Below are positions 1 through 64,000 of a stretch of DNA of 64,000 nucleotides, piece by piece. The stretch comes from Rhodoferax fermentans (GTDB lineage Bacteria > Pseudomonadota > Gammaproteobacteria > Burkholderiales > Burkholderiaceae_C). A program made the position numbers and the translations under genes. The notes under the pieces were generated by a model that saw only the letters and a list, made by a program, of their open reading frames with translations, did no database searches and was not told the origin of the DNA. Position 1 is the first letter of the stretch. Each line of letters begins with the position of its first letter. The stretch lies in assembly GCF_002017865.1 (NCBI RefSeq), contig NZ_MTJN01000002.1, forward strand, positions 3,720,001-3,784,000. The letters are read 5' to 3'.

Positions 1-132
1 CCCCAGCACCTTGGCTTCGACCGTGTGGCAGGCCAGGCAACCCTTGGCTTTGGCCAGGACCTCGTCTGCCTGGGCTGCACCCGCCAACAGCAGACCAGCA
101 CCAAGCAACAGAGATAGCTTGATTGACTTCAT
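1..132 (-). CDS. c-type cytochrome, class I (C-terminus cut by window edge)
   Basis: Only the first 44 codons are present. The protein starts with a hydrophobic signal peptide (K-rich start, then LLLGAGLLLAGAAQA), so it is probably exported to the periplasm. A single CLACH haem-binding motif follows at residues 32-36. This arrangement fits a small monohaem cytochrome c of the c551/c552 type that carries electrons to terminal oxidases or peroxidases. The ATG at 132 lies 63 bp from a Fur-like site (195-213), so iron control is possible. The rest of the gene lies outside the window, so the exact subfamily cannot be decided. Confidence 0.8.
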   Translation of the reverse strand, partial: MKSIKLSLLLGAGLLLAGAAQADEVLAKAKGCLACHTVEAKVLG

Positions 133-194
133 TGTGTGTCTCCATTCATGAAAGAAAACGCTCCGTCTGAGCATCGGATAAGCATCTTAGTTCA

Positions 195-213
195 AATGCG
201 AATAATTCTCATG
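195..213. promoter_or_regulatory. Putative Fur box 1
   Basis: The 19-mer AATGCGAATAATTCTCATG matches the Fur-type inverted repeat AATGAGAATnATTCTCATT at nearly all positions. It lies between the leftward cytochrome gene (start 132) and a small rightward ORF (start 234), so it could control either. The match is read by eye; binding is inferred. Confidence 0.6.
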
Positions 214-233
214 CCGGCGCAGACAAACCCACC

Positions 234-368
234 ATGGAAATGATGGTGAAAAAGGGCGAAAAGATCGAGCGCTACAAAGCCAGCGGCCAGATCGGTCAGG
301 GTGAAGGCGCCAAGGCTGGCACCGCCTACCGGATGAAGGACGGCGGCATCGTCTACGTGCCGGAGTAA
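234..368 (+). CDS. Small hypothetical protein (44 aa), possibly a gene remnant
   Basis: A 44-codon ORF begins at ATG 234, 21 bp after a strong Fur-like site, and ends at TAA 366-368. The peptide is charged and hydrophilic, starts MEMMVKKGEK and ends GGIVYVPE, with no membrane segment or known motif. The frame is open upstream of the ATG as well, so it may be the 3' remnant of a longer lost gene. No good ribosome binding site is visible. I do not recognise a family. The opposite-strand reading is low-complexity and less protein-like. Confidence 0.35.
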   Translation: MEMMVKKGEKIERYKASGQIGQGEGAKAGTAYRMKDGGIVYVPE

Positions 369-661
369 GCCTCGGGTTGACAAGCGGCTGGGTGGCGGTG
401 CCTGGTCTTGCTGAGCAACCTGGCATTGCCTTCAATGAGAACGGTTCTTGTTTGTATACTGTGGCCAAGCCGCTTCTTGCCAGTTGTGGCCTGCAGACAG
501 CTTTGTCACCCTCATCACACCCACCCGCATGAAATCTCACAACCTGCGTTGCTGCCCCACCGTCACACCAGACACGTGGTCGGGCGCCGTGCAGGTCTGC
601 CAGAGTTACAAGCCAAAAGTGCCTCTAGCCCTTATTTAAAAAGGGCTAGCAGCTATTTATT
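369..661. other. Non-coding stretch upstream of the DHOR operon
   Basis: No convincing gene is seen here. It holds a Fur-like site (434-452) with a possible -10 (TATACT, 455-460), which could be the promoter of the DHOR/imelysin operon, and a REP-like palindrome at 613-664 that runs up to the DHOR start. Confidence 0.5.
434..452. promoter_or_regulatory. Putative Fur box 2 (DHOR/imelysin operon)
   Basis: AATGAGAACGGTTCTTGTT is a Fur-like inverted repeat (AGAAC-G-GTTCT core) that agrees with the AATGAGAATnATTCTCATT consensus at about 15 of 19 positions. It immediately precedes a -10-like TATACT at 455-460, about 200 bp upstream of the DHOR gene. Repression by Fur-Fe(II) is inferred. Confidence 0.5.
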
Positions 662-664
662 TTG
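613..664. repeat. REP-like palindrome, copy 1
   Basis: Complementary arms CTAGCCCTT / AAGGGCTAG are followed by AGCTATTT and preceded by an AAAAGTGCCT half. This is one of the clearest copies of a repeat found more than a dozen times in the window. It abuts the DHOR start codon. Confidence 0.75.
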
Positions 665-2158
665 AAGAACACCAAGCCAGTCCCCATGCCGCTTTCTCCA
701 ACCTCCGCCGCTCCAGCCTCGCGCTGGCCACTCACCACCGAGGTCCAGCCTCTGCTACTCACGGCGACGCTTGGGCTTCTGCTGGCTGCACCCCTGCACG
801 CGGCCGAGACGAGCCCGCCCCCCGGAGAACTCACGGGTGGTGCCACCACCGTGTGGGTGGATGGCAAAAACGCGTTCTCTCTGCCCGCCGCCAACCTGAG
901 CGACGAGGAACGCACCCGTTTTGCGATTGGCAACTCGTTTTTTAAACGCAATTGGGTCGAGGCGCCCGCCTCCACCAAGGTACGTGACGGTCTGGGCCCG
1001 CATTTCATCGCACGCTCCTGCGGCGGATGCCACGCGCTCGATGGCCGCGGCCGACCGCCCGAGGTCAAAGGTGGTCGTCATGAGCAGCCGGTGGGGCTAC
1101 TCATGCGCCTGTCGGTGCCCGGTGTGGCCGACCCGCACGAGGGTGTTTTGCCCGAGCCGACCTATGGCGGCCAGTTCAACAATGCCGCCGTGCAAGGTGT
1201 GCGCCCCGAGGGTGAGGTCACGCTGCGCACCACACCCGTGCGTGGCCGTTTTGCCGACGGCAGCCGCTACACCCTGCAGCAGCCTGTGTATGGTTTCAGG
1301 CAACTGGCCTATGGCCCGATGTCCCCCAAGGTACTGGTCAGCCCGCGTGTGGCGCCCCAGTTGATGGGCATTGGCCTGCTGGAGGCGATTGCCGAGGCCG
1401 ACATCCTGCAAAACGCCGCTGACCAGGCGGCCAGCCCCGGCCCCATCAAAGGCCAGGTCAACCGGGTGTGGGACGCGGTGGCGCAAAAAGAAATGGTAGG
1501 ACGCTTCGGCTGGAAGGCCAATGTGGCCAGCATCGCCCACCAGACGGCGGGCGCCTTCCGAGGTGACATCGGCATCACCTCGGTCTGGGCACCCGGTGAG
1601 GGCTGCACACCGGTTCAGAAAGATTGTTTGCAGGCAAGCAGTGGTGGCCACGGTGGCGCTTTTGAGATCGACCAGCCCACGCTCGAAGACGTGGTGTTTT
1701 ACCAGGCGGTGCTGGCTCCGGTGGCACGACGCCAGATCAAGGACCCGCAGGTGCGCCAAGGCCAAGCGCTGTTTGAGCAGGCCGGTTGCGCCAGCTGCCA
1801 CCGCCCGAGTTACACCACCCACCAGGGGCCCAACCCCAGCATGAGCAGCCCGACCCTCAACGGCCAAACCATCTGGCCCTATACCGACTTGCTGCTGCAC
1901 GACATGGGTCCGGGCCTGGCCGACGGCCGGCCCGACTTTGCCGCCAGTGGCAGCCAGTGGAAAACCCCGGCGCTGTGGGGCATCGGCCTGATCCAGGCGG
2001 TCAACGGCCACACCCGGCTGTTGCACGATGGCCGGGCCAACGGGGTGCTCGAAGCGGTGTTGTGGCATGGCGGCGAGGCGCAGGCAGCGCAACAGCAGGT
2101 GCTGCAAATGAGCCGTGCCCAACGTGCGGCGCTGGTGAAGTTTGTGGAATCGCTCTAA
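662..2158 (+). CDS. Di-haem oxidoreductase (DHOR/DUF1111 family, 'thiol oxidoreductase')
   Basis: This 498-aa exported protein carries two haem c motifs, CGGCH near residue 120 and CASCH near residue 376, the pattern of the DHOR family related to MauG/cytochrome c peroxidase. A signal peptide (hydrophobic stretch around residues 30-47, ending LHAAE) places it in the periplasm. The frame can start at TTG 662 or ATG 686; neither has a strong Shine-Dalgarno, so the start is uncertain. The following imelysin and DUF1513 genes form a known genomic partnership linked to iron acquisition, and a Fur-like site lies upstream. The exact substrate is not known for the family. Confidence 0.85.
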   Translation: MKNTKPVPMPLSPTSAAPASRWPLTTEVQPLLLTATLGLLLAAPLHAAETSPPPGELTGGATTVWVDGKNAFSLPAANLSDEERTRFAIGNSFFKRNWVEAPASTKVRDGLGPHFIARSCGGCHALDGRGRPPEVKGGRHEQPVGLLMRLSVPGVADPHEGVLPEPTYGGQFNNAAVQGVRPEGEVTLRTTPVRGRFADGSRYTLQQPVYGFRQLAYGPMSPKVLVSPRVAPQLMGIGLLEAIAEADILQNAADQAASPGPIKGQVNRVWDAVAQKEMVGRFGWKANVASIAHQTAGAFRGDIGITSVWAPGEGCTPVQKDCLQASSGGHGGAFEIDQPTLEDVVFYQAVLAPVARRQIKDPQVRQGQALFEQAGCASCHRPSYTTHQGPNPSMSSPTLNGQTIWPYTDLLLHDMGPGLADGRPDFAASGSQWKTPALWGIGLIQAVNGHTRLLHDGRANGVLEAVLWHGGEAQAAQQQVLQMSRAQRAALVKFVESL

Positions 2159-2159
2159 A

Positions 2160-2215
2160 TGCTCTTTATTTCAGAGCTATATCCCCTTTTTGAAAAAGGG
2201 CTGGAGGCCAATTTG
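2160..2215. repeat. REP-like palindrome, copy 2 (between DHOR and imelysin)
   Basis: The stretch reads GCTCTTTATTTCAGAGCTAT, then CCCCTTTTTGAAAAAGGG and CTGGAGGCCAATTTG, the usual order of this repeat. It fills the intergenic gap and accidentally extends the imelysin frame upstream to 2159. Confidence 0.7.
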
Positions 2216-2248
2216 ACGCATCAAACCACACCCCATCAAGGTCTGCCC

Positions 2249-3421
2249 TTGACACCAGGCAGCGGGCCTGTGCGCAGACTGGCGCTGGCACTCGGCAGCG
2301 CCCTGCTGACCGTGGCCAGCCACGCAGCCACACCATCAGCCACCCAGGTACTGATGCCCATGTATTCCCCCGCCGAGGTGATGCAAGGCCTGTACAGCCA
2401 ACATTTACCACCGCTGTCACAGCGCTTTGCCGCCGAGGCAGACGCCCTGGTGACTGCCACCCAGCAGTATTGCCAGAGCTTGCCCACACCTGGGACTCCG
2501 TTGCCTGCCCGGCAAGCCGCCTGGACCCGCTTGCACACCCAATGGCAACACACCATGCTGGCCTGGGAAAGCCTGTCCACCCCGGCGGTCGGACCGATGT
2601 TGACCCGCCGCTCACAACGCCAGATCGACTTCTGGCCAACCCGCCCGGAGCTGCTGACCAAAGCGCTGGCCAAAGCGCCGCAGACCCTGGCCGACATGGA
2701 AACCGTGGGCACCCTCGCCAAAGGTTTGCCCGCCATGGAGCTGATGATGACGCCCTGGCGGCCAGTGGCAGCAGGCCAACGCAGCGGGTCGATCGCCCCT
2801 TCTGTGGCCAGCTGCCGCTACCTGGGCCTGCTGGCGCAGGGTGTGCAGGTCGAGGCCACGGAGCTGGGTGCGGAACTGGCCACCTGGGCGGCCAAAGACT
2901 GGGAGCAGACCCCGGACGACACGGCCATCGCGATGGCCGAGTGGGTCAACCAATGGCTGGGCGGGCTGGAGCGCCTGCGCTGGGCCCACCTGGAGAAACC
3001 CCTCAAAACCGCGCAAACCCTGGGTGAGACACGCAAAAACAGCACGCCGCAATTCGCCCGCATGGGGCGCGAGACCAATCTGGCAGGCTGGCGCGCCCAG
3101 TGGCATAGCCTGCTGGCCCAAGGACGGCTGAGCGAGGCACAACGGACCCAGCCACCCACACCAGGCCAGGCGCTGGTGCCGATTGAGGCACTGCTGCTGG
3201 GCCAGGGCCAGATCGCGCTGGCCCAGCGCTGGGCCCAGGCGCTGGATGCGGTCAACACCCGCATTGACCAGCTACCCGCACAGGCCAGCTCGCGTGCAGC
3301 CGAGCAGCGTGAGCTGCTGGCGCTGACCGCCGCACTCAAAGCCATCACCGTCTTGTTCCAGAACGAGGTGGCCAGTGCCCTCGACATTGCGCTGGGCTTC
3401 TCCGATGCCGATGGGGATTAA
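2249..3421 (+). CDS. Imelysin-family (M75/IrpA-like) periplasmic protein
   Basis: About 390 aa. The frame is open from 2159, but its first 30 codons are encoded by a REP-like repeat. A TTG at 2249 with an AAGG upstream gives a normal export signal (RRLALALGSALL...ASHA), so I prefer that start. The body is the mostly alpha-helical imelysin fold. The family's GxHxxE site appears as GLPAMELM, the variant usual for DHOR-linked copies, so peptidase activity is doubtful and a metal-handling role is more likely. It is followed after 7 bp by the DUF1513 gene. Iron-regulated uptake is inferred from the neighbourhood (Fur-like site, feo genes). Confidence 0.82.
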   Translation: MTPGSGPVRRLALALGSALLTVASHAATPSATQVLMPMYSPAEVMQGLYSQHLPPLSQRFAAEADALVTATQQYCQSLPTPGTPLPARQAAWTRLHTQWQHTMLAWESLSTPAVGPMLTRRSQRQIDFWPTRPELLTKALAKAPQTLADMETVGTLAKGLPAMELMMTPWRPVAAGQRSGSIAPSVASCRYLGLLAQGVQVEATELGAELATWAAKDWEQTPDDTAIAMAEWVNQWLGGLERLRWAHLEKPLKTAQTLGETRKNSTPQFARMGRETNLAGWRAQWHSLLAQGRLSEAQRTQPPTPGQALVPIEALLLGQGQIALAQRWAQALDAVNTRIDQLPAQASSRAAEQRELLALTAALKAITVLFQNEVASALDIALGFSDADGD

Positions 3422-3428
3422 ACCGCTC

Positions 3429-4637
3429 ATGCAGACGCTGACACGCCGCGCCGCCTTGCAAAGCCTGGGACTGAGCGCCCTGACACTGCTGCCGCTGGGG
3501 TCAGCACTTGGCGCCACGGCCAGCCACACAGCACACAAGCGCCCCAGCGGGCAGCGTTTTGCCGCCTGCTGGGACAGCCCACAGAGCCAGCATTACGCCG
3601 GTTGGTTGCAGCTCGATGCCAGCGGCCAACTGACAACGCTGCACCAGTTGGAACTGCCTACACGGGGCCACGGCCTGGCCCTGCTGCCCGACGGCAGCCT
3701 GCTGGTGGCCGCACGCCGCCCGGGCGACTGGCTGATCCGACTGACGCCCGGCCAACCCGCCCAGTGGTTGTGGCAAGCCAGTGACCGGGTGTTCAGCGGC
3801 CATGTGCTGGTGAGTTCAGACGGCTTGCGCATCTACACCACCGAAATCGACACCAACAACGGCCAGGGCCTGCTGGGAGTGCGCAACGCAAAGACCCTGG
3901 AGTTGCAGACCGAACACAAGACTTTTGGGCTGGATCCCCATGCTTTACTTGGTCTACCAGCTACTCAATCAATAGCAAAGACACATCCTCTGGCTGGCAT
4001 GTTGTTTGTCGCCAATGGCGGCATCGACACCAGCGTCGAAACCGGGCGTGTCAAACGCCAGCTGCAGCAGATGGACCCCAGCATCTGCTGCCTGCACCCC
4101 GACACGGGTGAGCGGCTGGGCCAATGGCGTCTGCCAGACCCACGCCTGAGCCTGCGCCACCTGGCCTGGGCGCTGCCCGACCCCAGCCAAGCCAGCAGCA
4201 CACCCACCCTGGGCATTGCCTTGCAGGCCGAGCATGACGACCCAGCCCTCAAAGCCGCCGCTCCGCTGTTGGCCCGGCTGAGCTGGGCCGATCAAGCCGA
4301 AGGCGCCTTGTCTCTGGCCACAGGCCAACCGGCCCTCGCGGGTTATGGCGGGGACGTCACCGTGGCCGGGCGGGGCCCCCAGGCGCAGTTTCTGGTCAGC
4401 GCCACGCGGGGTCAAGTGGTGGCTCGGTATGCATTGGATGGCCAGTATCTGGGCAGCACCCCCCTGGCCGAGGCCGGTGCCCTGGCGGTAGACGCTAATT
4501 CAATCTGGGTTGGTGGGCGTGCGGGTGTGATGCGTGTGGCCACCGGGGCAGAGGTCAATCAGGCCAACACCACCCTGCCCGGCCAGTTGCACCCCTGGGC
4601 CAGCGGGCGGGTCGACAACCACTGGCTCCACGTCTGA
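3429..4637 (+). CDS. DUF1513 domain protein (Tat-exported, beta-propeller-like)
   Basis: About 402 aa. It begins with a twin-arginine-like signal (LTRRAALQSLG followed by a hydrophobic stretch ending LGATA), so it is probably folded before export. The body has repeated beta-rich segments (for example GHGLALLPDGSLL and GHVLVSSDGLRIY) typical of the propeller-like DUF1513 family. ATG 3429 is preceded by GGGGA; the frame also has ATGs at 3375 and 3411. It is the last gene of the DHOR-imelysin-DUF1513 set. A degenerate REP copy lies in frame near 3943-3985. Its biochemical role is unknown; iron association comes from context. Confidence 0.8.
   Translation: MQTLTRRAALQSLGLSALTLLPLGSALGATASHTAHKRPSGQRFAACWDSPQSQHYAGWLQLDASGQLTTLHQLELPTRGHGLALLPDGSLLVAARRPGDWLIRLTPGQPAQWLWQASDRVFSGHVLVSSDGLRIYTTEIDTNNGQGLLGVRNAKTLELQTEHKTFGLDPHALLGLPATQSIAKTHPLAGMLFVANGGIDTSVETGRVKRQLQQMDPSICCLHPDTGERLGQWRLPDPRLSLRHLAWALPDPSQASSTPTLGIALQAEHDDPALKAAAPLLARLSWADQAEGALSLATGQPALAGYGGDVTVAGRGPQAQFLVSATRGQVVARYALDGQYLGSTPLAEAGALAVDANSIWVGGRAGVMRVATGAEVNQANTTLPGQLHPWASGRVDNHWLHV
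3943..3985. repeat. REP-like repeat, copy 3 (degenerate, inside the DUF1513 gene)
   Basis: On the minus strand this reads TTTGCTATTGATTGAGTAGC, then TGGTAGACC, matching the TATTGATTnGATAGCTGCTAGCCC half of the repeat. It is translated in frame, adding a short segment around residues 172-186 of the DUF1513 protein. Confidence 0.5.
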
Positions 4638-4735
4638 TCGCTCAAACAGCAGCTTTGAGCAGGGTGCCCGGCACGGGCCCCCAACCACCTTGAGCCGGGT
4701 CAATAGTTGTGGCTTGTTTGATCTTTGTCACAAAC

Positions 4736-4754
4736 AATGCGAATCATTCCTATT
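4736..4754. promoter_or_regulatory. Putative Fur box 3 (feo operon)
   Basis: AATGCGAATCATTCCTATT matches the Fur consensus AATGAGAATnATTCTCATT at 16 of 19 positions. It sits 37 bp before the feoA1 ATG (4791), as expected for Fur repression of ferrous iron uptake. Confidence 0.7.
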
Positions 4755-4790
4755 AATATGCCAGTCATTCCACCAGCCCGTGAAAGCACC

Positions 4791-5129
4791 ATGTTCACTT
4801 CCAGCGCCCTGTCAGGCAACGATGCCGCCCTGTTCCAGCCCGCGTCCAACGGGACAACGTCGGCAGATGCGGGCCAGGCAACGCACACCAGCAGCAGCCG
4901 CGCCCAAGCCACCTTCCCGTTGAGCATGGCCACACCGGGCCAGTTGCTGCGGGTGGCGGCCTTGCGTGGCAGCGGCATGGACCGGCGCATGACCGAGATC
5001 GGACTCAACGTGGGTGCAGAAATCCGTGTGGTGCAGCAACAAGGTGGCGGTTTGGTGGTGCAGCGTGGTGAGAGCCGGTATGCCCTGGGTGCGGGATTGG
5101 CGCACCGGGTGCTGGTGGCTGCCGTCTGA
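4791..5129 (+). CDS. feoA: FeoA-family protein 1 (N-terminally extended)
   Basis: 112 aa from ATG 4791. The C-terminal 65 or so residues are the SH3-like FeoA domain (TPGQLLRVAALRG, then RRMTEIGLNVGAEIRV), which interacts with the FeoB G-domain in the cytoplasm. The first 45 residues are low-complexity, Ser/Thr/Ala-rich and unusual for FeoA, so a start at ATG 4926 (MATPGQ) is possible. An even longer frame from 4725 would run through the Fur box and is unlikely. It is followed by a second feoA after 36 bp. Fur control is inferred. Confidence 0.85.
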   Translation: MFTSSALSGNDAALFQPASNGTTSADAGQATHTSSSRAQATFPLSMATPGQLLRVAALRGSGMDRRMTEIGLNVGAEIRVVQQQGGGLVVQRGESRYALGAGLAHRVLVAAV

Positions 5130-5165
5130 ACCCCTGGCGATTTTTCATTTTTAGGAGCAGAAACA

Positions 5166-5399
5166 ATGACAAGCTTGAGCGACCTGCAGGTCGGTGATAC
5201 CGCCCGGATATTGGGTTATGGCGAGGGCGGCGCCAGCTACCGCCGCAAACTGCTGTCGATGGGTATCACCCCTGGTGTGTCGATCAGCCTGACCCGGCTG
5301 GCCCCCTTGGGCGACCCGGTGGAGATCCGGCTGCGCGGCTTTGCCCTGTCATTGCGCAAGGACGAGGCCAAGGCCTTGTTGGTGGAGAAACTGGCATGA
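5166..5399 (+). CDS. feoA: FeoA, ferrous iron transport protein A (second copy)
   Basis: 77 aa, the normal FeoA size. It contains the SH3-like fold signature (GDTARILGYGEGG, LLSMGITPGVSISL, DPVEIRLRGFALSLR). AGGAG stands 8 bp upstream of ATG 5166. Its stop overlaps the feoB start by 4 bp (ATGA), implying translational coupling. FeoA is a small cytosolic partner of FeoB. Two feoA genes in one operon occur in several proteobacteria. Confidence 0.93.
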   Translation: MTSLSDLQVGDTARILGYGEGGASYRRKLLSMGITPGVSISLTRLAPLGDPVEIRLRGFALSLRKDEAKALLVEKLA

Positions 5400-7735
5400 C
5401 ACAATTTACTTTGGCCCTGGTGGGCAACCCCAATTGCGGCAAAACCACCCTGTTCAATGCCCTGACCGGCTCACGCCAACATGTGGGCAACTGGCCTGGT
5501 GTCACCGTCGAGAAAAAGAGCGGCTCCTACAAACTTGGCAGCACCGAGATTGAGGTGATTGACCTGCCTGGCACCTATTCACTCGATGTGGTGGACGGCG
5601 AGGTGTCACTTGATGAGCGGGTCGCCCGCGACTACGTGCACAGCGGCGAGGCCAACCTGGTGGTCAACATCGTTGATGCGGCCAACCTGGAGCGCAACCT
5701 CTACCTCACCACCCAGTTGATAGAGATGGGTGTGCCGCTGCTGCTGGTACTCAACATGACCGACATGGCTGCGGCCAAAGGCATGCAGGTCAACGCGGCC
5801 AAACTGGCCGAACAACTGGGCTGTCCGGTGCTGCCGGTGGTGGCCAGCAAGGGCAGCGGCATCACCGAGCTCAAGACGGCCATCAGCCAGGCAGCACAAC
5901 AGCAGCCCCGCGCCAGCGCCCAGGTGGTGTATTCAGACGCGCTGCAACGTGCCGTGGATGAGCTCGCGCGCAAGATCAGTGCCCTGCCTGGCAAATTGCC
6001 TGCCCGCGCGCAATGGTTGGCGGTACAACTGCTCAGCGGCGACGATCTGGCGCAAAAAACCGCTGGACCGGAGATTGCGGCGCAGGCCCGCGAGTTTGCG
6101 GCGATGCTGGGTGAGGACCTGGACATCCTGGTGGCCGACGCACGTTATGGCCTGGCCAACCGGGTCGCGCAGACAGCGGTCAAAACCACCAGCAAACTCA
6201 CCCGTGACACCTCTGCGCGGATTGACCGCGTGGTCTTGCACCGGGCGCTGGGCATCCCGATTTTCCTGGTGCTGATGTACCTGATGTTTTTGTTCACCAT
6301 CAACATCGGCGGCGCTTTCATCGACTTCTTTGACGAAGCCGCCAAGGTGGTGCTGGTGGATGGCACCACCGAGCTGATGACCCAGCTGGGTTCACCAGAA
6401 TGGCTGATCGTGCTGATCGCCAAGGGCATCGGCGGTGGTATCCAGACAGTGGCAACCTTCATCCCGGTGATTGGCTTTTTGTACCTGTTCCTGTCGGTGC
6501 TGGAAGACTCGGGTTACATGGCGCGCGCCGCTTTTGTGATGGACCGCTTCATGCGCTGGGTCGGGCTGCCGGGCAAGTCCTTTGTGCCGTTGATTGTGGG
6601 TTTTGGCTGCAATGTGCCAGCCGTCATGGCCACCCGCACGTTGGAGAACCGGCGTGACCGCTTGTTGACGATTGCCATGGCACCGTTCATGTCTTGCGGC
6701 GCACGATTGCCGGTCTACGTTTTGTTTGCGGCGGCGTTTTTCCCGAGCAACGCGCAAAACGTGGTGTTTGGCCTGTACCTGATTGGTATTGCGGTGGCCG
6801 TGTTGACCGGCTTGATCCTGAAAAACTCGCTGCTACAGGGTGATGTGGCACCGTTCATCATGGAATTGCCGCCCTACCACTTGCCCACACTCAAAGGCAT
6901 CCTGCACCACACCTGGGACCGGCTCAAGGCCTTCATCGTCAAGGCCGGGCGCATTGTGGTGCCGATGGTGCTGGTGCTCAACTTCCTCAACGCGGTGGGC
7001 ACCGATGGCAGCTTTGGCAACGAAGACAGCGACAAGTCGGCCCTGGCCGAAGTCGGCCGCACCATTGCCCCGGCCTTTGCACCGCTGGGTCTGAACGCTG
7101 ACAACTGGCCCGCTGCCGTGGGTATCTTCACCGGGGTGTTGGCCAAGGAAGCGGTCGTGGGCACACTCAATGCTGCCTACAGCGCCTTGGCTGAAAGTGA
7201 TGCCAAAGCGGCGGGTGATGAGCCTGAAGAGGCCGAACCTTATGACATGCTGGGTGGTCTGGCCGCCGCCTGGGACACCGTGCCCACCAATCTGAGTGAG
7301 GCGCTGGGCAAATGGGCTGACCCACTGGGCTTGGACATTGGTGATGTCAGCGATCAGGCCGCTGTAGCAGAGGAGCAAGAGGTGTCGGTGGCCACCTTTG
7401 GTGCCATGGCCGCGCGTTTTGACGGTGCTGCCGGTGCGTTTGCCTACCTGTTGTTCATTTTGCTGTATTTCCCCTGCACCGCAGCCATTGCGGTGGTGTA
7501 CCAGGAAAGTGGCACCCGCTGGACCCTGTTTGTGGCTGCCTGGACCACCGGTATGGCCTATGGCCTGTCCACCATTGCCTACCAGGCTGCCATCTACGAG
7601 CGTCACCCTGGTGTCTCGCTGGCCTGGATCAGTGGTGTATTGGTGGTGTTTGCGGTGGTGCTGGCAGTCATGCGCTACCTGGGGCGCGATCCCGGCAAGT
7701 CCGGCCCAACGCTGACCAGTCCACGCACGGCCTGA
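5396..7735 (+). CDS. feoB: FeoB, ferrous iron permease with GTPase domain
   Basis: 779 aa. The N-terminal G-domain has G1 (GNPNCGKT, residues 10-17), G3 (DLPGT, 56-60) and G4 (NMTD, about 120). It is followed by the GDI helical domain and a large membrane part with Gate motifs, including FGCNVPA and PFMSCGARLP, whose cysteines are conserved in the family. It moves Fe(II) across the inner membrane. It overlaps feoA by 4 bp and is followed by feoC after 18 bp, so the set is one operon under the Fur-like site at 4736-4754. Length and motifs are normal. Confidence 0.97.
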   Translation: MTQFTLALVGNPNCGKTTLFNALTGSRQHVGNWPGVTVEKKSGSYKLGSTEIEVIDLPGTYSLDVVDGEVSLDERVARDYVHSGEANLVVNIVDAANLERNLYLTTQLIEMGVPLLLVLNMTDMAAAKGMQVNAAKLAEQLGCPVLPVVASKGSGITELKTAISQAAQQQPRASAQVVYSDALQRAVDELARKISALPGKLPARAQWLAVQLLSGDDLAQKTAGPEIAAQAREFAAMLGEDLDILVADARYGLANRVAQTAVKTTSKLTRDTSARIDRVVLHRALGIPIFLVLMYLMFLFTINIGGAFIDFFDEAAKVVLVDGTTELMTQLGSPEWLIVLIAKGIGGGIQTVATFIPVIGFLYLFLSVLEDSGYMARAAFVMDRFMRWVGLPGKSFVPLIVGFGCNVPAVMATRTLENRRDRLLTIAMAPFMSCGARLPVYVLFAAAFFPSNAQNVVFGLYLIGIAVAVLTGLILKNSLLQGDVAPFIMELPPYHLPTLKGILHHTWDRLKAFIVKAGRIVVPMVLVLNFLNAVGTDGSFGNEDSDKSALAEVGRTIAPAFAPLGLNADNWPAAVGIFTGVLAKEAVVGTLNAAYSALAESDAKAAGDEPEEAEPYDMLGGLAAAWDTVPTNLSEALGKWADPLGLDIGDVSDQAAVAEEQEVSVATFGAMAARFDGAAGAFAYLLFILLYFPCTAAIAVVYQESGTRWTLFVAAWTTGMAYGLSTIAYQAAIYERHPGVSLAWISGVLVVFAVVLAVMRYLGRDPGKSGPTLTSPRTA

Positions 7736-7753
7736 ACCAACGGAGACAAGACC

Positions 7754-8053
7754 ATGATCATTTCACGCCTGAGTGCCTATTTGCAGCAACACCGGCGCGC
7801 CAGTCTGCACGACATGGCGCTCGGGCTGGACACCGATGCAGAGGCCCTGCGCAACATGCTGGGCATGCTCGAACGCAAGGGCCGGGTCAGCCGTCTGCCC
7901 AGTGGCACCCCCTGCAGCGGTGGCTGCGGCAAATGCCAGCCTGGCACCGTGGAAATTTATGAGTGGACAGGCTCGGCCCCAGCCGATCTGTCCACGCCAA
8001 ATGGGCTGGCGACCCCGAGCATCCCGATCCAGACCTGCGCCAGCCACGGCTGA
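7754..8053 (+). CDS. feoC: FeoC-like transcriptional regulator / FeoB-stability protein
   Basis: 99 aa. The first 50 or so residues form a winged-helix (LSAYLQQHRRASLHDMA, LRNMLGMLERKGRVSRL). A CxxxCxxC cluster follows (C54, C58, C61), resembling the Fe-S or redox site of FeoC. The extended tail ends with another Cys (QTCASHG), possibly the fourth ligand. GGAGA precedes ATG 7754. As last gene of the feo operon it probably tunes FeoB stability or expression. Confidence 0.85.
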   Translation: MIISRLSAYLQQHRRASLHDMALGLDTDAEALRNMLGMLERKGRVSRLPSGTPCSGGCGKCQPGTVEIYEWTGSAPADLSTPNGLATPSIPIQTCASHG

Positions 8054-8386
8054 CCTGCTCCAAGATGGTGTGAGACACACCATCCTCAGGTCCACCCTCT
8101 TGGTCTGCTGCAGGATGTTCCAGCCCCCTTGCAGCCTCCCAACATGCGATGGGGTGCATTGCGCACCGAGCATTCCCCCAAGCATTGAAGTGCTGAGCGA
8201 TGTCTCACGCAGAGATCGCTCAGTGACTGCGCTCACCCTCTTTTACAGCATCGGCGAGTTCAGCCTCAAACAACGCCAAAGTTTCAATAGCGCTCAAGAT
8301 AAAACTTGCGTTTTAAATAAGAATAGTTATCATTAACTAAGCAAAGAAGCCACAGTTCCCAGACCTTTTTCTTGAGAGGACTCACG
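8054..8386. other. feoC-downstream intergenic region
   Basis: It starts with a perfect 9-bp hairpin (GATGGTGTG-AGA-CACACCATC, 8064-8084) without a T-tract, possibly an mRNA 3' end for the feo operon. It ends with a Fur-like site (8316-8334) and the ribosome binding site of the next gene. I see no convincing gene between them. Confidence 0.55.
8316..8334. promoter_or_regulatory. Putative Fur box 4
   Basis: AATAAGAATAGTTATCATT agrees with the Fur consensus AATGAGAATnATTCTCATT at about 16 of 19 positions. It lies 52 bp upstream of the unknown gene at 8387, making that gene a likely Fur target. Confidence 0.6.
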
Positions 8387-8881
8387 ATGTCAAGCTTGCC
8401 ACTGCGCCCATCAGCGCCATCAGATCGCACCTCATTGAAAAGCTTGGCAACTTGGCCAGTGCCCTTGCCTCCAGGCGGTTTGGCAGACAGCCAGGGTGAG
8501 ATCAGCCTGGCGTTCAGGCGTTGCCACATGGCCTGGCAAACGGCACACCATGGCCCAAGCGCCCACCGAACGTCTGGCGCCGAAGAATGCCTGGCCAACT
8601 TGGTCAACCAGCACCTGCAATTGGCCGATTTGCTCTATGCCGAAGGGGACATGGACCAAGTGGCAGAAACACTGGCAGACATCCACCAGAAACTGCTGTT
8701 GTTCATTGCTGACGCAACAACAGATCGAGATTGGTCACAGGCTGCGCTCTGGCATGTGCGCATCACGCACAGGGCGCTGCTGGTTCATCTGTCAGAAAAC
8801 GGCTGGCATCCTGCCATTGAACGCGCTTTACGTGCAGGCTGTCTCAGCATCCAGTTGCCGACAGCTGCACGTTGGCACTGA
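8387..8881 (+). CDS. Hypothetical protein, predicted Fur-regulated (164 aa)
   Basis: I do not recognise this protein. ATG 8387 is chosen because GAGAGGA lies 7 bp upstream. The first 50 residues are Ser/Pro-rich. The rest is predicted mostly alpha-helical (for example HLQLADLLYAEGDMDQVAETLADIHQKL) and rich in His (about ten) with two Cys, so metal contact is conceivable but unproven. There is no signal peptide or membrane segment. It lies between feo and dps, converging on dps, behind a Fur-like site, so a role in iron homeostasis is inferred from context only. Confidence 0.7.
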   Translation: MSSLPLRPSAPSDRTSLKSLATWPVPLPPGGLADSQGEISLAFRRCHMAWQTAHHGPSAHRTSGAEECLANLVNQHLQLADLLYAEGDMDQVAETLADIHQKLLLFIADATTDRDWSQAALWHVRITHRALLVHLSENGWHPAIERALRAGCLSIQLPTAARWH

Positions 8882-8886
8882 AGTTC

Positions 8887-9381
8887 TTATTCTTCCAGCA
8901 GACTGCGCAACATCCAGGCGGTTTTTTCGTGGATGTCGATGCGTTGCGTCAACACATCGGCCGTGGGCTGGTCGTTGGCAGCATCCACCACCGGGAACAG
9001 TTTGCGGGCGGTGCGTGCTGTGGCTTCTTGCGCCGCCACCAGATGGCGGATCATGTCGGTGGCCTTGGGCACACCGTCCACCTCCTTGATTGACGCCAGC
9101 TTGACGTATTCCTTGTAAGTGCCTGGTGCCGGGAAACCCAGGGCGCGGATGCGCTCGGCAATGATGTCGAGAGCGTTCCATTGCTCGGTGTACTGCCCCA
9201 TGAACATCATGTGCAGGCTATTGAACTGCGGCCCGGTCACGTTCCAGTGAAAGTTGTGGGTCATCAGGTACAAGGTGTAACTGTCGGCCAACAAGGCTGA
9301 TAAACCTTGGGCAATGGCCTCACGTTGTTTGGCATCAATACCGATGTCCATATTGGGCAAACCCAGTTTTTTCTTGCTCAT
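8887..9381 (-). CDS. dps: Dps-family ferritin-like DNA-protecting protein
   Basis: About 164 aa, usual Dps size. Counting from the upstream ATG at 9384, the intersubunit ferroxidase region shows H46 (NFHWNVTG), H58, D73 and E77 ([13 protein letters not shown]). The acidic ligand expected four residues after the second His is Met here (MMFMGQY), a variant seen in some proteobacterial Dps. AGGAGA sits best for the second of two adjacent ATGs (9381). The protein stores iron and shields DNA from peroxide. It follows the ZIP transporter gene by about 16 bp, so the pair is probably co-transcribed. Confidence 0.93.
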
Positions 9382-9400
9382 CATCTTTCTCCTATAAAAA

Positions 9401-10351
9401 TCAACCCAGAGCGGTATCGAGCACCATCATCAGGGCAAAACCGATCATCAAACCGATGGTAGCTGGGGTCTGGTGGCCATTGCGATGGGTTTGCGGGATC
9501 ACTTCGTGGGACACCACAAACAACATCGCACCCGCTGCCAGGCCCAAGCCAATCGGGTAGGCCAGCGCAAAACCACTCGACAACCCCACCCCCAGCAAGG
9601 CACCCAGCGGCTCCAGCAAACCACTGGCTGCCGCCACCAACACCGCCAGCCGCGGTGTCAAGCCCGCGCTGCGCAAGGCCAAAGCCACCGCCAGCCCTTC
9701 CGGGATGTCCTGCAAAGCAATCGCTGTGGTCAGAGGCAAACCCACACTCATATTGCCTTGTGAAAAACTCACACCAATGGCCATGCCTTCGGGCAGGTTG
9801 TGCAAGGCAATGGCAAACACAAACAGCCAGACCCGGTCATATCGCTCAGGAACCGGGCCGCTGCGCCCGGTTTGTTCATGTTCATGGGGGGTGAACTCGT
9901 CCAGGCCCAGCATCAGCAACACCCCCAGCGCCATACCCAACACCACCACCGCAGCACCCAGCGGTTTGTTACCCAGGATGTCCGCACCCGCTTCCAGGCC
10001 GGGCAACAACAGCGAAAAAGCACTGGCCGCCAGCATCATGCCTGCAGCAAAACCCAGCAGGCTGTCTTCAAGCTTCTGCGGCACACTGCGTAAACCCAAG
10101 GCGGGCAAGGCGCCCAGAGCCGTTGCGGCCAACCCAGCCGCACCGCCCAGCATGGCGTAACGCAGGCCCGCGCCAAGCTCAACCGTTGCAAGTTGCAACA
10201 GGCTTTGTACCAGCAACACCAGCACACCAAACAACGCCAAGCCCAGGCCCAAAGCCGCCACACGGTGGGCACGGACATGGGCCCACAAACTCAGTCGCCA
10301 ATCGGAAGAAGTCGGGACAGATGGTGTCAAAACGGCAATTTGTTCAGGCAT
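9401..10351 (-). CDS. ZIP-family divalent metal transporter (GufA/ZupT-like)
   Basis: 316 aa, inner membrane, about eight hydrophobic segments. The two metal-binding helices carry HNLPEG and QDIPEG, the ZIP signature pair; in the second the usual His is replaced by Gln. A short His/acidic loop (EFTPHEHEQ) lies before them, as is common for the metal-selecting loop of ZIP proteins. Likely substrates are Zn(II), Fe(II) or Mn(II). Directly upstream of dps on the same strand, so import and storage may be coordinated. Confidence 0.88.
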
Positions 10352-10543
10352 AAGAAGTTCCGGCGCACACAGGCACAGGTCGGGGTGTTGGGGTCACGGT
10401 GAATCTCCTGAAAACAGGTCAAAAAGCTGCGAAGACTCACTGTACGACGTCAGGCCCCAAGACACCAATGGATTGTCTGGATGCCAGACATAGCCAATAC
10501 CAATGACCGCCACTCTTTTGGCGTATCTCATGATACCCAGCAC

Positions 10544-11449
10544 TCACACAACCACGTGGTAAGCAGGCTTGTTCATGATGCGTACCGCCTGCACCAGGGC
10601 ATCCACCACGGTGTCCTGCACCGAACTGCGCCGCCACGCCAGCGCAATACGACGCAAGGGGGCAGGCTCTTCAAACGGAATCGACACCACCAGGTCCGAT
10701 TTGTACAAATCGGACAAGGCACTTTTGGGCAACACCGACACACCGTAACCGGAGGCCACCATGGCGCGGATGGTTTCGATCGAGTGTCCCTGGCGCATCG
10801 AGGCATCGGTGTGGCTGATCTCCGGGCACGCGTCGAGCACCTGCTCGCGAAAACAATTGCCGGCCTTGAGCACCAGCACATCCTCAGCGCCGATCTCCGA
10901 GGTGCTGATGTGACTGCGCCCCACCCACGGGTGGTCTCGTGGCACCACCACCTCAAACACCTCGTCGTACAAAACCTGGGTGTCTACACCGGGAACATCA
11001 AAGGGCAGCGCCACAATGGCCGCATCCACCGTGCCGTATTTGAGGTAGTCGGCCAGCAACGCGGTCATGCTTTCTTCGATGTAAAGCGTCAAGCCCGGCG
11101 CCACCTGGCGCAAGGCCGGGATCAGATCCGGCAAAAGATACGGCGCAATGGTGTGAATCACACCCAGGCGAAAGCTGCCCACCAGCGGGTCCTTGCCCGA
11201 TTGCGCCACGGACTCGATGCGATCCACTTCCTCCAAGCTGATCCGCGCCTGGGCTACCACCCGCTCCCCCACCTCGGTCAGCGCCACATGGTGTTTGCCG
11301 CGCTCGATCAGGGTGACACCCAGCTCGTCTTCCAAACGTTGCAAAGCCACACTCAGGCTGGGTTGGGAGACACGGCACTGCTCAGCCGCGCGGCTGAAAC
11401 TGAGTTGGTCGGCAAAAGCCACCAGATAACGCAAGGCAGACAATTTCAT
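10544..11449 (-). CDS. oxyR: OxyR, LysR-type hydrogen peroxide sensor
   Basis: 301 aa. It has an N-terminal winged helix-turn-helix (FSRAAEQCRVSQPSLSVALQ) and a LysR effector domain. By codon count the cysteines in AGNCF and LDAC fall at residues 199 and 208, the same numbers as the redox pair of E. coli OxyR, so peroxide sensing by disulphide formation is well supported. It is transcribed away from a cytochrome c peroxidase gene, and an OxyR-like operator sits 21 bp before its own start, suggesting autoregulation plus control of the peroxidase. Confidence 0.95.
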   Translation of the reverse strand: MKLSALRYLVAFADQLSFSRAAEQCRVSQPSLSVALQRLEDELGVTLIERGKHHVALTEVGERVVAQARISLEEVDRIESVAQSGKDPLVGSFRLGVIHTIAPYLLPDLIPALRQVAPGLTLYIEESMTALLADYLKYGTVDAAIVALPFDVPGVDTQVLYDEVFEVVVPRDHPWVGRSHISTSEIGAEDVLVLKAGNCFREQVLDACPEISHTDASMRQGHSIETIRAMVASGYGVSVLPKSALSDLYKSDLVVSIPFEEPAPLRRIALAWRRSSVQDTVVDALVQAVRIMNKPAYHVVV

Positions 11450-11469
11450 GGGTACTAGAAGAGATGGAT

Positions 11470-11495
11470 ATAGGCAAACACTATCGCATGTATAG
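11470..11495. promoter_or_regulatory. OxyR-like operator between oxyR and the peroxidase gene
   Basis: ATAG-N7-CTAT-N7-ATAG occurs with exact spacing (11470-73, 11481-84, 11492-95), three of the four tetrads of the OxyR consensus; the fourth position (11503-06, AATG) does not match. It is 21 bp upstream of oxyR and 142 bp upstream of the peroxidase gene. Confidence 0.65.
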
Positions 11496-11636
11496 TCAAA
11501 ATAATGTTATAAATCATTGACTTACGTCATTAGGCCACACTCTTGCCATGGTTAAAGTGGGCCGGTGCCAGCTATTACAGCTTCTATTGATCTAGATCTA
11601 ATTTCGGGCACAACTCTCAACTTCAAGGACACAAAA

Positions 11637-12629
11637 ATGAAACGACGCATTCTTGCAGCAGCAGTGAGCGCTCTGGGTCTAGCACCGCTCTACGGGGCGG
11701 CACAGGAATTGATCCAACCCATCAAACCCCCGGCCCAAATCAACATCGGCATGGTCGAGTTGGGCAAGAAGTTGTATTTTGACCCCCGACTGTCCAAGTC
11801 AGGGTTTATCTCCTGCAACTCCTGCCATAACCTGTCGATGGGCGGCACTGACAACATTCCGACGTCGATCGGTGACAAGTGGCAACAAGGCCCGATCAAC
11901 GCCCCCACGGTACTGAACTCCAGCCTGAACCTGGCCCAGTTCTGGGATGGTCGTGCCGCCGATTTGAAAGCCCAGGCCGGTGGCCCAATCGCCAACCCGG
12001 GTGAAATGGGCTTCACCCACACATTGGCCATTGGTGTGCTGGAGTCGATTCCGGCCTATGTGCGCGAGTTCAAACAAGTTTTTGGGAAGGACAAGGTGGA
12101 TATCGATCAGGTCACCCTGGCGATTGCCGAGTTTGAAAAGACCCTGGTGACCCCCAACTCGCGTTTTGACCAATGGCTGCTGGGCAAGAGTGATGCCCTG
12201 AGCCCGCAAGAACTGGCAGGCTACAAGCTGTTCAAAGAAAGTGGCTGCGTGGCCTGCCACAACGGCCCGGCTGTAGGGGGCGCCTCGTTCCAGAAGATGG
12301 GTGTGGTGGAGCCTTACAAGTCCACAGGTGGGGCCGAAGGCCGCAGTGCGGTGACCGGCAAAGACGTGGACCGTTTCATGTTCAAGGTACCGACCCTGCG
12401 CAATGTGGAAATGACCTACCCCTACTTCCACGACGGCGCGGTCAACACCCTGCCCGAAGCTGTGGATGTGATGGGCCGCCTGCAACTGGGCAAGAAGTTC
12501 ACAGCGGATGAAAATGCCAAGGTGGTGGCCTTCCTGAAAACCTTGACCGGTGACCAGCCGAACTTTGCGCTGCCGATCCTGCCACCGTCCAGCGACAAAA
12601 CCCCGCGCCCGACACCGTTCTCCAAATAA
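11637..12629 (+). CDS. ccpA: Di-haem cytochrome c peroxidase (CcpA/MauG superfamily)
   Basis: 330 aa, periplasmic. Signal peptide KRRILAAAVSALGLAP...GAAQE. Two haem c motifs: CNSCH at residues 60-64 (peroxidatic, low-potential haem) and CVACH at 204-208 (electron-transfer haem). The FMFKVPTLRNVE and YPYFHDGA segments are typical of bacterial CCPs. It reduces H2O2 to water with electrons from small cytochromes. ATG 11637 is preceded by AAGGA. The divergent oxyR and the OxyR-like operator support peroxide induction. A terminator follows at once. Confidence 0.95.
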   Translation: MKRRILAAAVSALGLAPLYGAAQELIQPIKPPAQINIGMVELGKKLYFDPRLSKSGFISCNSCHNLSMGGTDNIPTSIGDKWQQGPINAPTVLNSSLNLAQFWDGRAADLKAQAGGPIANPGEMGFTHTLAIGVLESIPAYVREFKQVFGKDKVDIDQVTLAIAEFEKTLVTPNSRFDQWLLGKSDALSPQELAGYKLFKESGCVACHNGPAVGGASFQKMGVVEPYKSTGGAEGRSAVTGKDVDRFMFKVPTLRNVEMTYPYFHDGAVNTLPEAVDVMGRLQLGKKFTADENAKVVAFLKTLTGDQPNFALPILPPSSDKTPRPTPFSK

Positions 12630-12651
12630 GACGATCCGTCAGGACACTTTG

Positions 12652-12678
12652 AAAAAAGGGGCTTGAAGCCCCTTTTTT
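12652..12678. terminator. Bidirectional rho-independent terminator
   Basis: AAAAAAGGGGCTT-GAAGCCCCTTTTTT forms a GC-rich stem flanked by A and T runs. It serves the peroxidase gene on the plus strand and the convergent DUF3422 gene on the minus strand. Confidence 0.9.
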
Positions 12679-14071
12679 AATGTTTGGCCACCAGCTTGGC
12701 GTGGATTTTCTGGGTGGTACGCCACACCACCCACAACACCACCGGCACCAGCGCACCAGCGGCCATTTCGGGATTGATCGGCAGCCCGGCGGCCTTGAGG
12801 GCCTTGCCGCCATACAGCAACAGGCTGATCACGTAATAAGAAATCGCCGCAATTGACAGCCCTTCCACCGTGCTTTGCAAATGCAGCTGCATTTCCTGGC
12901 CACGATTGAGCTTGGCCAGCAACTCGTGGTTCTGTGCCTCGGTGGCAATGTCCACCCGGGTGCGTAACAAATCACTGGCACGCGCCACCCGCCCGGACAG
13001 CGACGACAAGCGCCGTGCGGTGGCCGCCACCGTGGCCATGGCGGGCGACAAGCGGTGCTGCAGGTACTCACCAATCATCTGGGTGCCCGGAATGGCTTTT
13101 TCTCGCAGTTCGGTCAAGCGTTGCCCCACCAGCGTGTAATAGGCCTGGCTGGCCGAGAACCGGTAGATGTGCTCCGCCGTGGCCCGCTCCACACGGGCCG
13201 CCAGCGACACCAAGGTGTCCAGCAACTCCTGGTCGGACGCGGTCTTGTTCTCCAGCCGGGCGGTGATCGAGGCCAGCTCGTTCTCGGCCTGGGTCAACAT
13301 CGGCCCCAAAGCCTTGGCCACCGGCAGGCCACGCAAGGCCATCAACCGGTAGATCTCTAGCTCCAGCAAACGCCCGGCAATGCGCCCGGCGCGGGTTTGG
13401 CTGGTGCCCTCGGGGGCAATCACCAGCATGCGCTCGAACCCGTCTTCCTGCAATTTGAACTGGGTCAAGGCCCAGGAGTGCCCAGCCGGGTGCTGGTAAC
13501 CCCGTGCCTGCGCCGTGGGCCCCGGCGCCGCCGTTGCGTTCAAGGCGTTGCTACCCATCAAGGACGCCACCACCGTGCGGGCACCCAGCCAGCGCATGGC
13601 CTGTGCCATCAGTACCTGGGCATCATCGAGCGGCGCATTGAGCATCACCAGCTGGATCGCCGACACGGTACACCCCGGGATCTGCCGCAACCACGGTGCA
13701 GGCACGGCCAGATGCGACATCAGATCCGGTTCCACCGCATCCAGCAAAGCGTGCTGCGGCAAGGCTTGCACGATGGTGTAACGCGAGAACTCGTTGTGGC
13801 GCTCCCATTTGACGGTGCAGTCCGCCAGGCGCAGGCGCAAGAAGTTGTCTTGTAAACACGCCGCTGCCAAACCAGACTGACCCGGCAGCTGGCGCAGGTG
13901 TTCCCAGGCCATGTCGCGCGTCACACCCTCGTGCAACACCGCCACATCCACCACCAGCGCAGGCAGGCGGATGCGGGCCGACGGCCGGGCATGCACCTCG
14001 TTGTGCAAAGCCGCGCGCTGACTGGCGTCAGGCGGCAGGAATCCTGTGGAGGGTGTGTCTGGGTCGTGCAT
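12677..14071 (-). CDS. DUF3422 family membrane-associated protein
   Basis: About 464 aa. The N-terminal NEVHARP motif (near residue 24) is characteristic of DUF3422. Two hydrophobic segments near the C-terminus (AISYYVISLLLYGG and AAGALVPVVLWVVW) form a membrane anchor; the large N-terminal part is cytoplasmic and contains long helices (ENELASITARLEN). Function is unknown for the family. The frame also has an ATG at 14092; neither start has a visible Shine-Dalgarno. It converges on ccpA, sharing the terminator. Confidence 0.85.
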   Translation of the reverse strand: MHDPDTPSTGFLPPDASQRAALHNEVHARPSARIRLPALVVDVAVLHEGVTRDMAWEHLRQLPGQSGLAAACLQDNFLRLRLADCTVKWERHNEFSRYTIVQALPQHALLDAVEPDLMSHLAVPAPWLRQIPGCTVSAIQLVMLNAPLDDAQVLMAQAMRWLGARTVVASLMGSNALNATAAPGPTAQARGYQHPAGHSWALTQFKLQEDGFERMLVIAPEGTSQTRAGRIAGRLLELEIYRLMALRGLPVAKALGPMLTQAENELASITARLENKTASDQELLDTLVSLAARVERATAEHIYRFSASQAYYTLVGQRLTELREKAIPGTQMIGEYLQHRLSPAMATVAATARRLSSLSGRVARASDLLRTRVDIATEAQNHELLAKLNRGQEMQLHLQSTVEGLSIAAISYYVISLLLYGGKALKAAGLPINPEMAAGALVPVVLWVVWRTTQKIHAKLVAKH

Positions 14072-14165
14072 ACAAGCTATTTTGCAGGGCATTTGTCAGT
14101 TTGCGGATGACAGACCCGTGCCAAGCACCGCAAATAAGCCTGAATGGTGCCGTCCACGCCACAGC

Positions 14166-15065
14166 TCACCAGTCGGGTCCACGCCCGGCCAGTTGCGCCA
14201 CCAGAAAATCAATCAGACGCCTGACCTTGGCCGACAGATGCTGGCGGGTTGGATACACCGCGTAAATGCCCAACTCCCCGGCACGGTACTGCGGCATCAG
14301 CTCCACCAGCGTGCCTGCTGCCAGATCGGGCCCCACCAGGAAAGCCGGTTGCAGGATCACCCCCTGGTGGGCCAGCGCCGCCGCACGGCAGGTGTCGCCA
14401 CTGTTGGTGCGAATACAGGGCTGGGTACTGACACGCAGCTCTCCCTGCGGCCCGTCAAAAGACCATTCGTCCCGGCCCGACCAGTAGCTGTAGGCGATCA
14501 CCGCATGCTCGGCCAGCTCAGCCGGATGTGTGGGTATGCCATGGGCCGCCAGGTAGGCCGGTGAGGCACACAACACCAACCGGGTGCTGCTGAGCTGGCG
14601 GCTGACCAGGGTCGAACTCTCCAGTCGGCCAATGCGCACCGCCAGGTCATAACCATCCTCCACCAAATCCACCACCCGGTCGGACAAGGTGATGTCCAGC
14701 CTGAGTTTGGGGTGCTGCGCCTTGAACAGGCCCCACAGCGGCGCCAGATGCAGGACACCAAAGGTCACCGGCACACTCAGACGCAGCAGGCCACTGACCA
14801 GGTCACTGCGCGAGGTGATTTCGACCTCGGCCTCCTCCAGCCCGGCCAGCAAAGCTTTGCAGCGGGCGTGAAACACCTGTCCCTCCTCGGTGAGCGACAG
14901 GCGCCGCGTGGTGCGATGCAGCAGGCGCACACCCAATCGGGTTTCCAGATCCAGCACATAACGCGACACAGCGGCTTTGGACAGGTTCAGCGTGTCTGCC
15001 GCTTTGACAAAACTGCCCGCATCCACCACACCAACAAAGGTCTGCATTTCCAGGAAACGGTCCAC
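14166..15065 (-). CDS. LysR-family transcriptional regulator
   Basis: 299 aa. N-terminal HTH (SFVKAADTLNLSKAAVSRYV) is followed by the periplasmic-binding-protein-like effector domain. The divergent gene starting at 15182 is a DODA-type dioxygenase, and the 116-bp A/T-rich gap (15066-15181) probably holds shared promoters, so this regulator likely controls that operon. The inducer is unknown; an aromatic or phenolic ligand would be consistent. Confidence 0.9.
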   Translation of the reverse strand: MDRFLEMQTFVGVVDAGSFVKAADTLNLSKAAVSRYVLDLETRLGVRLLHRTTRRLSLTEEGQVFHARCKALLAGLEEAEVEITSRSDLVSGLLRLSVPVTFGVLHLAPLWGLFKAQHPKLRLDITLSDRVVDLVEDGYDLAVRIGRLESSTLVSRQLSSTRLVLCASPAYLAAHGIPTHPAELAEHAVIAYSYWSGRDEWSFDGPQGELRVSTQPCIRTNSGDTCRAAALAHQGVILQPAFLVGPDLAAGTLVELMPQYRAGELGIYAVYPTRQHLSAKVRRLIDFLVAQLAGRGPDW

Positions 15066-15181
15066 TATCTCTCCAAGTGAAACAATCTATCTGAATTATC
15101 GCCATTTATCTTCTGATTCAAATTCAATAAAGTCCTTCCATGACTGACGCGAGGTCGCGCCAGAACCTTCAGGAAGACACC

Positions 15182-15964
15182 ATGACCCAAGCCCCTGTTT
15201 TCTTCATTTCACATGGCGCGCCCACTTTTGCTATTGAACCCGGCACGCTGGGTCCGCGGTTGCAGGCGTTTGGCCAGCAGCTCACCGATGTCAAGGCCGT
15301 GCTGGTGGTGTCCCCCCACTGGCAAACACGCGATGTGCAGGTCATGACCACGGTCCAGCCAAGCACCGTGCACGACTTTGGTGGTTTTCCAGCCGCACTC
15401 TACAAACTGCAGTACCCCGCCAGTGGCCAGCCCGACATCGCCTTGGAGGCGGCCCGCCTGCTGAGTGAAGCCGGTTTTGCCACCAGCACCGACAACCAGC
15501 GTGGGCTGGACCATGGCGCCTGGGTGCCGCTGATGCATCTGCTGCCGACTGCCCATGTGCCGGTGTTTCAATTGTCGATGCCCCGAAGCTTGACTGCCGC
15601 GCAGGCGCTGCAGTTCGGCCAGGCTCTGGCGCCGCTGCGCGACCAAGGCGTCGTCATCCTGGCCTCGGGCAGCATGACCCATAACCTCTACGAGTTCAGC
15701 CCCTATGCCACGCAGGCGGAACCCTATGTGCAGGAGTTTGCCAGCTGGGTGCACACGGCCGTGCTGGCCCAGGACACCAAGGCCCTGCAGCACTACCGCG
15801 ACCTGGCCCCGCATGCCCAGCGCGCCCACCCGACCGAGGAGCACTTCCTGCCGCTGCTGGTGGCGTACGCCGCCCGTGGCAACGACCCGGCGCAGCTGAT
15901 CGACGACAGCATCGAGCACGGGGTGCTGTCGATGGCGTCTTATGTGTGGGGAGCACAGCCATGA
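15182..15964 (+). CDS. DODA-type extradiol ring-cleavage dioxygenase (YgiD/LigB superfamily)
   Basis: 260 aa. ATG 15182 is preceded by AGGAAG. Conserved metal-binding region FISHGAPTF near the N-terminus and further family segments (VVSPHWQT, GLDHGAWVPL, HNLYEF) place it in the class III extradiol dioxygenase superfamily of 4,5-DOPA dioxygenases. It uses a non-haem metal to open catechol rings; the natural substrate is unknown. It overlaps the next gene by 4 bp and is likely regulated by the divergent LysR protein. Confidence 0.9.
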   Translation: MTQAPVFFISHGAPTFAIEPGTLGPRLQAFGQQLTDVKAVLVVSPHWQTRDVQVMTTVQPSTVHDFGGFPAALYKLQYPASGQPDIALEAARLLSEAGFATSTDNQRGLDHGAWVPLMHLLPTAHVPVFQLSMPRSLTAAQALQFGQALAPLRDQGVVILASGSMTHNLYEFSPYATQAEPYVQEFASWVHTAVLAQDTKALQHYRDLAPHAQRAHPTEEHFLPLLVAYAARGNDPAQLIDDSIEHGVLSMASYVWGAQP

Positions 15965-16647
15965 ACACCACCCTCGCCAGCGTGAGTGACCTACACACCG
16001 ACGCCCCTTCGGGCCTATCGTTGCGGCTGGTGCAGCCCACACCAGCGCAGCCACAACGCCTGGTGATCCTGTTACACGGCCTGGGCAGCCGGGAGACCGA
16101 TCTGGCCGACCTGGCGCACGGCATGGCACCAGACACCCTGGTGGCCTTGGTACGCGGCCCGATCACGCTGGGCCCGGGCCAGTTTGCCTGGTTCCGCCTG
16201 AGCTTCACCGGCAGCGGTCCCGTGATCGACGCCGAAGCCGCCGAACACAGTCGTCTGGCCTTGATCAAACTGGTGCAGCAGCTGCAGCGCCAATACGGCA
16301 TCACAGCAGCCCGGACGGTGATCGCCGGTTTCAGCCAGGGCGGCATCCTTAGCGCCAGTGTGGCGCTGAGCCAACCCGCCCTGGTGGCCGGGTTTGGTCT
16401 GCTGTCCGGGCGCATTCTGACCGAGCTGGCACCGCACCTGGCCAGTCCCGAACAACTCACACAGCTCCGGGCGTTTGTCAGCCATGGTCAACTCGATCCC
16501 ACCCTGCCTGTGGCCTGGGCGCACCGCTCAGACGAGCTGTTAACCACGCTGGGTGTACAACACGAACTTCGGCTCTACCCCATCGGCCACGGCATCAGCC
16601 CGGCGGTGCATGCCGACTTTCTGGCCTGGCTGGCCAGCATCATGTGA
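15961..16647 (+). CDS. Alpha/beta-hydrolase, carboxylesterase/phospholipase family (YpfH-like)
   Basis: 228 aa. Nucleophile elbow GFSQGG carries the catalytic Ser; HGLGSRETDL gives the oxyanion region, and SHGQLDPTLPV plus GHGIS supply the Asp and His. Its start overlaps the dioxygenase stop (ATGA at 15961), so the two are translationally coupled. Cytosolic. It probably hydrolyses short acyl or aryl esters and may process products or precursors for the dioxygenase; the substrate is not predictable. Confidence 0.88.
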   Translation: MNTTLASVSDLHTDAPSGLSLRLVQPTPAQPQRLVILLHGLGSRETDLADLAHGMAPDTLVALVRGPITLGPGQFAWFRLSFTGSGPVIDAEAAEHSRLALIKLVQQLQRQYGITAARTVIAGFSQGGILSASVALSQPALVAGFGLLSGRILTELAPHLASPEQLTQLRAFVSHGQLDPTLPVAWAHRSDELLTTLGVQHELRLYPIGHGISPAVHADFLAWLASIM

Positions 16648-16668
16648 GATCTGCACTGAAAGCCAACC

Positions 16669-17226
16669 ATGTCCCACCCTGACTTTGACACCCACCTGAG
16701 GCGCCTGTTTGCCGCCGCACGCGCCCAGACTCCCACCACAGGCCCCCTGGTGCTGCTGCACATTGGCGACGAGCAGACCGGTCTCGCCGTCGGCCAGGGC
16801 GCGGAACCAACGGCCCAGCTGGCGCTGGCCATCGGCGCCGAGTCCACCGCCCGCGAGCACTTCCGGCACAGCCCACCCAGCCCGCTGGAACTGGAAAACG
16901 CCATCATGACCGTCGAAGACGAGGTCACCCGCGCCTTGCCGCTGAGGGTCGCCGGGGCCGAGCTAGTCACCAGTGATGCGGCTATCCGAGAGATCGCCCT
17001 GCTATCTGGTGTGACAGCAGGGCAGCGTATGGCTCTGTCACTGGACGCGATGGAGCGTTGTTTTGATCGGCTGGCGCAGCGCTCACTCGGACGGCCAATA
17101 TCGTCAGACAACTTGCCCACCAGCACCTCCTTTGCCGCCAGCTTGCTGATCCTGCGCGAGTTCATGCACCACCTGCGGTTTGAGACCATCACGGTGCTTC
17201 AGGCAAGCGAAAGAGTCACTCCGTAA
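16669..17226 (+). CDS. Hypothetical protein (185 aa)
   Basis: I do not recognise this protein. It starts 21 bp after the esterase gene on the same strand. The sequence is soluble, with a beta-rich N-terminal half (PLVLLHIGDEQTGLAVG) and a helical C-terminal half (SLDAMERCFDRLAQR). A central LELENAIMTVEDEVTR segment is striking but not diagnostic. No signal peptide or membrane segment. It may belong to the dioxygenase/esterase transcription unit. Confidence 0.75.
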   Translation: MSHPDFDTHLRRLFAAARAQTPTTGPLVLLHIGDEQTGLAVGQGAEPTAQLALAIGAESTAREHFRHSPPSPLELENAIMTVEDEVTRALPLRVAGAELVTSDAAIREIALLSGVTAGQRMALSLDAMERCFDRLAQRSLGRPISSDNLPTSTSFAASLLILREFMHHLRFETITVLQASERVTP

Positions 17227-17322
17227 TCCATAGCGCATAGCCCTTGTTCTACGAGGGCCAGAGCGTTGTTTTTTATACAAACCTCCGTAAAAGCAGACGA
17301 TCCGCCCACCTAGAATGGCTTC

Positions 17323-19893
17323 ATGCCCAAAGAAGCCCAGGCGCGTATCAAGATCAACCAGTTGCTCGAAGCGGCCGGTTGGCGCTTTTTTGACACTCCG
17401 GCGGGTTCGGCCAACATCGCCTTGGAGCCCAAGGTCAAACTCACCCAGGCGCAGGTAGAGGCTCTGGGCAAAGACTTCGAAGCCAACGGCCACGGTTTTG
17501 TCGATTTTTTGCTGCTGGACGAACAACACTTTCCGCTGGTGGTGCTGGAAGCCAAGGCTGAAAACAAAAATCCGCTGATTGGCAAAGAGCAAGCCCGCAA
17601 ATACGCCAAGTCTCTGAGCTGCCGGTTTGTCATTCTGAGCAACGGCAACCTGCATTACTTCTGGGATCTGCAGCACGGCAACCCGCACGTCATCACAAGC
17701 TTTCCTGCGCCTGGTGACATCAAGGGCTACACCAAGTTTCAGCCTGACCCAGCGCGTCTGGTGTCTGAGGTCGTGCCGCTGGACTACATCGCCCGCACCC
17801 AAATACCTGCTTATGACCAGGAAGCTGGCTGGCAAAACGCGTCTGAGCGTGATGCCTTCACAGAGAAAAACCGCCTGCGTTTTTTACGTACCTACCAGCA
17901 GCGCGCCGCCCATGCAGTGCAAACAGCGGTCAAAGCGGGCCAAACCCGTTTTTTGTTCGAGATGGCCACCGGCACTGGCAAAACGCTCACCGCAGCCGCC
18001 GTCATCAAACTGTTTTTGCGCACCAGCAATGCGCGCCGGGTACTGTTTCTGGTGGACCGGTTGGAACTCGAAGACCAGGCCAACAAAGCCTTCACCACCC
18101 TGCTCAAAAACGACTACAAGAGTGTCATCTACAAAGAAAGCCGTGACGACTGGCGCAAGGCCGAGATTGTGGTGACCACGGTGCAAAGCCTGTTGTTCAA
18201 CGCCAAGTACAAGCAGTTTTCACCCACCGACTTTGACCTGGTGATCTCGGACGAAGCGCACCGCAGCATTGGTGGCAACGCCCGCGCCGTGTTTGAATAT
18301 TTTGTGGGCTACAAGCTCGGCCTGACCGCCACGCCCAAGGACTACCTCAAAAAGTTTGACGCCGCCAAGCCCAGCACCCGCGACCCACGCGAGTCCGAGC
18401 GCCGCCTCTTGCTCGACACCTACCGCACTTTTGGCTGCGAGTCGGGCGAACCCACCTACCGTTATTCACTGCTCGATGGTGTCAAAGACGGCTTTCTGAT
18501 CAACCCCTTGGTGGTGGACGCACGCACCACCGTCACCACCCAACTGCTGTCCGACCAGGGTTATGCCGCCGTGGTCATCGCGGACACCCCTGATGGTGAA
18601 CAAACCAGCGAACAGGTTTTTAAACAGAAGAACTTCGAGAAACAGTTTTTCTCCGAACCCACCAACCGCCTGTTTTGCGAAACCCTGCTCAAACACGGCC
18701 TACGTGACCCCATCAGCAACGAGTTTGGCAAAACCATCGTGTTTGCGGTCAGCCAAAACCACGCCAGCAAACTCACACAACTGCTCAACGATCTGGCCGA
18801 CACCATGTACCCTGGGCTGTACCAGTCAGACTTTGCGGTGCAGGTCACCTCGCTGATCCCGGACGCGCAGCAGTTCACCATCAACTTCACCAACAACAAC
18901 CTGCTGGGCAGCGCCAACGTGCTGCCAGCCTACAAAACCAGCAAAGCCCGCATCTGCGTCACCGTGGGCATGATGACCACCGGCTATGACTGCCCCGATT
19001 TGCTCAACCTGGCGCTGATGCGCCCGGTGTTTTCACCGTCTGACTTTGTCCAGATCAAGGGCCGTGGCACGCGCAAACACGATTTCCGCGAAGAACTGCA
19101 GGACGACACACTCAAAACCCAGGTCACCGCGCCGGACAAAACCGCCTACAAACTGTTTGACTTCTTCGCCACCTGCGAGTATTTCGAAGAAAAGTTCAAC
19201 TACGACGAGGTGCTAAAACTACCCCGCCCCAGCACAGGCCAGGTCCAAGGCGGCGACGACGAAACCGGCCCACAACCACCCGGCGGCGGCAACAGTTATG
19301 AACACACCGCCCCCGACAGCATCACCAGCCAGGTCGAGCAACAGGTCGGATTCCAGGGCATGAAGGTCGACCGCATGTTCTTCGAGAAGTTTGAAGACCG
19401 GGTCTTGGCCGACCCCATCATTGCCCAGCAGGTCAACGACGCCCAGTGGGACCAGGCCATCAACTACATCACCACAGAGCTGTTTGACAAACCCGCCGAG
19501 TACTTCAATCTGGACAAGCTGCGCCGCGCCGCCGGTGTGGACCGCCGCCTGGGCCTCAAGGAAATTTTGCAGAAAACCTTTGGCCTGATCCCCGGCTTCA
19601 AAAGCAAAGATGAACTGCTGGAAGACGAGTTCGACAAATTCCTGCTCGACCAGCAAAACGCCACGGGTTTCAGTGCCGACAGCACCGCCGCCGCTGTGCA
19701 GGCCATGAAGTACTACTTCAAAGCCTACGCCACCGACCACCGCCTGCGCGACATCATTGAAACCCAGCGCCTGACCGACCTCAACGTCTACCCCGCCTTT
19801 GGCATGAGCGACTTCAAGGCTGTGCCCCCGGTCTGGCGCACCCGCATCCCCGAATATGTGAAGGACTATGTGCCGCTGAACCAGTTCATGTGA
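17323..19893 (+). CDS. hsdR: HsdR, type I restriction endonuclease R subunit
   Basis: 856 aa. N-terminal PD-(D/E)xK nuclease (GFVDFLLL...LVVLEAKAE, about residues 60-80) is followed by superfamily 2 helicase motifs: Walker A ATGTGKT (215-221), DEAH (310-313) and LTATPKD (about 335), then the type I R C-terminal domain. It translocates DNA in an ATP-dependent way and cuts at a distance when bound to the M2S methylase and an unmethylated site. Length is shorter than EcoKI R and fits EcoAI/EcoEI-like enzymes. It heads the locus hsdR-hipBA-hsdMS. Because hsdMS is interrupted, restriction activity is probably lost. Confidence 0.93.
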   Translation: MPKEAQARIKINQLLEAAGWRFFDTPAGSANIALEPKVKLTQAQVEALGKDFEANGHGFVDFLLLDEQHFPLVVLEAKAENKNPLIGKEQARKYAKSLSCRFVILSNGNLHYFWDLQHGNPHVITSFPAPGDIKGYTKFQPDPARLVSEVVPLDYIARTQIPAYDQEAGWQNASERDAFTEKNRLRFLRTYQQRAAHAVQTAVKAGQTRFLFEMATGTGKTLTAAAVIKLFLRTSNARRVLFLVDRLELEDQANKAFTTLLKNDYKSVIYKESRDDWRKAEIVVTTVQSLLFNAKYKQFSPTDFDLVISDEAHRSIGGNARAVFEYFVGYKLGLTATPKDYLKKFDAAKPSTRDPRESERRLLLDTYRTFGCESGEPTYRYSLLDGVKDGFLINPLVVDARTTVTTQLLSDQGYAAVVIADTPDGEQTSEQVFKQKNFEKQFFSEPTNRLFCETLLKHGLRDPISNEFGKTIVFAVSQNHASKLTQLLNDLADTMYPGLYQSDFAVQVTSLIPDAQQFTINFTNNNLLGSANVLPAYKTSKARICVTVGMMTTGYDCPDLLNLALMRPVFSPSDFVQIKGRGTRKHDFREELQDDTLKTQVTAPDKTAYKLFDFFATCEYFEEKFNYDEVLKLPRPSTGQVQGGDDETGPQPPGGGNSYEHTAPDSITSQVEQQVGFQGMKVDRMFFEKFEDRVLADPIIAQQVNDAQWDQAINYITTELFDKPAEYFNLDKLRRAAGVDRRLGLKEILQKTFGLIPGFKSKDELLEDEFDKFLLDQQNATGFSADSTAAAVQAMKYYFKAYATDHRLRDIIETQRLTDLNVYPAFGMSDFKAVPPVWRTRIPEYVKDYVPLNQFM

Positions 19894-19913
19894 GCGTGGT
19901 TTCTTCAGAAAAA

Positions 19914-19961
19914 TGTCTGTAATATCAGGCCTTATCGACATTAGGACTAATATTACGGACA
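19914..19961. promoter_or_regulatory. Inverted-repeat operator in front of the hipB-like gene
   Basis: Arms TGTCTGTAATAT (19914-19925) and ATATTACGGACA (19950-19961) are complementary with one mismatch. The second arm touches the ATG at 19961, as expected for autorepression by the HTH antitoxin. Inference from position and symmetry. Confidence 0.7.
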
Positions 19962-20302
19962 TGAAATACCGCGAATTCCCGCTGGTTCCGGCCAACCGCC
20001 TGGTCGAAGCTGCAGACATTGGCGCCAAGCTCACCCGGCTGCGTACCGCGCGCAAGCTGCGTCAGCTCGATGTCGCGGCGCGTGCCGGAATGTCGCGCTC
20101 CACCGCAGCGCTGATCGAAAAAGGTGACCCTGGCCGCACCTTGGCCCAGATACTTCGCTACCTGGAGGCCATCGCACCCGGACTCTCCATGCTGGCCTTG
20201 CTGCAGGAAAGTGACCCGTCCTTGAAAGCGCTGGAACAGCAGGAAACCACCCAGCGTGTGCGCCCCTTGTCTGCCACTGAGCTACAGAAGCTGGACTTCT
20301 GA
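19961..20302 (+). CDS. hipB: HipB-like antitoxin, HTH (XRE-type) protein
   Basis: 113 aa from ATG 19961. A cro/C1-type helix-turn-helix spans residues 20-70 (LTRLRTARKLRQLDVAARAG, then SRSTAALIEKG). The frame can be extended to 19913, but that would run through the operator. Its stop overlaps the start of the HipA-like kinase by one base (TGATG), typical of a TA operon. It likely neutralises the toxin and represses the operon through the inverted repeat at its start. It lies inside the restriction locus between hsdR and hsdMS. Confidence 0.85.
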   Translation: MKYREFPLVPANRLVEAADIGAKLTRLRTARKLRQLDVAARAGMSRSTAALIEKGDPGRTLAQILRYLEAIAPGLSMLALLQESDPSLKALEQQETTQRVRPLSATELQKLDF

Positions 20303-21663
20303 TGGCCACGCACGATGTGTTTGTTTTTGCGCACCTGCCGCAGGGTTGGGCCCCTGCCGGGCGCCTGTCCATCACCCAAGAGCGTGAGGTCCTGGCCTCC
20401 CGTTTTGCCTATGGCACACGTTATATCGAGCGGCCCGATGCGTTTGAGATCGACCCGGTCAGCCTAAGCCTGGCCGACAAGCCACGCGTGCGTGGTGCCG
20501 AGCTGTTCCCGGTCAACCAGCTCACCCAATTTGGCGGCATCCGTGATGCCGCACCCGACGCCTGGGGCCGCCGTGTCATCGAAGCGCAGCGCCGCGTCCC
20601 GGCCAACAGCCTGACCGAGGCCGACTACCTGCTGGGCGCGGGCAGTGACCGGGTTGGTGCACTGGATGTGCGCGCCTCTTTAAACGACCCGGCCCAAGCC
20701 GGTGCCACACCCATCCAGTCTTTGCCTTACCTGATGGACACCGCCGGGCGCATCGAGCTGGGTTTGCCCATCCCCAGCACACTCGTCGATTTTTTTGGCT
20801 CAGCCCCGGGCGCCGGTGGCGCGCGGCCCAAGGCCTCGGTGCGTGATGAGACCGGTCTGCTCTGGCTGGCCAAGTTCCCGGCTGTGGGCGACAGCTTTGA
20901 TGTCGCCTGGGCCGAATGCTGCACCTTGACACTGGCGCGGCTGTGCGGTTTGACCGTGCCCCAGGTCAAAGTGCAGGACATTGGTGGCAAATCGGTTTTG
21001 CTGATCCGCCGGTTTGACCGCTATTGGCACACCTCCGGCACACCTTTGCCTGTCGACACCGCCTTGCACGACAGCTTGCCCGCATTGGGGCTGGTCGAAC
21101 AGCGCCTGCCCTTTGTCAGCGGGCTGACACTGGTGGCCTGTGATGAATTCGAGTCACGCCTCAAAAGTTACGCCGATCTGGCGCAAGCGGTGCGCGAGCA
21201 CGTCCACCCCAGCCTGATCCGTAGCAACACCGAGGAACTGTTCGCGCGCATGGTGTTCAACATCTTTGTCAGCAACGACGACGACCACCTGCGCAACCAC
21301 GGCTTTGTGCGCGACCCGCGCCTGCCCGGCTGGCGCCTGAGTCCCTTGTACGACGTGGTGCCGCGCCCCAGTGTGGCGCTGGAGCGCCAGCTGCACCTGC
21401 AGGTTGGCAGCCTTGGCAAGCTGGCCACGCTGGACAACGCCATGTCCGCCTACAGCGCCTTCACCCCACAGCGCAGCACCGCCATCGCCATCATTCGCCG
21501 CGTCTGGGGCCAACTGCGCCAATGGCGCACCGCCTTTGAAGACATGGGCGCAACAAACCCTGGTGTGGGCCGCCTGATCGACCAGTTGGCCCCTGCCATG
21601 CGCAGCCTGGGCGACATTGCCACGCCCGCGCTCCAGGCCGAAATTCGAAAAACAACCACCTAA
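20302..21663 (+). CDS. hipA: HipA-family serine/threonine kinase toxin
   Basis: 453 aa. N-terminal HipA domain, the GGARPKAS ATP-binding loop (from residue 172), catalytic SNDDDHLRN with the Asp at about 327 (equivalent to SNTDRHLKN of HipA), and the metal-binding LSPLYDV segment are all present, so the kinase looks intact. E. coli HipA phosphorylates GltX to induce dormancy; the target here is unknown. Coupled to hipB by a TGATG overlap. The hsdMS ATG follows its stop by 10 bp, so TA and methylase genes may be co-transcribed. Confidence 0.9.
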   Translation: MATHDVFVFAHLPQGWAPAGRLSITQEREVLASRFAYGTRYIERPDAFEIDPVSLSLADKPRVRGAELFPVNQLTQFGGIRDAAPDAWGRRVIEAQRRVPANSLTEADYLLGAGSDRVGALDVRASLNDPAQAGATPIQSLPYLMDTAGRIELGLPIPSTLVDFFGSAPGAGGARPKASVRDETGLLWLAKFPAVGDSFDVAWAECCTLTLARLCGLTVPQVKVQDIGGKSVLLIRRFDRYWHTSGTPLPVDTALHDSLPALGLVEQRLPFVSGLTLVACDEFESRLKSYADLAQAVREHVHPSLIRSNTEELFARMVFNIFVSNDDDHLRNHGFVRDPRLPGWRLSPLYDVVPRPSVALERQLHLQVGSLGKLATLDNAMSAYSAFTPQRSTAIAIIRRVWGQLRQWRTAFEDMGATNPGVGRLIDQLAPAMRSLGDIATPALQAEIRKTTT

Positions 21664-21673
21664 AACAACTGAC

Positions 21674-23386
21674 ATGCTTGATTCCGATACCAAACGCCGC
21701 ATTGACGCCTGCCGAGACATCCTGGTAGGCAAGGTGCCCGACCCCAAAAGCCAGGTGGAGCAAATCACCATCGCGCTGATCTACAAGTTCATGGACGACA
21801 TGGACGCCGAGGCCGAAGAACTTGGCGGCAAACGCAGCTTTTTTGCCGGTGCCTATGCCCGCTTTGGCTGGGCCCGCCTGCTGGCACCCGGTCTGGGTGG
21901 TTTTGAGGTACTGGCGCTGTATTCGGAGGCCATCCAGAGCATGCGGCAGAACCCCGGCCTGCCCGAGCTGTTCCGCGACATTTTTAAGAACGCTTACCTG
22001 CCCTACCGCGACCCGGAAACCCTCAAGAGTTTCCTGAAAGAAATCAACACCTTCACCTACGACCACTCCGAGCGCCTGGGTGACGCGTTTGAATACCTGC
22101 TGAGTGTGCTGGGCAGCCAGGGTGACGCCGGGCAATTCCGCACCCCGCGCCACATCATCGACTTCATGGTGGCGGTGATCGACCCGAAGAAGGATGAGAC
22201 TATCCTCGATCCGGCCTGTGGCACGGCAGGCTTTTTGATCTCGGCCTGGAAACACATCCTGGCGGCCAACACACCCACCGTCAGCCACTCTGAAAAGAGT
22301 ATTGATACACCCAATCAAGATAAGGGCCAGAGGCCAAAAACACTCACACCCGACGAACGCATCCGGCTCGCCAACAACATCCGGGGTTACGACATCTCGC
22401 CCGACATGGTGCGCCTGAGTCTGGTCAACCTCTACCTGCACGGCTTTCACGACCCGCACATCGTGGAGTACGACACCCTGACCAGCGACGAGAAGTGGAA
22501 CGAGCTGGCCGATGTGATCCTGGCCAACCCACCGTTCATGAGCCCCAAGGGCGGCATCAAACCGCACAAACGCTTTACCGTGCAGGCCAGCCGCAGCGAG
22601 GTGTTGTTTGTTGATTACATGGCCGAGCATCTGACGGCCACCGGCCGCGCCGCCATCATCGTGCCCGAAGGCATCATCTTCCAGAGCGGCACAGCTTACA
22701 AAGCGCTGCGCAAGATGCTGGTCGACACCTCACTGGTGGCGGTGGTGAGCCTGCCCGCTGGTGTGTTCAACCCCTACAGCGGCGTCAAAACCAGCATCCT
22801 GATCCTGGACAAACGTGTGCACAAACAGACAGACAAGGTGTTGTTTGTCAAAGTGTTAAACGACGGCTTTAACCTGGGCGCGCAACGCCGCGCGGTGGTC
22901 AACAGCGATTTGCCCGAGGCGACGCGGCTGTTGCGCAGTTGGATGACGGCACCGGCGGCTTTTGAAGGGGATGGCCTGATGGCGCAGGCCGTGGCGCGGG
23001 AGCGGATTGGGGCTGGCGGGGACTTTAATTTGAGTGGGGAGAGGTATCGGCCCCAAGAACTTACTAACTCTGCGCATTCAAAAATTGCTTTGGGTGACGT
23101 GTGTGAAGTAATTGCGGGGCAATCCCCAGAGGGTGAGTTTTACAACGAACAAGCAAACGGCTTGCCTTTCTATCAAGGCAAGACTGAGTTTTCCAGAGTA
23201 TTTATCGGTGCTCCCACAAAGTGGACAACCAAAGTTACGAAAGTAGCTCTCGCCAATGACATATTGATGTCGGTTCGTGCGCCAGTTGGCCCTGTCAACT
23301 TTGCCACCCAGGAGTGTTGCATCGGACGCGGATTAGCCGCAATTCGGTCTAAGGCAACACTGATCAAGTCCCCAGTTGGCCCATGA
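21674..23386 (+). pseudogene. hsdM: HsdM-HsdS fusion, 5' part, truncated by IS5-family insertion
   Basis: ATG 21674. Residues 1-455 are a complete N6-adenine methylase: N-terminal helical domain, SAM motif DPACGTAGF (from 179) and catalytic NPPF (285-288). From about residue 469 the protein continues into a specificity (HsdS) target-recognition domain (KIALGDVCEVIAGQSPEG), so M and S were one polypeptide. The IS enters at 23353 and gives a false C-terminus ending at 23386. A REP-like repeat is translated in frame at 22287-22340. Removing IS plus one target copy joins this frame exactly to the 3' part, giving 837 codons. Methylation may persist in part but is doubtful without the rest of S. 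Confidence 0.88.
22287..22340. repeat. REP-like repeat, copy 4 (in frame inside hsdMS)
   Basis: CTCTGAAAAGAGTATTGATA followed by an AAGGGCCAGAGGCC half matches the repeat. It encodes a hydrophilic insertion just after the SAM-binding motif of the methylase. Confidence 0.55.
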
Positions 23387-24532
23387 CTTGCATGGTTCGT
23401 GGCATCCCAAGCAGGAGATGCAGATGAAACAACAAACTCTGGCCATGGCCGAACAACAAAGCTTTGAGACCTACCGCAAGCCCACGCGGCGCGATGAGTT
23501 CTTGAAGACCATGGAAGTCATCGTTCCCTGGGCCGCTCTGTGCGAAGTCATCGAGCCGTTTTACCCCAAGGCCGGTAATGGGCGTCCCCCCATCGGGCTT
23601 GAGCGTATGCTGCGCATCCACTTCATCCAGCACTGGTTCAACCTGGCAGACCTGGCCTGTGAAGAAGCTCTGTACGACAGCGTGAGCCTGCGTCGCTTCG
23701 TGGGCATTGACCTGGGGCGTGAATCTGTGCCGGACGCCACCACGGTGTTGAACTTTCGCAAACTCCTCAACAAGCACAAACTTGGCCAAGCCCTGTTTGC
23801 CCAAGTAGGCGCTGTCTTGCAAAGCAAGGGCTTCAAGCTCAACACCGGCACCATTGTGGACGCCACCATCATTGGTGCACCGAGTTCCACCAAGAATGCG
23901 AATAAGGCGCGCGACCCGGACATGCACCAAACCCGCAAGGGCCAACAGTGGTACTTTGGCATGAAGTTGCACATCGGTGTGGACAGCCAAAGTGGTCTGG
24001 CCCACCATGCGGTGGTCACAGCAGCCAACGTGCATGACAAACACCCACTGCCCAGTTTGTTGCATGGCAAGGAGCAACGCGTCTATGGCGACAGTGCCTA
24101 CGCCAGCCAGAAGGAGCTGATCCGCAGTGCAGCACCCAAGGCCAAAGACTTCACCAACCAGCGCAGTCGCCGCTCTGGTGTGGTCGATGAAGGCATTCGC
24201 GCCAAGAACCGCAACAAATCCAAGATCCGCTCACGCGTGGAGCATGTATTTGCTGTGGTCAAGCGCCTGTGGGGCTTTGGCAAGGTGCGTTACCGTGGGT
24301 TGCAGAAGAACGCCACGCGGGCGTTTACTGCTTTGGCGCTGGCCAACATCTATCTCTGCCGACAAAGGCTGATGGCACAGGTGCGTCCATGAGGGCGCAA
24401 TAGGGGGTGAATTCCCCCTGAAACAGCCTCAAAGGGGGCAAAAGCGAGCTCAGCTGGTCGCAATTTCGACAACTTCGGTTTCTCGATACCGCTGGGGCCT
24501 GCTTTGACTCTACTTGTTCAGCGTTGCCCTAA
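23349..24532. mobile_element. Complete IS5-family insertion sequence with 4-bp target duplication
   Basis: The element spans 23353-24528 (1176 bp). Terminal inverted repeats are GGCAACACTGATCAAGT at the left and, read from the right end, GGCAACGCTGAACAAGT (15 of 17 match). CTAA flanks both ends (23349-52 and 24529-32), the typical IS5 target (CTAR). Transposase is intact and oriented plus. The clean duplication suggests a recent insertion. It interrupts the specificity region of hsdMS. Confidence 0.93.
23424..24392 (+). CDS. IS5-family transposase (IS5 group, DDE)
   Basis: 322 aa from ATG 23424 (GGAG 7 bp upstream); in-frame ATGs also occur at 23376 and 23418. Strong resemblance to IS5 transposase: EVIEPFYPKAGNGR, MLRIHFIQHWFNLADL, DATIIGAPSSTKN, RDPDMHQTRKG, FGMKLHIGVD. 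The DDE residues are the Asp of VDATII, the Asp of YGDSAY and the Glu of SRVEHVF. It catalyses cut-and-paste movement of its own element. No frameshift is seen, so it should be active. A decayed relative lies at 56248-56405. Confidence 0.95.
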   Translation: MKQQTLAMAEQQSFETYRKPTRRDEFLKTMEVIVPWAALCEVIEPFYPKAGNGRPPIGLERMLRIHFIQHWFNLADLACEEALYDSVSLRRFVGIDLGRESVPDATTVLNFRKLLNKHKLGQALFAQVGAVLQSKGFKLNTGTIVDATIIGAPSSTKNANKARDPDMHQTRKGQQWYFGMKLHIGVDSQSGLAHHAVVTAANVHDKHPLPSLLHGKEQRVYGDSAYASQKELIRSAAPKAKDFTNQRSRRSGVVDEGIRAKNRNKSKIRSRVEHVFAVVKRLWGFGKVRYRGLQKNATRAFTALALANIYLCRQRLMAQVRP

Positions 24533-25367
24533 AGATTCATCAGTTGTCTCGATCAACTACGTTTTCAATGTCCTGCACGCTATCGAGGATCAAATTTGCG
24601 GCAAAGCAGGGGCGACTTTCGCATCCATCAACAAAAAAGAAATAGAGGAAATTCGGATTCCCCTTCCACCCATCGAAGTCCAACACCAAATCGTGGCTGA
24701 AATAGAGGGCTACCAAAAAATCATCGACGGCGCCCGGCAGGTGCTCGACAACTACAAGCCACACATTTCGATAGACGCAGAGTGGCCAATCGTGGAGTTG
24801 GCTGATATTGCCGAATTCAAGAACGGTCTGAACTATGACGCGGATGCTGAAGGATCAAAGATCAAGATCTTTGGCGTGAGCCATTTCAAGGATTGTTTGA
24901 TCGCCCCACTTACCGGACTGCCCGAAATTCAAGTCGATGAAGTGGTCGATGAGTCCTATTTGCTCGCTGAAGGTGACATCCTTTTCGTTCGATCAAACGG
25001 TAATCCTGCGTTGGTTGGACGCAGTGTTCTCATTCCAGAGATAGATGATCGGATCACGTTTTCAGGCTTCACCATTCGTTGTAGGTTCACGGCAAAAGTG
25101 GAGCCGTATTTTTATGCCTGCCTTTTCAAGTCCACTCTCCATCGCGAACTGTTTCGAGATGCCGGGCAAGGAGCGAGCATTCGTAATCTCTCTCAAGGGA
25201 TGCTCAAACAAATCAAAGTTCCCTTCCCCGACCTGGCCACCCAGCGCAGCATCGTGACCGAAATCGAAGCCGAACAAGCGCTGGTCGCCGCCAACCGCGA
25301 ACTGATCGACCGTATGCAAGCCAAGGTCAAAGCAGCCATTGACAGGGTGTGGGGCAGCACCTCGTAG
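24504..25367 (+). pseudogene. hsdS: HsdM-HsdS fusion, 3' part (HsdS target-recognition domains)
   Basis: The original coding part is 24533-25367; the open frame reaches back into the IS to a TTG at 24504. It contains the end of the first target-recognition domain (SINKKEIEEIRIPLPPIEVQ), the conserved helical spacer (QHQIVAEIEGYQKIIDGA), a second recognition domain (EWPIVELADIAEFKNG...LSQGMLKQIKVPFPDL) and a second helix (QRSIVTEIEAEQALVAANRE). This is the normal half-repeat organisation of HsdS. It could be translated alone only with the weak TTG inside the IS end. A REP-like copy follows the stop. Confidence 0.85.
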
Positions 25368-25371
25368 AAGA

Positions 25372-25434
25372 CGCTATCTTTTGAAGAGCCTCTAGTCCAG
25401 ACAATCCGAGGGCTAGAGGCTGTTTTGGCTTGAT
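25372..25434. repeat. REP-like palindrome, copy 5
   Basis: GCCTCTAGTCCAGACAATCC then GAGGGCTAGAGGCTGTTTTG forms an imperfect palindrome of the common repeat. It lies between convergent hsdMS and the phosphatase gene, where it may act as a transcript end. Confidence 0.65.
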
Positions 25435-25455
25435 AGTGTCAGCGGCGCAGCAGGC

Positions 25456-25929
25456 TCACAGCTGGCGCCGCACATGCACCAGCAGCCCCTCACACGCGTC
25501 CTCCACCAGATCCAGCACGTGTTCAAAACCATCCGCGCCGCCGTAATACGGGTCGGGCACCACAGACGCTTTGTGCACCTGGCAAAACTCGGTCAGCAGG
25601 CGCAGCTTGTGCTGGTGTTCGCTCGGGCAGTCGTCTTGCAGCACGGCCAGGTTGTCTTGGTCCATCACCAGGATCAGGTCAAAGCTGGTGTAGTCGGCAG
25701 CGGCGATCTGGCGGGCGCGCAGGCTGGACAGGTCGTAACCGCGCTTGGCTGCTGCCGCCTGGGCGCGGCTATCGGGCGGGCTGCCGGGGTGGTAGTTGTG
25801 GGTGCCGGCCGAGTCCACCCGCACCTGCTGACCCAGGCCCTGTTCGGCCACTTTTTGGCGAAACACACCATCGGCGGTGGGGCTGCGGCAGATGTTGCCC
25901 ATACACACAAACAAAATTCCGTAAGGCAT
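25456..25929 (-). CDS. Low-molecular-weight protein-tyrosine phosphatase
   Basis: 157 aa. The phosphate-binding CX5R loop is at the N-terminus (VCMGNICRS, C9 nucleophile) and the general acid is in the DPYYGG segment near residue 127; both are family-defining. It dephosphorylates phosphotyrosine on cytosolic proteins. No kinase or capsule genes are nearby, so the target is unknown. It stands alone on the minus strand. Confidence 0.93.
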   Translation of the reverse strand: MPYGILFVCMGNICRSPTADGVFRQKVAEQGLGQQVRVDSAGTHNYHPGSPPDSRAQAAAAKRGYDLSSLRARQIAAADYTSFDLILVMDQDNLAVLQDDCPSEHQHKLRLLTEFCQVHKASVVPDPYYGGADGFEHVLDLVEDACEGLLVHVRRQL

Positions 25930-26229
25930 GCTGGTCTCTCAAGATGTCAATGGCGCCATTGTGCCGCAGTTCACAAGCCTTTTAGGCCTCCAGCCCTTTG
26001 ATGAAAAGGGTCGACCACTATGATTGGTATAGCGAGCCGGCGTTCTGGCAGCCCTTGAGGCGACCAGCAGCAAAAACCGCCCGGCGCGACGGTCATCAAG
26101 GCGCAGCCTGGTCATCGGGTATCGGGACTCAGGCAAAATCGACCCATGATCACTTCTGAAGCCCGGGCCCGCCAGCGGCGCGACCTGCCACCCAGCTTCA
26201 GGCCGTGACACCCCGCAGTTTGCGTTGAC
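25930..26229. other. Intergenic region between phosphatase and ATP-grasp gene
   Basis: It carries a REP-like copy (25978-26036) and otherwise no convincing gene. A short ORF from ATG 26145 ends at 26209 without coding character. Promoters of both divergent genes must lie here, but no clear boxes are visible. Confidence 0.4.
25978..26036. repeat. REP-like palindrome, copy 6
   Basis: CCTTTTAGGCCTCCAGCCCT then TTGATGAAAAGGGTCGACCACTATGATTGGTATAG shows the AGGCCTCCAGCCCTT arm, an AAGGG arm and the TATnATTGGTATAG tail of the repeat. It lies between divergent genes. Confidence 0.65.
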
Positions 26230-27540
26230 ATGACCACCACCCTCCCCCCCGATCCCACCCTGAGCCCGAGCAGCGCTGAAGCGCTGAACCGCGACTGCTT
26301 CTGCCGCACGCTCAACACCCAGCGCCTGCGGGTTCAGCTGGAAGCCGACCCCAGCCTGCACGGCCTGAGTGCGCAGATCCAGCAGACCCGGCCACATCTG
26401 TTCTCCAGCAGCGTGGTTTTTGTGTCAAAACAGGTGCAAGCCCAGATATCTTCTGTGGTCACCGCTATTGAACGTGTAGCCAAGCTGCCGGGCTACCAGG
26501 CCCAGGCTTTGAGTCGCGCCAACCCAATTGCGCAGCACCACTGGGGCCCGCACAGTGTGTGTATGGGTTATGACTTTCACCTGAGCCAACGCGGGCCACA
26601 ACTCATCGAGATCAACACCAACGCCGGTGGCCTGCTGCTCAGTGCCGCGCTGGCGCGCGCGCAAGAGGCCTGCTGCACCGAGCTGGACCCAGCCTTTGTC
26701 ACTTGCGCCGGGGATGCCAACCTAACAGCCGAGTTGTTCGAGATGTTTGCCACCGAATGGCGCTTGCAGCGCGGCGCGTTGCCCTGGCGCACGGTGCTGA
26801 TTGTGGACAGTGCGCCGCAGGCGCAGTACCTCGCGCCCGAGTTCGAGCTGTTTCGCCAGCTGTTTGCCCAGCACGGGCTGCAGGCGGTGGTGGCCGACCC
26901 GAGTGAACTGTTGTGGCAGGGTGGCCAGTTGCTGCACCAGGGCACGGTCATCGACCTGGTCTACAACCGCCTGACCGACTTCTACCTCGAAGACCCGGCC
27001 CACCAGGCGCTGCGCTTGGCCTATGAAGCCGGTGCGGTGGTGCTCACCCCCCACCCCAACACCCATGCCCTGCTGGCCGACAAACGCAACCTGATTGCGC
27101 TCAGCCAAGACAGCCTGCTGGCCGCCTGGGGCGTCAACGCGGCTGACCGCAAGCTGCTGGCCACCAGCGTGCCCAGCACCCGGCTGGTGACGCCCGAGCG
27201 TGCCGACGAACTCTGGGCGCAGCGGCGCCAACTGTTTTTTAAACCCGTGGCAGGTTACGGTGCCAAGGCCGCCTACCGGGGTGACAAACTCACACGCCGC
27301 GTCTGGGCCGAGATTCTGGCGGGCGACTTTGTGGCGCAGGCGCTGGTGCCACCGTCGGAGCGGCAAATCGAGGTTGACGGTGAACCCACCGACCTCAAAT
27401 TTGACATCCGCGCTTATGCCTATGCTGGCCAGGTCCAACTGCTGGCCGCCCGCATGTACAGCGGGCAAACCACCAACTTTCGCACCCCCGGCGGCGGCTT
27501 CGCCCCGGTCATTGTGGTGCCCGATTCGGAGAGCAACTGA
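26230..27540 (+). CDS. ATP-grasp-type ligase candidate, partner of an AsnB-like amidotransferase
   Basis: 436 aa, soluble. Several segments look like an ATP-grasp enzyme: LIEINTNAGG (about 120-130), a glycine-rich nucleotide loop FFKPVAGYGAKAAYRG (about 337) and a C-terminal KFDIRAYAYAGQVQLLAARM. The stop overlaps the start of the amidotransferase gene by one base (TGATG), so the two are made together. In NAGGN osmolyte operons an AsnB-like amidotransferase is paired with an acetyltransferase-ATP-grasp synthetase of about 590 aa; this partner lacks the extra length, so it is at best a variant. Probable product: a small amide or peptide. The assignment rests on my motif reading. Confidence 0.6.
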   Translation: MTTTLPPDPTLSPSSAEALNRDCFCRTLNTQRLRVQLEADPSLHGLSAQIQQTRPHLFSSSVVFVSKQVQAQISSVVTAIERVAKLPGYQAQALSRANPIAQHHWGPHSVCMGYDFHLSQRGPQLIEINTNAGGLLLSAALARAQEACCTELDPAFVTCAGDANLTAELFEMFATEWRLQRGALPWRTVLIVDSAPQAQYLAPEFELFRQLFAQHGLQAVVADPSELLWQGGQLLHQGTVIDLVYNRLTDFYLEDPAHQALRLAYEAGAVVLTPHPNTHALLADKRNLIALSQDSLLAAWGVNAADRKLLATSVPSTRLVTPERADELWAQRRQLFFKPVAGYGAKAAYRGDKLTRRVWAEILAGDFVAQALVPPSERQIEVDGEPTDLKFDIRAYAYAGQVQLLAARMYSGQTTNFRTPGGGFAPVIVVPDSESN

Positions 27541-29333
27541 TGTGCGGTATTTGTGGTGAACTGCGTTTGGATGGCCAGGCGCCCGACATGGCCGCCATAA
27601 GCCGTATGTCGGACCAACTGGCGCGCCGTGGCCCCGACAACGCTGGCAGTTACTGCCACGGCCCGCTGGCTTTTGGCCACCGGCGGCTGTCGATCATCGA
27701 CCTGTCCAGCCACGCCAACCAGCCGATGGTGGACAGCGCACTGGAGCTGGCGCTGGTGTTCAACGGCACCATCTACAACTACCGCGAGTTACGCACCGAG
27801 TTGCAGGCCCTGGGTTACCATTTTTTCAGCGAAGGTGACAGCGAGGTCATTTTGAAGAGTTACCACGCCTGGGGTGACCAGTGCGTGACACGTTTTAAGG
27901 GCATGTTTGCCTTTGGCCTGTGGGACCAGCGCAAGGGCGAGCTGTTTTTGGCACGCGACCGGTTTGGCATCAAGCCGCTGTACCTGACCCAGGATGGTGA
28001 GCGCCTGCGTTTTGCCTCCAGCCTGCCCGCGCTGCTGGCCGGTGGTGGGGTCGACACCACCTTGGACACGGTGGCGCTGCACCACCACTTCACCCTGCAC
28101 ACCGTGGTGCCCGCACCACGCACCGTGCTCACGGGTGTGCGCAAACTGCCCCCGGCCACCACGATGTTGATCAAGCCAGACGGCAGCGTGACCCAGCAGA
28201 TCTACTGGACACTGGACGCCACCCGCCCAGAGCAGGACGTGTCCGAGGCCCAATGGTTGGCCTCCACCCGCGATGCGTTGGCGAAGAGTGTGGATAGGCG
28301 CCTGCTGGCCGCTGACGTGCCGGTGGGGGTATTGCTCTCAGGCGGGCTGGATTCGAGCCTGCTGGTGGGCCTGCTGGCCGACCATGTGCCCGACCTGCGC
28401 ACTTTCTCGATTGGTTTTGAGGACATGGGCAGCGGCACTGAGAAGGCCGACGAGTTCGAGTTCTCGGACCAGGTGGCGGCGCACTTCAAGACCCGGCACC
28501 AGCAGTACCACATCCCCAACAGCGAGGTGCTCACCCGCCTGCCCGAGGCGGTCGAGCAGATGACCGAGCCAATGGCGAGTTATGACGTGATCGCGTTTTA
28601 CCTGCTCAGTGAAAAGGTCTCCAAAGACGTCAAGGTGGTGATGTCGGGCCAGGGTGCCGACGAGGTGTTTGGTGGTTACTTCTGGTACCCGCAGATGGAC
28701 GCAGCCCAGGGCACAGCGCTGCAGCGCTTCAGCCAGCACTACTTTGACCGCGACCATGCGGAGTATCTGCAGATGATCACCCCGGCCTTCCAGGTGGGGG
28801 ATGTGACCTCCGAACTGGTAGCAACTGAGCTGGCCAAACCCGAGGCCGATGAATTTCTGGACGAAGTCTGGCGCTTTGACGCCACCACCCTGCTGGTGGA
28901 CGACCCGGTCAAACGTGTGGACAACATGCCCATGGCCTGGGGCCTGGAGGTGCGCACCCCGTTTTTGGACCACGAGCTGGTCGAGCTGGCCGCCAGCATG
29001 CCGCCCGCACTCAAGCTCAAGGAAGGCGGCAAATACCCGCTCAAAGCCATCGCACGCGGGCTGATACCTGACAGCGTGATCGACCGGCCAAAGGGCTACT
29101 TTCCGGTGCCCGCGCTGCGTTATGTGCGCGGTGCGTTTCTGGACAAAATGCGTGAGATATTGATGTCTGAGGCCTGCCTGAAGCGCGGCCTGTACCAGCG
29201 CGACTATGTGAACAAACTGCTGGCCGAGCCCGAAGGCCCCGAGGCCTTCACCCGCATCAACGGCAGCAAACTGTGGCATCTGGCGCTGCTGGAGTGGTGG
29301 CTGCAGGTGCATGTGGACACGCTGTTGGGCTGA
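27540..29333 (+). CDS. Asparagine synthetase-like glutamine amidotransferase (NAGGN amidotransferase-like)
   Basis: 597 aa. Cys2 is the N-terminal nucleophile (MCGICGE), followed by the class II glutaminase domain (RRGPDNAG, HRRLSIIDLS, FNGTIYNYREL). The C-terminal synthetase domain has the SGGLDSS pyrophosphate loop (about residue 265). The wording of the N-terminal domain resembles N-acetylglutaminylglutamine amidotransferases more than housekeeping AsnB. It would amidate a carboxylate using glutamine and ATP. Coupled to the ATP-grasp gene by a TGATG overlap; no acetyltransferase gene is adjacent. Confidence 0.85.
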   Translation: MCGICGELRLDGQAPDMAAISRMSDQLARRGPDNAGSYCHGPLAFGHRRLSIIDLSSHANQPMVDSALELALVFNGTIYNYRELRTELQALGYHFFSEGDSEVILKSYHAWGDQCVTRFKGMFAFGLWDQRKGELFLARDRFGIKPLYLTQDGERLRFASSLPALLAGGGVDTTLDTVALHHHFTLHTVVPAPRTVLTGVRKLPPATTMLIKPDGSVTQQIYWTLDATRPEQDVSEAQWLASTRDALAKSVDRRLLAADVPVGVLLSGGLDSSLLVGLLADHVPDLRTFSIGFEDMGSGTEKADEFEFSDQVAAHFKTRHQQYHIPNSEVLTRLPEAVEQMTEPMASYDVIAFYLLSEKVSKDVKVVMSGQGADEVFGGYFWYPQMDAAQGTALQRFSQHYFDRDHAEYLQMITPAFQVGDVTSELVATELAKPEADEFLDEVWRFDATTLLVDDPVKRVDNMPMAWGLEVRTPFLDHELVELAASMPPALKLKEGGKYPLKAIARGLIPDSVIDRPKGYFPVPALRYVRGAFLDKMREILMSEACLKRGLYQRDYVNKLLAEPEGPEAFTRINGSKLWHLALLEWWLQVHVDTLLG

Positions 29334-29488
29334 CGCAAAAAGCGTCCCGGCAAGAAACGTTGCCACTTAGAATCCGGCCCAGGTCAAGTTTTTTCCTAGC
29401 TCAAAAAGGAACAAGCCGCGAGCGCCACCGGATTTAAAAATTAGGGCAAAAACGTGACATCTTGCCGAACTTCGAAGAAATTTCTGCC

Positions 29489-31126
29489 ATGAGCAAACCG
29501 GTCGGCACTCCCGTTGACCGCGAAGCAGGCTGGGCCTTGCTGGTGTACGCCATGGCGGCACTGGTGGCGGGTTCGGGCTTGGTGCTGATGCTGCTGCAAG
29601 CCCGCACAGCCAGTGCCAGACTGGACTTTCTGGCGCCAGTGACCTTGCTGGTGCTGGGCCTGACCACCGGTCTCATGGTGTTCATCAGCCGTGCCAACCG
29701 GCGGCAGATTGCCCAGCTCAATGCCATGGGTGAAGAACTCGCCGACTACGCCGCCCTGCTGGAGCAAAACACCGACCTGCTGGAGCGCGCCCAGAACGTT
29801 GCCAACATGGGCAGTTGGGCCAGCGACATTCCGGCAGACGACATCACACCCTCACCCCAGGGCTGCAAGATTCTGGGCCTGCCTGCGGGCAGCCACATCC
29901 GTTTTGAGGATTACCTCGGCTTGGTGCACGAAGAGGACCGCGCCGACGTCAAAAGCGCCTGGAAAGACGCCCTCAAACAAGGGACGTTTGATGGGGAACA
30001 CCGCATCCTGGTCAACGGCCAGCAACACTGGGTGCGCCACAAAGGTGAACTGGAGTACGAGCCGGGTGGCCAGGCGGTCAGTGCACTGGGCATAGTGCAG
30101 GACATCACCGAACAGAAACACATGCGCATGGCGCTGAAAAACAGCGAGGCGCGTTACCGCACCCTGATCGAATGGACGCCAGATGCGGTTCTGGTGCACC
30201 GGCATACCCAGATCATGTATGCCAACCCGGCCGCGCTCAAGCTGTTTGGTGCGCCCGATTTGTACAGTCTGCTGCGCAAACACACCACCGATCTGATCCA
30301 CCCGGTCGACATGGACAGCCAACGCACGCGCATGTTGCGCCTTGGCAGTGACGAAGCCCCCTCTACCCCAGCCGAAGCACGTTGTATCAAACTGGACGGC
30401 TCACCAATTGATGTCGAGGTGCGCGGCACCGCCATCGAGTTTGATGGTGAACCGGCGGTGCATGTCTCGATCCGCGACATCACCCAGCGCAAACTGCTGG
30501 AGCACGAAATCCGCCAACTGGCCTTTTACGACACCCTCACCCAGTTGCCGAATCGGCGGCTGCTCGACGACCGGCTCAGCCAGGCGATCAACGCCAACCG
30601 GCGCAGTGGTGGTTTTGGTGCGCTGATGTTCCTGGACCTGGACAACTTCAAACCCCTCAACGACACCTATGGCCACGGCGTGGGTGACCTGCTGCTCAAG
30701 GAAGCGGCCCAGCGCCTCAAAGCCTGCGTGCGCGAGATGGACACGGTGGCCCGTTTTGGCGGTGACGAGTTTGTGGTGCTGCTGACCGAGCTCGACACCG
30801 ACTGGCAGAAATCACGCCAGTTCGCCGAAACCGTGGCGCTCAAGATCAAAACCGCCATGGCCAAGCCCTACTCGCTGCCCTTGCAGGACCCCAGCAACCC
30901 GGCGCTGCGAGTGGAGCACCGGTGCACAGCCAGCATTGGTGTGATGGTGTTCAGCAGCGCCAGCAGCCGCGCCAGTGCCCAGGACCTCACCAAATGGGCC
31001 GATGCCGCCATGTACCAGGCCAAGAACGAGGGGCGCAACCGCATCTGCTTCTCGGAACACTCGGCCACCGAGCTTGTCGATCACTACTTTTTCAATAGCT
31101 ACAAGACCAGTTCAGAAAAGGGCTAG
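29489..31126 (+). CDS. Membrane-anchored PAS-PAS-GGDEF diguanylate cyclase
   Basis: 545 aa from ATG 29489. Two transmembrane helices near the N-terminus (LLVYAMAALVAGSGLVLML and TLLVLGLTTGLMVFI), a short coiled region, two PAS domains (about 100-200 and 220-340) and a GGDEF domain. The active site FGGDEF is intact, and REMD stands five residues before it, a product-inhibition (RxxD) I-site. It should make c-di-GMP in response to a ligand or redox signal. No EAL domain. The last residues and stop codon come from a REP-like repeat. Confidence 0.92.
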   Translation: MSKPVGTPVDREAGWALLVYAMAALVAGSGLVLMLLQARTASARLDFLAPVTLLVLGLTTGLMVFISRANRRQIAQLNAMGEELADYAALLEQNTDLLERAQNVANMGSWASDIPADDITPSPQGCKILGLPAGSHIRFEDYLGLVHEEDRADVKSAWKDALKQGTFDGEHRILVNGQQHWVRHKGELEYEPGGQAVSALGIVQDITEQKHMRMALKNSEARYRTLIEWTPDAVLVHRHTQIMYANPAALKLFGAPDLYSLLRKHTTDLIHPVDMDSQRTRMLRLGSDEAPSTPAEARCIKLDGSPIDVEVRGTAIEFDGEPAVHVSIRDITQRKLLEHEIRQLAFYDTLTQLPNRRLLDDRLSQAINANRRSGGFGALMFLDLDNFKPLNDTYGHGVGDLLLKEAAQRLKACVREMDTVARFGGDEFVVLLTELDTDWQKSRQFAETVALKIKTAMAKPYSLPLQDPSNPALRVEHRCTASIGVMVFSSASSRASAQDLTKWADAAMYQAKNEGRNRICFSEHSATELVDHYFFNSYKTSSEKG

Positions 31127-31138
31127 AGGCAGGTTTTG
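31092..31138. repeat. REP-like repeat, copy 7 (forms the end of the GGDEF gene)
   Basis: TTTTTCAATAGCTACAAGACC then AGAAAAGGGCTAGAGGCAGG matches the repeat. The TAG inside GGGCTAGAGGC is the stop codon of the GGDEF gene. The copy also fills the gap to the convergent aminotransferase. Confidence 0.65.
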
Positions 31139-31145
31139 CCTGTCC

Positions 31146-32336
31146 TTAGCCCAGCGCCAGTTTCAGGCGACCAATGCCTTCCTCGATCTTGGCCACATCG
31201 GCGGTGGCAAACGAGAGGCGCAGTGTGGCCAAGTCAGGGTCATGCGCATAAAACGGCGCGCCGGGCACAAAAGCCACCAGTTGCTCGATGGCGCGTTTGG
31301 CAAATTCACCCGCGTTGGCTGGCTTGCCGTTGGCGCCAGTGAGCCGTGCCCAGAAGAACATACCGCCTTGCGGTGCGTTGAAGTCAATCGCATCACCCAG
31401 GTCGCGCTTCAAACACTGCGCCATGACGCGTGCGCGTTCAGCGTAGGTCTTACGCACAACGGCCAGCGTGTTGTTCAGGCGGTTCATTGTCAGGTACTGG
31501 GCGCAGATGGCCTGGGTCAGGTTGCTGGTGTGGGCGTCGCTGAACTGTTTGCACATCACCGCCTTGGCCAGCAGCTCGGGCGGCGCAATCAGCCAACCCA
31601 CCCGCAGGCCCGGGCTCAAGATCTTGCTGAAAGAACCACAATGCGCCAGCCAGTCACGGCTGCCCGGCACCTGGCTACTCAGCGCCAGCAGGCTCGGTGG
31701 CGGGGCGGCATCAAAGTACAGCTCGCCGTAGGGGTCGTCCTCCACCACCAGCGTCTGGGTGCGCACCGCAATCTCCAGAATGCGCTTGCGCCGCTCCAGG
31801 CTCAAGGTGGCGCCGCTCGGGTTGCCAAAGGTCGGGATCAGGTAAACCAGTTTGGGCTGGTGTTCTTCAATCAGGGCTTCGAGTTTGTCCACATCGACGC
31901 CGTTGGCGTCAATCGGCGCACCAATCACCTGGGCGCCATAGAGACGGAAACACTGGATGGTGGCCAAAAAGGTAGGCGCCTCCACAATCACCTTGTCACC
32001 GGGCGAGATCAAACATTTGCCAAGCAGGTCGAGCGCCTGCTGGCTGCCGGTGGTGACAACCAGCCCCTCGGGTGCCACCGTGGCGCCCTTGCCACCCATA
32101 AAACCCGCAATACCGTCACGCAGCGGGCCGTAGCCTTCGGTCGCGCCATATTGCAGCACCGGGCCTGGATTGTTGGCCAACACCGCCGCGCTGGCCTGGG
32201 CGATGCCATCAGCATCAAACAGCGCCGGATCAGGGAAACCACCGGCAAAACTGATGATGCCGGGTTTGCCCAGCAGCTTGAAGAGTTCACGGATGGCAGA
32301 GGTTTCAACGTTCTGGAGGCGGTCGGCAAATTGCAT
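31146..32336 (-). CDS. PLP-dependent class I/II aminotransferase
   Basis: 396 aa, fold type I. The PLP lysine lies in SFSKILSPGLRVGW (about residue 237), with IPTFGNPSG and VEDDPYGEL also conserved. The set of motifs resembles 2-aminoadipate/aromatic aminotransferases of the LysN/MocR-catalytic type. It transfers amino groups in the cytosol; substrate not predictable. It stands alone and converges on the GGDEF gene. Confidence 0.9.
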   Translation of the reverse strand: MQFADRLQNVETSAIRELFKLLGKPGIISFAGGFPDPALFDADGIAQASAAVLANNPGPVLQYGATEGYGPLRDGIAGFMGGKGATVAPEGLVVTTGSQQALDLLGKCLISPGDKVIVEAPTFLATIQCFRLYGAQVIGAPIDANGVDVDKLEALIEEHQPKLVYLIPTFGNPSGATLSLERRKRILEIAVRTQTLVVEDDPYGELYFDAAPPPSLLALSSQVPGSRDWLAHCGSFSKILSPGLRVGWLIAPPELLAKAVMCKQFSDAHTSNLTQAICAQYLTMNRLNNTLAVVRKTYAERARVMAQCLKRDLGDAIDFNAPQGGMFFWARLTGANGKPANAGEFAKRAIEQLVAFVPGAPFYAHDPDLATLRLSFATADVAKIEEGIGRLKLALG

Positions 32337-32469
32337 GGCGCAAAACTTTCAGGAAATAGATGTCAATAAGTGATTCTGTGGCCGTGGCCGCCGCAGCTTG
32401 CGCCACTTGGCAACCCGTAATTGGGGTAAATTGTGACCGATATGCAAGCCACCGCTCACAGGAACACCG

Positions 32470-33270
32470 ATGCACAGTCTTGATGCTTTTTTTGCCACGG
32501 TCAGGCTGCCCTCGATGCCCGAAGTGGCACATGGACTGATTCAGACGCTCAATGACGACAACACCAGTCTGCACGAGGTGCGCGACCTCATCAGCCGCGA
32601 CCCGGCTTTGAGCGCGCGCCTGCTGCGTCTGGCCAACAGCGCCCAGTTTGGTTTGCAGCGTGGTGTGTATTCCATCGACGAGGCGATCCAGATGGTGGGG
32701 CTGGCGCAAGTGCGCGCGCTGGCTCTGAGCGCCTGCCTGAGCGATGCTTTCGAGCCACTGCCAGGGCTGGATCTGTCTGCCTTCTGGCGCCACAGCATGG
32801 CCTGCGCTGCCTACGCGCAATGGCTGACAGCCCCACTGGAGATGGATGGCCAGCAGGCTTGGTTGACAGGCATGATGCTGCGCCTGGGGGAGTTGCTGAT
32901 TGGCCAGGCCAACCCGCAGGCACTGGCCGAGATCGAACGCCTGCCCCATCCGCCCGGCGCCCGCTGGGAACGCGAAAAGCGTTTGATTGGTTTCTCGGAG
33001 GGCCAGATCACCGCAGAGCTGGCGCGCCGCTGGAGCTTTCCGATGCAGATCGTCAACGCCTTGGAGCGCGCCTACGACCCGCTGGTGGAGCAAGCTTTTT
33101 CGCGCCTGGGCGCGGTGGTGAACCTGGCCGGGCTGCTGGCCGACACGCCGGATGCGGATGCGCTGGCGGTTGACACCCTGCCCAACGACGTTGTCAACAC
33201 CTTGGGCCTGGAGGTGCGCTGGATGAAAGCCACCTTCCCCGCGCCCGATACCTTTGTGCAGTTGCATTAA
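32470..33270 (+). CDS. HDOD domain protein 1
   Basis: 266 aa, nearly all HDOD domain (LPSMPEVAHGLIQTLND, ISRDPALSARLLRLANSAQFGL, AIQMVGLAQVRALALS). HDOD domains are HD-like but lack the catalytic metal ligands; they act as signalling adaptors in motility, c-di-GMP and stress pathways. It is followed by nth after 4 bp and by a paralogue beyond nth, forming a tight three-gene unit. No output domain. Confidence 0.88.
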   Translation: MHSLDAFFATVRLPSMPEVAHGLIQTLNDDNTSLHEVRDLISRDPALSARLLRLANSAQFGLQRGVYSIDEAIQMVGLAQVRALALSACLSDAFEPLPGLDLSAFWRHSMACAAYAQWLTAPLEMDGQQAWLTGMMLRLGELLIGQANPQALAEIERLPHPPGARWEREKRLIGFSEGQITAELARRWSFPMQIVNALERAYDPLVEQAFSRLGAVVNLAGLLADTPDADALAVDTLPNDVVNTLGLEVRWMKATFPAPDTFVQLH

Positions 33271-33274
33271 GCCC

Positions 33275-33913
33275 ATGAAGCCCGCCCAGATTCAGGCCTT
33301 TTTTACCACCCTGGCCACGGCCAACCCGCAGCCTCAGACCGAGCTGGAGTTTGCCAGCGTGTTTGAGCTGCTGGCCGCCGTGCTGTTGTCGGCCCAGGCC
33401 ACCGATGTCAGCGTCAACAAAGCCACGCGTCACCTGTTTCTGGTGGCCAACACACCGCAGAAGATGCTTGACCTGGGCTTGGAGGGGCTGGAGGGCTACA
33501 TCAAGACCATCGGCCTGTACCACAGCAAAGCCAAACACCTGCTGCAGACCTGCCAGATGCTGATCAACCAGCACGGCGGCCAGGTGCCACGCACACGTGA
33601 GGCGCTCGAAGCCCTGCCCGGTGTGGGCCGCAAAACCGCCAATGTGGTGCTCAACGTGGCCTTTGGTGAACCCACCATGGCCGTGGACACGCATATCTTT
33701 CGCGTCAGCAACCGCACCGGCCTGGCGCCGGGCAAAACACCGTTGGCTGTGGAGCAAGCCTTGCTCAAACGTGTTCCGCAAGCTTTCCTGACCGATGCAC
33801 ACCACTGGCTGATCCTGCATGGCCGTTATGTCTGCCAGGCGCGTACACCGCGTTGCTGGGAGTGTGCGGTGGCGCCCTATTGCGATTTCAAACCCAAAAC
33901 TTTGGAAGGCTGA
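33275..33913 (+). CDS. nth: Endonuclease III (DNA glycosylase/AP lyase)
   Basis: 212 aa. Helix-hairpin-helix LPGVGRKTANV with the catalytic Lys at residue 120, Asp at 138 (MAVDTHIF) and a 4Fe-4S cluster from C187, C194, C197 and C203 (CX6CX2CX5C); these numbers are the same as in E. coli Nth. It removes oxidised pyrimidines in base-excision repair. Start ATG 33275 lies 4 bp after the HDOD1 stop, and the next HDOD gene starts 4 bp after its stop. Confidence 0.97.
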   Translation: MKPAQIQAFFTTLATANPQPQTELEFASVFELLAAVLLSAQATDVSVNKATRHLFLVANTPQKMLDLGLEGLEGYIKTIGLYHSKAKHLLQTCQMLINQHGGQVPRTREALEALPGVGRKTANVVLNVAFGEPTMAVDTHIFRVSNRTGLAPGKTPLAVEQALLKRVPQAFLTDAHHWLILHGRYVCQARTPRCWECAVAPYCDFKPKTLEG

Positions 33914-33917
33914 GCAC

Positions 33918-34754
33918 ATGCCCACATCTGACCGTGCCCCATTTGGCGACCTGAACCGCCTGACTCGCTCTGTGGTCTGGCCTGTGATGCCCGAGGCGGG
34001 CCAGGCGCTGATCAAAACCCTGGGCGACGACAAGGCAGACGCCTTTGACGTCTGCCGCATCATCAAAAAAGACCCCACCCTGACTGCCAACCTGCTGCGC
34101 ATGGCCAACAGCGCCATGTTTGGCCTGTCGGGCCAGGTCGACACGATTGAGCGGGCGGTCAGCCTGGTCGGCTTGTCGATGGTGCGCACCCGGGCGTTGT
34201 CGCTGTGCATGGCGCAAACCAGCCCATTCCCGCCCGACCTGGACCGCATGGCATTCTGGCAGTACAGCCTGCGCTGCGCGGGCTTCGCCCAGTGGTTGGC
34301 CGATCTGTGTGAGGTGGACGACCAGGAGGCCTGGCTGTGCGGCTTGATGCTGCGTCTGGGCGGCCTGAGCGTGGTGCAAGCCCACCCCGAGCTGAGCCGT
34401 GCACTCAACACCCAGTCCCTGACCAGCGCTGAGCGCTGGCAGTTGCAGCGCAGCCTGGTTGGCTTTGACGAAGGCGAAGTCACCGCCGAGCTGGCGCGCC
34501 AGTGGGACTTGCCACAGCCGCTGGTGCGGGGCCTGCGCAACAGCGCCCAGCCGCTGATCTCGGTCGATCTGTCTCGGCTGGCTGCGGTGCTGCACCTGGC
34601 AGCCCGGCTGGCTGACTGCGTCACGCTGACACCGCGCAGCGTCGAGCAGCTGCCCAGCCTGCTGCTGCAAACCCTGGGGCTCGACACCATCACCCTGATG
34701 GCCACCGGGCCAGAGGCCAGCGCCATCTCGGACGTGTCGATGTTCTGCGTCTGA
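33918..34754 (+). CDS. HDOD domain protein 2 (paralogue of HDOD 1)
   Basis: 278 aa from ATG 33918. It aligns along its length with the HDOD protein two genes upstream (WPVMPEAGQALIKTLGDD, IIKKDPTLTANLLRMANSAMFGL, EGEVTAELARQWDLP versus EGQITAELARRWSFP), so the pair arose by duplication around nth. No catalytic HD residues and no additional domain. Likely signalling adaptor. It converges on cobC with a 5-bp gap. Confidence 0.87.
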   Translation: MPTSDRAPFGDLNRLTRSVVWPVMPEAGQALIKTLGDDKADAFDVCRIIKKDPTLTANLLRMANSAMFGLSGQVDTIERAVSLVGLSMVRTRALSLCMAQTSPFPPDLDRMAFWQYSLRCAGFAQWLADLCEVDDQEAWLCGLMLRLGGLSVVQAHPELSRALNTQSLTSAERWQLQRSLVGFDEGEVTAELARQWDLPQPLVRGLRNSAQPLISVDLSRLAAVLHLAARLADCVTLTPRSVEQLPSLLLQTLGLDTITLMATGPEASAISDVSMFCV

Positions 34755-34759
34755 GCAGA

Positions 34760-35335
34760 TCAAGCCCCAGGCCGCTGCTCACCCTGCGAGTGCATCGGCA
34801 ACACCAGGCTTTGACCATAAGCTGGCGCGGCCTGCGGCCAGTCTTGTGCCCGGTCTATACGCTGCACCCCTTGCGCCAGCAGGCTGGCCACCCGGATCAC
34901 CCCGGCATGGGTGACCCAGACCGGCGCAGGATCTGCCAGCAAGGCATCGCGCCAGGCACTGCTCACCCGCGCCATGACATCGGCCAGGCTCTCCATGCCA
35001 CCAAAACGGTGTTGCCAGAAATCAGCTGTCCAGGTCTCAAAGGCCGCCACCGGAATGTCGGCCCAGGGCTGGCCTTCATAACAGCCAAAATTGATCTCAG
35101 CCAACCGGGCATCCGTGATACATGTCACATCCGGCCGAAGCCCTTTGATCGTCTGGGCTAGTAGCTCGCATCTTTGTAGCGGCGACACCCACAACCGTGC
35201 ACCTGGCGGCAAACCCGGCGCCAGGGTCTGCGCCGCCTGCTGGGTGGCGGCCAGATCCGCTGGCACATCCAACGCGCCGTAACACACGCCGGGCGCCACC
35301 AGCGGCTGGGCGTGACGCAGCAACAGCAAGTTCAC
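34760..35335 (-). CDS. cobC: Alpha-ribazole-5'-phosphate phosphatase CobC (histidine phosphatase family)
   Basis: 191 aa. Phosphohistidine motif LLRHAQ at the N-terminus (H8), with INFGCYEG and THAGVIR later, as in the phosphoglycerate-mutase-like superfamily. Position directly after cobS (4-bp overlap) supports CobC, which removes the phosphate from alpha-ribazole phosphate or cobalamin phosphate in nucleotide-loop assembly. A degenerate REP copy is translated in frame at about 35131-35169. Confidence 0.85.
   Translation of the reverse strand: MNLLLLRHAQPLVAPGVCYGALDVPADLAATQQAAQTLAPGLPPGARLWVSPLQRCELLAQTIKGLRPDVTCITDARLAEINFGCYEGQPWADIPVAAFETWTADFWQHRFGGMESLADVMARVSSAWRDALLADPAPVWVTHAGVIRVASLLAQGVQRIDRAQDWPQAAPAYGQSLVLPMHSQGEQRPGA
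35131..35169. repeat. REP-like repeat, copy 8 (in frame inside cobC)
   Basis: On the minus strand GAGCTACTAGCCCAGACGAT then CAAAGGGCTTCGGCC follows the order GATAGCTnCTAGCCC ... AAGGGCTnGGCC. It codes for the region LAQTIKGLRP of CobC. Confidence 0.5.
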
Positions 35336-36174
35336 AAACTCACCGCCAGCCCGAGGTAAAACGCCAGTTCACACACCTGCTGGGTGGCACCCAGACAGTC
35401 GCCGGTGAAACCTTGCAGGCGACGCCAGAACCAGCGTGTCATCAGCCCCCAGGCCACCAGGGAGGCCAACAGCCCGTTGGCAAAAGCCAGCAGCAGGCTG
35501 TCTGTCTCCAGGTCAATTGCTATGAAGTCGGTAGCCATCTGCCCATACACAGCAAGGGCCAAGGCCATAAAACACCATAAAAGCCCAATCACCAGCGCAC
35601 CCAGGCTGATCTGGTCGGCCAGCGGCTTGGACTTGGAGGTGGCGGTATTGCCCACATGTGGGAGCAGCCGGATGGTCAGCAACGGCCAGGTGCGCGACAC
35701 CACATGCGCCACAAACAGCGCCACCACCATCAGCGGGCCACTGACGTCGCCCAACAGGCCCAGCAGCGTCACCTTGGAGAGCAACGCCAGCACCACGGTG
35801 ATGGCCCCAAAAGCACCCACGCGCGAGTCCTTCATGATGTCCAGCGCGCGTTGCCGGTCAAGGCTGCCACCCAGGCCATCGGCCACATCGGCCAAACCAT
35901 CCTCATGAAAAGCACCGGTGATGAACACCGAGAGCACCGTGCCCAGCGCCGCCGCCACCAGCGGTGCGGAGCCAGTGGCGGGCAAGGACATCAGCAACCC
36001 AGCAGTCGCTGCGGCCACCAGCCCGCCCACCAGCACCCCCACACCGGGAAAATGCCCGGCACTGGCTCGCAACATGGCCGGGCTGTAACCCACCCAGTCC
36101 GACAAACGCCCGGTGATCGGGATGCGGGTGAAAAACTGCAGGCTCAGCAGGTAGTGGCGGATGAATTGGGTCAT
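35332..36174 (-). CDS. cobS: CobS, adenosylcobinamide-GDP ribazoletransferase (cobalamin synthase)
   Basis: 280 aa, integral inner-membrane enzyme. ATG 36174 (MTQFIRHYLLSLQFFTRIP) fits the family N-terminus; the frame upstream to 36240 is not needed. The FHEDGLADVADGLGG motif holds the metal-binding acidic residues. It joins adenosylcobinamide-GDP and alpha-ribazole (phosphate) to make cobalamin (phosphate). It overlaps cobC by 4 bp. A degenerate REP copy (35516-35574) is translated near residues 205-215. Confidence 0.95.
   Translation of the reverse strand: MTQFIRHYLLSLQFFTRIPITGRLSDWVGYSPAMLRASAGHFPGVGVLVGGLVAAATAGLLMSLPATGSAPLVAAALGTVLSVFITGAFHEDGLADVADGLGGSLDRQRALDIMKDSRVGAFGAITVVLALLSKVTLLGLLGDVSGPLMVVALFVAHVVSRTWPLLTIRLLPHVGNTATSKSKPLADQISLGALVIGLLWCFMALALAVYGQMATDFIAIDLETDSLLLAFANGLLASLVAWGLMTRWFWRRLQGFTGDCLGATQQVCELAFYLGLAVSL
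35516..35574. repeat. REP-like repeat, copy 9 (in frame inside cobS)
   Basis: ATTGCTATGAAGTCGGTAGC, then GCCC and AAGGGCCAAGGCCATAAAA, keep the order and spacing of the repeat. It lies in the coding region of CobS between two membrane helices. Confidence 0.45.
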
Positions 36175-36296
36175 GGCAAAGTCCAAGGTGACCTGAAGTG
36201 AAAAATTGTGCGGCAGTGGCAAAAGCGCAGGCTGTGACACTGACCGTGGTTTAGGTTTGAGCTTCGATGAGCATCATGTCCACCCATGCCAAGGGT

Positions 36297-36371
36297 CGTG
36301 GGTAGGGCGGATGTCGAGGCCGATTTTAAAAAGCGAAGCGTCATGAGGCCTCGGCGTCCGCCCTGCCCGCG
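36297..36371 (+). repeat. Hairpin element A with conserved 25-nt loop
   Basis: Arms 36297-36321 and 36347-36371 pair over all 25 positions if four G-T(U) wobbles are allowed in plus-strand sense. The loop 36322-36346 (begins GATTTTAAAAAGCG, ends CGTCATGA) is identical, in reverse orientation, to the loop of element B. The stem sequence differs from that of B. Confidence 0.85.
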
Positions 36372-36440
36372 GCGCGGCTGATGCCACAGGTTGATTGTTG
36401 GTATTTCTGCTTCCGAAAAGACACATACCCTCAGCACGCG

Positions 36441-36523
36441 CAGGCGGGGACAGGCTCAAGGCCCGGGCCTCATGACGCTTCGCTTTTTAAAATCGGCCCA
36501 AACCTCGAGCCCATCCCCGCCTG
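36441..36523 (-). repeat. Hairpin element B, inverted copy with the same 25-nt loop
   Basis: Arms 36441-36469 and 36495-36523 pair over all 29 positions when read on the minus strand with six G-U wobbles; on the plus strand the same positions would be A-C mismatches. The loop 36470-36494 is the exact reverse complement of the element A loop. The two elements thus share loop and architecture but not stem sequence. Confidence 0.85.
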
Positions 36524-36611
36524 GTTTTGTGGTGAGTGTTGCGCTGCCAATGGCCAGTGACCAAAGAAACAGCCCATGGTTCATGGTCAGCTGGCAGCGC
36601 AACACGCGTGA

Positions 36612-37700
36612 TCACACCTTGGCGGTGGGTTTGTTCTCCTGCTCGGCCACACCGGCCGATGCAAAACTCGCCATCTCGCGCAACATGGTGCAAGCCGACT
36701 GCAGTAGCGGCCAGGCCAGCGCACCGCCCGAGCCTTCACCCAGACGCAGACCCAGGTCCAGCAAAGCCTGCACACCCAGGTGCTGCAGCATGAACTCATG
36801 GCCGCGCTCACCGGATCGGTGGGCAAACACACAACGCTGCAACACCAGTGGCTGCAAGGCATGGGCCACCAGGATCGAACTGGTGGCAATGAAGCCGTCC
36901 ACCACCACCACCCGGCGCTCGTGCGCAGCCTGCATCACCGCACCCACCATCGTGGCAATCTCCAGCCCGCCAATAGCGGCCAGCACTTCCAGCGGTTCGG
37001 TCACATCGGCGTGGCGCGTCAACACCTCACGCAGCACCGCTGCCTTGCGTTGCACCGCCGGGGCGTCCAGGCCGGTGCCAGCACCGGTGCAGACATCGAT
37101 GTCCAGCCCGGTCAGGCGCGCGAGCAACAGCGACGCGGCTGAGGTGTTGCCAATGCCCATTTCACCGAGCAACACCGCGTTGCCGGGCAGGCTCTTGACG
37201 ATGTCCATGCCGTTTTGCAGGGCCTGTTTGCACTGGGCGATGGTCATGGCGGGCAACACCGAAGCATCCGCGGTGCCACCTTCGGCACCCGCCACCTTAC
37301 GCACCATCAAGCCCGGGCGTTGTGCGCCTGAGGGCAAACCGGCCAGAAAGTCGTGGTCCACACCACAGTCGACCACATTGAGCGCGATGCCGTTTTGTTT
37401 AGAAAACACGCTCACCGCTGCGCCACCGGCCAGGAAGTTCTCGACCATCTGCCAGCTCACCTCTTTGGGGAAAGCCGACACACCACGTGCCACCAGACCG
37501 TGGTCGGCGGCAAACACCACCATCTGCGGCTCGGCCAACACCGGGTCGGTCGTATCCAGTATCTGACCGATCTTGAGCGCCAGATCTTCGATGCGGCCCA
37601 AGGAGCCCAGTGGCTTGGTTTTGTTGTTGATTTTGGCCTGCAGTGCAGTCGTCAGAGCAGGCGAAGAGATGTCCGTCAGGACGGGAAGAGTGGTATTCAA
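36612..37700 (-). CDS. cobT: CobT, nicotinate-nucleotide--dimethylbenzimidazole phosphoribosyltransferase
   Basis: 362 aa from TTG 37700, which is preceded by GGGGA at 5 bp; the open frame up to 37754 would run into the riboswitch. KTKPLGSLG at the N-terminus, GEMGIGNTSAA and the catalytic Glu region LGEGSGGA near the C-terminus are typical. It makes alpha-ribazole 5'-phosphate from nicotinate mononucleotide and DMB. First gene after the cobalamin riboswitch (37760-37927), followed by cobS after a 437-bp gap. Confidence 0.95.
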   Translation of the reverse strand: MNTTLPVLTDISSPALTTALQAKINNKTKPLGSLGRIEDLALKIGQILDTTDPVLAEPQMVVFAADHGLVARGVSAFPKEVSWQMVENFLAGGAAVSVFSKQNGIALNVVDCGVDHDFLAGLPSGAQRPGLMVRKVAGAEGGTADASVLPAMTIAQCKQALQNGMDIVKSLPGNAVLLGEMGIGNTSAASLLLARLTGLDIDVCTGAGTGLDAPAVQRKAAVLREVLTRHADVTEPLEVLAAIGGLEIATMVGAVMQAAHERRVVVVDGFIATSSILVAHALQPLVLQRCVFAHRSGERGHEFMLQHLGVQALLDLGLRLGEGSGGALAWPLLQSACTMLREMASFASAGVAEQENKPTAKV

Positions 37701-37759
37701 AGCAGTCCCCTGTGCGTGAATGGTGGAGGCGCTGCCCGGCCTTGCAGCACCCATAACAA

Positions 37760-37927
37760 CATCAGGCCGGTCTTCTGGCTTGGCGTCATCTGCCCCGTCA
37801 CACCTTCCCGGCTTGGCAGCCAGTGGTTATTTGTGAGGGGCATCAGCCTTACAGCGTTGGGCACGCGACGGATTCACACCGTCTTCCCGATTCTCCTGCA
37901 GGCCAATAGCCTGCGGGCACCTGAAGC
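37760..37927 (-). promoter_or_regulatory. Cobalamin riboswitch A (cobT-cobS-cobC)
   Basis: Read on the minus strand: TTCAGGTGCCCGC, GGGAAGACGGTGTGAATCC, CAACGCTGTAAGG, AACCACTGG, GGGAAGG, and the B12 box AAGCCAGAAGACCGGCCTG (37762-37780). These are the conserved blocks of the cobalamin aptamer. It ends about 60 nt before the cobT start. Repression by adenosylcobalamin is expected. Confidence 0.93.
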
Positions 37928-37959
37928 GCAGAATCATAGCAGCCCGCGCAGGCCTGTTT

Positions 37960-39458
37960 TCAGCGCACCAGGCTGTCGAGCGCACCCGGCTCAAAATGGG
38001 TTTCAACAAAGTCGGCCATACGCTCAAACACGGCTTCCAACGTCGGCACCGGGCCACTCAGACGTGCGCCAAACAGCGCCTGTAGCGCCGCCGGATGCTC
38101 CATCAGGCCGTGTAAATAGATGCCCAGCACATTGCCCGCCGCGTTTTGCCAGCCCAGGCCATCGGGCAACACCGCATGCGCCACATCACCGGCCTGGGCC
38201 ATCGCCGGGTGTTGGCTGGTCTGGCCATGGTGGATTTCGTAGCCGGACACCGACACACCCGCCAACGCCGCCCAGGGGTTGGCCGCAGCGCCCGTTTGCT
38301 GGCCCAGCATGTGGGTGGCAAAGGTGCTGTGGGTGTGCTGCACGGTTTTGGCCATGTCGAACTGTGTGACCAGCGGCAGCAGGCCCAGACCTGGTGCGTT
38401 GCCGTCGATGCCGTGGGTGTCCACCAGCGCCTCACCGAGCATCTGCAGCCCGCCACAGACCCCTAACACCGCCCCCCCCGCGCAGCATGTTGCGCCACGG
38501 CGGCATCTAGCCCCTGCATGCGTAACCAGGCCAGGTCGGCGCTGGTGCTTTTTGACCCTGGCAGCACAATCCAGTCAGACGTGCTCAAGCCCGCCAGTTC
38601 GGTGGGAGAGCGCACCCACTTCAGGCGCAAGCCGGGGATGTTCTTGAGCGGCTGGAACTCGTCCAGATTGCTGATGCGCGGGTAAGCGATCACCGCCACC
38701 GTGAGGTTCACCGAACCTTTGGCGACCGAGCGGTCATCAAACACACCGTCTTCCTCGGGCAAGCCGTGTTGCCACCACATCGGCAGCGTGGCCACGGTCG
38801 GGATACCGGTCAGGTCTTGCAGCATCTGAGGGGCTGGCGCCAGCAGGCTGGCGTCGCCACGGAACTTGTTGAGCACAAACCCCCGGAACAGACCACGCTG
38901 TTCGGGCGGCAGCAGCGCCCAGGTGCCGTACAGGTGGGCAAACGCGCCACCGCGGTCGATGTCGGTCACCAGCAGGCAAGCCGCGTTGCAATGCTGCGCC
39001 ACCCGCATGTTGACGATGTCGCTGCCCGAGAGGTTGATTTCGGCCGGTGAGCCAGCGCCCTCGATCACCACCACATCGTTCTCGGCGCGCAGGGCGTCCA
39101 GCGCGGCGGCAATCTGTGGCCAGACTTTCAGGCTGCGCCCGCGCCAGGGCAAAGCGGTCAACTCGGCGCTGACCTCACCCATCAGCACCACCTGGCTGTG
39201 GGTGTCGGCCTCGGGCTTGAGCAACAACGGGTTCATGCGCACGTCGGGCACGGCCTTGGCGGCAAGTGACTGGAAGTACTGGGCGGAACCGATCTCGCCC
39301 TGGCCATTCACCACCCTGGCGTTGTTGCTCATGTTCTGCGCCTTGAACGGCGCCACTTTGAGCCCCTGGCGCGCGTAGTGGCGGCACAGTGCGGTGGCCA
39401 GCCAGCTTTTGCCGGCACCGCTGGTGGTGCCCAGGACCATGATGCATTTGGCGGTCAT
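37960..39458 (-). pseudogene. cobQ: Cobyric acid synthase CobQ (copy 1), frameshifted in a poly-G run
   Basis: The 5' part (38463-39458) has the ATP-binding [18 protein letters not shown] and the dethiobiotin-synthetase-like domain; it stops right after HAARGGRC. The 3' part (37960-38469) resumes in another frame with the glutaminase Cys motif ([10 protein letters not shown]) and YLHGLMEH. The break is at a run of eight G (minus strand; 38472-38479); nine would restore ARGGAVLGVCGG. This may be a sequencing error, a real mutation or slippage. The enzyme amidates four side chains of cobyrinate diamide. It overlaps cobD by 4 bp. Two other homologues are nearby. Confidence 0.88.
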
Positions 39459-40474
39459 GTGGAGGTTTCCAAAATCGTTGTTGTGTGGGTCAGCGCGGCG
39501 ACCAGCGCGTCCTGCGCCTGCGGCGCCAGCACACCCAGCCGGTACCAGCCGGGCAAGCCAAAGGACGTGGCGTCGCGCAGCTTGATGCCGTGCTGGCGCA
39601 GAGTCGCCATATCCATCGGCGCGGGTGGCCGGGCGCAGAAGTAGTTGGCCTCGCTGGGCGCCACTTGCCAGCCCAGCTGTTGCAACAGGTCAATTTGTCG
39701 CACCTTCCAGTCGCGCAGCAGCGGCAGACAGCTCGTCAACCAGGCTTGCACTTCAGGGGATACCCAAGCTTGCAACAAAGCCACACCGTGGGCACCAAGC
39801 ACCCAGGATGGCGCCATCAGCTTGAGTCGCTCGATATCCAGGCCTTTTAGGCCTCCAGCCCTTTTTAATAAAGGGCCAGGCGCTATCAAATACGCTGCAC
39901 GCACACCGGTCAGGCCGAGTGCCTTGTTGGGGGTGAACAGCTGCCAGACCTGGTCCAGCTGAGTTGTGCTCAAAGACGCCTCGCCGCTCAGTCGCAGCGG
40001 GGCATAGGCACGGTCCAGCACGGTAAGCCGTGCGCGGTTCAGAAACCAGTGGGCGTGGGACTGGCCCAGCGGGCTCGATGGCTCACAGGCCCAGCACAAG
40101 GCATCCGTCGGGTCGTTGCTGCGCAACAAGCCCCAGGCCTGGGCAGCGCGCGCGTAGTCACCGTAATGGTGGTCGGGCAGACACACGCTGCCCACACCTT
40201 GCTGCTGCGCCCAGGCCGTGAGCCGGAAGATGGCTTCGCTGGCACTGCCGGCCAGCAGCACCCGCTCAGGCGCCACCCCATGAAAGGCCGCCAGGCTTTG
40301 AGGCAGGGTCGTGTAGGCCGGGTCGGGGTAATGGCTGGCATCTGCCGCCTGCACCGCTGCCAGCGCCTGCGGGCACGGGCCACAGGCGTTGCTGTTGGTG
40401 GAGAAATCAAAACGCGCCGCGCCCAGCGCGTCGGCGCCGCCATGGGTCCAGGCGCTGTCTGGTGTGCGTGTCAT
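39455..40474 (-). CDS. cobD: L-threonine-O-3-phosphate decarboxylase (CobD/CobC PLP enzyme)
   Basis: 339 aa from ATG 40474. PLP fold type I; FSTNSNACGP near the N-terminus and TPNKALGLTGVRAAY with the PLP Lys mark the CobD group. It makes the aminopropanol phosphate used by CbiB, the gene just upstream (4-bp overlap), and it overlaps cobQ1 by 4 bp. A REP-like copy at 39838-39896 is translated in frame right after GVRAAYLI, adding about 18 residues (PGPLLKRAGGLKG) not expected in the family. Confidence 0.9.
   Translation of the reverse strand: MTRTPDSAWTHGGADALGAARFDFSTNSNACGPCPQALAAVQAADASHYPDPAYTTLPQSLAAFHGVAPERVLLAGSASEAIFRLTAWAQQQGVGSVCLPDHHYGDYARAAQAWGLLRSNDPTDALCWACEPSSPLGQSHAHWFLNRARLTVLDRAYAPLRLSGEASLSTTQLDQVWQLFTPNKALGLTGVRAAYLIAPGPLLKRAGGLKGLDIERLKLMAPSWVLGAHGVALLQAWVSPEVQAWLTSCLPLLRDWKVRQIDLLQQLGWQVAPSEANYFCARPPAPMDMATLRQHGIKLRDATSFGLPGWYRLGVLAPQAQDALVAALTHTTTILETST
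39838..39896. repeat. REP-like palindrome, copy 10 (in frame inside cobD)
   Basis: CCTTTTAGGCCTCCAGCCCT then TTTTAATAAAGGGCCAGGCGCTATCAAATA is a well-preserved copy with both arms. It lies inside the cobD frame without breaking it. Confidence 0.75.
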
Positions 40475-41520
40475 GACAGAATGATTGCTCTGAAATAAAG
40501 AGCTAGCAGCGCAACAGGTATCAGGGCCAGAAGCACTTTGGATGCACACACGACAGCTTGGCCGGTATGCACGGCCAGCGCATCCTCGCCCCCAGGGTTG
40601 AGCACATACACCCCCGGTTTGCCCAGGTGGATGTTCAAAGCCAGCGCCATCGCGGCCATCGGCCAGCCGCTATTGGGTGACGGCGTTTTGATGGCCTCAC
40701 GCCGCAAGCTCTTCCAACGCAGACCACAAGTCAGGGCCAGCAGCAGCCCGGTCAGACGGGACGGCAGCCAGTTCAGCACATCGTCGACCCGTGCCGCCCA
40801 TTTACCGGCCCACTCCCAATTCTGGCCTTTGTAAACCCCTTTGTAGCCCCACATCGCATCGGCGGTGTTGGCAAAACGATAAGCCACCGCGCCGGGCAGG
40901 CCCAGCAGTACAAACCAGAAAATTGGCGCCACCACCGAGTCGCTGAGGTTCTCGGCCAGCGACTCAATGGCGCTTTCACGCACCTGGGCCTCACTCAGGC
41001 AGGTGGTGTCGCGGCTGACCAGCCAGTTCAGGCGGTCGCGCCCGGCTTGCAAAGACTGCCCCAAAGCGCCCTCCACCGCCAACACCTCACCTTTGAGCAT
41101 GGCCCAGGCCAGCATGGGTTTAAGCAGCAGCGCCAGCAACACAAGCACCACAGCGCTGGCCAACCACCCGGCGATGCCAGCGTCTGTGACCAGGCTTGCC
41201 GCCCAGTCCCCGAACATCCAGAGCATGTGCTCCAGCCACACGGCCGCTACGGTAAACAGAGCGATACCCCCAATCCAATAAAGGGCTCCAAGCCAAAAAG
41301 CCTTGTAATCTGCGGCCTCTTCACGCGCTGCCAGCGTCGTGTTGCTCACCGACACCCCCACCGGCACGGCCGAGCGCAAACCACGCTGCAAACGCCCCCC
41401 GGCCCAGCCCAGGTAATTGCCCATCCACACCACCGGGTGCAGGCGCAGCGGCGGCTCACCGAACCAGCGGTCGACCAGCAAAGCCAGCAGCAGGGCCAGG
41501 ACGGGAACGAGCAGACTCAT
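40471..41520 (-). CDS. cbiB: CbiB/CobD-type adenosylcobinamide-phosphate synthase
   Basis: 349 aa from ATG 41520; upstream codons to 41661 lie in the bioB end and are not coding. Several membrane helices; DRWFGEPPLRLHPVVWMG and ESLAENLSDSVVAPIFW are signature segments. It attaches aminopropanol (phosphate) to cobyric acid at the inner membrane. Starts 5 bp after bioB and overlaps cobD by 4 bp. Two REP-like copies fall inside: one near 41270-41312 and one forming the C-terminus (40483-40545). Confidence 0.94.
   Translation of the reverse strand: MSLLVPVLALLLALLVDRWFGEPPLRLHPVVWMGNYLGWAGGRLQRGLRSAVPVGVSVSNTTLAAREEAADYKAFWLGALYWIGGIALFTVAAVWLEHMLWMFGDWAASLVTDAGIAGWLASAVVLVLLALLLKPMLAWAMLKGEVLAVEGALGQSLQAGRDRLNWLVSRDTTCLSEAQVRESAIESLAENLSDSVVAPIFWFVLLGLPGAVAYRFANTADAMWGYKGVYKGQNWEWAGKWAARVDDVLNWLPSRLTGLLLALTCGLRWKSLRREAIKTPSPNSGWPMAAMALALNIHLGKPGVYVLNPGGEDALAVHTGQAVVCASKVLLALIPVALLALYFRAIILS
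40483..40545. repeat. REP-like repeat, copy 11 (3' end of cbiB)
   Basis: GATTGCTCTGAAATAAAGAG, CTAGCAGC, then TATCAGGGCCAGAAGCACTTTGG keep the repeat layout. It encodes the last 20 or so residues of CbiB and overlaps the cobD start region. Confidence 0.5.
41270..41312. repeat. REP-like repeat, copy 12 (partial, inside cbiB)
   Basis: ATCCAATAAAGGGCTCCAAG followed by CCAAAAAGCC corresponds to the right half of the repeat. It is translated in frame in a hydrophilic-to-membrane junction of CbiB. Confidence 0.4.
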
Positions 41521-41525
41521 GCTTG

Positions 41526-42569
<1,044 letters not shown>

Positions 42570-42618
42570 CGGTGTGGTTCAAAAAAGGGGTGACGACAAC
42601 CAGGCCGGCAGGCTGCCG

Positions 42619-43089
42619 TTATGGGGCAGCATCTGTCACGCCGGGTGTCTGGCCGTCGGGCTCGGCAGGAGCACAGTTTTTCATCATCTCATGCCAATTT
42701 TCGTTGAAGCGATTGCGCACAAATGTCCGGGTGTGCGGCACCTTGCAGGCGGAGCAGTTCAGATGCCCCACACCGTCGTGGACGAAGAGGCTGGACTTGG
42801 TGGACTTGATCGCGCAATGGCTTTTGACCAGAATCCCCTCGTCATTGAGGCTGCCCTGGTCATTGAACCTGAAGAACGGACAGGCACACATATAGCAGCT
42901 CAGATAAGCACTGGTGTGGCATTTTTTGGGCGTGGCATACAGCGGACAGAACGTGGGCTCGTGCTTGACCATGTTGTCAAACTCAAAATAGTCAATGATC
43001 TGATCCTGCGAGAGCCCGTCTTGCTTGAGCTTTTCCACAATCTTGCGGTGTTTTTGGCCGTGATTCAGAAACCAGGTGATGTAACTCAT
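42619..43089 (-). CDS. Cysteine-rich small domain protein (zf-like), B12-cluster associated
   Basis: 156 aa. Nine cysteines: C48, C57, C65, C68, C70, C92, C112, C115 and one near the C-terminus (NCAP), with the pattern CPLY...CYMCACPFF...NCSACKVPH. This resembles the 'cysteine-rich small domain' family thought to bind metal or an Fe-S centre, members of which occur near cobalamin genes in other prokaryotes. No signal peptide. It overlaps btuD by 4 bp. A corrinoid-related role is an inference from the neighbourhood. Confidence 0.7.
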   Translation of the reverse strand: MSYITWFLNHGQKHRKIVEKLKQDGLSQDQIIDYFEFDNMVKHEPTFCPLYATPKKCHTSAYLSCYMCACPFFRFNDQGSLNDEGILVKSHCAIKSTKSSLFVHDGVGHLNCSACKVPHTRTFVRNRFNENWHEMMKNCAPAEPDGQTPGVTDAAP

Positions 43090-43979
43090 GAGAGGTGATG
43101 TCCTGTGGGAGAAAGCAAGCCGGGTGCGGTTTGAACGACCCCACGGCGTTGGGCATGCACAGCGGCTCGGTGCGCCGATGCAAGGGCTGGCTGAAAGGTC
43201 TCAGCGCATGGCAAAGCCACCCACTGGTCATGGATCGGGTAGATGGCGATGCGATTGTCAAACACCGCCTCCAGCGCGCGGTGGGTGGCAGGGTCGGCAC
43301 AGGCGCCTTGATGCGTGATACTGCCTCTGGCCATGATCAGCATCTCGTGCGCTTGCAGCGCCATCGAAATCTCGTGCAACACGCTGACCACGGTGACGCC
43401 ACTCTCCAGCAGGCAGCGCACCACACCGAGCCAGTCAGCCTGGTGCGGCGGGTCCAGATTGGCCAGGGGTTCATCCATCAGCAGCACCTGCGCCTGCACC
43501 GCCAATGCGCGCGCCAGCAGCACCCGCTGGCGTTCACCGCCCGATAGCTGGCCCAAGCTGCGTTCGCGCCAGTCCCAGGCCTGGGTGGATTTGAGCGCGA
43601 TTTCGGCCGCCGCCAGATCTTGTGGCCCGGGACCCGCCAGCCAGGCCTGATGCGGCAGGCGGCCAAGCAGCACCACGTCCCAGACCGTCAGGTCATCCCC
43701 CGACGACTCGTTTTGCCCCAGCCAGGCCATTTGCTGGGCACGGCTGCGGTTGGGCAGGCTGTGCAAATCGTGCCCCAACAAACGCACCTGGCCAAGGTGG
43801 GGCATCAGCCCGGCCAACACCTTGAGCAGCGTTGATTTGCCAGCACCATTGGGGCCAACGATGCTGGTCCAGCGGCCCCGAGGCAGGCGCAGGGACAGAT
43901 CGTGAAGTATCTCGGCATTTCCGATGCTAGCCCTTATATTGATTGCCTCAATAGCTATTGAAACTGAAGCATCTGTCAT
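43086..43979 (-). CDS. btuD: BtuD-like ABC transporter ATP-binding protein
   Basis: 297 aa from ATG 43979. Walker A GPNGAGKST, signature LSGGERQR, Walker B VLLMDEP and the switch His (VLHEIS) are all present. It energises the BtuC permease for vitamin B12 or corrinoid import; btuC and btuF are on the same strand upstream. A REP-like copy encodes residues 5-17 (43925-43965). The C-terminus is longer than usual (about 40 residues) without known motif. Confidence 0.92.
   Translation of the reverse strand: MTDASVSIAIEAINIRASIGNAEILHDLSLRLPRGRWTSIVGPNGAGKSTLLKVLAGLMPHLGQVRLLGHDLHSLPNRSRAQQMAWLGQNESSGDDLTVWDVVLLGRLPHQAWLAGPGPQDLAAAEIALKSTQAWDWRERSLGQLSGGERQRVLLARALAVQAQVLLMDEPLANLDPPHQADWLGVVRCLLESGVTVVSVLHEISMALQAHEMLIMARGSITHQGACADPATHRALEAVFDNRIAIYPIHDQWVALPCAETFQPALASAHRAAVHAQRRGVVQTAPGLLSPTGHHLS
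43925..43965. repeat. REP-like repeat, copy 13 (N-terminus of btuD)
   Basis: GCTAGCCCTTATATTGATTG followed by CCTCAATAGCTATTG matches half of the repeat and is translated in frame (SIAIEAINIRAS region). Confidence 0.5.
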
Positions 43980-44074
43980 ACCCGACCCCCACTGAAGCTG
44001 CGGCGGGCGCACACGTGGTCGACAACAGCCTCACAGGCTTGGGGCGAGCCAAGGGAGATCACAGTCATATCAAC

Positions 44075-45697
44075 TCATCTTCCCAAGGCAAAAAGGGCGT
44101 CCAGATCCAAGTCGTTCTCCAGTTGGGCGGCATAGGCATCCAGATTGTCTTCCACGCGACGCTGGTAAGACAGGGCGGCGTCGGCCAGGGCACCGCCCTC
44201 ACCGGCCACACGGCCCAGCCAATGGCGGCGAAAACCGTCCGCTTCGAACACACCGTGCAGGTATGTGCCCATCACCCGCCCACTGGCCGAAACGGCACCT
44301 TCGGGTGTCGCCTGCCCCTGAGCATGGACCAACTGCAACCAGGGCCGCGCCATGTCTGGGCCTGTGGTTCGGCCCATGTGCATCTCAAAACCGGTCACAC
44401 GGCTGCCACTGACCAGGTCCAGCGCGTCGATATCGGCCAGCCGTTTGGTGTCCCCGATGACCGTCTGAATCGCCAGCAGGCCCAGGCCGGCCGTGTCACC
44501 AGGCGGGCCTTCGATCCCCTGCGGATCGCTCACCGTGTGCCCCAGCATTTGCAAGCCGCCGCAAATGCCGACCACATGCCCACCTTGGCGCACATGGGCA
44601 ATCAGGTCATGGTCCCAGCCTTGGGCGCGCAGAAAAGCCAGATCGGTCCGGGTGGCCTTGCTGCCAGGCAGCAGCACCACGTCGGCACTGCGCGGAATCG
44701 GCTCACCCGCCTGCACCCACAGCAGATTCACCCCTGGCTCAGCCGCCAGCGGATCGAGGTCATCAAAATTGGCCACCCGTGACAAACGCAGCACCGCCAC
44801 TGTCAGCACGGATGGTTTAGGCACAGCTTGGCGACGGGCCGTCACAGCGTCCAGCGCCAGCGAATCCTCCTGCGGTAGTCGGCGGGCGCCGTCAAACCAG
44901 CGCACCAGCCCGCGCATCGGCCAGCCGGTGGCGGCCTCGATGGTGTCGGCAGCGGGCGCAAACACCTGCGGGTCTCCGCGAAACTTGTTGACCACAAAAC
45001 CAACCACCCGCGCACGCTCTGAGCTCGACCACAGCAGATGGTGCCCCAGCACCGCCGCCGTGACACCACCGCGTGACTCGTCGGCGAGCAGCAATACCGG
45101 CAGGTTGGCGGCTTCGGCCAGCCCCATGTTGCTGATGTCTTGTGGCCGCAGGTAGTGTTCACCACCGCTGCCCGCGCCCTCCACGATCACCAGATCGGCC
45201 TGCTGGCGCAAACGCAGCAGACTGTCGAGCACCGCAGGCATCAGGCCCGGCTTGAGACGCTGGTAATCACTGGCCGAGGCACGGCCCAGCACCCGCCCGC
45301 GCAACACCACCTGGCAGTCGATGTCGTTCTCAGGTTTCAACAACACCGGGTTCATGTGCACCGAGCGTTCGGCCCGACAAGCGCGTGCCTGCAATGCCTG
45401 GGCACGGCCAATCTCGCCACGCACCGGGCTGCCGTCGGCTGGGGTCGGTGCATCGGCATCCACCGTCACGGCGGCGTTGTTGCTCATGTTTTGTGCCTTG
45501 AAGGGCAACACCCGCAGACCTCGCTTGGTATAGGCTCGGCACAAACCCGCCACCAGCAGGCTTTTGCCCACGTCGGAGGCGGTGCCCTGGACCATCAGGC
45601 AACGCCCCAGGGGCTGGCCCGTGGGTGCGGGGGTAAACAGCGCGGCCTGGCTCAGTTGCTCGGCCAGCGTGGCCAAGCGGGTGGGGGCCGGGTTCAT
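44075..45697 (-). CDS. cobQ: Cobyric acid synthase homologue (CobQ copy 2)
   Basis: 540 aa. ATP-binding [29 protein letters not shown], the glutaminase Cys in [10 protein letters not shown] and the His in [10 protein letters not shown] are intact. Length is somewhat above the usual 480-510 because of an N-terminal extension of about 35 residues. It overlaps copy 3 by 4 bp, is clearly more like copy 3 than copy 1, and lies upstream of btuD. Expected reaction: four glutamine-dependent amidations of adenosylcobyrinate a,c-diamide. Confidence 0.92.
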
Positions 45698-47280
45698 CGT
45701 GCCAGCGCCAGCAAGGCGTCCAGGTCCAGGTGGGCCTCCACATGGTCGGCCAGCGCATCAAGGGTCTGCTCGATCTGCGCTTCGTAGTCCAGGCCAGACA
45801 GCTGCGCGCCGAGCTGGTGCAACCAGTGGCGGCGAAAACCGTCGGCCGCAAAGATGCCATGCAGGTAACTGCCACAGACCCGTCCGTCAGCCGACACCGC
45901 ACCTTCGGGCCGGATACCGCCCTGACCGTCGTCGATCTGCAACCAAGGCCGGGCCAGCCCAGGCCCAGTGGTTCTGCCCATGTGCATCTCAAAACCCGCC
46001 ACCTGCTGGCCGCTGCTGTGGTCAAGACCGCTGATCTGCGCCAGGCGTTTGTCATGGCCGATGACCGTCACCACATCCAGCAAACCCAGGCCTGGCGTGT
46101 CACCGGGCGGGCCCTCCAGCCCGTCAGGGTCAGACACCAGCTGGCCCAGCATCTGAAAGCCTGCACACAGGCCCACCACCCGCCCGCCACGGCGCACATG
46201 GGCCTGGATGTCGATGTCCCAGCCTTCGCGGCGCAACACCTCCAGCTCGGCACGTGTGGTTTTCGAGCCGGTCAGCAACACCACGTCTGCATCCGCAGGA
46301 ATCGGTTCCCCCGAGCGCAACCAGCGCACCTGTACACCGGGTTCGGCACTCAAGGGGTCCAGGTCGTCAAAATTGGCCGAGCGTGACAGCTGGGGCACCA
46401 CAATCCGCAGCCCGCTGCCACCACTGTGCGACAGGCGCTCCAGGGCCAGGGCATCTTCAGCGGGCAAGCGGGTGGCAGTGTCAAACCAGGGCAACACCCC
46501 CAGCAGCGGCCAGCCGGTGAGCTCCGTCATCACCCGGCAGGCGGGCTCGTAGAGCGAGAAGTAGCCGCGAAACTTGTTGACGATGTAGCCCACGATGCGC
46601 GCGCGCTCCACCTCGTCGTGCAGCACATGGCTGCCCACCACGGCGGCGATGGCGCCACCACGGTCGTTGTCGGTGAGCAGCACCACTGGCAGATCCGCCA
46701 GTTCGGCCAGCTTCATGTTGGTGATGTCGCAGTGGCGCAAATACACCTCGGTGGCGCTGCCAGCACCTTCCACCAGCACCAGGTCAGCCTGGGCGGCGGT
46801 GCGCTGGAAGCTGTCCATCACCGCAGGCAACAGGGTGGGCTTGAGTTCGTGGTAATGCACTGCGGGCCAGTTGCCCAGCGAACGCCCGCGCAGCACCACC
46901 TGGGAGCCGATCAGCGCCTGCGGCTTGAGCAACACCGGGTTCATGTGGATCGAGGGCGCCACCCCGCAAGCACGCGCCTGCAAAGCCTGGGCGCGACCAA
47001 TCTCACCCCGGCGCGGCTCGCCGTGGGCATCTGGCGGCTCGTCGGAATCGGCTGTGACGGCGGCGTTGTTGCTCATGTTCTGCGCCTTGAATGGCCGCAC
47101 CACCAGGCCGCGCCGGGTGTAGGCCCGGCACAAACCCGCCACCAAGAGGCTTTTGCCCACGTCGGAGCTGGTGCCCTGGATCATCAGCGCCCGCGCGGTA
47201 CGCGGCGGTGGCTCAGACAACAGCGGCACACTGAAGGGCATGTCGAACGGCAATTTCGGGCGAGCGGTCTCAGCGGTCAT
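45694..47280 (-). CDS. cobQ: Cobyric acid synthase homologue (CobQ copy 3)
   Basis: 528 aa from ATG 47280 (the frame extends to a TTG at 47343). All key motifs occur: [29 protein letters not shown] with the catalytic Cys, and [10 protein letters not shown]. It is a tandem paralogue of copy 2 (4-bp overlap). Specialisation of the two copies, for instance for different intermediates, is possible but not visible in sequence. It follows btuC after a REP-containing gap. Confidence 0.92.
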
Positions 47281-47361
47281 GGCAGAACCTGGCAAGGTGG
47301 AAACAAAGGCTGGCGCAGCTGGCTGGCACGCTGCGCCAGCCAACGCGAGCCGCGTAAAACA

Positions 47362-47413
47362 TGGCCATATCGCCCTCTAGCCCTTATAGGTATTGGCTCA
47401 CTAGCTATGCATT
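47362..47413. repeat. REP-like repeat, copy 14 (btuC-cobQ gap)
   Basis: CATATCGCCCTCTAGCCCTT, then ATAGGTATTGGCTCACTAGCTATGC, carries the CTCTAGCCCTT arm and the TAGCTAT tail. It occupies the short gap between the btuC stop and copy 3 of cobQ. Confidence 0.6.
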
Positions 47414-47425
47414 TAAAACCGCCAG

Positions 47426-48553
47426 TCACGACGCACCTCCGGCAAAAGCACGGCTATTGCGGTGCATCAGCCACAGCAGGTAGCCACCACCCAACACCGC
47501 CGTGAGCACCCCCACCGGTAGTTCCTGCGGTGCAATCAGCCAGCGTGCCAGCGTGTCGGCCGCCATCAGCAACGCCCCGCCCATCAGACTGGCCAGCAAC
47601 ATCAGACGCGAGTGGGTGGTTTTGATGACCGAGCGCACCAGGTGCGGCGCGGCCAAGCCCACAAAGGCAATCAGCCCGGTTTGCGCCACCGCGGTGCCGG
47701 TGGCCAGCGCCAACACCGCCACCAGCGCAACACGCAAAGAACCCAGGGGCAAACCCAGGCTGTGGGCGGTGGCTTCACCCAGGCTCAAACCGTCCAGCAC
47801 CCGCCCGAGCAAGCCGGCGGCCAAGACACACACCACCCAGACACCCACCATCAGTGCCCAGGCGGTCCAGCCCACCATGGCGGTCGAGCCCAGCATGAAG
47901 GCCTGCATCGCCTGCAGTGAGTCCGGTGAAAACAACAGCACCAATTGGGTTGCCGCACCCAGCACCACCCCCACCACCACACCGGCCAACAACAAACGCA
48001 GCGTGTGCTGCACACCTTTGGACAGCGCCAATGTCAGAAACACAGCCAGCACCGCCCCCACGAAGGCAGCGCCAGTCAGGCCCAGGCGCACCAGCACATT
48101 GCCGGAAAACACACTGACCACCACACCACCATTCATCATGTTGCCGCCCAACATGCCCGCGCTGCCACCCAACACTGCCAATGTCAGCGCCACGCCCAGC
48201 GAGGCGCCGGAGGCACTGCCCAGCAGATAGGGGTCGGCCAGCGGGTTGCGAAACAGCCCCTGCGCCACCGCCCCGGCCAGCCCCAGCAAGGCACCGGCCG
48301 CCCAGGCGCCCAAGGTGCGTGGCAGGCGAATCTCATACACAATTTGCTCCGCCATGGCGCTGGCCGAGGGATCAAGCTCCGGGTGCAGCAGGGGTTGCAG
48401 CAGGTTCTCAAAACCAGAGCTGCCCACACACACGCCCAGCAGCGTCAGGATCAGGCTCAGCACGGTGAGTGACCAGATCAGAAAAGGCAGGCCGCGTACC
48501 GTCAAGGTTTGCCCCCAATCACGCTTGTTTTGGGCGCCTTGTCCGCCAGGCAC
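47426..48553 (-). CDS. btuC: BtuC-like FecCD-family ABC permease
   Basis: About 375 aa with some ten membrane helices; IRLPRTLGAWAAGALLGLAG, NPLADPYLLGSASGAS and GLIAFVGLAAPHLVR are conserved FecCD/BtuC segments. It forms the inner-membrane channel for corrinoid uptake. The ATG at 48553 overlaps btuF by 52 bp; a TTG at 48505 that overlaps the btuF stop (TTGA) is an alternative and matches the coupling used one gene earlier. Followed by cobQ copy 3. Confidence 0.93.
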   Translation of the reverse strand: MPGGQGAQNKRDWGQTLTVRGLPFLIWSLTVLSLILTLLGVCVGSSGFENLLQPLLHPELDPSASAMAEQIVYEIRLPRTLGAWAAGALLGLAGAVAQGLFRNPLADPYLLGSASGASLGVALTLAVLGGSAGMLGGNMMNGGVVVSVFSGNVLVRLGLTGAAFVGAVLAVFLTLALSKGVQHTLRLLLAGVVVGVVLGAATQLVLLFSPDSLQAMQAFMLGSTAMVGWTAWALMVGVWVVCVLAAGLLGRVLDGLSLGEATAHSLGLPLGSLRVALVAVLALATGTAVAQTGLIAFVGLAAPHLVRSVIKTTHSRLMLLASLMGGALLMAADTLARWLIAPQELPVGVLTAVLGGGYLLWLMHRNSRAFAGGAS

Positions 48554-49404
48554 TGGGCCATGATGCGCGCGGCCTCACTCATGCGTGGACCTGGGCGCAC
48601 CAGCGTGTTTGCCTGCTCTGCCGCAAACACGCAGACCCGGTTGTCGCGCAGCGCCCGGATGGTTTGCCAGCCTGGGCGCTGGCCCAAACCAGCGGCACTG
48701 CGCTCCCCCACCATGATCAGATCGGGGTTGGCACGCACCACAAATTCGGGGTTGAGCTTGGGAAACGGCCCAAGCTTGGCAGGCACAATGTTTTTCACCC
48801 CCAGACGTGTGAGTGTTTCACCAATGAAGGACGCCTCACTCGCGGCATAGGGTCCCTGGTTGACCTCAAAATACACCCGCATCGTCTTGGCCGACGCGGG
48901 CACCGACTGTGCGGCCGCCGACACCCCGGCGTCAATAGCGCGCCAGATTTTGCTGGCGTCAGGCACACCCAGCACCTGGCCAATCTTGAGCACAACACGC
49001 TGCACATCGGCATGGGTTTTGGGCTCCAGCGAAAGCACCTTGATGCCCAATGTACGCAGCCGGTCACTGGCACGCGATGACACCGCCATCAACACCACAT
49101 CCGGGCGCAAGGCCACAATGGCTTCAATGTTGGGGTCGATGCCGCCGCCCACCTGTGGCAGTTGCTGCAGGCTGACGGGAAAGTTGGAATAACGGTCCAC
49201 ACCCACCAGCCGCGCACATTGGCCGAGTTCACACACGGTTTCGGTCAGCGAGGGCAACAGGCTGACCACCCGTTGGGGCGCCTGGGCAAAACTCACCACC
49301 ACCCCGCGGTCATCGGTCACCTCATAGGCTTGGGCCGGACAGACCATCAGCAGCCACACCAGCAGCGTGGCAGATGAAGTGCACAGCCGCCGAACCAGCT
49401 TCAA
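48502..49404 (-). CDS. btuF: BtuF, periplasmic cobalamin-binding protein (copy 1)
   Basis: 300 aa from TTG 49404, which overlaps the cobU stop by 4 bp and has AAGGA 6 bp upstream. Signal peptide (LLVWLLMVCPAQA) then the class III binding-protein fold (RVVSLLPSLTETVCELG, GVDRYSNFP, DVVLM). It hands B12 to BtuCD. A second, similar copy is at 56570-57472. Confidence 0.92.
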   Translation of the reverse strand: MKLVRRLCTSSATLLVWLLMVCPAQAYEVTDDRGVVVSFAQAPQRVVSLLPSLTETVCELGQCARLVGVDRYSNFPVSLQQLPQVGGGIDPNIEAIVALRPDVVLMAVSSRASDRLRTLGIKVLSLEPKTHADVQRVVLKIGQVLGVPDASKIWRAIDAGVSAAAQSVPASAKTMRVYFEVNQGPYAASEASFIGETLTRLGVKNIVPAKLGPFPKLNPEFVVRANPDLIMVGERSAAGLGQRPGWQTIRALRDNRVCVFAAEQANTLVRPGPRMSEAARIMAQCLADKAPKTSVIGGKP

Positions 49405-50033
49405 GCGACATCCTTCAAGCACAGTGGCAGACCGGCGGCCATCAGGGTGACGCGCTGGCACACCCGCGCCACACTCTGGTTGAGCAGGCCCAGGGCATCA
49501 ACAAAGGCCCGCACCTCCCGCCCCATCGGAATCACACCCAGGCCGATCTCATTGCCAACAAACACCAGCGGCCCCGGAGCGTTTTGGATTGCATCCAAAA
49601 GCATAGCTACCTGCCCTTCATAGGTCTGGGCTAGAGCTTGATTTTCTTCAGAATGGCTGGTATCAGACCCTGCCTCGCTCGCGCCGTCGGTCTGCAGCAA
49701 TTCGGCGGGCATGAGCCAATTGGTCAGCCACAGCGTCAGGCAATCCACCACGATCAGGGTGTCGGCCCGGCTGTGTTGGACGATGGCTTGGGCCAGTTGG
49801 CGCGATTCTTCCACCGTGCGCATGGCGCTCAAATGCTGGGCCCGGTCCGCCTGGTGGCGGGCAATACGTTGGCGCATTTCCTCGTCCCAGACACGCGCCG
49901 TGGCGATCATCACCGCCTGATGCTGTCCGGATTGGCCCAGCCAATCCCGCGCCAGCAACTCGGCGCGGCGGCTTTTGCCACTTTTCTGGCCACCCAGGAT
50001 CAGTTCACTGCGGGCGATGGTGTGTGCCGTCAT
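49401..50033 (-). CDS. cobU: CobU/CobP, adenosylcobinamide kinase/guanylyltransferase
   Basis: 210 aa. P-loop GGQKSGKS at residues 14-21, VVDCLTLWLTNWL and FVGNEIGLGVIPMGRE are family marks. It phosphorylates adenosylcobinamide and then adds GMP. Overlaps cobB by 4 bp and btuF by 4 bp. A REP-like copy (49585-49665) is translated in frame, giving a hydrophilic insertion (SHSEENQALAQTYEGQ) between two conserved blocks. Confidence 0.94.
   Translation of the reverse strand: MTAHTIARSELILGGQKSGKSRRAELLARDWLGQSGQHQAVMIATARVWDEEMRQRIARHQADRAQHLSAMRTVEESRQLAQAIVQHSRADTLIVVDCLTLWLTNWLMPAELLQTDGASEAGSDTSHSEENQALAQTYEGQVAMLLDAIQNAPGPLVFVGNEIGLGVIPMGREVRAFVDALGLLNQSVARVCQRVTLMAAGLPLCLKDVA
49585..49665. 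repeat. REP-like repeat, copy 15 (in frame inside cobU)
   Basis: GCATAGCTACCTGCCCTTCA, TAGGTCTGGGCTAGAGCTTG and ATTTTC keep the AGCT-GCCC-loop-GGGCTAGAG order of the repeat and are translated within CobU. Confidence 0.55.
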
Positions 50034-51382
50034 GGCTGATGCTCCATCACAGGGGCTGGCCTGGAAAACAGCTCCACCGTTGCCTCCGGGCAGGACGCAA
50101 ACCAGGCGTGGAAATAACTGGCGCGCACACTACCGAGTTGCCACAGCGCCTCACCCGCGTCAGGTAGCGGGTCGGTATCGGGCCGGGCGGTGCGGGCCAC
50201 CGGCTGCAAGGTGGTCTCGGTGGTCGAGTAATGGAAGGTGTGGCCGCGCAGGGTGCCGCTGGCCAGCTTGAGCTGCTGCGGCCCGAGTGCCGCCAAACGT
50301 TTGTGCATGGTCACGGTGCCGGGCAACAGGCCCCACTGCGCAAACTGCTGGCCGTCCGAGGTGATCAGGGTGTCAAACAAGGCCATCATGCCGCCACATT
50401 CGGCCCAGACCGGTTTGCCCGCCGCGATGTGGGCCGCCAGGCTGTCGCGCAACGCGGTGTTGGCCGCAATCGTCTGCGCATGCAACTCGGGGTAACCGCC
50501 AGGAATCCATAAAGCGTCACAGTCGGGCAGCGCAGCGTCTGCCAGCGGTGAAAAAAACACCAGCTCGGCCCCCAGATCAGACAGGCAGTCCAGGTTGGCG
50601 GCGTAAATAAAACAGAAGGCGGCGTCACGAGCCACCGCGATGGTTTGGCCTTGCAGCGGTTTGACAGCCGGGGCGGCGGGTTGCGGCACCTCTGCGCCTG
50701 TGAACTCGACCTGCCAGCGCTGCAAATCTTGGAGCGTCATCTGCCCAAGCGGCGTGGCCTCCAGCGCATCTGCGGCTGCATCAAGCCGCTCCAGCGCGTC
50801 ACCCACCTCACTCGCCACGGTCAGGCCCAGATGCCGTTCGGGCAGTTGCAAAGCGGTGTTGCGCATCACCGCACCCAACCATTGATCAGGATCGCGCACG
50901 CTGCTTTTGAGCATCAGCGCATGGCGCTCACTGGCCACGCGGTTGGCCAACACACCGGCCCATGGCAAGTTGGGGCGGTAGTTTTGCAAACCAAAAGCCA
51001 GTGCGCCAAAGGTGCCCGCCATGGAACCCGCATCAATCACCGCCAGCACCGGCAAACCAAAACGCTGCGCCAGATCCGCCGCGCTGGGTGTGCCATCAAA
51101 CAGGCCCATCACCCCTTCCACAATGATCAGGTCGGCATCCGCCGCCGCAGCCGCCAGCCGGGCGCGGCAATCCGCCTCGCCGTTGATCCACAAATCGAGC
51201 TGATACACCGGCGCACCACTGGCCAGCGCATGCCAGTATGGGTCCAGAAAATCCGGCCCACACTTGAACACCCGCACCCGCCGCCCCTGGCGAGCGTGTA
51301 ACCGTGCCAAAGCAGACACCACGGTGGTTTTGCCCTGGCCGGAGGCAGGAGCGGCGACGAGGATAGCGGGACAGGTGGTCAT
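50030..51382 (-). CDS. cobB: Cobyrinate a,c-diamide synthase CobB
   Basis: 450 aa. N-terminal APASGQGKTT nucleotide-binding loop and a C-terminal type I glutaminase domain with the Cys in AECGGMM. It amidates the a and c carboxylates of (hydrogeno)cobyrinate before adenosylation. It follows btuB after 23 bp and overlaps cobU by 4 bp. No adenosyltransferase gene (cobO/cobA) is seen beside it, where it is often found. Confidence 0.94.
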   Translation of the reverse strand: MTTCPAILVAAPASGQGKTTVVSALARLHARQGRRVRVFKCGPDFLDPYWHALASGAPVYQLDLWINGEADCRARLAAAAADADLIIVEGVMGLFDGTPSAADLAQRFGLPVLAVIDAGSMAGTFGALAFGLQNYRPNLPWAGVLANRVASERHALMLKSSVRDPDQWLGAVMRNTALQLPERHLGLTVASEVGDALERLDAAADALEATPLGQMTLQDLQRWQVEFTGAEVPQPAAPAVKPLQGQTIAVARDAAFCFIYAANLDCLSDLGAELVFFSPLADAALPDCDALWIPGGYPELHAQTIAANTALRDSLAAHIAAGKPVWAECGGMMALFDTLITSDGQQFAQWGLLPGTVTMHKRLAALGPQQLKLASGTLRGHTFHYSTTETTLQPVARTARPDTDPLPDAGEALWQLGSVRASYFHAWFASCPEATVELFSRPAPVMEHQP

Positions 51383-51405
51383 GGTGGAGCAGGTTTCAGA
51401 TCAGC

Positions 51406-53307
51406 TTATATCGCCCAGGACAAGGAAACAAACGCGTTGCGTCCGGGCATGGCATAACCATTGGTCAACACATAGTTGGCGTCGGTCAGGTTGTTGATGC
51501 GTGCCAACAAGCTCAGGTCCTTGTTGATTTTCCATGTGGCGCCAACATTGAGCAGGCTGTAACCCGCCAACACATCACGGGGGCCTCCGTAAACAAGGGC
51601 GTTATCCACACGGTCACTGGAGAGCTTGAGTTCACCAAACACACTCACCGTACCCAGGCGGTGGTTCACATTGAAGTTCAACACATTGCGTGCCACGCGC
51701 ACCAGACGCGCATTGCCGGGTTTGGTCCGTGGGTCAGCGTAGTCATAGGACACGGCATAACGGGTATCACCAACCTGGTTCTGCAGACTCAAAGTCACGC
51801 CTCGCAGCACCGCCAGATCACTTTGGCTGTTCTTCGCAGGATCAATGAAACCCTCGATCTCGTTGTAGTACAACGAAGCACCAGCCGTCAGGCTCCCTTG
51901 GAGGTATTTGAGACCCAACTCGCTGGCACGGTTGCGCTGCGGGGTGAGCGCAGGATTACCGGCGTAATAACCAACGTTGGGGTAATAAAGCTGGTTGAAA
52001 GAAGGCGCCTGAAAACTGGTGCCCATGCTGGCCACCGCTCGCCAGTTGGTGCTCAACCTGTACCCCCCCGACAGCGCCCAGTTGTCAAAACCACCAAACT
52101 GCGAGTTGTCATCATGGCGAAGCACCGCCAACGCGTTCCATCGGGGCCTGTTCAGTGCGTAGGACAACATCGCACTCTTGATGTCACGTTGCTTGACCGT
52201 GAAGTTGGTAGAACTGTCCACCTTTTCCGTTCGGGTTTCCAGCAAGAACGTCAGGACGTCGGCCCCCACACTGATGTCGTTCTGCCAAGTGGCCTGGGTG
52301 CGGCGGGTGTTGAACTTGCTGTTGGCATCAAATGCGCCATCACGCATGCGGTAATAGTCACTGACCGATTTGTCGTCACTTTGACCCAGCAACAGGCTTG
52401 ACTTCCAGTTGGGTTGCCACTGGGCATCCCATTTGAGACTCACATTGTTGAGCGTCGGGCGCGTCCAGGCATCGGTGGTCGCTGCAGTCAGGTTCAGGGG
52501 GCTAGGATAGGCATAACCATCAAACTGATAATCCATGTCACTGTGCAGCACGCTCAGCGCCAGCGCATGCGCAGCCGACAACTGCGCAGTGAGTTTGACA
52601 TCGACACTGGCGACCTCAAAACTGTCCGCATCGGGGTTGTAACTGTCAGCCGCTGGATTGTTGATCGCACTGATACCGGCTGCGTTTTCTTTGGACACAC
52701 CCACGCTGTAACCCAAGGCACCGTCACGCCCACGAATGGCGGCACCTGCCTGACGCAGACCATCTGACCCGGCACCCACGCTGGCTGACAGGTGCAAGCC
52801 GTCTTCAGGTTCACGGGTAAATATTTGGATGACCCCGCCAACCGCGTCAGGACCATACAGTGCAGACGCAGCGCCGCGCAGTATTTCAATGCGTTCAATG
52901 CGGTCCAGCGGCATGTTTTCAAAGGCCACAGAACCCAGCGTGGCGGAGCCAACCCGCACACCATCGATCAACACGATGGATTGTGAGGCGGAGGCTCCAC
53001 GCAAATACACCCCCGTCGCAGAGCGATAGCCGCCAGTGCTGGAGAGCTGAATGCCGGGCTGCTGCGCCAACACATCACGCAAGGAACCTTGACCAACTTG
53101 GTCAAGCGCTGTGCGGTCAATGATCGACACATCGGCAATCACATCCGTGACCGGTACCGCCACCCGGGTGGCTGTCACCACCACCTCCTCCAAAGTACCC
53201 TGCGCCTGGCTTTGTGCCAGCACCGGGAACGCCGCAAAAACAGCCAAAGCAGACACACACAGGCGCACGGGTGCGCCATGGCGCACACAAGAAGCAATCA
53301 ATTTCAT
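51406..53307 (-). CDS. btuB: BtuB-like TonB-dependent corrinoid receptor
   Basis: 633 aa outer-membrane protein. Signal peptide (LCVSALAVFAAFPVLAQ), TonB box around residue 40 (EEVVVTATR), plug domain (LRDVLAQQPGIQL, DAVGGVIQIF) and a 22-strand barrel ending in an aromatic-rich terminus (FVSLSWAI). Located first after cobalamin riboswitch B, so expression should fall when B12 is plentiful. Downstream on the same strand are cobB-cobU-btuF-btuC. Confidence 0.93.
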   Translation of the reverse strand: MKLIASCVRHGAPVRLCVSALAVFAAFPVLAQSQAQGTLEEVVVTATRVAVPVTDVIADVSIIDRTALDQVGQGSLRDVLAQQPGIQLSSTGGYRSATGVYLRGASASQSIVLIDGVRVGSATLGSVAFENMPLDRIERIEILRGAASALYGPDAVGGVIQIFTREPEDGLHLSASVGAGSDGLRQAGAAIRGRDGALGYSVGVSKENAAGISAINNPAADSYNPDADSFEVASVDVKLTAQLSAAHALALSVLHSDMDYQFDGYAYPSPLNLTAATTDAWTRPTLNNVSLKWDAQWQPNWKSSLLLGQSDDKSVSDYYRMRDGAFDANSKFNTRRTQATWQNDISVGADVLTFLLETRTEKVDSSTNFTVKQRDIKSAMLSYALNRPRWNALAVLRHDDNSQFGGFDNWALSGGYRLSTNWRAVASMGTSFQAPSFNQLYYPNVGYYAGNPALTPQRNRASELGLKYLQGSLTAGASLYYNEIEGFIDPAKNSQSDLAVLRGVTLSLQNQVGDTRYAVSYDYADPRTKPGNARLVRVARNVLNFNVNHRLGTVSVFGELKLSSDRVDNALVYGGPRDVLAGYSLLNVGATWKINKDLSLLARINNLTDANYVLTNGYAMPGRNAFVSLSWAI

Positions 53308-53321
53308 AGTGTTAAAAGAAC

Positions 53322-53621
53322 CATCAAAGTGCCCTCACCGTCGTCCCCGACAGCGCATGGGCGTCACGGTTGCAGACTTTTTCAGAGCATGCAGCCACCG
53401 TGTTGGCCGGTATCCGGGCTGGTGGAGTCAACCGCCATCACCTTCCCAAATGTCTGTCACGACATCCAGTGGCCTTGATGGCAGCAGAACCGAATAGATT
53501 CGTCCACTTACCGTTGCGGGGGCAGCGCAGGTTAGGTTGAGCTCGTTCAAGCCGCCCCCTCCTGCTTCCCGTTGAACTGCGCTGTGTGAACCACGGCGCG
53601 AGCACCAACGGCCCGATTCTA
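53322..53621 (-). promoter_or_regulatory. Cobalamin riboswitch B with promoter (btuB)
   Basis: Minus-strand reading gives a -10-like TAGAAT (53616-53621), the GGTGCTCGCG start, the GCTGCCCCCGCAACGGTAA block, GCCACTGG, GGGAAGGTGATGG and the B12 box AGCCCGGATACCGGCC (53405-53420). The part down to about 53322 is the expression platform. It is almost identical to riboswitch D (57716-58006). Confidence 0.92.
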
Positions 53622-53651
53622 ACGGTGCCAAGCAGGTAACTTGTCTACTTG

Positions 53652-54155
53652 TCAACGCCGGTGACAAATGTCGACCGCCCCGGAATGGGTGACTGTTGTG
53701 AGGTTGATTCGTATCCTGGGTGCCTGGGGCTGACAACACATCGCGAGTTTCAACACCTCGGCCATGCGCCGAACGGCAGGGTGCCCGTTGTGACACACCA
53801 ACTCACGGATGGGGTAGGAGGAGATGTCTTGCATCAAGGTGGCAAACATGGCGGATCCAACACCCGAGCGCCGGGCGGCGGGTCTCACCGTCAGGGCCAT
53901 CTCCCACACGCCCTTGGCGTTCAAGGGTATCAGTTGCAAAACCCCCACCAGCCCGGCATCAGCGCCAGCCCATGCCCCATACCAACAACTCCGAGACCAC
54001 GCCATGTCGCGCACCCATTGGATCAACGCAGCGTCCCCCAGAGTGGCGCCAAAACGCTGGTAACGGTCATCCGCACTCAACGACAACAGGTGCAATTGCA
54101 AGGCGTGGCGGTGTTCTGGCCGCAAGACACTGATGTCAGTGATCAACGCAGACAT
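53652..54155 (-). CDS. GNAT-family N-acetyltransferase
   Basis: 167 aa from ATG 54155. The acetyl-CoA binding segment VRPAARRSGVGSAM matches the R/Q-x-x-G-x-G/A motif, and LPLNAKGVWEMAL-like beta strands precede it. It overlaps the upstream thioesterase gene by 20 bp, so they are probably co-translated. Frames upstream of 54155 overlap the thioesterase and are not coding. Substrate unknown. The gene lies downstream of riboswitch C. Confidence 0.85.
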   Translation of the reverse strand: MSALITDISVLRPEHRHALQLHLLSLSADDRYQRFGATLGDAALIQWVRDMAWSRSCWYGAWAGADAGLVGVLQLIPLNAKGVWEMALTVRPAARRSGVGSAMFATLMQDISSYPIRELVCHNGHPAVRRMAEVLKLAMCCQPQAPRIRINLTTVTHSGAVDICHRR

Positions 54156-54939
54156 ACACCAGGCTTGAAGAGGTACACAAGCGACGCTCGCCAGTGGCCG
54201 GTGATTCCGACCACAACTCGGCATGTACCGTGACAGAGCGGTTGCCCAGGCGTGACACCCGGGCCAGAACTTCCACCACATCACCGACGTGGGCTGGCGC
54301 AATGAAGTCCATCCGCGCACTGCTGGCCATCACAAGGGTGCGCCTGACACAGCGAGTTGCAGCCACAAAACCGGCCTTGGCCAACCAGGACATGGCAGGA
54401 CCGCCGTGCAACACCCCGCGGTGGTTGGCATGGCCCGGAAACACAATTTCAGCCACGGTGACCCAGGGCCATGGCGAAGCAGGATCGGACGCTGGCGCCA
54501 AATGGATTGGCAACGTTGGCTGGGTGTCTGTGGTGCCCACCTGTGTTTGCGGCACCTCCGAGGCCGACTGACTTTGGCTCACCATCACAAAGTCTCCAGA
54601 CAAACATGGCGTGCGCTCGCCGCTGAGCAGCGCCTCCGCCACCAAACTGGTGCTGAGCGTGACTGAACGACGGCCTTTGTGTATCACCTGGGCACTGCAT
54701 TCGATCAAATGGCCCGCAGGCGCGGGTGCGGCAAAGTCGAGTCGGCTCACGGCGGCTGTGACCACCGTTCCACGCAACACCTTGCTGCCGACGATGAAAG
54801 CCAGCCGATCCAGGGCCGACAAGGCAGCGCCTCCAAACAGGGTACCGTGATGATTGGACTGGTCAGGCCACACCATGTCGACCACCGACATGGTGTTTGC
54901 GGATGTTGTTACTAGCGTCTCTTCAATAGCTTGATTCAT
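54136..54939 (-). CDS. Acyl-CoA thioesterase with two hotdog domains
   Basis: 267 aa from ATG 54939, which has a strong GGGGAGGA at 5 bp. Two hotdog repeats are visible: MVWPDQSNHHGTLFGG...ALDRLAF and IVFPGHANHRGVLHGGPAM, each with the NH-G-x-x-x-GG pattern of acyl-CoA hydrolases (YciA/BACH type). It cleaves acyl-CoA to free CoA in the cytosol. Its leader contains cobalamin riboswitch C, an unusual regulator for a thioesterase. Confidence 0.9.
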   Translation of the reverse strand: MNQAIEETLVTTSANTMSVVDMVWPDQSNHHGTLFGGAALSALDRLAFIVGSKVLRGTVVTAAVSRLDFAAPAPAGHLIECSAQVIHKGRRSVTLSTSLVAEALLSGERTPCLSGDFVMVSQSQSASEVPQTQVGTTDTQPTLPIHLAPASDPASPWPWVTVAEIVFPGHANHRGVLHGGPAMSWLAKAGFVAATRCVRRTLVMASSARMDFIAPAHVGDVVEVLARVSRLGNRSVTVHAELWSESPATGERRLCTSSSLVYVCVDH

Positions 54940-55077
54940 TTGCGTCCTCCCCAAAAAAGTGGAGGCGGAGCTTGGGCCAGCAATCATTGACGCAGCAGCG
55001 AAACTGCACGGAGTTACCCGTTGCGTTGAACAAACGACACTCGCACAGGGACACCCCGCCCATTACATAGGTCAATC

Positions 55078-55282
55078 ACCTCAAGGCAGGTCTCCTGGCT
55101 CTCGGGTCCTTGTTTGAGGTCTGTCTTCCCAGCGTTAAGCCAGTGACATGATGAACTTCAAACTCGCCGATCACAGTTGCGGGGGCAGCCACAGAATGGG
55201 TTGTGTCACAACCCTTCTGTCGTTCCCTTTTCATTCTTGCTGTTGGGCAAGAAACCCTGAGGCCAAATCAGTTTAGCACCCG
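55078..55282 (-). promoter_or_regulatory. Cobalamin riboswitch C (thioesterase/GNAT operon)
   Basis: On the minus strand: GGGTGCTAAAC, AAAAGGGAA, the GCTGCCCCCGCAACTGTGA block, GTCACTGG, GGGAAGACAG and the classic B12 box GAGAGCCAGGAGACCTGCC (about 55084-55103). The next gene on that strand is the double-hotdog thioesterase (start 54939). The cobK gene on the other strand is not under its control. Confidence 0.92.
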
Positions 55283-55459
55283 ACGCTCAGGTGCAGACCT
55301 CCACATCAGGCTTGTGACGCAGGGTCCATTCGGCCGCTACCCTACTCTGCAGTGCCAGCGCGGGGTTCAACGGCGTAGCAAACCGCCCTGTCGAAAAGAC
55401 ACTGCTTCAAGCGACTAACATTGACCAAACCATGTCGGCCAACTTCATTGATATCCACC
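55283..55459. other. Region between riboswitch C and cobK
   Basis: No gene is convincing here. It must contain the promoters of the leftward riboswitch C transcript and of cobK; I see no clear -35/-10 pair. Confidence 0.3.
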
Positions 55460-56224
55460 ATGACTGACCACCAGGTCTCAGACGGAACACGCGTGCTCCT
55501 GCTGGGCGGCACCACCGAAGCCAGTCGTTTGGCGCAGCTTCTGGCACAACAGGGCATCGACGCCGTTTTTTCTTATGCAGGACGCACCGATGCACCGATT
55601 GCCCAGCCCCTGCCCACTCGCACGGGCGGTTTTGGTGGCGTGGCAGGTTTACAAAACTGGTTGCTGACCGAGCGCATCAGCCATGTGGTGGACGCAACCC
55701 ACCCCTTCGCTGCGCAGATGAGCACCCATGCCGTGCAAGCCTGTGCGGCGACTGGGGTGCCATTGCTGGCACTGGAGCGGCCAGCCTGGCATGCGCAAGC
55801 TGGCGACCGCTGGCAACACGTGCCCGACCTGGCTGCCGCTGTCCGGGCCCTGCCCGCCAAACCGGCACGCGTTTTTCTGGCCATTGGGCGCCAGCAGCTG
55901 TCCACATTTTTAGTCTGCACACAACATTGGTATCTGTTGCGACTGGTCGACCCGATACAACAATTGCCCGCCCAACAGGGCCATGTGGTGATCGACAGGG
56001 GCCCCTTCACCGTTGCAGGCGACCGAGCCTTGATGCAGACACACCGTATCAGCTGCGTGGTCTCCAAGAACTCAGGTGGTGTTGGCGCGCAGGCCAAATT
56101 GACAGCGGCACGTGAACTGGGCTTACCGGTGATCATGATTGAGCGGCCACTTGTCCCACCACGCCAGACGGCGGGCGCTGTGAACGAGGTACTGCAGTGG
56201 ATTGCCACAACACCTCATCACTGA
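55460..56224 (+). CDS. cobK: CobK/CbiJ, precorrin-6A (cobalt-precorrin-6A) reductase
   Basis: 254 aa from ATG 55460. VLLLGGTTEASRLAQ at the N-terminus (nucleotide-binding), VVDATHPFAAQMS, CVVSKNSGG and a C-terminal IERP are the family marks. It reduces the precorrin ring with NADPH. It is the only corrin-ring enzyme in the window and stands alone on the plus strand, followed 24 bp later by an IS5 remnant; the rest of the ring pathway is elsewhere or absent. Confidence 0.93.
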   Translation: MTDHQVSDGTRVLLLGGTTEASRLAQLLAQQGIDAVFSYAGRTDAPIAQPLPTRTGGFGGVAGLQNWLLTERISHVVDATHPFAAQMSTHAVQACAATGVPLLALERPAWHAQAGDRWQHVPDLAAAVRALPAKPARVFLAIGRQQLSTFLVCTQHWYLLRLVDPIQQLPAQQGHVVIDRGPFTVAGDRALMQTHRISCVVSKNSGGVGAQAKLTAARELGLPVIMIERPLVPPRQTAGAVNEVLQWIATTPHH

Positions 56225-56247
56225 GATGCTCTTGTCGGGCAGTTCAC

Positions 56248-56405
56248 ACCCCCGGTAACGCACCTTGCCAAAACCCCACAGGCGCTGGATTACAGCAAAC
56301 ACATGTCCACACATGAGCGGATCTTGACGCGAATTACTTTATCGACCACGCCAGCCAGGCGACTGCGCTGGTTGGTGAATTTTTAGCCTTGGGGGCGGCA
56401 CCCGC
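56248..56405 (-). pseudogene. IS5-family transposase remnant
   Basis: On the minus strand the sequence parallels the C-terminal region of the transposase at 24135-24300: the CTTTGGCAAGGTGCGTTACCG-like end, the TTCACCAACCAGCGCAGTCG block and AAGATCCGCTCA are shared. Relative to the intact copy it has lost about 18 bp near the AAGAACCGCAACAAATC part and one base near GACTTC, so it is dead. Neither inverted repeat is seen. It lies between cobK and the second btuF. Confidence 0.85.
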
Positions 56406-56569
56406 TTGGGCTAGCAACAAAACTTACAGCTCCGATTTGCCACGATGGCCTGAGCCTGTCGTTCCATCTGAATCTTCCACCAGTGATGCCAGGCAATATG
56501 CACATCACGGGCCAGGTTGGGACCCAAGCAACGTTTCGCTAAACAACAGCAAACACGGTCGGGACGTCC
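56406..56569. other. Unassigned stretch beside the IS remnant
   Basis: It lies between the IS5 remnant and the end of the second btuF. No gene, repeat or terminator is recognisable; it may be further debris of insertion or deletion. Confidence 0.3.
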
Positions 56570-57472
56570 TCAAGGCTGCGCCTTCTTGGCAGAGGCAACA
56601 GGTGCCTTGTGACCCAGACACTGTGCCATCAGCCGGGCAGCTTCTGCCAGTCGTGGACCCGGTCGCACCAGCGCATTGGTCTGATCCAGTGAAAAAGCAC
56701 AGACACGGTCTTCACGAAGGGCTCGAATACTGTGCCAACCCGGGCGTTGCAGCAGGTCGGTCGCACTGCTCTCAACGGTCATGATCAGGTCCGGATTGGC
56801 ACGTACGATGAACTCGGGGTTGAGTTTGGGGAACGGCCCCAGACGGGCGTTCAGAATATTCTTCACCCCCAAGCTGGTCAGAATTTCGCCGATGAACGAG
56901 CTTTCACTGGCGCCGTAAGGGCCTTGACCCACCTCGTAATACACCCGCAGGCCTTTGACCGTTGGCGGCAAAGACTGCGCTGCTGCCTGCAAGCCTGCGT
57001 CGATGGCACGCCAGACCTGCTGCGCATTGGACACCGCGAGCAACTCACCCAGGGTCAGGATCGCTGTGCGCACATCGGCCAAGGTCTTGGGCTCCAGCAC
57101 CAGTACCTTAAGACCCAGGTCCTGCAGCCGCTCGGCAACATGCGAGGTATTGGCCATCAACACCACATCGGGGTGCAGGGCCACGATGGCCTCAATGTTG
57201 GGGTCCAGCCCACCGCCCACTCGCGGCAGTTGCGTCACCCGTTCTGGATAGTTGGAATAACGATCCACCCCGACCAACAGCTGACATTGACCCAGTTCAC
57301 ACACAGTCTCGGTCAATGACGGCAACAGGCTCACCACACGCTGGGGCGGTTTCTCCAGACGTACACGCACACCCCGGTAGTCCGTCACCTCCACCGCCGC
57401 CAGCACCGGCAAGCACATCCCCAGCAGACCACAAACAACCAACAAACGCATCAGACAAAACAAACGGATCAC
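56570..57472 (-). CDS. btuF: BtuF-like periplasmic corrinoid-binding protein (copy 2)
   Basis: 300 aa from GTG 57472 (GGGGAGA about 8 bp upstream). Signal peptide (MRLLVVCGLLGMCLPVLAA) and class III fold; it aligns closely with copy 1 (RVVSLLPSLTETVCELGQC, GVDRYSNYP, FPKLNPEF, VRPGPRL). No permease or ATPase gene accompanies it, so it may feed the BtuCD pair elsewhere in the cluster. Its leader contains riboswitch D. Confidence 0.92.
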   Translation of the reverse strand: MIRLFCLMRLLVVCGLLGMCLPVLAAVEVTDYRGVRVRLEKPPQRVVSLLPSLTETVCELGQCQLLVGVDRYSNYPERVTQLPRVGGGLDPNIEAIVALHPDVVLMANTSHVAERLQDLGLKVLVLEPKTLADVRTAILTLGELLAVSNAQQVWRAIDAGLQAAAQSLPPTVKGLRVYYEVGQGPYGASESSFIGEILTSLGVKNILNARLGPFPKLNPEFIVRANPDLIMTVESSATDLLQRPGWHSIRALREDRVCAFSLDQTNALVRPGPRLAEAARLMAQCLGHKAPVASAKKAQP

Positions 57473-57535
57473 GAGACATCTCCCCGAGTCAGCTATCACA
57501 CCAGCCCATGGTGGTGTGACAAAATTTGCTTCACA

Positions 57536-57586
57536 AAAAATAGCTTCCTGCCCTTTATTCATAATGGCTAGATCATGATTTAACCC
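57536..57586. repeat. REP-like repeat, copy 16
   Basis: AAAAAATAGCTTCCTGCCCT then TTATTCATAATGGCTAGATC carries the ATAGCTnCCTGCCCTT arm and a degraded GGGCTAGA arm. It sits between riboswitch D and the second btuF. Confidence 0.5.
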
Positions 57587-57598
57587 TCAACCCATAGA

Positions 57599-57703
57599 CT
57601 AGAGCAGATGACACGCCAAGCGTTTGGGACACGGCTTCGGGTCATCGGCGCAGCCAAACGCAGCGGTACACGTGGGTACACAGGAACAGGCAGAGTTGAT
57701 CAT
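57599..57703 (-). CDS. Short Cys-rich ORF after riboswitch D (34 aa, doubtful)
   Basis: ATG 57703 to TAG 57599. The peptide MINSACSCVPTCTAAFGC... has six Cys in 34 residues. It occupies the same place relative to riboswitch D as btuB does relative to riboswitch B, about 13 bp past the duplicated block. It may be the decayed start of a lost btuB copy, a leader peptide or chance. No clear ribosome binding site. Confidence 0.25.
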   Translation of the reverse strand: MINSACSCVPTCTAAFGCADDPKPCPKRLACHLL

Positions 57704-57715
57704 GGCAAAGCGAGC

Positions 57716-58017
57716 ATCAAAGTGCCCTCACCGTCCTCCCCGACAGTGCATGGGCGGCACGGTTGCACACTCTTATTTAAGAGTCTGCAGCCACCGTGTT
57801 GGCCGGTATCCGGGCTGGTGGAGTCAACCGCCATCACCTTCCCAAATGTCTGTCACGACATCCAGTGGCCTTGATGGCAGTAGAACCGAAAAGGTTCGTC
57901 CACTTACCGTTGCGGGGGCAGCGCAGCTTAGGTTGAGCTCGTTCAAGCCGCCCCCTCCTGCTTCCCGTTGAACTGCGCGATGTGAACCGCCGCGCGAGCA
58001 CCAACCGCTCAATTTTA
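57716..58017 (-). promoter_or_regulatory. Cobalamin riboswitch D (near-identical copy of B; second btuF)
   Basis: Minus-strand blocks are the same as in B: -10-like TAAAAT (58012-58017), GGTGCTCGCG, GCTGCCCCCGCAACGGTAA, GCCACTGG, GGGAAGGTGATGG and B12 box AGCCCGGATACCGGCC (57801-57816). Only the hairpin after the B12 box differs clearly from B (ACTCTTATTTAAGAGT here). The first substantial gene downstream is the second btuF. Confidence 0.92.
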
Positions 58018-58031
58018 GCTGGGCGCTCGGC

Positions 58032-58206
58032 TATGATCGTCGCCTTCAGGTGCTCGCAACCGCCAGGTTTCGGGAGAATCGGGAAGGCGGTGCAAGTCCG
58101 CCACGTGCCCAACGCTGTAAGGATGATGAACCACGTTGTATGCCACTGGCGCGAGCCGGGAAGGTGCGTGGTTCAGATGATTCCAAGTCAGAAGACCGGC
58201 CTGAAA
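58032..58206 (+). promoter_or_regulatory. Cobalamin riboswitch E with promoter (bluB)
   Basis: TATGAT (58032-58037) is a likely -10. Then come TTCAGGTGCTCGC (58044), GGGAAGGCGGTGCAAGTCC, CAACGCTGTAAGGATG, GCCACTGG, GGGAAGGTGCG and the B12 box AAGTCAGAAGACCGGCCTG (58185-58203). It lies head to head with riboswitch D; the two -10 boxes are only about 15 bp apart. Confidence 0.92.
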
Positions 58207-58263
58207 AACATCACACGCTGCACGGCCAGGCAGCGCTTTTGTTTCACCAGACAGGGGAATGTC

Positions 58264-59046
58264 ATGACATCTATCTCGGCACCAGCCACTCAAGACCAGC
58301 ACGCTTTCAGCCAGGAGGCCCGCGAAGCGGTCTACCAAGCCATCTTCAAACGCCGCGATGTGCGCGGCCAGTTTTTACCCAAACCCGTACCCGACGAGGT
58401 GCTGAGCCGCGTGCTGACCGCCGCCCACCACGCACCCTCGGTGGGCTTCATGCAGCCGTGGAATTTCTTGGTGGTGAAGTCCGATGCCGTCAAGCGTCGG
58501 GTGCACGAGGCCTTTGAGGTGGCCCACAAGCAGGCCGCTCAGATGTTTGAGGGTGACAAACGCGCCACTTACCAGACGCTCAAACTCGAAGGCATTGTGG
58601 AGTCACCCGTGGGCATCTGCATCACCTGTGACCGCGCCCGCACCGGCCCGGTGGTGATCGGGCGCACCCACATCCCCACCATGGACCTCTACAGCAGCGT
58701 ATGTGCGGTGCAGAACCTGTGGCTGGCGGCACGTGCCGAAGGCCTTGGCGTCGGCTGGGTCAGCATCTTCAACGAAAGCGCGCTGCGGGATGCGCTGGAC
58801 ATCCCCAGCCACATCACACCCATTGCCTACCTGTGTGTCGGTTATGTCAGCCACTTCAAGGACAAGCCAGAGCTGGAAACGGCGGGTTGGTTGCCACGGC
58901 TGCCGATCCAGGACGTGCTTTACTTTGACAGCTGGGGCCAACGCGACGACCAGCAGGCGCTGGTGGCACACCTGCAGCGCGAGGAAGCGTTGGCCGTGGC
59001 TTGCGGCGCCAACCCTCCCCTTGTAAACGCTGACAGCCTCTGCTGA
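58264..59046 (+). CDS. bluB: BluB, 5,6-dimethylbenzimidazole synthase
   Basis: 260 aa from ATG 58264 (AGGGGA upstream). Nitroreductase-like FMN fold with FKRRDVRGQF, HHAPSVGFMQPWNF and GLGVGWVSIF, as in BluB. It fragments reduced FMN with O2 to make the B12 lower ligand, so it works with CobT; this implies aerobic DMB synthesis. The gene is alone behind riboswitch E. Frames that extend it upstream to 57982 pass through the riboswitch and are not coding. Confidence 0.96.
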   Translation: MTSISAPATQDQHAFSQEAREAVYQAIFKRRDVRGQFLPKPVPDEVLSRVLTAAHHAPSVGFMQPWNFLVVKSDAVKRRVHEAFEVAHKQAAQMFEGDKRATYQTLKLEGIVESPVGICITCDRARTGPVVIGRTHIPTMDLYSSVCAVQNLWLAARAEGLGVGWVSIFNESALRDALDIPSHITPIAYLCVGYVSHFKDKPELETAGWLPRLPIQDVLYFDSWGQRDDQQALVAHLQREEALAVACGANPPLVNADSLC

Positions 59047-59096
59047 AGGCACAGCGGGAGCCCGGCCCAGCTCGGCAAACCCTACAATGCGCGTCT

Positions 59097-59354
59097 ATGT
59101 CGGACCTGACCCAAATCGACCAAATCACCGAACGTGTGGAACGCCTGCTGGTGCGTTATGAAGAACTCATGCGCACCAATGCCTTGCTCAACCAGCAGGT
59201 TGACACGCTCACCCAGGAGCGGGATTCGCTTAAATCGCGCCTGGGCGCGGCACGCGCCCGTGTAGATGCTTTGCTGGAACGCCTGCCGCAAGAGGCTGGC
59301 AGCAGCACCGTCAAACCGGCCTTCAAGACGGCGGCATCGCGGGGTGAAGCATGA
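59097..59354 (+). CDS. ZapB-like small coiled-coil protein
   Basis: 85 aa. A continuous heptad pattern from residue 8 to about 60 (RVERLLVRYEELMRTNALL, then LTQERDSLKSRL) predicts a coiled coil, with a polar tail. Its stop overlaps the zapA start by 4 bp. Genes of this kind precede zapA in many beta- and gammaproteobacteria and are related to ZapB/TIGR02449. A role at the division ring is inferred from the pairing. Confidence 0.82.
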   Translation: MSDLTQIDQITERVERLLVRYEELMRTNALLNQQVDTLTQERDSLKSRLGAARARVDALLERLPQEAGSSTVKPAFKTAASRGEA

Positions 59355-59677
59355 AGCAGTTGGAAGTGCAGATCATGGGCCAGAGTTACCTGCTGGGTTG
59401 CCCCGACGGCGGTGATGCACGCCTGCTGGATGCGGTGGAGCGGGTCGATACCGCCATGTGCAAGATCCGTGATGGTGGCAAAGTGCGCGCCCGTGACCGT
59501 ATTGCGGTGCTGGCGGCCTTGAACCTGGCATTTGACTTGACCGACCAGAGTGCACGTCAGGCGCTGGCGGGCGCTGATAACACGCCTGCCCAGCCAAGCA
59601 GCCAGCCCTCGGAAAAGCTGGGGGCCTTGCTGGCCCGGCTGGATGAGGCGCTGAACCGGGACAACCGCCTGATCTGA
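59351..59677 (+). CDS. zapA: Cell division protein ZapA
   Basis: 108 aa, normal ZapA size. QLEVQIMGQSYLLGCPDGG opens the FtsZ-binding globular domain; the C-terminal half is helical (DRIAVLAALNLAFDLTD). It bundles FtsZ filaments. Start overlaps the ZapB-like gene (ATGA). The 6S RNA often found after zapA is not present: the hslO gene ends only 8 bp downstream on the other strand. Confidence 0.93.
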   Translation: MKQLEVQIMGQSYLLGCPDGGDARLLDAVERVDTAMCKIRDGGKVRARDRIAVLAALNLAFDLTDQSARQALAGADNTPAQPSSQPSEKLGALLARLDEALNRDNRLI

Positions 59678-59685
59678 AGCAGCGC

Positions 59686-60672
59686 TTACTGCACCTCGGG
59701 GCTGCTGGGCGGCAACTGCTCCGGCTGGCGAAAAATCAGAGCGGCATCCACCGCATCAAAGCGGTATTGCTGGCCGCAATAATCACACCCCACCTCCACA
59801 TCCGGGCGTTCCTGCAGGATGCTTTCGACCTCTGGTGCACCCAGGCTCAAGAGCATACGGTTGACCCGTTCGCGGCTACAGGTGCATGAGAAACGCGGCC
59901 CCTTGTCACCTGTCAAAGGCTCGAACCGCAGCACACTCTCGTCCCAGAACAGACGGTGCAGGATGCTGTCGGCGTCCAGCGTCAGCAGTTCTTCACGTTT
60001 GAGGCTGGACGCCAGGATCGCGATACGCTGGTAGTCCTCGTTGAGGCCGATGTCATCCTCGGGCGCCCGTGTTGCCGTGCCCGCCAGGTTACCCACACCC
60101 TGCATCGGCAGGCGCTGGATCAGCAGGCCGGCGGCCACCTGGTCGTCAGCGGCCAACACCAGGGTGGTGTCCAGCTGCTCGCTTTGCAGCATGTAGTGCT
60201 GCAGCACATCGCTGAGCTTCTCCAACTTTTCATGCTGGTCACCAAACAAGGGCACCACCCCTTGGTAGGGCTGCTGGCCGGGTTGGCGGTTTTGCGGGTC
60301 CAGCGTGATGGCACACCGGCCCAGGTTGTCCACATTCACCATCTGGCTCAGACTGGCCTCGGCATCCAAGGTGCCATTGAGTGTGGCCGTGGCACGTAGA
60401 CCCAGGTCGGGCTGCACCTCCACCACCGCCAGTTTGACCGGACCATCACCAAAAATCTGGAGCACCAAAGCGCCATCAAACTTGATGTTGGACTGCATCA
60501 GCACCGCAGCTGCCGTCATTTCACCCAGCAGGTTTTGCAAGGGCTGCGGGTAGGCCCCGTGGGTGGTGTTGGCGGCACGGCGGCTCAGAATCTCGCGCCA
60601 AGCATCGGTCAGGCGCACCAAGACACCGCGCACTGGCAGGCCATCGAACAGGAATTTATGAATTTCAGACAA
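59686..60672 (-). CDS. hslO: Hsp33, redox-regulated chaperone HslO
   Basis: 328 aa. The C-terminal zinc-binding redox switch is complete: SCTCS and GCDYCGQQY (CxC and CxxC). The N-terminal part has the Hsp33 chaperone fold (AAVLMQSNIKFDGALVLQI). Oxidation of the four Cys releases zinc and activates holdase activity in the cytosol under bleach or heat stress. Convergent with zapA; a gamma-carbonic anhydrase gene lies 18 bp upstream on the same strand. Confidence 0.96.
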   Translation of the reverse strand: MSEIHKFLFDGLPVRGVLVRLTDAWREILSRRAANTTHGAYPQPLQNLLGEMTAAAVLMQSNIKFDGALVLQIFGDGPVKLAVVEVQPDLGLRATATLNGTLDAEASLSQMVNVDNLGRCAITLDPQNRQPGQQPYQGVVPLFGDQHEKLEKLSDVLQHYMLQSEQLDTTLVLAADDQVAAGLLIQRLPMQGVGNLAGTATRAPEDDIGLNEDYQRIAILASSLKREELLTLDADSILHRLFWDESVLRFEPLTGDKGPRFSCTCSRERVNRMLLSLGAPEVESILQERPDVEVGCDYCGQQYRFDAVDAALIFRQPEQLPPSSPEVQ

Positions 60673-60690
60673 GTTGGGTTCCTAGGAAAA

Positions 60691-61215
60691 TCAGGCGATT
60701 TTGTGCAAGCTGGCTTGAAAGCGCCGGGCGTTGGCCACATAGTGGTCAGCACTTTGGCGCAAGCCCTGCAATTGCTCGGGTGAGAGGTTACGCACCACTC
60801 TGGCTGGGCTGCCCAGGATCATAGAGCCATCTGGAAATACCTTGCCTTCGGTCACCAGGGCACCGGCACCGACCAGACAACCCTGGCCAATTTTGGCGCC
60901 GTTGAGCACCACCGCACCGATGCCGATCAGGCTGTTGTCTCCCACGGTGCAACCGTGCAACACCGCCTTGTGCCCCACCGTCACACCTGCACCAATGGTC
61001 AGGGGCTGGCCCACATCGGCGTGCAACACACTCAAGTCCTGGATGTTGCTGCGCTCACCAATGCGGATGGGGGCGGTGTCGCCGCGCGCCACCACACCAA
61101 ACCAGATACTCACATCGTCGGCCAGCACCACATCACCCATGACCTGGGCGCTGTCGGCCACCCAGGCGGACTTGGCCACCGTGGGGCAGATGCCATCAAC
61201 TTCGTACACTGCCAT
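60691..61215 (-). CDS. Gamma-carbonic anhydrase family protein
   Basis: 174 aa, left-handed beta-helix hexapeptide repeats ([26 protein letters not shown]). The three metal His are present: H65 (VLHADVG), H82 (VGHK) and H87 (VLHGC). R44 and D46 (ARGDTAPI) are conserved. Many members (YrdA-type) lack activity, so CO2 hydration is uncertain. Ends with a helical C-terminus. Probably co-transcribed with hslO. Confidence 0.92.
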
Positions 61216-61267
61216 AGGTCTCTTTCACGTTTTAGATACCTAGAATTGTAGGATTGAGAAACCCACC

Positions 61268-62137
61268 ATGACTTTGCCCCGCACGGACCCATGCCAAGGC
61301 AGCTCGCCCAAACAGCCTCTGGCTGATGGACTGGCGTCAGAAACGTCTTTGCGCGCCCAAGCCCTGCGGCTGTTGTTGCTGCCTGATACACAGGACAAAG
61401 CCCAGGCCGTGAGAGCCCTCAAGGTACAGGATTGGCCGCTGGATACCGGGACGCAGCTATCAGAACCCTTGGGCGTGCCAGGACGCCCACCACGCCCGCA
61501 GCTGGTTCAACCCAGCGCCCTGGCCAAGCGTGCGGTAGGTACGCCGCAAGGCCGAGCCAGCCTGATCCACGCGCTGACACACATTGAAGCCAACGCCATC
61601 AACCTGGCACTCGACATCGTCTGGCGCTTTCCCAACATGCCCGAGGCTTTTTACCGCGACTGGTGGCAGGTGGCGGTGGAAGAGGCCCTGCACTTTCAGT
61701 TGCTGGAAGCCCATTTGCGCTCTCTGGGCCACGCCTACGGCGATTTTCCTGCACACGATGGTTTGTGGGACATGGCAGCCAAAACGCAGGACGATCTGCT
61801 GGCCCGCCTGGCCCTGGTGCCACGTACCTTGGAGGCGAGGGGGCTGGATGTCACACCCGCGATCCGCAACAAGCTGGTGTCGGTGGGTGACCAGGCGGCT
61901 GCGGCTATCCTGGATGTGATCCTGCGCGACGAAATTGGTCATGTGGCCACGGGCAACTACTGGTACGCTGCCCTGTGTGCCCAACGTGGCCTGGACCCTG
62001 TACTGACCTACACCCAGTTGGCACAACGGTATACCGCACCGGTGCTCAAGGGCCCCTTCAACCTCTCTGCCCGGCGTGCTGCCGGTTTTACTGAGGCCGA
62101 GCTGACTGCGTTGTGTGGTACACCGCAGGCTGCCTGA
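61268..62137 (+). CDS. DUF455 family protein (ferritin-like fold)
   Basis: 289 aa. The second half has ferritin-like metal residues: HIEANAINLALD, VEEALHFQLLEAHL and RDEIGHVATGN, consistent with a di-iron or similar four-helix centre. Family function is unknown; some relatives act in tRNA modification. ATG 61268 follows GAGAAAC weakly. It is followed after 25 bp by the EAL-HDOD gene. Confidence 0.88.
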   Translation: MTLPRTDPCQGSSPKQPLADGLASETSLRAQALRLLLLPDTQDKAQAVRALKVQDWPLDTGTQLSEPLGVPGRPPRPQLVQPSALAKRAVGTPQGRASLIHALTHIEANAINLALDIVWRFPNMPEAFYRDWWQVAVEEALHFQLLEAHLRSLGHAYGDFPAHDGLWDMAAKTQDDLLARLALVPRTLEARGLDVTPAIRNKLVSVGDQAAAAILDVILRDEIGHVATGNYWYAALCAQRGLDPVLTYTQLAQRYTAPVLKGPFNLSARRAAGFTEAELTALCGTPQAA

Positions 62138-62162
62138 CCCCCGAATTTTTTAAGGCTTTTCC

Positions 62163-63425
62163 ATGTCCGACTCCCCCAAGCGACCTGATACCAACCCAAG
62201 CACCACGAGTTCCTCCATGGCGATTGCTCGACAACCCATTCTGGATGCCAAACGCACAGTCTTTGGTTATGAGCTGTTTGACCGCTCGCTGACCAACGGC
62301 ACCTATTCAGCGGCCAGTGATGCCGCGCTGTTGTTCAACCTGCTGTCCAACGCCGACAGCGAAATGCGCAACACCAGCAAGACCATTTTTATCAATTGCA
62401 CCCACCGCACCCTGGCAGGCGGCCACCTTGAACTGATTGAGCCGGACCGCGTGGTACTGGAAGTGCCTCCCATGCCCGAAGACCAGTCGGAACCGGAAGA
62501 CATTGAAACCTTCCTGCAAACCATGATCGACGTCCATCGGCGTGGCTTCCGGCTCGCTTTTGACCAGACCGTGATGTCACCCGCTTATGCCAACTGGTTG
62601 CCGCTGGCATCGTTTGTCAAGGTCGAAAACAACCGGGTCTCCACCGATCAACTCAGAACCATCGTCCGAGGCCTGGCTGAACACCCCGGCATCCAACTGG
62701 TGGTGGAGAAAATTGAAACCCAGGAGGACTATGAAGCGGCGCTGTCGGCCGGTGCCAAGTTGTTTCAAGGCTACTGGTTTTCGCGCCCGATTCTGGTCAA
62801 AGGCCAGACCATCCGCCCGGCCCAGGCGGCGATCATTCACCTGATCAACCTGGTGCGCAACCAGGCCAGCACGGCCGAGATCGAAGAGGTGTTCAAACAC
62901 GACCCGACCCTGTCTTTTAACCTGCTGCGTTTCATCAATTCGGCCGGTTTTGGTCTGAGTTGTGAGATCACCTCGTTCCGCCATGCGGTGATGTTGCTGG
63001 GCCTCAAAAAACTGTTCCGCTGGGCGGCCCTGTTGATGACCACCTCAGGTGCAGCAGGTGCCACGCCCGCAGTGGGTTACGCCGCTGTGGTGCGCGGCCG
63101 CCTGATGGAACTGCTGGCGGCAGAACTACTACCACCTGAGGAATGTGACAACGCCTTTGTGGTGGGCATCTTCTCGCTGCTCGACACCATGCTGGGCATG
63201 CCGATGCGCGAGGCGCTCGAATCGATCTCGCTGCCACAGTCGGTGACCGATGCCCTGCTGCACAACAAGGGGGTGCTGGCACCGTTTTTACAACTCACCC
63301 TGGCCTGTGAAAACGCCGACGACACCCTGTTTGCAGAAACCGCGATCTCCCTGCATTTGACCGGAGACCAGGTGAACTGGGCACACCTGCAAGCCCTGGC
63401 CTGGTCCGACAACATCACCGCCTGA
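62163..63425 (+). CDS. EAL-HDOD signalling protein (YuxH-like)
   Basis: 420 aa. N-terminal EAL-like domain (IARQPILDAKRTVFGYELF) in which the EAL triad reads YEL, so c-di-GMP hydrolysis is doubtful; C-terminal HDOD domain from about residue 215 (EVFKHDPTLSFNLLRFINSAGFGL). Such proteins bind nucleotides or partners in motility and stress control. Third HDOD protein in the window, and more distant from the nth-linked pair. Confidence 0.9.
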   Translation: MSDSPKRPDTNPSTTSSSMAIARQPILDAKRTVFGYELFDRSLTNGTYSAASDAALLFNLLSNADSEMRNTSKTIFINCTHRTLAGGHLELIEPDRVVLEVPPMPEDQSEPEDIETFLQTMIDVHRRGFRLAFDQTVMSPAYANWLPLASFVKVENNRVSTDQLRTIVRGLAEHPGIQLVVEKIETQEDYEAALSAGAKLFQGYWFSRPILVKGQTIRPAQAAIIHLINLVRNQASTAEIEEVFKHDPTLSFNLLRFINSAGFGLSCEITSFRHAVMLLGLKKLFRWAALLMTTSGAAGATPAVGYAAVVRGRLMELLAAELLPPEECDNAFVVGIFSLLDTMLGMPMREALESISLPQSVTDALLHNKGVLAPFLQLTLACENADDTLFAETAISLHLTGDQVNWAHLQALAWSDNITA

Positions 63426-63436
63426 TCCACCCGGCC

Positions 63437-64000
63437 TTAGCCGCGTGGATGGTGCTGCGCGTGCAACACTTTCAATCGCTCACGCGCCACATGGGTGTAG
63501 ATGGTGGTGGTCGAAATATCGGCATGCCCCAGCAGCATCTGTACCGCGCGCAAATCCGCACCATGGTTGAGCAGATGTGTGGCAAACGCGTGGCGCAGGG
63601 TGTGTGGCGACATCGGTGAGTGGATGCCCGCTGCCAGCGCGTATTTTTTGACCAGCATCCAGAACATCACCCGGCTCATGGCGGTGCCGGGTGTGGGCCC
63701 CTTGTGGGTCACAAACAGATCATCGGTGCTGTGCCCTGCCAGCAGCTCGCCACGCGCCTGTGCCAGGTAGCGCTGGAGCCACAGGCTGGCCACCTCACCA
63801 AAAGGCACCAGGCGCTCCTTGTTGCCCTTGCCAAACACCCGCAGCACGTTGTCGCTCAGGCTGATGTTGAAGACCCGCAGCGAAACCAGCTCACTCACCC
63901 GCAAGCCACTGGCGTACATCAGCTCCAGCATGGTGCGGTCACGCACCCCTTGTGCGTTACTGATGTCGGGCGCGGCCAGCAGGGCCTCGACCTGGAACTC
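63437..64000 (-). CDS. xerD: Tyrosine recombinase XerD (N-terminus cut by window edge)
   Basis: 188 codons of the C-terminal part. Catalytic residues are visible: Arg in SGLRVSE, Lys in FGKGNKE, HTLR in [10 protein letters not shown], His in LGHADISTT and Tyr in IYTHV. The wording ([32 protein letters not shown]) is that of the housekeeping dif recombinase, not a phage integrase. It resolves chromosome dimers together with XerC. The start lies beyond 64000. Confidence 0.93.

Follow-up and report, generated by a model that had tools for sequence, protein, structure and literature searches.

The two inverted hairpins in the spacer between cobT and cobS of Rhodoferax fermentans, here called elements A and B, are probably copies of a dispersed family of non-autonomous, REP/BIME-like mobile palindromes, present in Rhodoferax and related Burkholderiales, which would fold as single-stranded DNA. 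An earlier note on the window, i.e. the whole stretch of 64,000 nucleotides analysed here, had left several origins open; out of these the REP-like option fits best, while a hairpin pair belonging to the cobT-cobS message and membership of the attC or IS200 type were not borne out. As the arms can have almost any sequence if one strand folds, and as the tips are replaceable, these appear to be DNA elements and not mRNA switches.

The coordinates of the two elements and of their neighbours are given in Table 1. Each element carries the same tip on its own strand (25 of 25 nucleotides), and full pairing of the stems needs G-U pairs, found solely on the strand reading GATTTTAAAAAGCG, both as first noticed from the sequence. 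On this GATTTT... strand the inner 27 bp contain five G-U pairs in A, six in B, and no A-C. The stem of B has the 29 bp originally claimed for it, while that of A has 27 bp and is longer than the 25 bp claimed. The 14-nucleotide core of the tip, with up to two mismatches, is present twice in the window versus 0.11 occurrences expected, and two occurrences were found in none of 100 shuffled windows. Model R1, built from 12 of 17 copies and partly from A and B themselves, detects them in their own genome with E values of 2.1e-18 (A) and 1.2e-17 (B). Neither element has an Rfam match at gathering score; the best sub-threshold matches, to animal miRNA models, are far under the cut-offs of these models and were rejected. 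Directly upstream of cobT the window contains a cobalamin riboswitch (RF00174, 108.7 bits, 37748-37939 on the minus strand, corresponding to L001 2959-3150). For the cobQ gene (37960-39458, minus strand) there are two frames, 38463-39458 and 37960-38469, which overlap and match neighbouring parts (1-322 and 325-471) of one profile, as if split by a frameshift.

Table 1. Elements A and B and neighbouring genes, in positions of the window.
Feature	Position	Strand	Description
Element A	36295..36373	+	Hairpin with 27-bp stem (36295-36321 / 36347-36373) and 25-nt tip
Tip of A	36322..36346	+	GATTTTAAAAAGCGAAGCGTCATGA, 25 nt
A-B spacer	36374..36440	.	Between inverted hairpins, 3' arms inward
Element B	36441..36523	-	Hairpin with 29-bp stem (36441-36469 / 36495-36523) and 25-nt tip
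Tip of B	36470..36494	-	Same as tip of A on its own strand
cobT	36612..37754	-	Nicotinate-nucleotide--dimethylbenzimidazole phosphoribosyltransferase; upstream neighbour of A/B
cobS	35332..36240	-	Adenosylcobinamide-GDP ribazoletransferase; match below curated cut-off; downstream neighbour; start codon uncertain

The search for the loop with complementary arms showed further copies with compensating stems in the own genome and in relatives; neither a lack of other copies nor stems conserved in sequence without compensating changes, the two outcomes which would speak against selection on the fold, was found. The exact 25-nucleotide loop occurs in seven stretches, every one from Rhodoferax records, and with up to three mismatches in four of 60 relatives, own genome included. 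R1 detected in the own genome a second subfamily with a different tip, present mostly as inverted pairs. A second model, R2, is based on 32 copies (alignment A3) of the 36 in alignment A2, which in turn holds 36 of the 42 non-redundant copies; L054, L057, L061 and L063 were omitted from A3, their tip lengths being misaligned. Searches over more than 40 genomes scored 10 to 72 candidates per genome, so that the copy numbers are lower bounds and absences are weak: R1 matches at least 17 of 200 genomes of the GTDB family, and R2 at least 49 of 60 genomes of the Rhodoferax-like genus, at least 8 of 300 genomes of the order, at least 3 of these outside the GTDB family, and at least 6 of 398 genomes of the phylum, all within the family, with the own genome counted in each case. 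Among the 32 good genomes of the genus at least 28 have R2 matches, and the own genome has at least 30 at E<=1e-4, in which both strands of a copy may have been counted. Outside the family, G057 is a clear member by its folding and has a longer tip, the kind of copy missed by the element finder; the copies of G769 are weak, with 19 and 20 of 24 pairs formed and more A-C than G-U, and in G916, which has an R2 match, the element finder detected no copy. Viral contigs gave no match to two tip patterns, and plasmids and phages none to element A, the sole query.

The unit is about 80 nucleotides long; its stem of about 27 bp is capped by a tip in which a small core is conserved. In the 42 non-redundant copies (non-redundant sets drop stems at least 85% identical) pairing per step, counted from the tip, is 88-100% up to bp 26 and 81% at bp 27, then falls to 57-62% at bp 28-29 and to 19-50% further out, i.e. 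the stem has a sharp end. Its sequence is nearly free: in the 32 aligned copies both sides have changed in 26 of the 27 stem pairs, and 93.3% of cells pair over the whole structure. The covariation score, which shared descent of the sequences can inflate, is 0.83 versus 0.21 in shuffles, none of the 500 reaching it, and 0.10-0.16 when the partners are slid by one to three columns. This strong covariation confirms the earlier supposition that a folded, strand-specific structure is maintained. Around a variable inner hairpin, in many copies closed by C-GNA-G, a triloop that is very stable in DNA, the tip has an outer core that reads GATTT / ATGA or GATGT / CTGA. The constancy of GA...TGA in the tip is partly by construction, because the element finder requires it; no such requirement applied to the fourth base and to the one preceding the final TGA, and of 148 copies 115 have T-A there and 28 have G-C. 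A likeness of the internal loop of the tip to K-turn or SECIS motifs was considered and dropped.

The strand which folds can be recognised from its G-U and A-C positions. By a detection rule that handles these two alike, the stems of 94 non-redundant copies contain 187 G-U versus 22 A-C, and those of all 156 copies 362 versus 28. Strong covariation with G-U pairs is the outcome expected of selection on RNA; the genes on both sides of A and B are cobalamin genes, the upstream one, cobT, being itself preceded by a cobalamin riboswitch, and many copies of the family are directly 3' of genes, all of which would suit a hairpin pair acting as RNA in the cobT-cobS message, in regulation, termination or processing. 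This explanation is made very unlikely by the 35 copies embedded in genes, partly related by descent, of which 31 are in type IIG genes (some broken) and four in cobQ. The count is 38 G-U and no A-C for the 14 sense copies, and 77 G-U and three A-C for the 21 antisense copies, so that in the latter the mRNA has the A-C version and is not the molecule kept paired. It is the element's own strand, not the mRNA, which keeps its pairing. Moreover, in each of the 28 adjacent inverted pairs one transcript has just one member in the pairing orientation, and copies are present at loci without any cobalamin relation; with structure and G-U bias kept antisense in genes and at unrelated loci, the idea of a pair dedicated to the cobT-cobS message is not supported. 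The G-U bias is kept by both neighbours of inverted pairs, which speaks against an origin of the bias in the direction of replication. Single-stranded DNA would be the simplest candidate for the folding molecule, in place of which an antisense RNA may act.

Among the inverted pairs, 22 have their 5' arms inward and six, like A and B, their 3' arms inward. The paired tips are identical in half of them (14/28) and have a mean edit distance of 0.71; identity between the two stems is 47%. For tips at different loci of the same genome the mean edit distance is 6.67 (434 comparisons), and none of 5000 within-genome re-pairings (21 pairs, six genomes) was as close as the real pairs. At orthologous loci with stems at least 65% identical the tip class, set by an ad hoc motif rule, differs in 15 of 73 comparisons, a set which omits the type IIG copies and the 36 of 109 comparisons with stems less than 65% identical. 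Thirteen of these comparisons are at the CoA-transferase locus and two at the O-acetylhomoserine sulfhydrylase locus, with no third locus. In G000 and G004, whose cobT genes are 96% identical, the tip class at the CoA-transferase locus differs with stems 83% identical; both tips of the pair have changed in L262/L266 and in L271/L265, and L267 has a pair with one tip of each class. Tips and stems have partly separate histories, the exchange of tips resting on two loci. A second type of pair (L075-L079) keeps short spacer motifs, GGCTGTTGAA and GCGAAC, and has partly complementary outer flanks, TTGGGTG / CACCCAA; such a pair may be one composite unit.

Common tips in adjacent inverted copies could also be accounted for by replication template switching, which, as described in sections of PMC8794818, can build, repair and maintain hairpins with multi-base compensatory changes. 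That perfect palindromes are kept by this process alone, without selection or mobilisation, is however rather unlikely, since it should produce neither an excess of G-U over A-C on the element's own strand, nor equal stem length at unrelated loci, nor a common tip core dispersed over many loci.

No mobilising gene was found among the Y1 transposase loci or among the genes recurring near hairpins, which are neighbours at orthologous loci, regulators presumably of LysR-like type, and the type IIG gene. Y1 transposase matches (PF01797) are present in 16 of the 17 hairpin genomes examined and in 53 of 60 genomes of the genus, and TnpA-REP acts on folded single-stranded DNA palindromes according to parts of PMC8266576; a REP family moved by the RAYT-like Y1 enzyme that most of these genomes carry would agree with both. 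The linked transposase-like gene suggested earlier did not emerge, however, since the element finder detected a hairpin in none of 23 Y1 loci, and two RAYT-like Y1 genes are adjoined by other inverted repeats, AATTAATTGGG...CCCAATTAATT (L097 2204-2232, L098 2166-2244), which look like a different repeat. Nor do the two presences track, with hairpins but no Y1 match in G276 and G034 and Y1 without hairpins in G019, G258 and G263. In the last 12 nucleotides 5' of the stem the GTAG tag is found in 1 of 86 copies versus two in control stretches and the CGTC tag in 7 of 86 versus three, and mobilisation by the Y1 enzyme is accordingly considered unlikely. A tail containing CACC follows the stem in 30 of 86 copies versus three in the control stretch.

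Recombination ends of the attC or IS200/IS605 type have, by analogy, the principle of a strand-specific folded single strand in common with the hairpins. In attC, however, conserved and free parts are reversed relative to the conserved apex and free stem of the hairpins. In the loci read, where part of the genes were annotated, no recombinase was recognised among the hairpin-adjacent genes and no defining end tag was found, the ends not being conserved, and an origin of this type, also proposed in the earlier note, is most improbable.

REPs of the GTAG and CGTC super-families are characterised, in the parts of PMC3733652 dealing with them, as small interspersed palindromes of 20-40 bp marked by a tag, GTAG or CGTC, often inverted dimers, mostly 3' of genes and in some cases inside genes, with a CGTC branch lacking a dedicated transposase. 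The Rhodoferax hairpins resemble REP/BIME in their many dispersed palindromic copies and frequent inverted dimers, and differ in their greater length, in a long stem of free sequence, in having no clear tag and in their exchangeable tips. Because it departs from REPs in tag and length, two of their defining features, the family was not filed as REP despite its similar habits. With the REPIN/RAYT and TnpA-REP systems, as far as portions of PMC3116915 and PMC8266576 describe them, it has in common inverted pairs and a folded single-stranded palindromic substrate, and it is unlike them in that no link to a RAYT was found. The beta-proteobacterial repeat element BRE is reported in part of PMC3110155 as a GC-rich repeat of about 90 bp in Bordetella, Polaromonas, Rhodoferax ferrireducens and other betaproteobacteria, most copies being intergenic and some within coding sequences. 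Size, Rhodoferax host and location are all similar, but BRE is described as tandem arrays of variable number, and the same part of PMC3110155 mentions no hairpin, tip or strand bias. By description, which is how the two were set side by side, BRE and the hairpin family may be the same; the repeat would then be already known and only its structure new. Palindromes are tolerated in frame inside protein genes in the case of the Rickettsia palindromic elements. The hairpins are like these in their in-frame insertion in coding genes, by analogy and not homology, in different bacteria; the Rickettsia elements are mentioned in the part of PMC3733652 cited above. The searches of open-licence papers brought up no account of such a hairpin, of its strand bias or of tip exchange.

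In the own genome elements were detected at eight of ten loci inspected, in spacers and often directly 3' of a gene; the flanking genes are convergent at three of these spacers and divergent at one, genes being taken as the longest open frames. In other genomes, MmeI-like type IIG genes carry copies in frame in two of their linkers. These frames stay open through the hairpins (862-1474 amino acids, some ended by the stretch boundary), and homologues without insert have short linkers at those sites; of the copies that could be assigned to a linker, those in the first are antisense and those in the second sense. The cobQ gene of G005 (L260) likewise stays open through a hairpin copy. The first type IIG linker (L194 894-4235, A4 columns 509-605) contains more repeated-looking peptides, IASEA.QSM and GSDPDFAQQNSGSDP, and looks like a collector of several small elements. 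In two genomes, inverted hairpins separated by about 1340 bp were considered as an autonomous element, which was discarded, as the intervening stretch is part of a type IIG gene.

Occupied and empty sites can be compared at the locus of A and B. Out of 30 cobT loci 18 have cobS within 500 nucleotides; four of these carry the hairpin pair, own genome included, eleven have a gap of 6-75 nucleotides and no hairpin, and three a longer gap and no hairpin, the remaining 12 loci being uninformative, one of them (L121) with a single detected hairpin. The cobT-cobS gap of G277 (L130) contains twice a different repeated palindromic sequence, CAGCGCGCGCTGGGTGTCTGACT.... Elsewhere, alignments revealed a 72-nucleotide difference within a type IIG gene (L250/L306) and a 91-nucleotide difference in the spacer of a CaiB-type CoA-transferase and an acyl-CoA dehydrogenase gene (L287/L279), both family matches being below curated cut-offs. 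The two differences could also be losses, and no fresh transposition was seen among the sites compared.

If A and B are indeed copies of dispersed mobile palindromes, the element's own strand would fold as single-stranded DNA when the chromosome is replicated or repaired, a putative trans-acting nuclease or transposase would recognise the tip together with the stem length and move the unit, and template switching or short-tract gene conversion at the apex would exchange the tips and make them alike. A two-part hairpin, in which the length of the stem matters and its sequence does not, and the tip is a cassette actively transferred by dedicated machinery that opens the apex of the folded strand and copies a tip from elsewhere, with stems inherited by locus and tips spreading through the genome, is quite unlikely. 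With its pairing kept and its sequence free, the family represents a natural experiment on how the cell handles folded single-stranded DNA; its antisense copies within genes allow the folding strand to be told from the mRNA, and it reveals palindromes in frame in type IIG restriction-modification genes. It is also a warning, since strong covariation with G-U pairs, usually taken as proof of an RNA, can stem from a DNA element.
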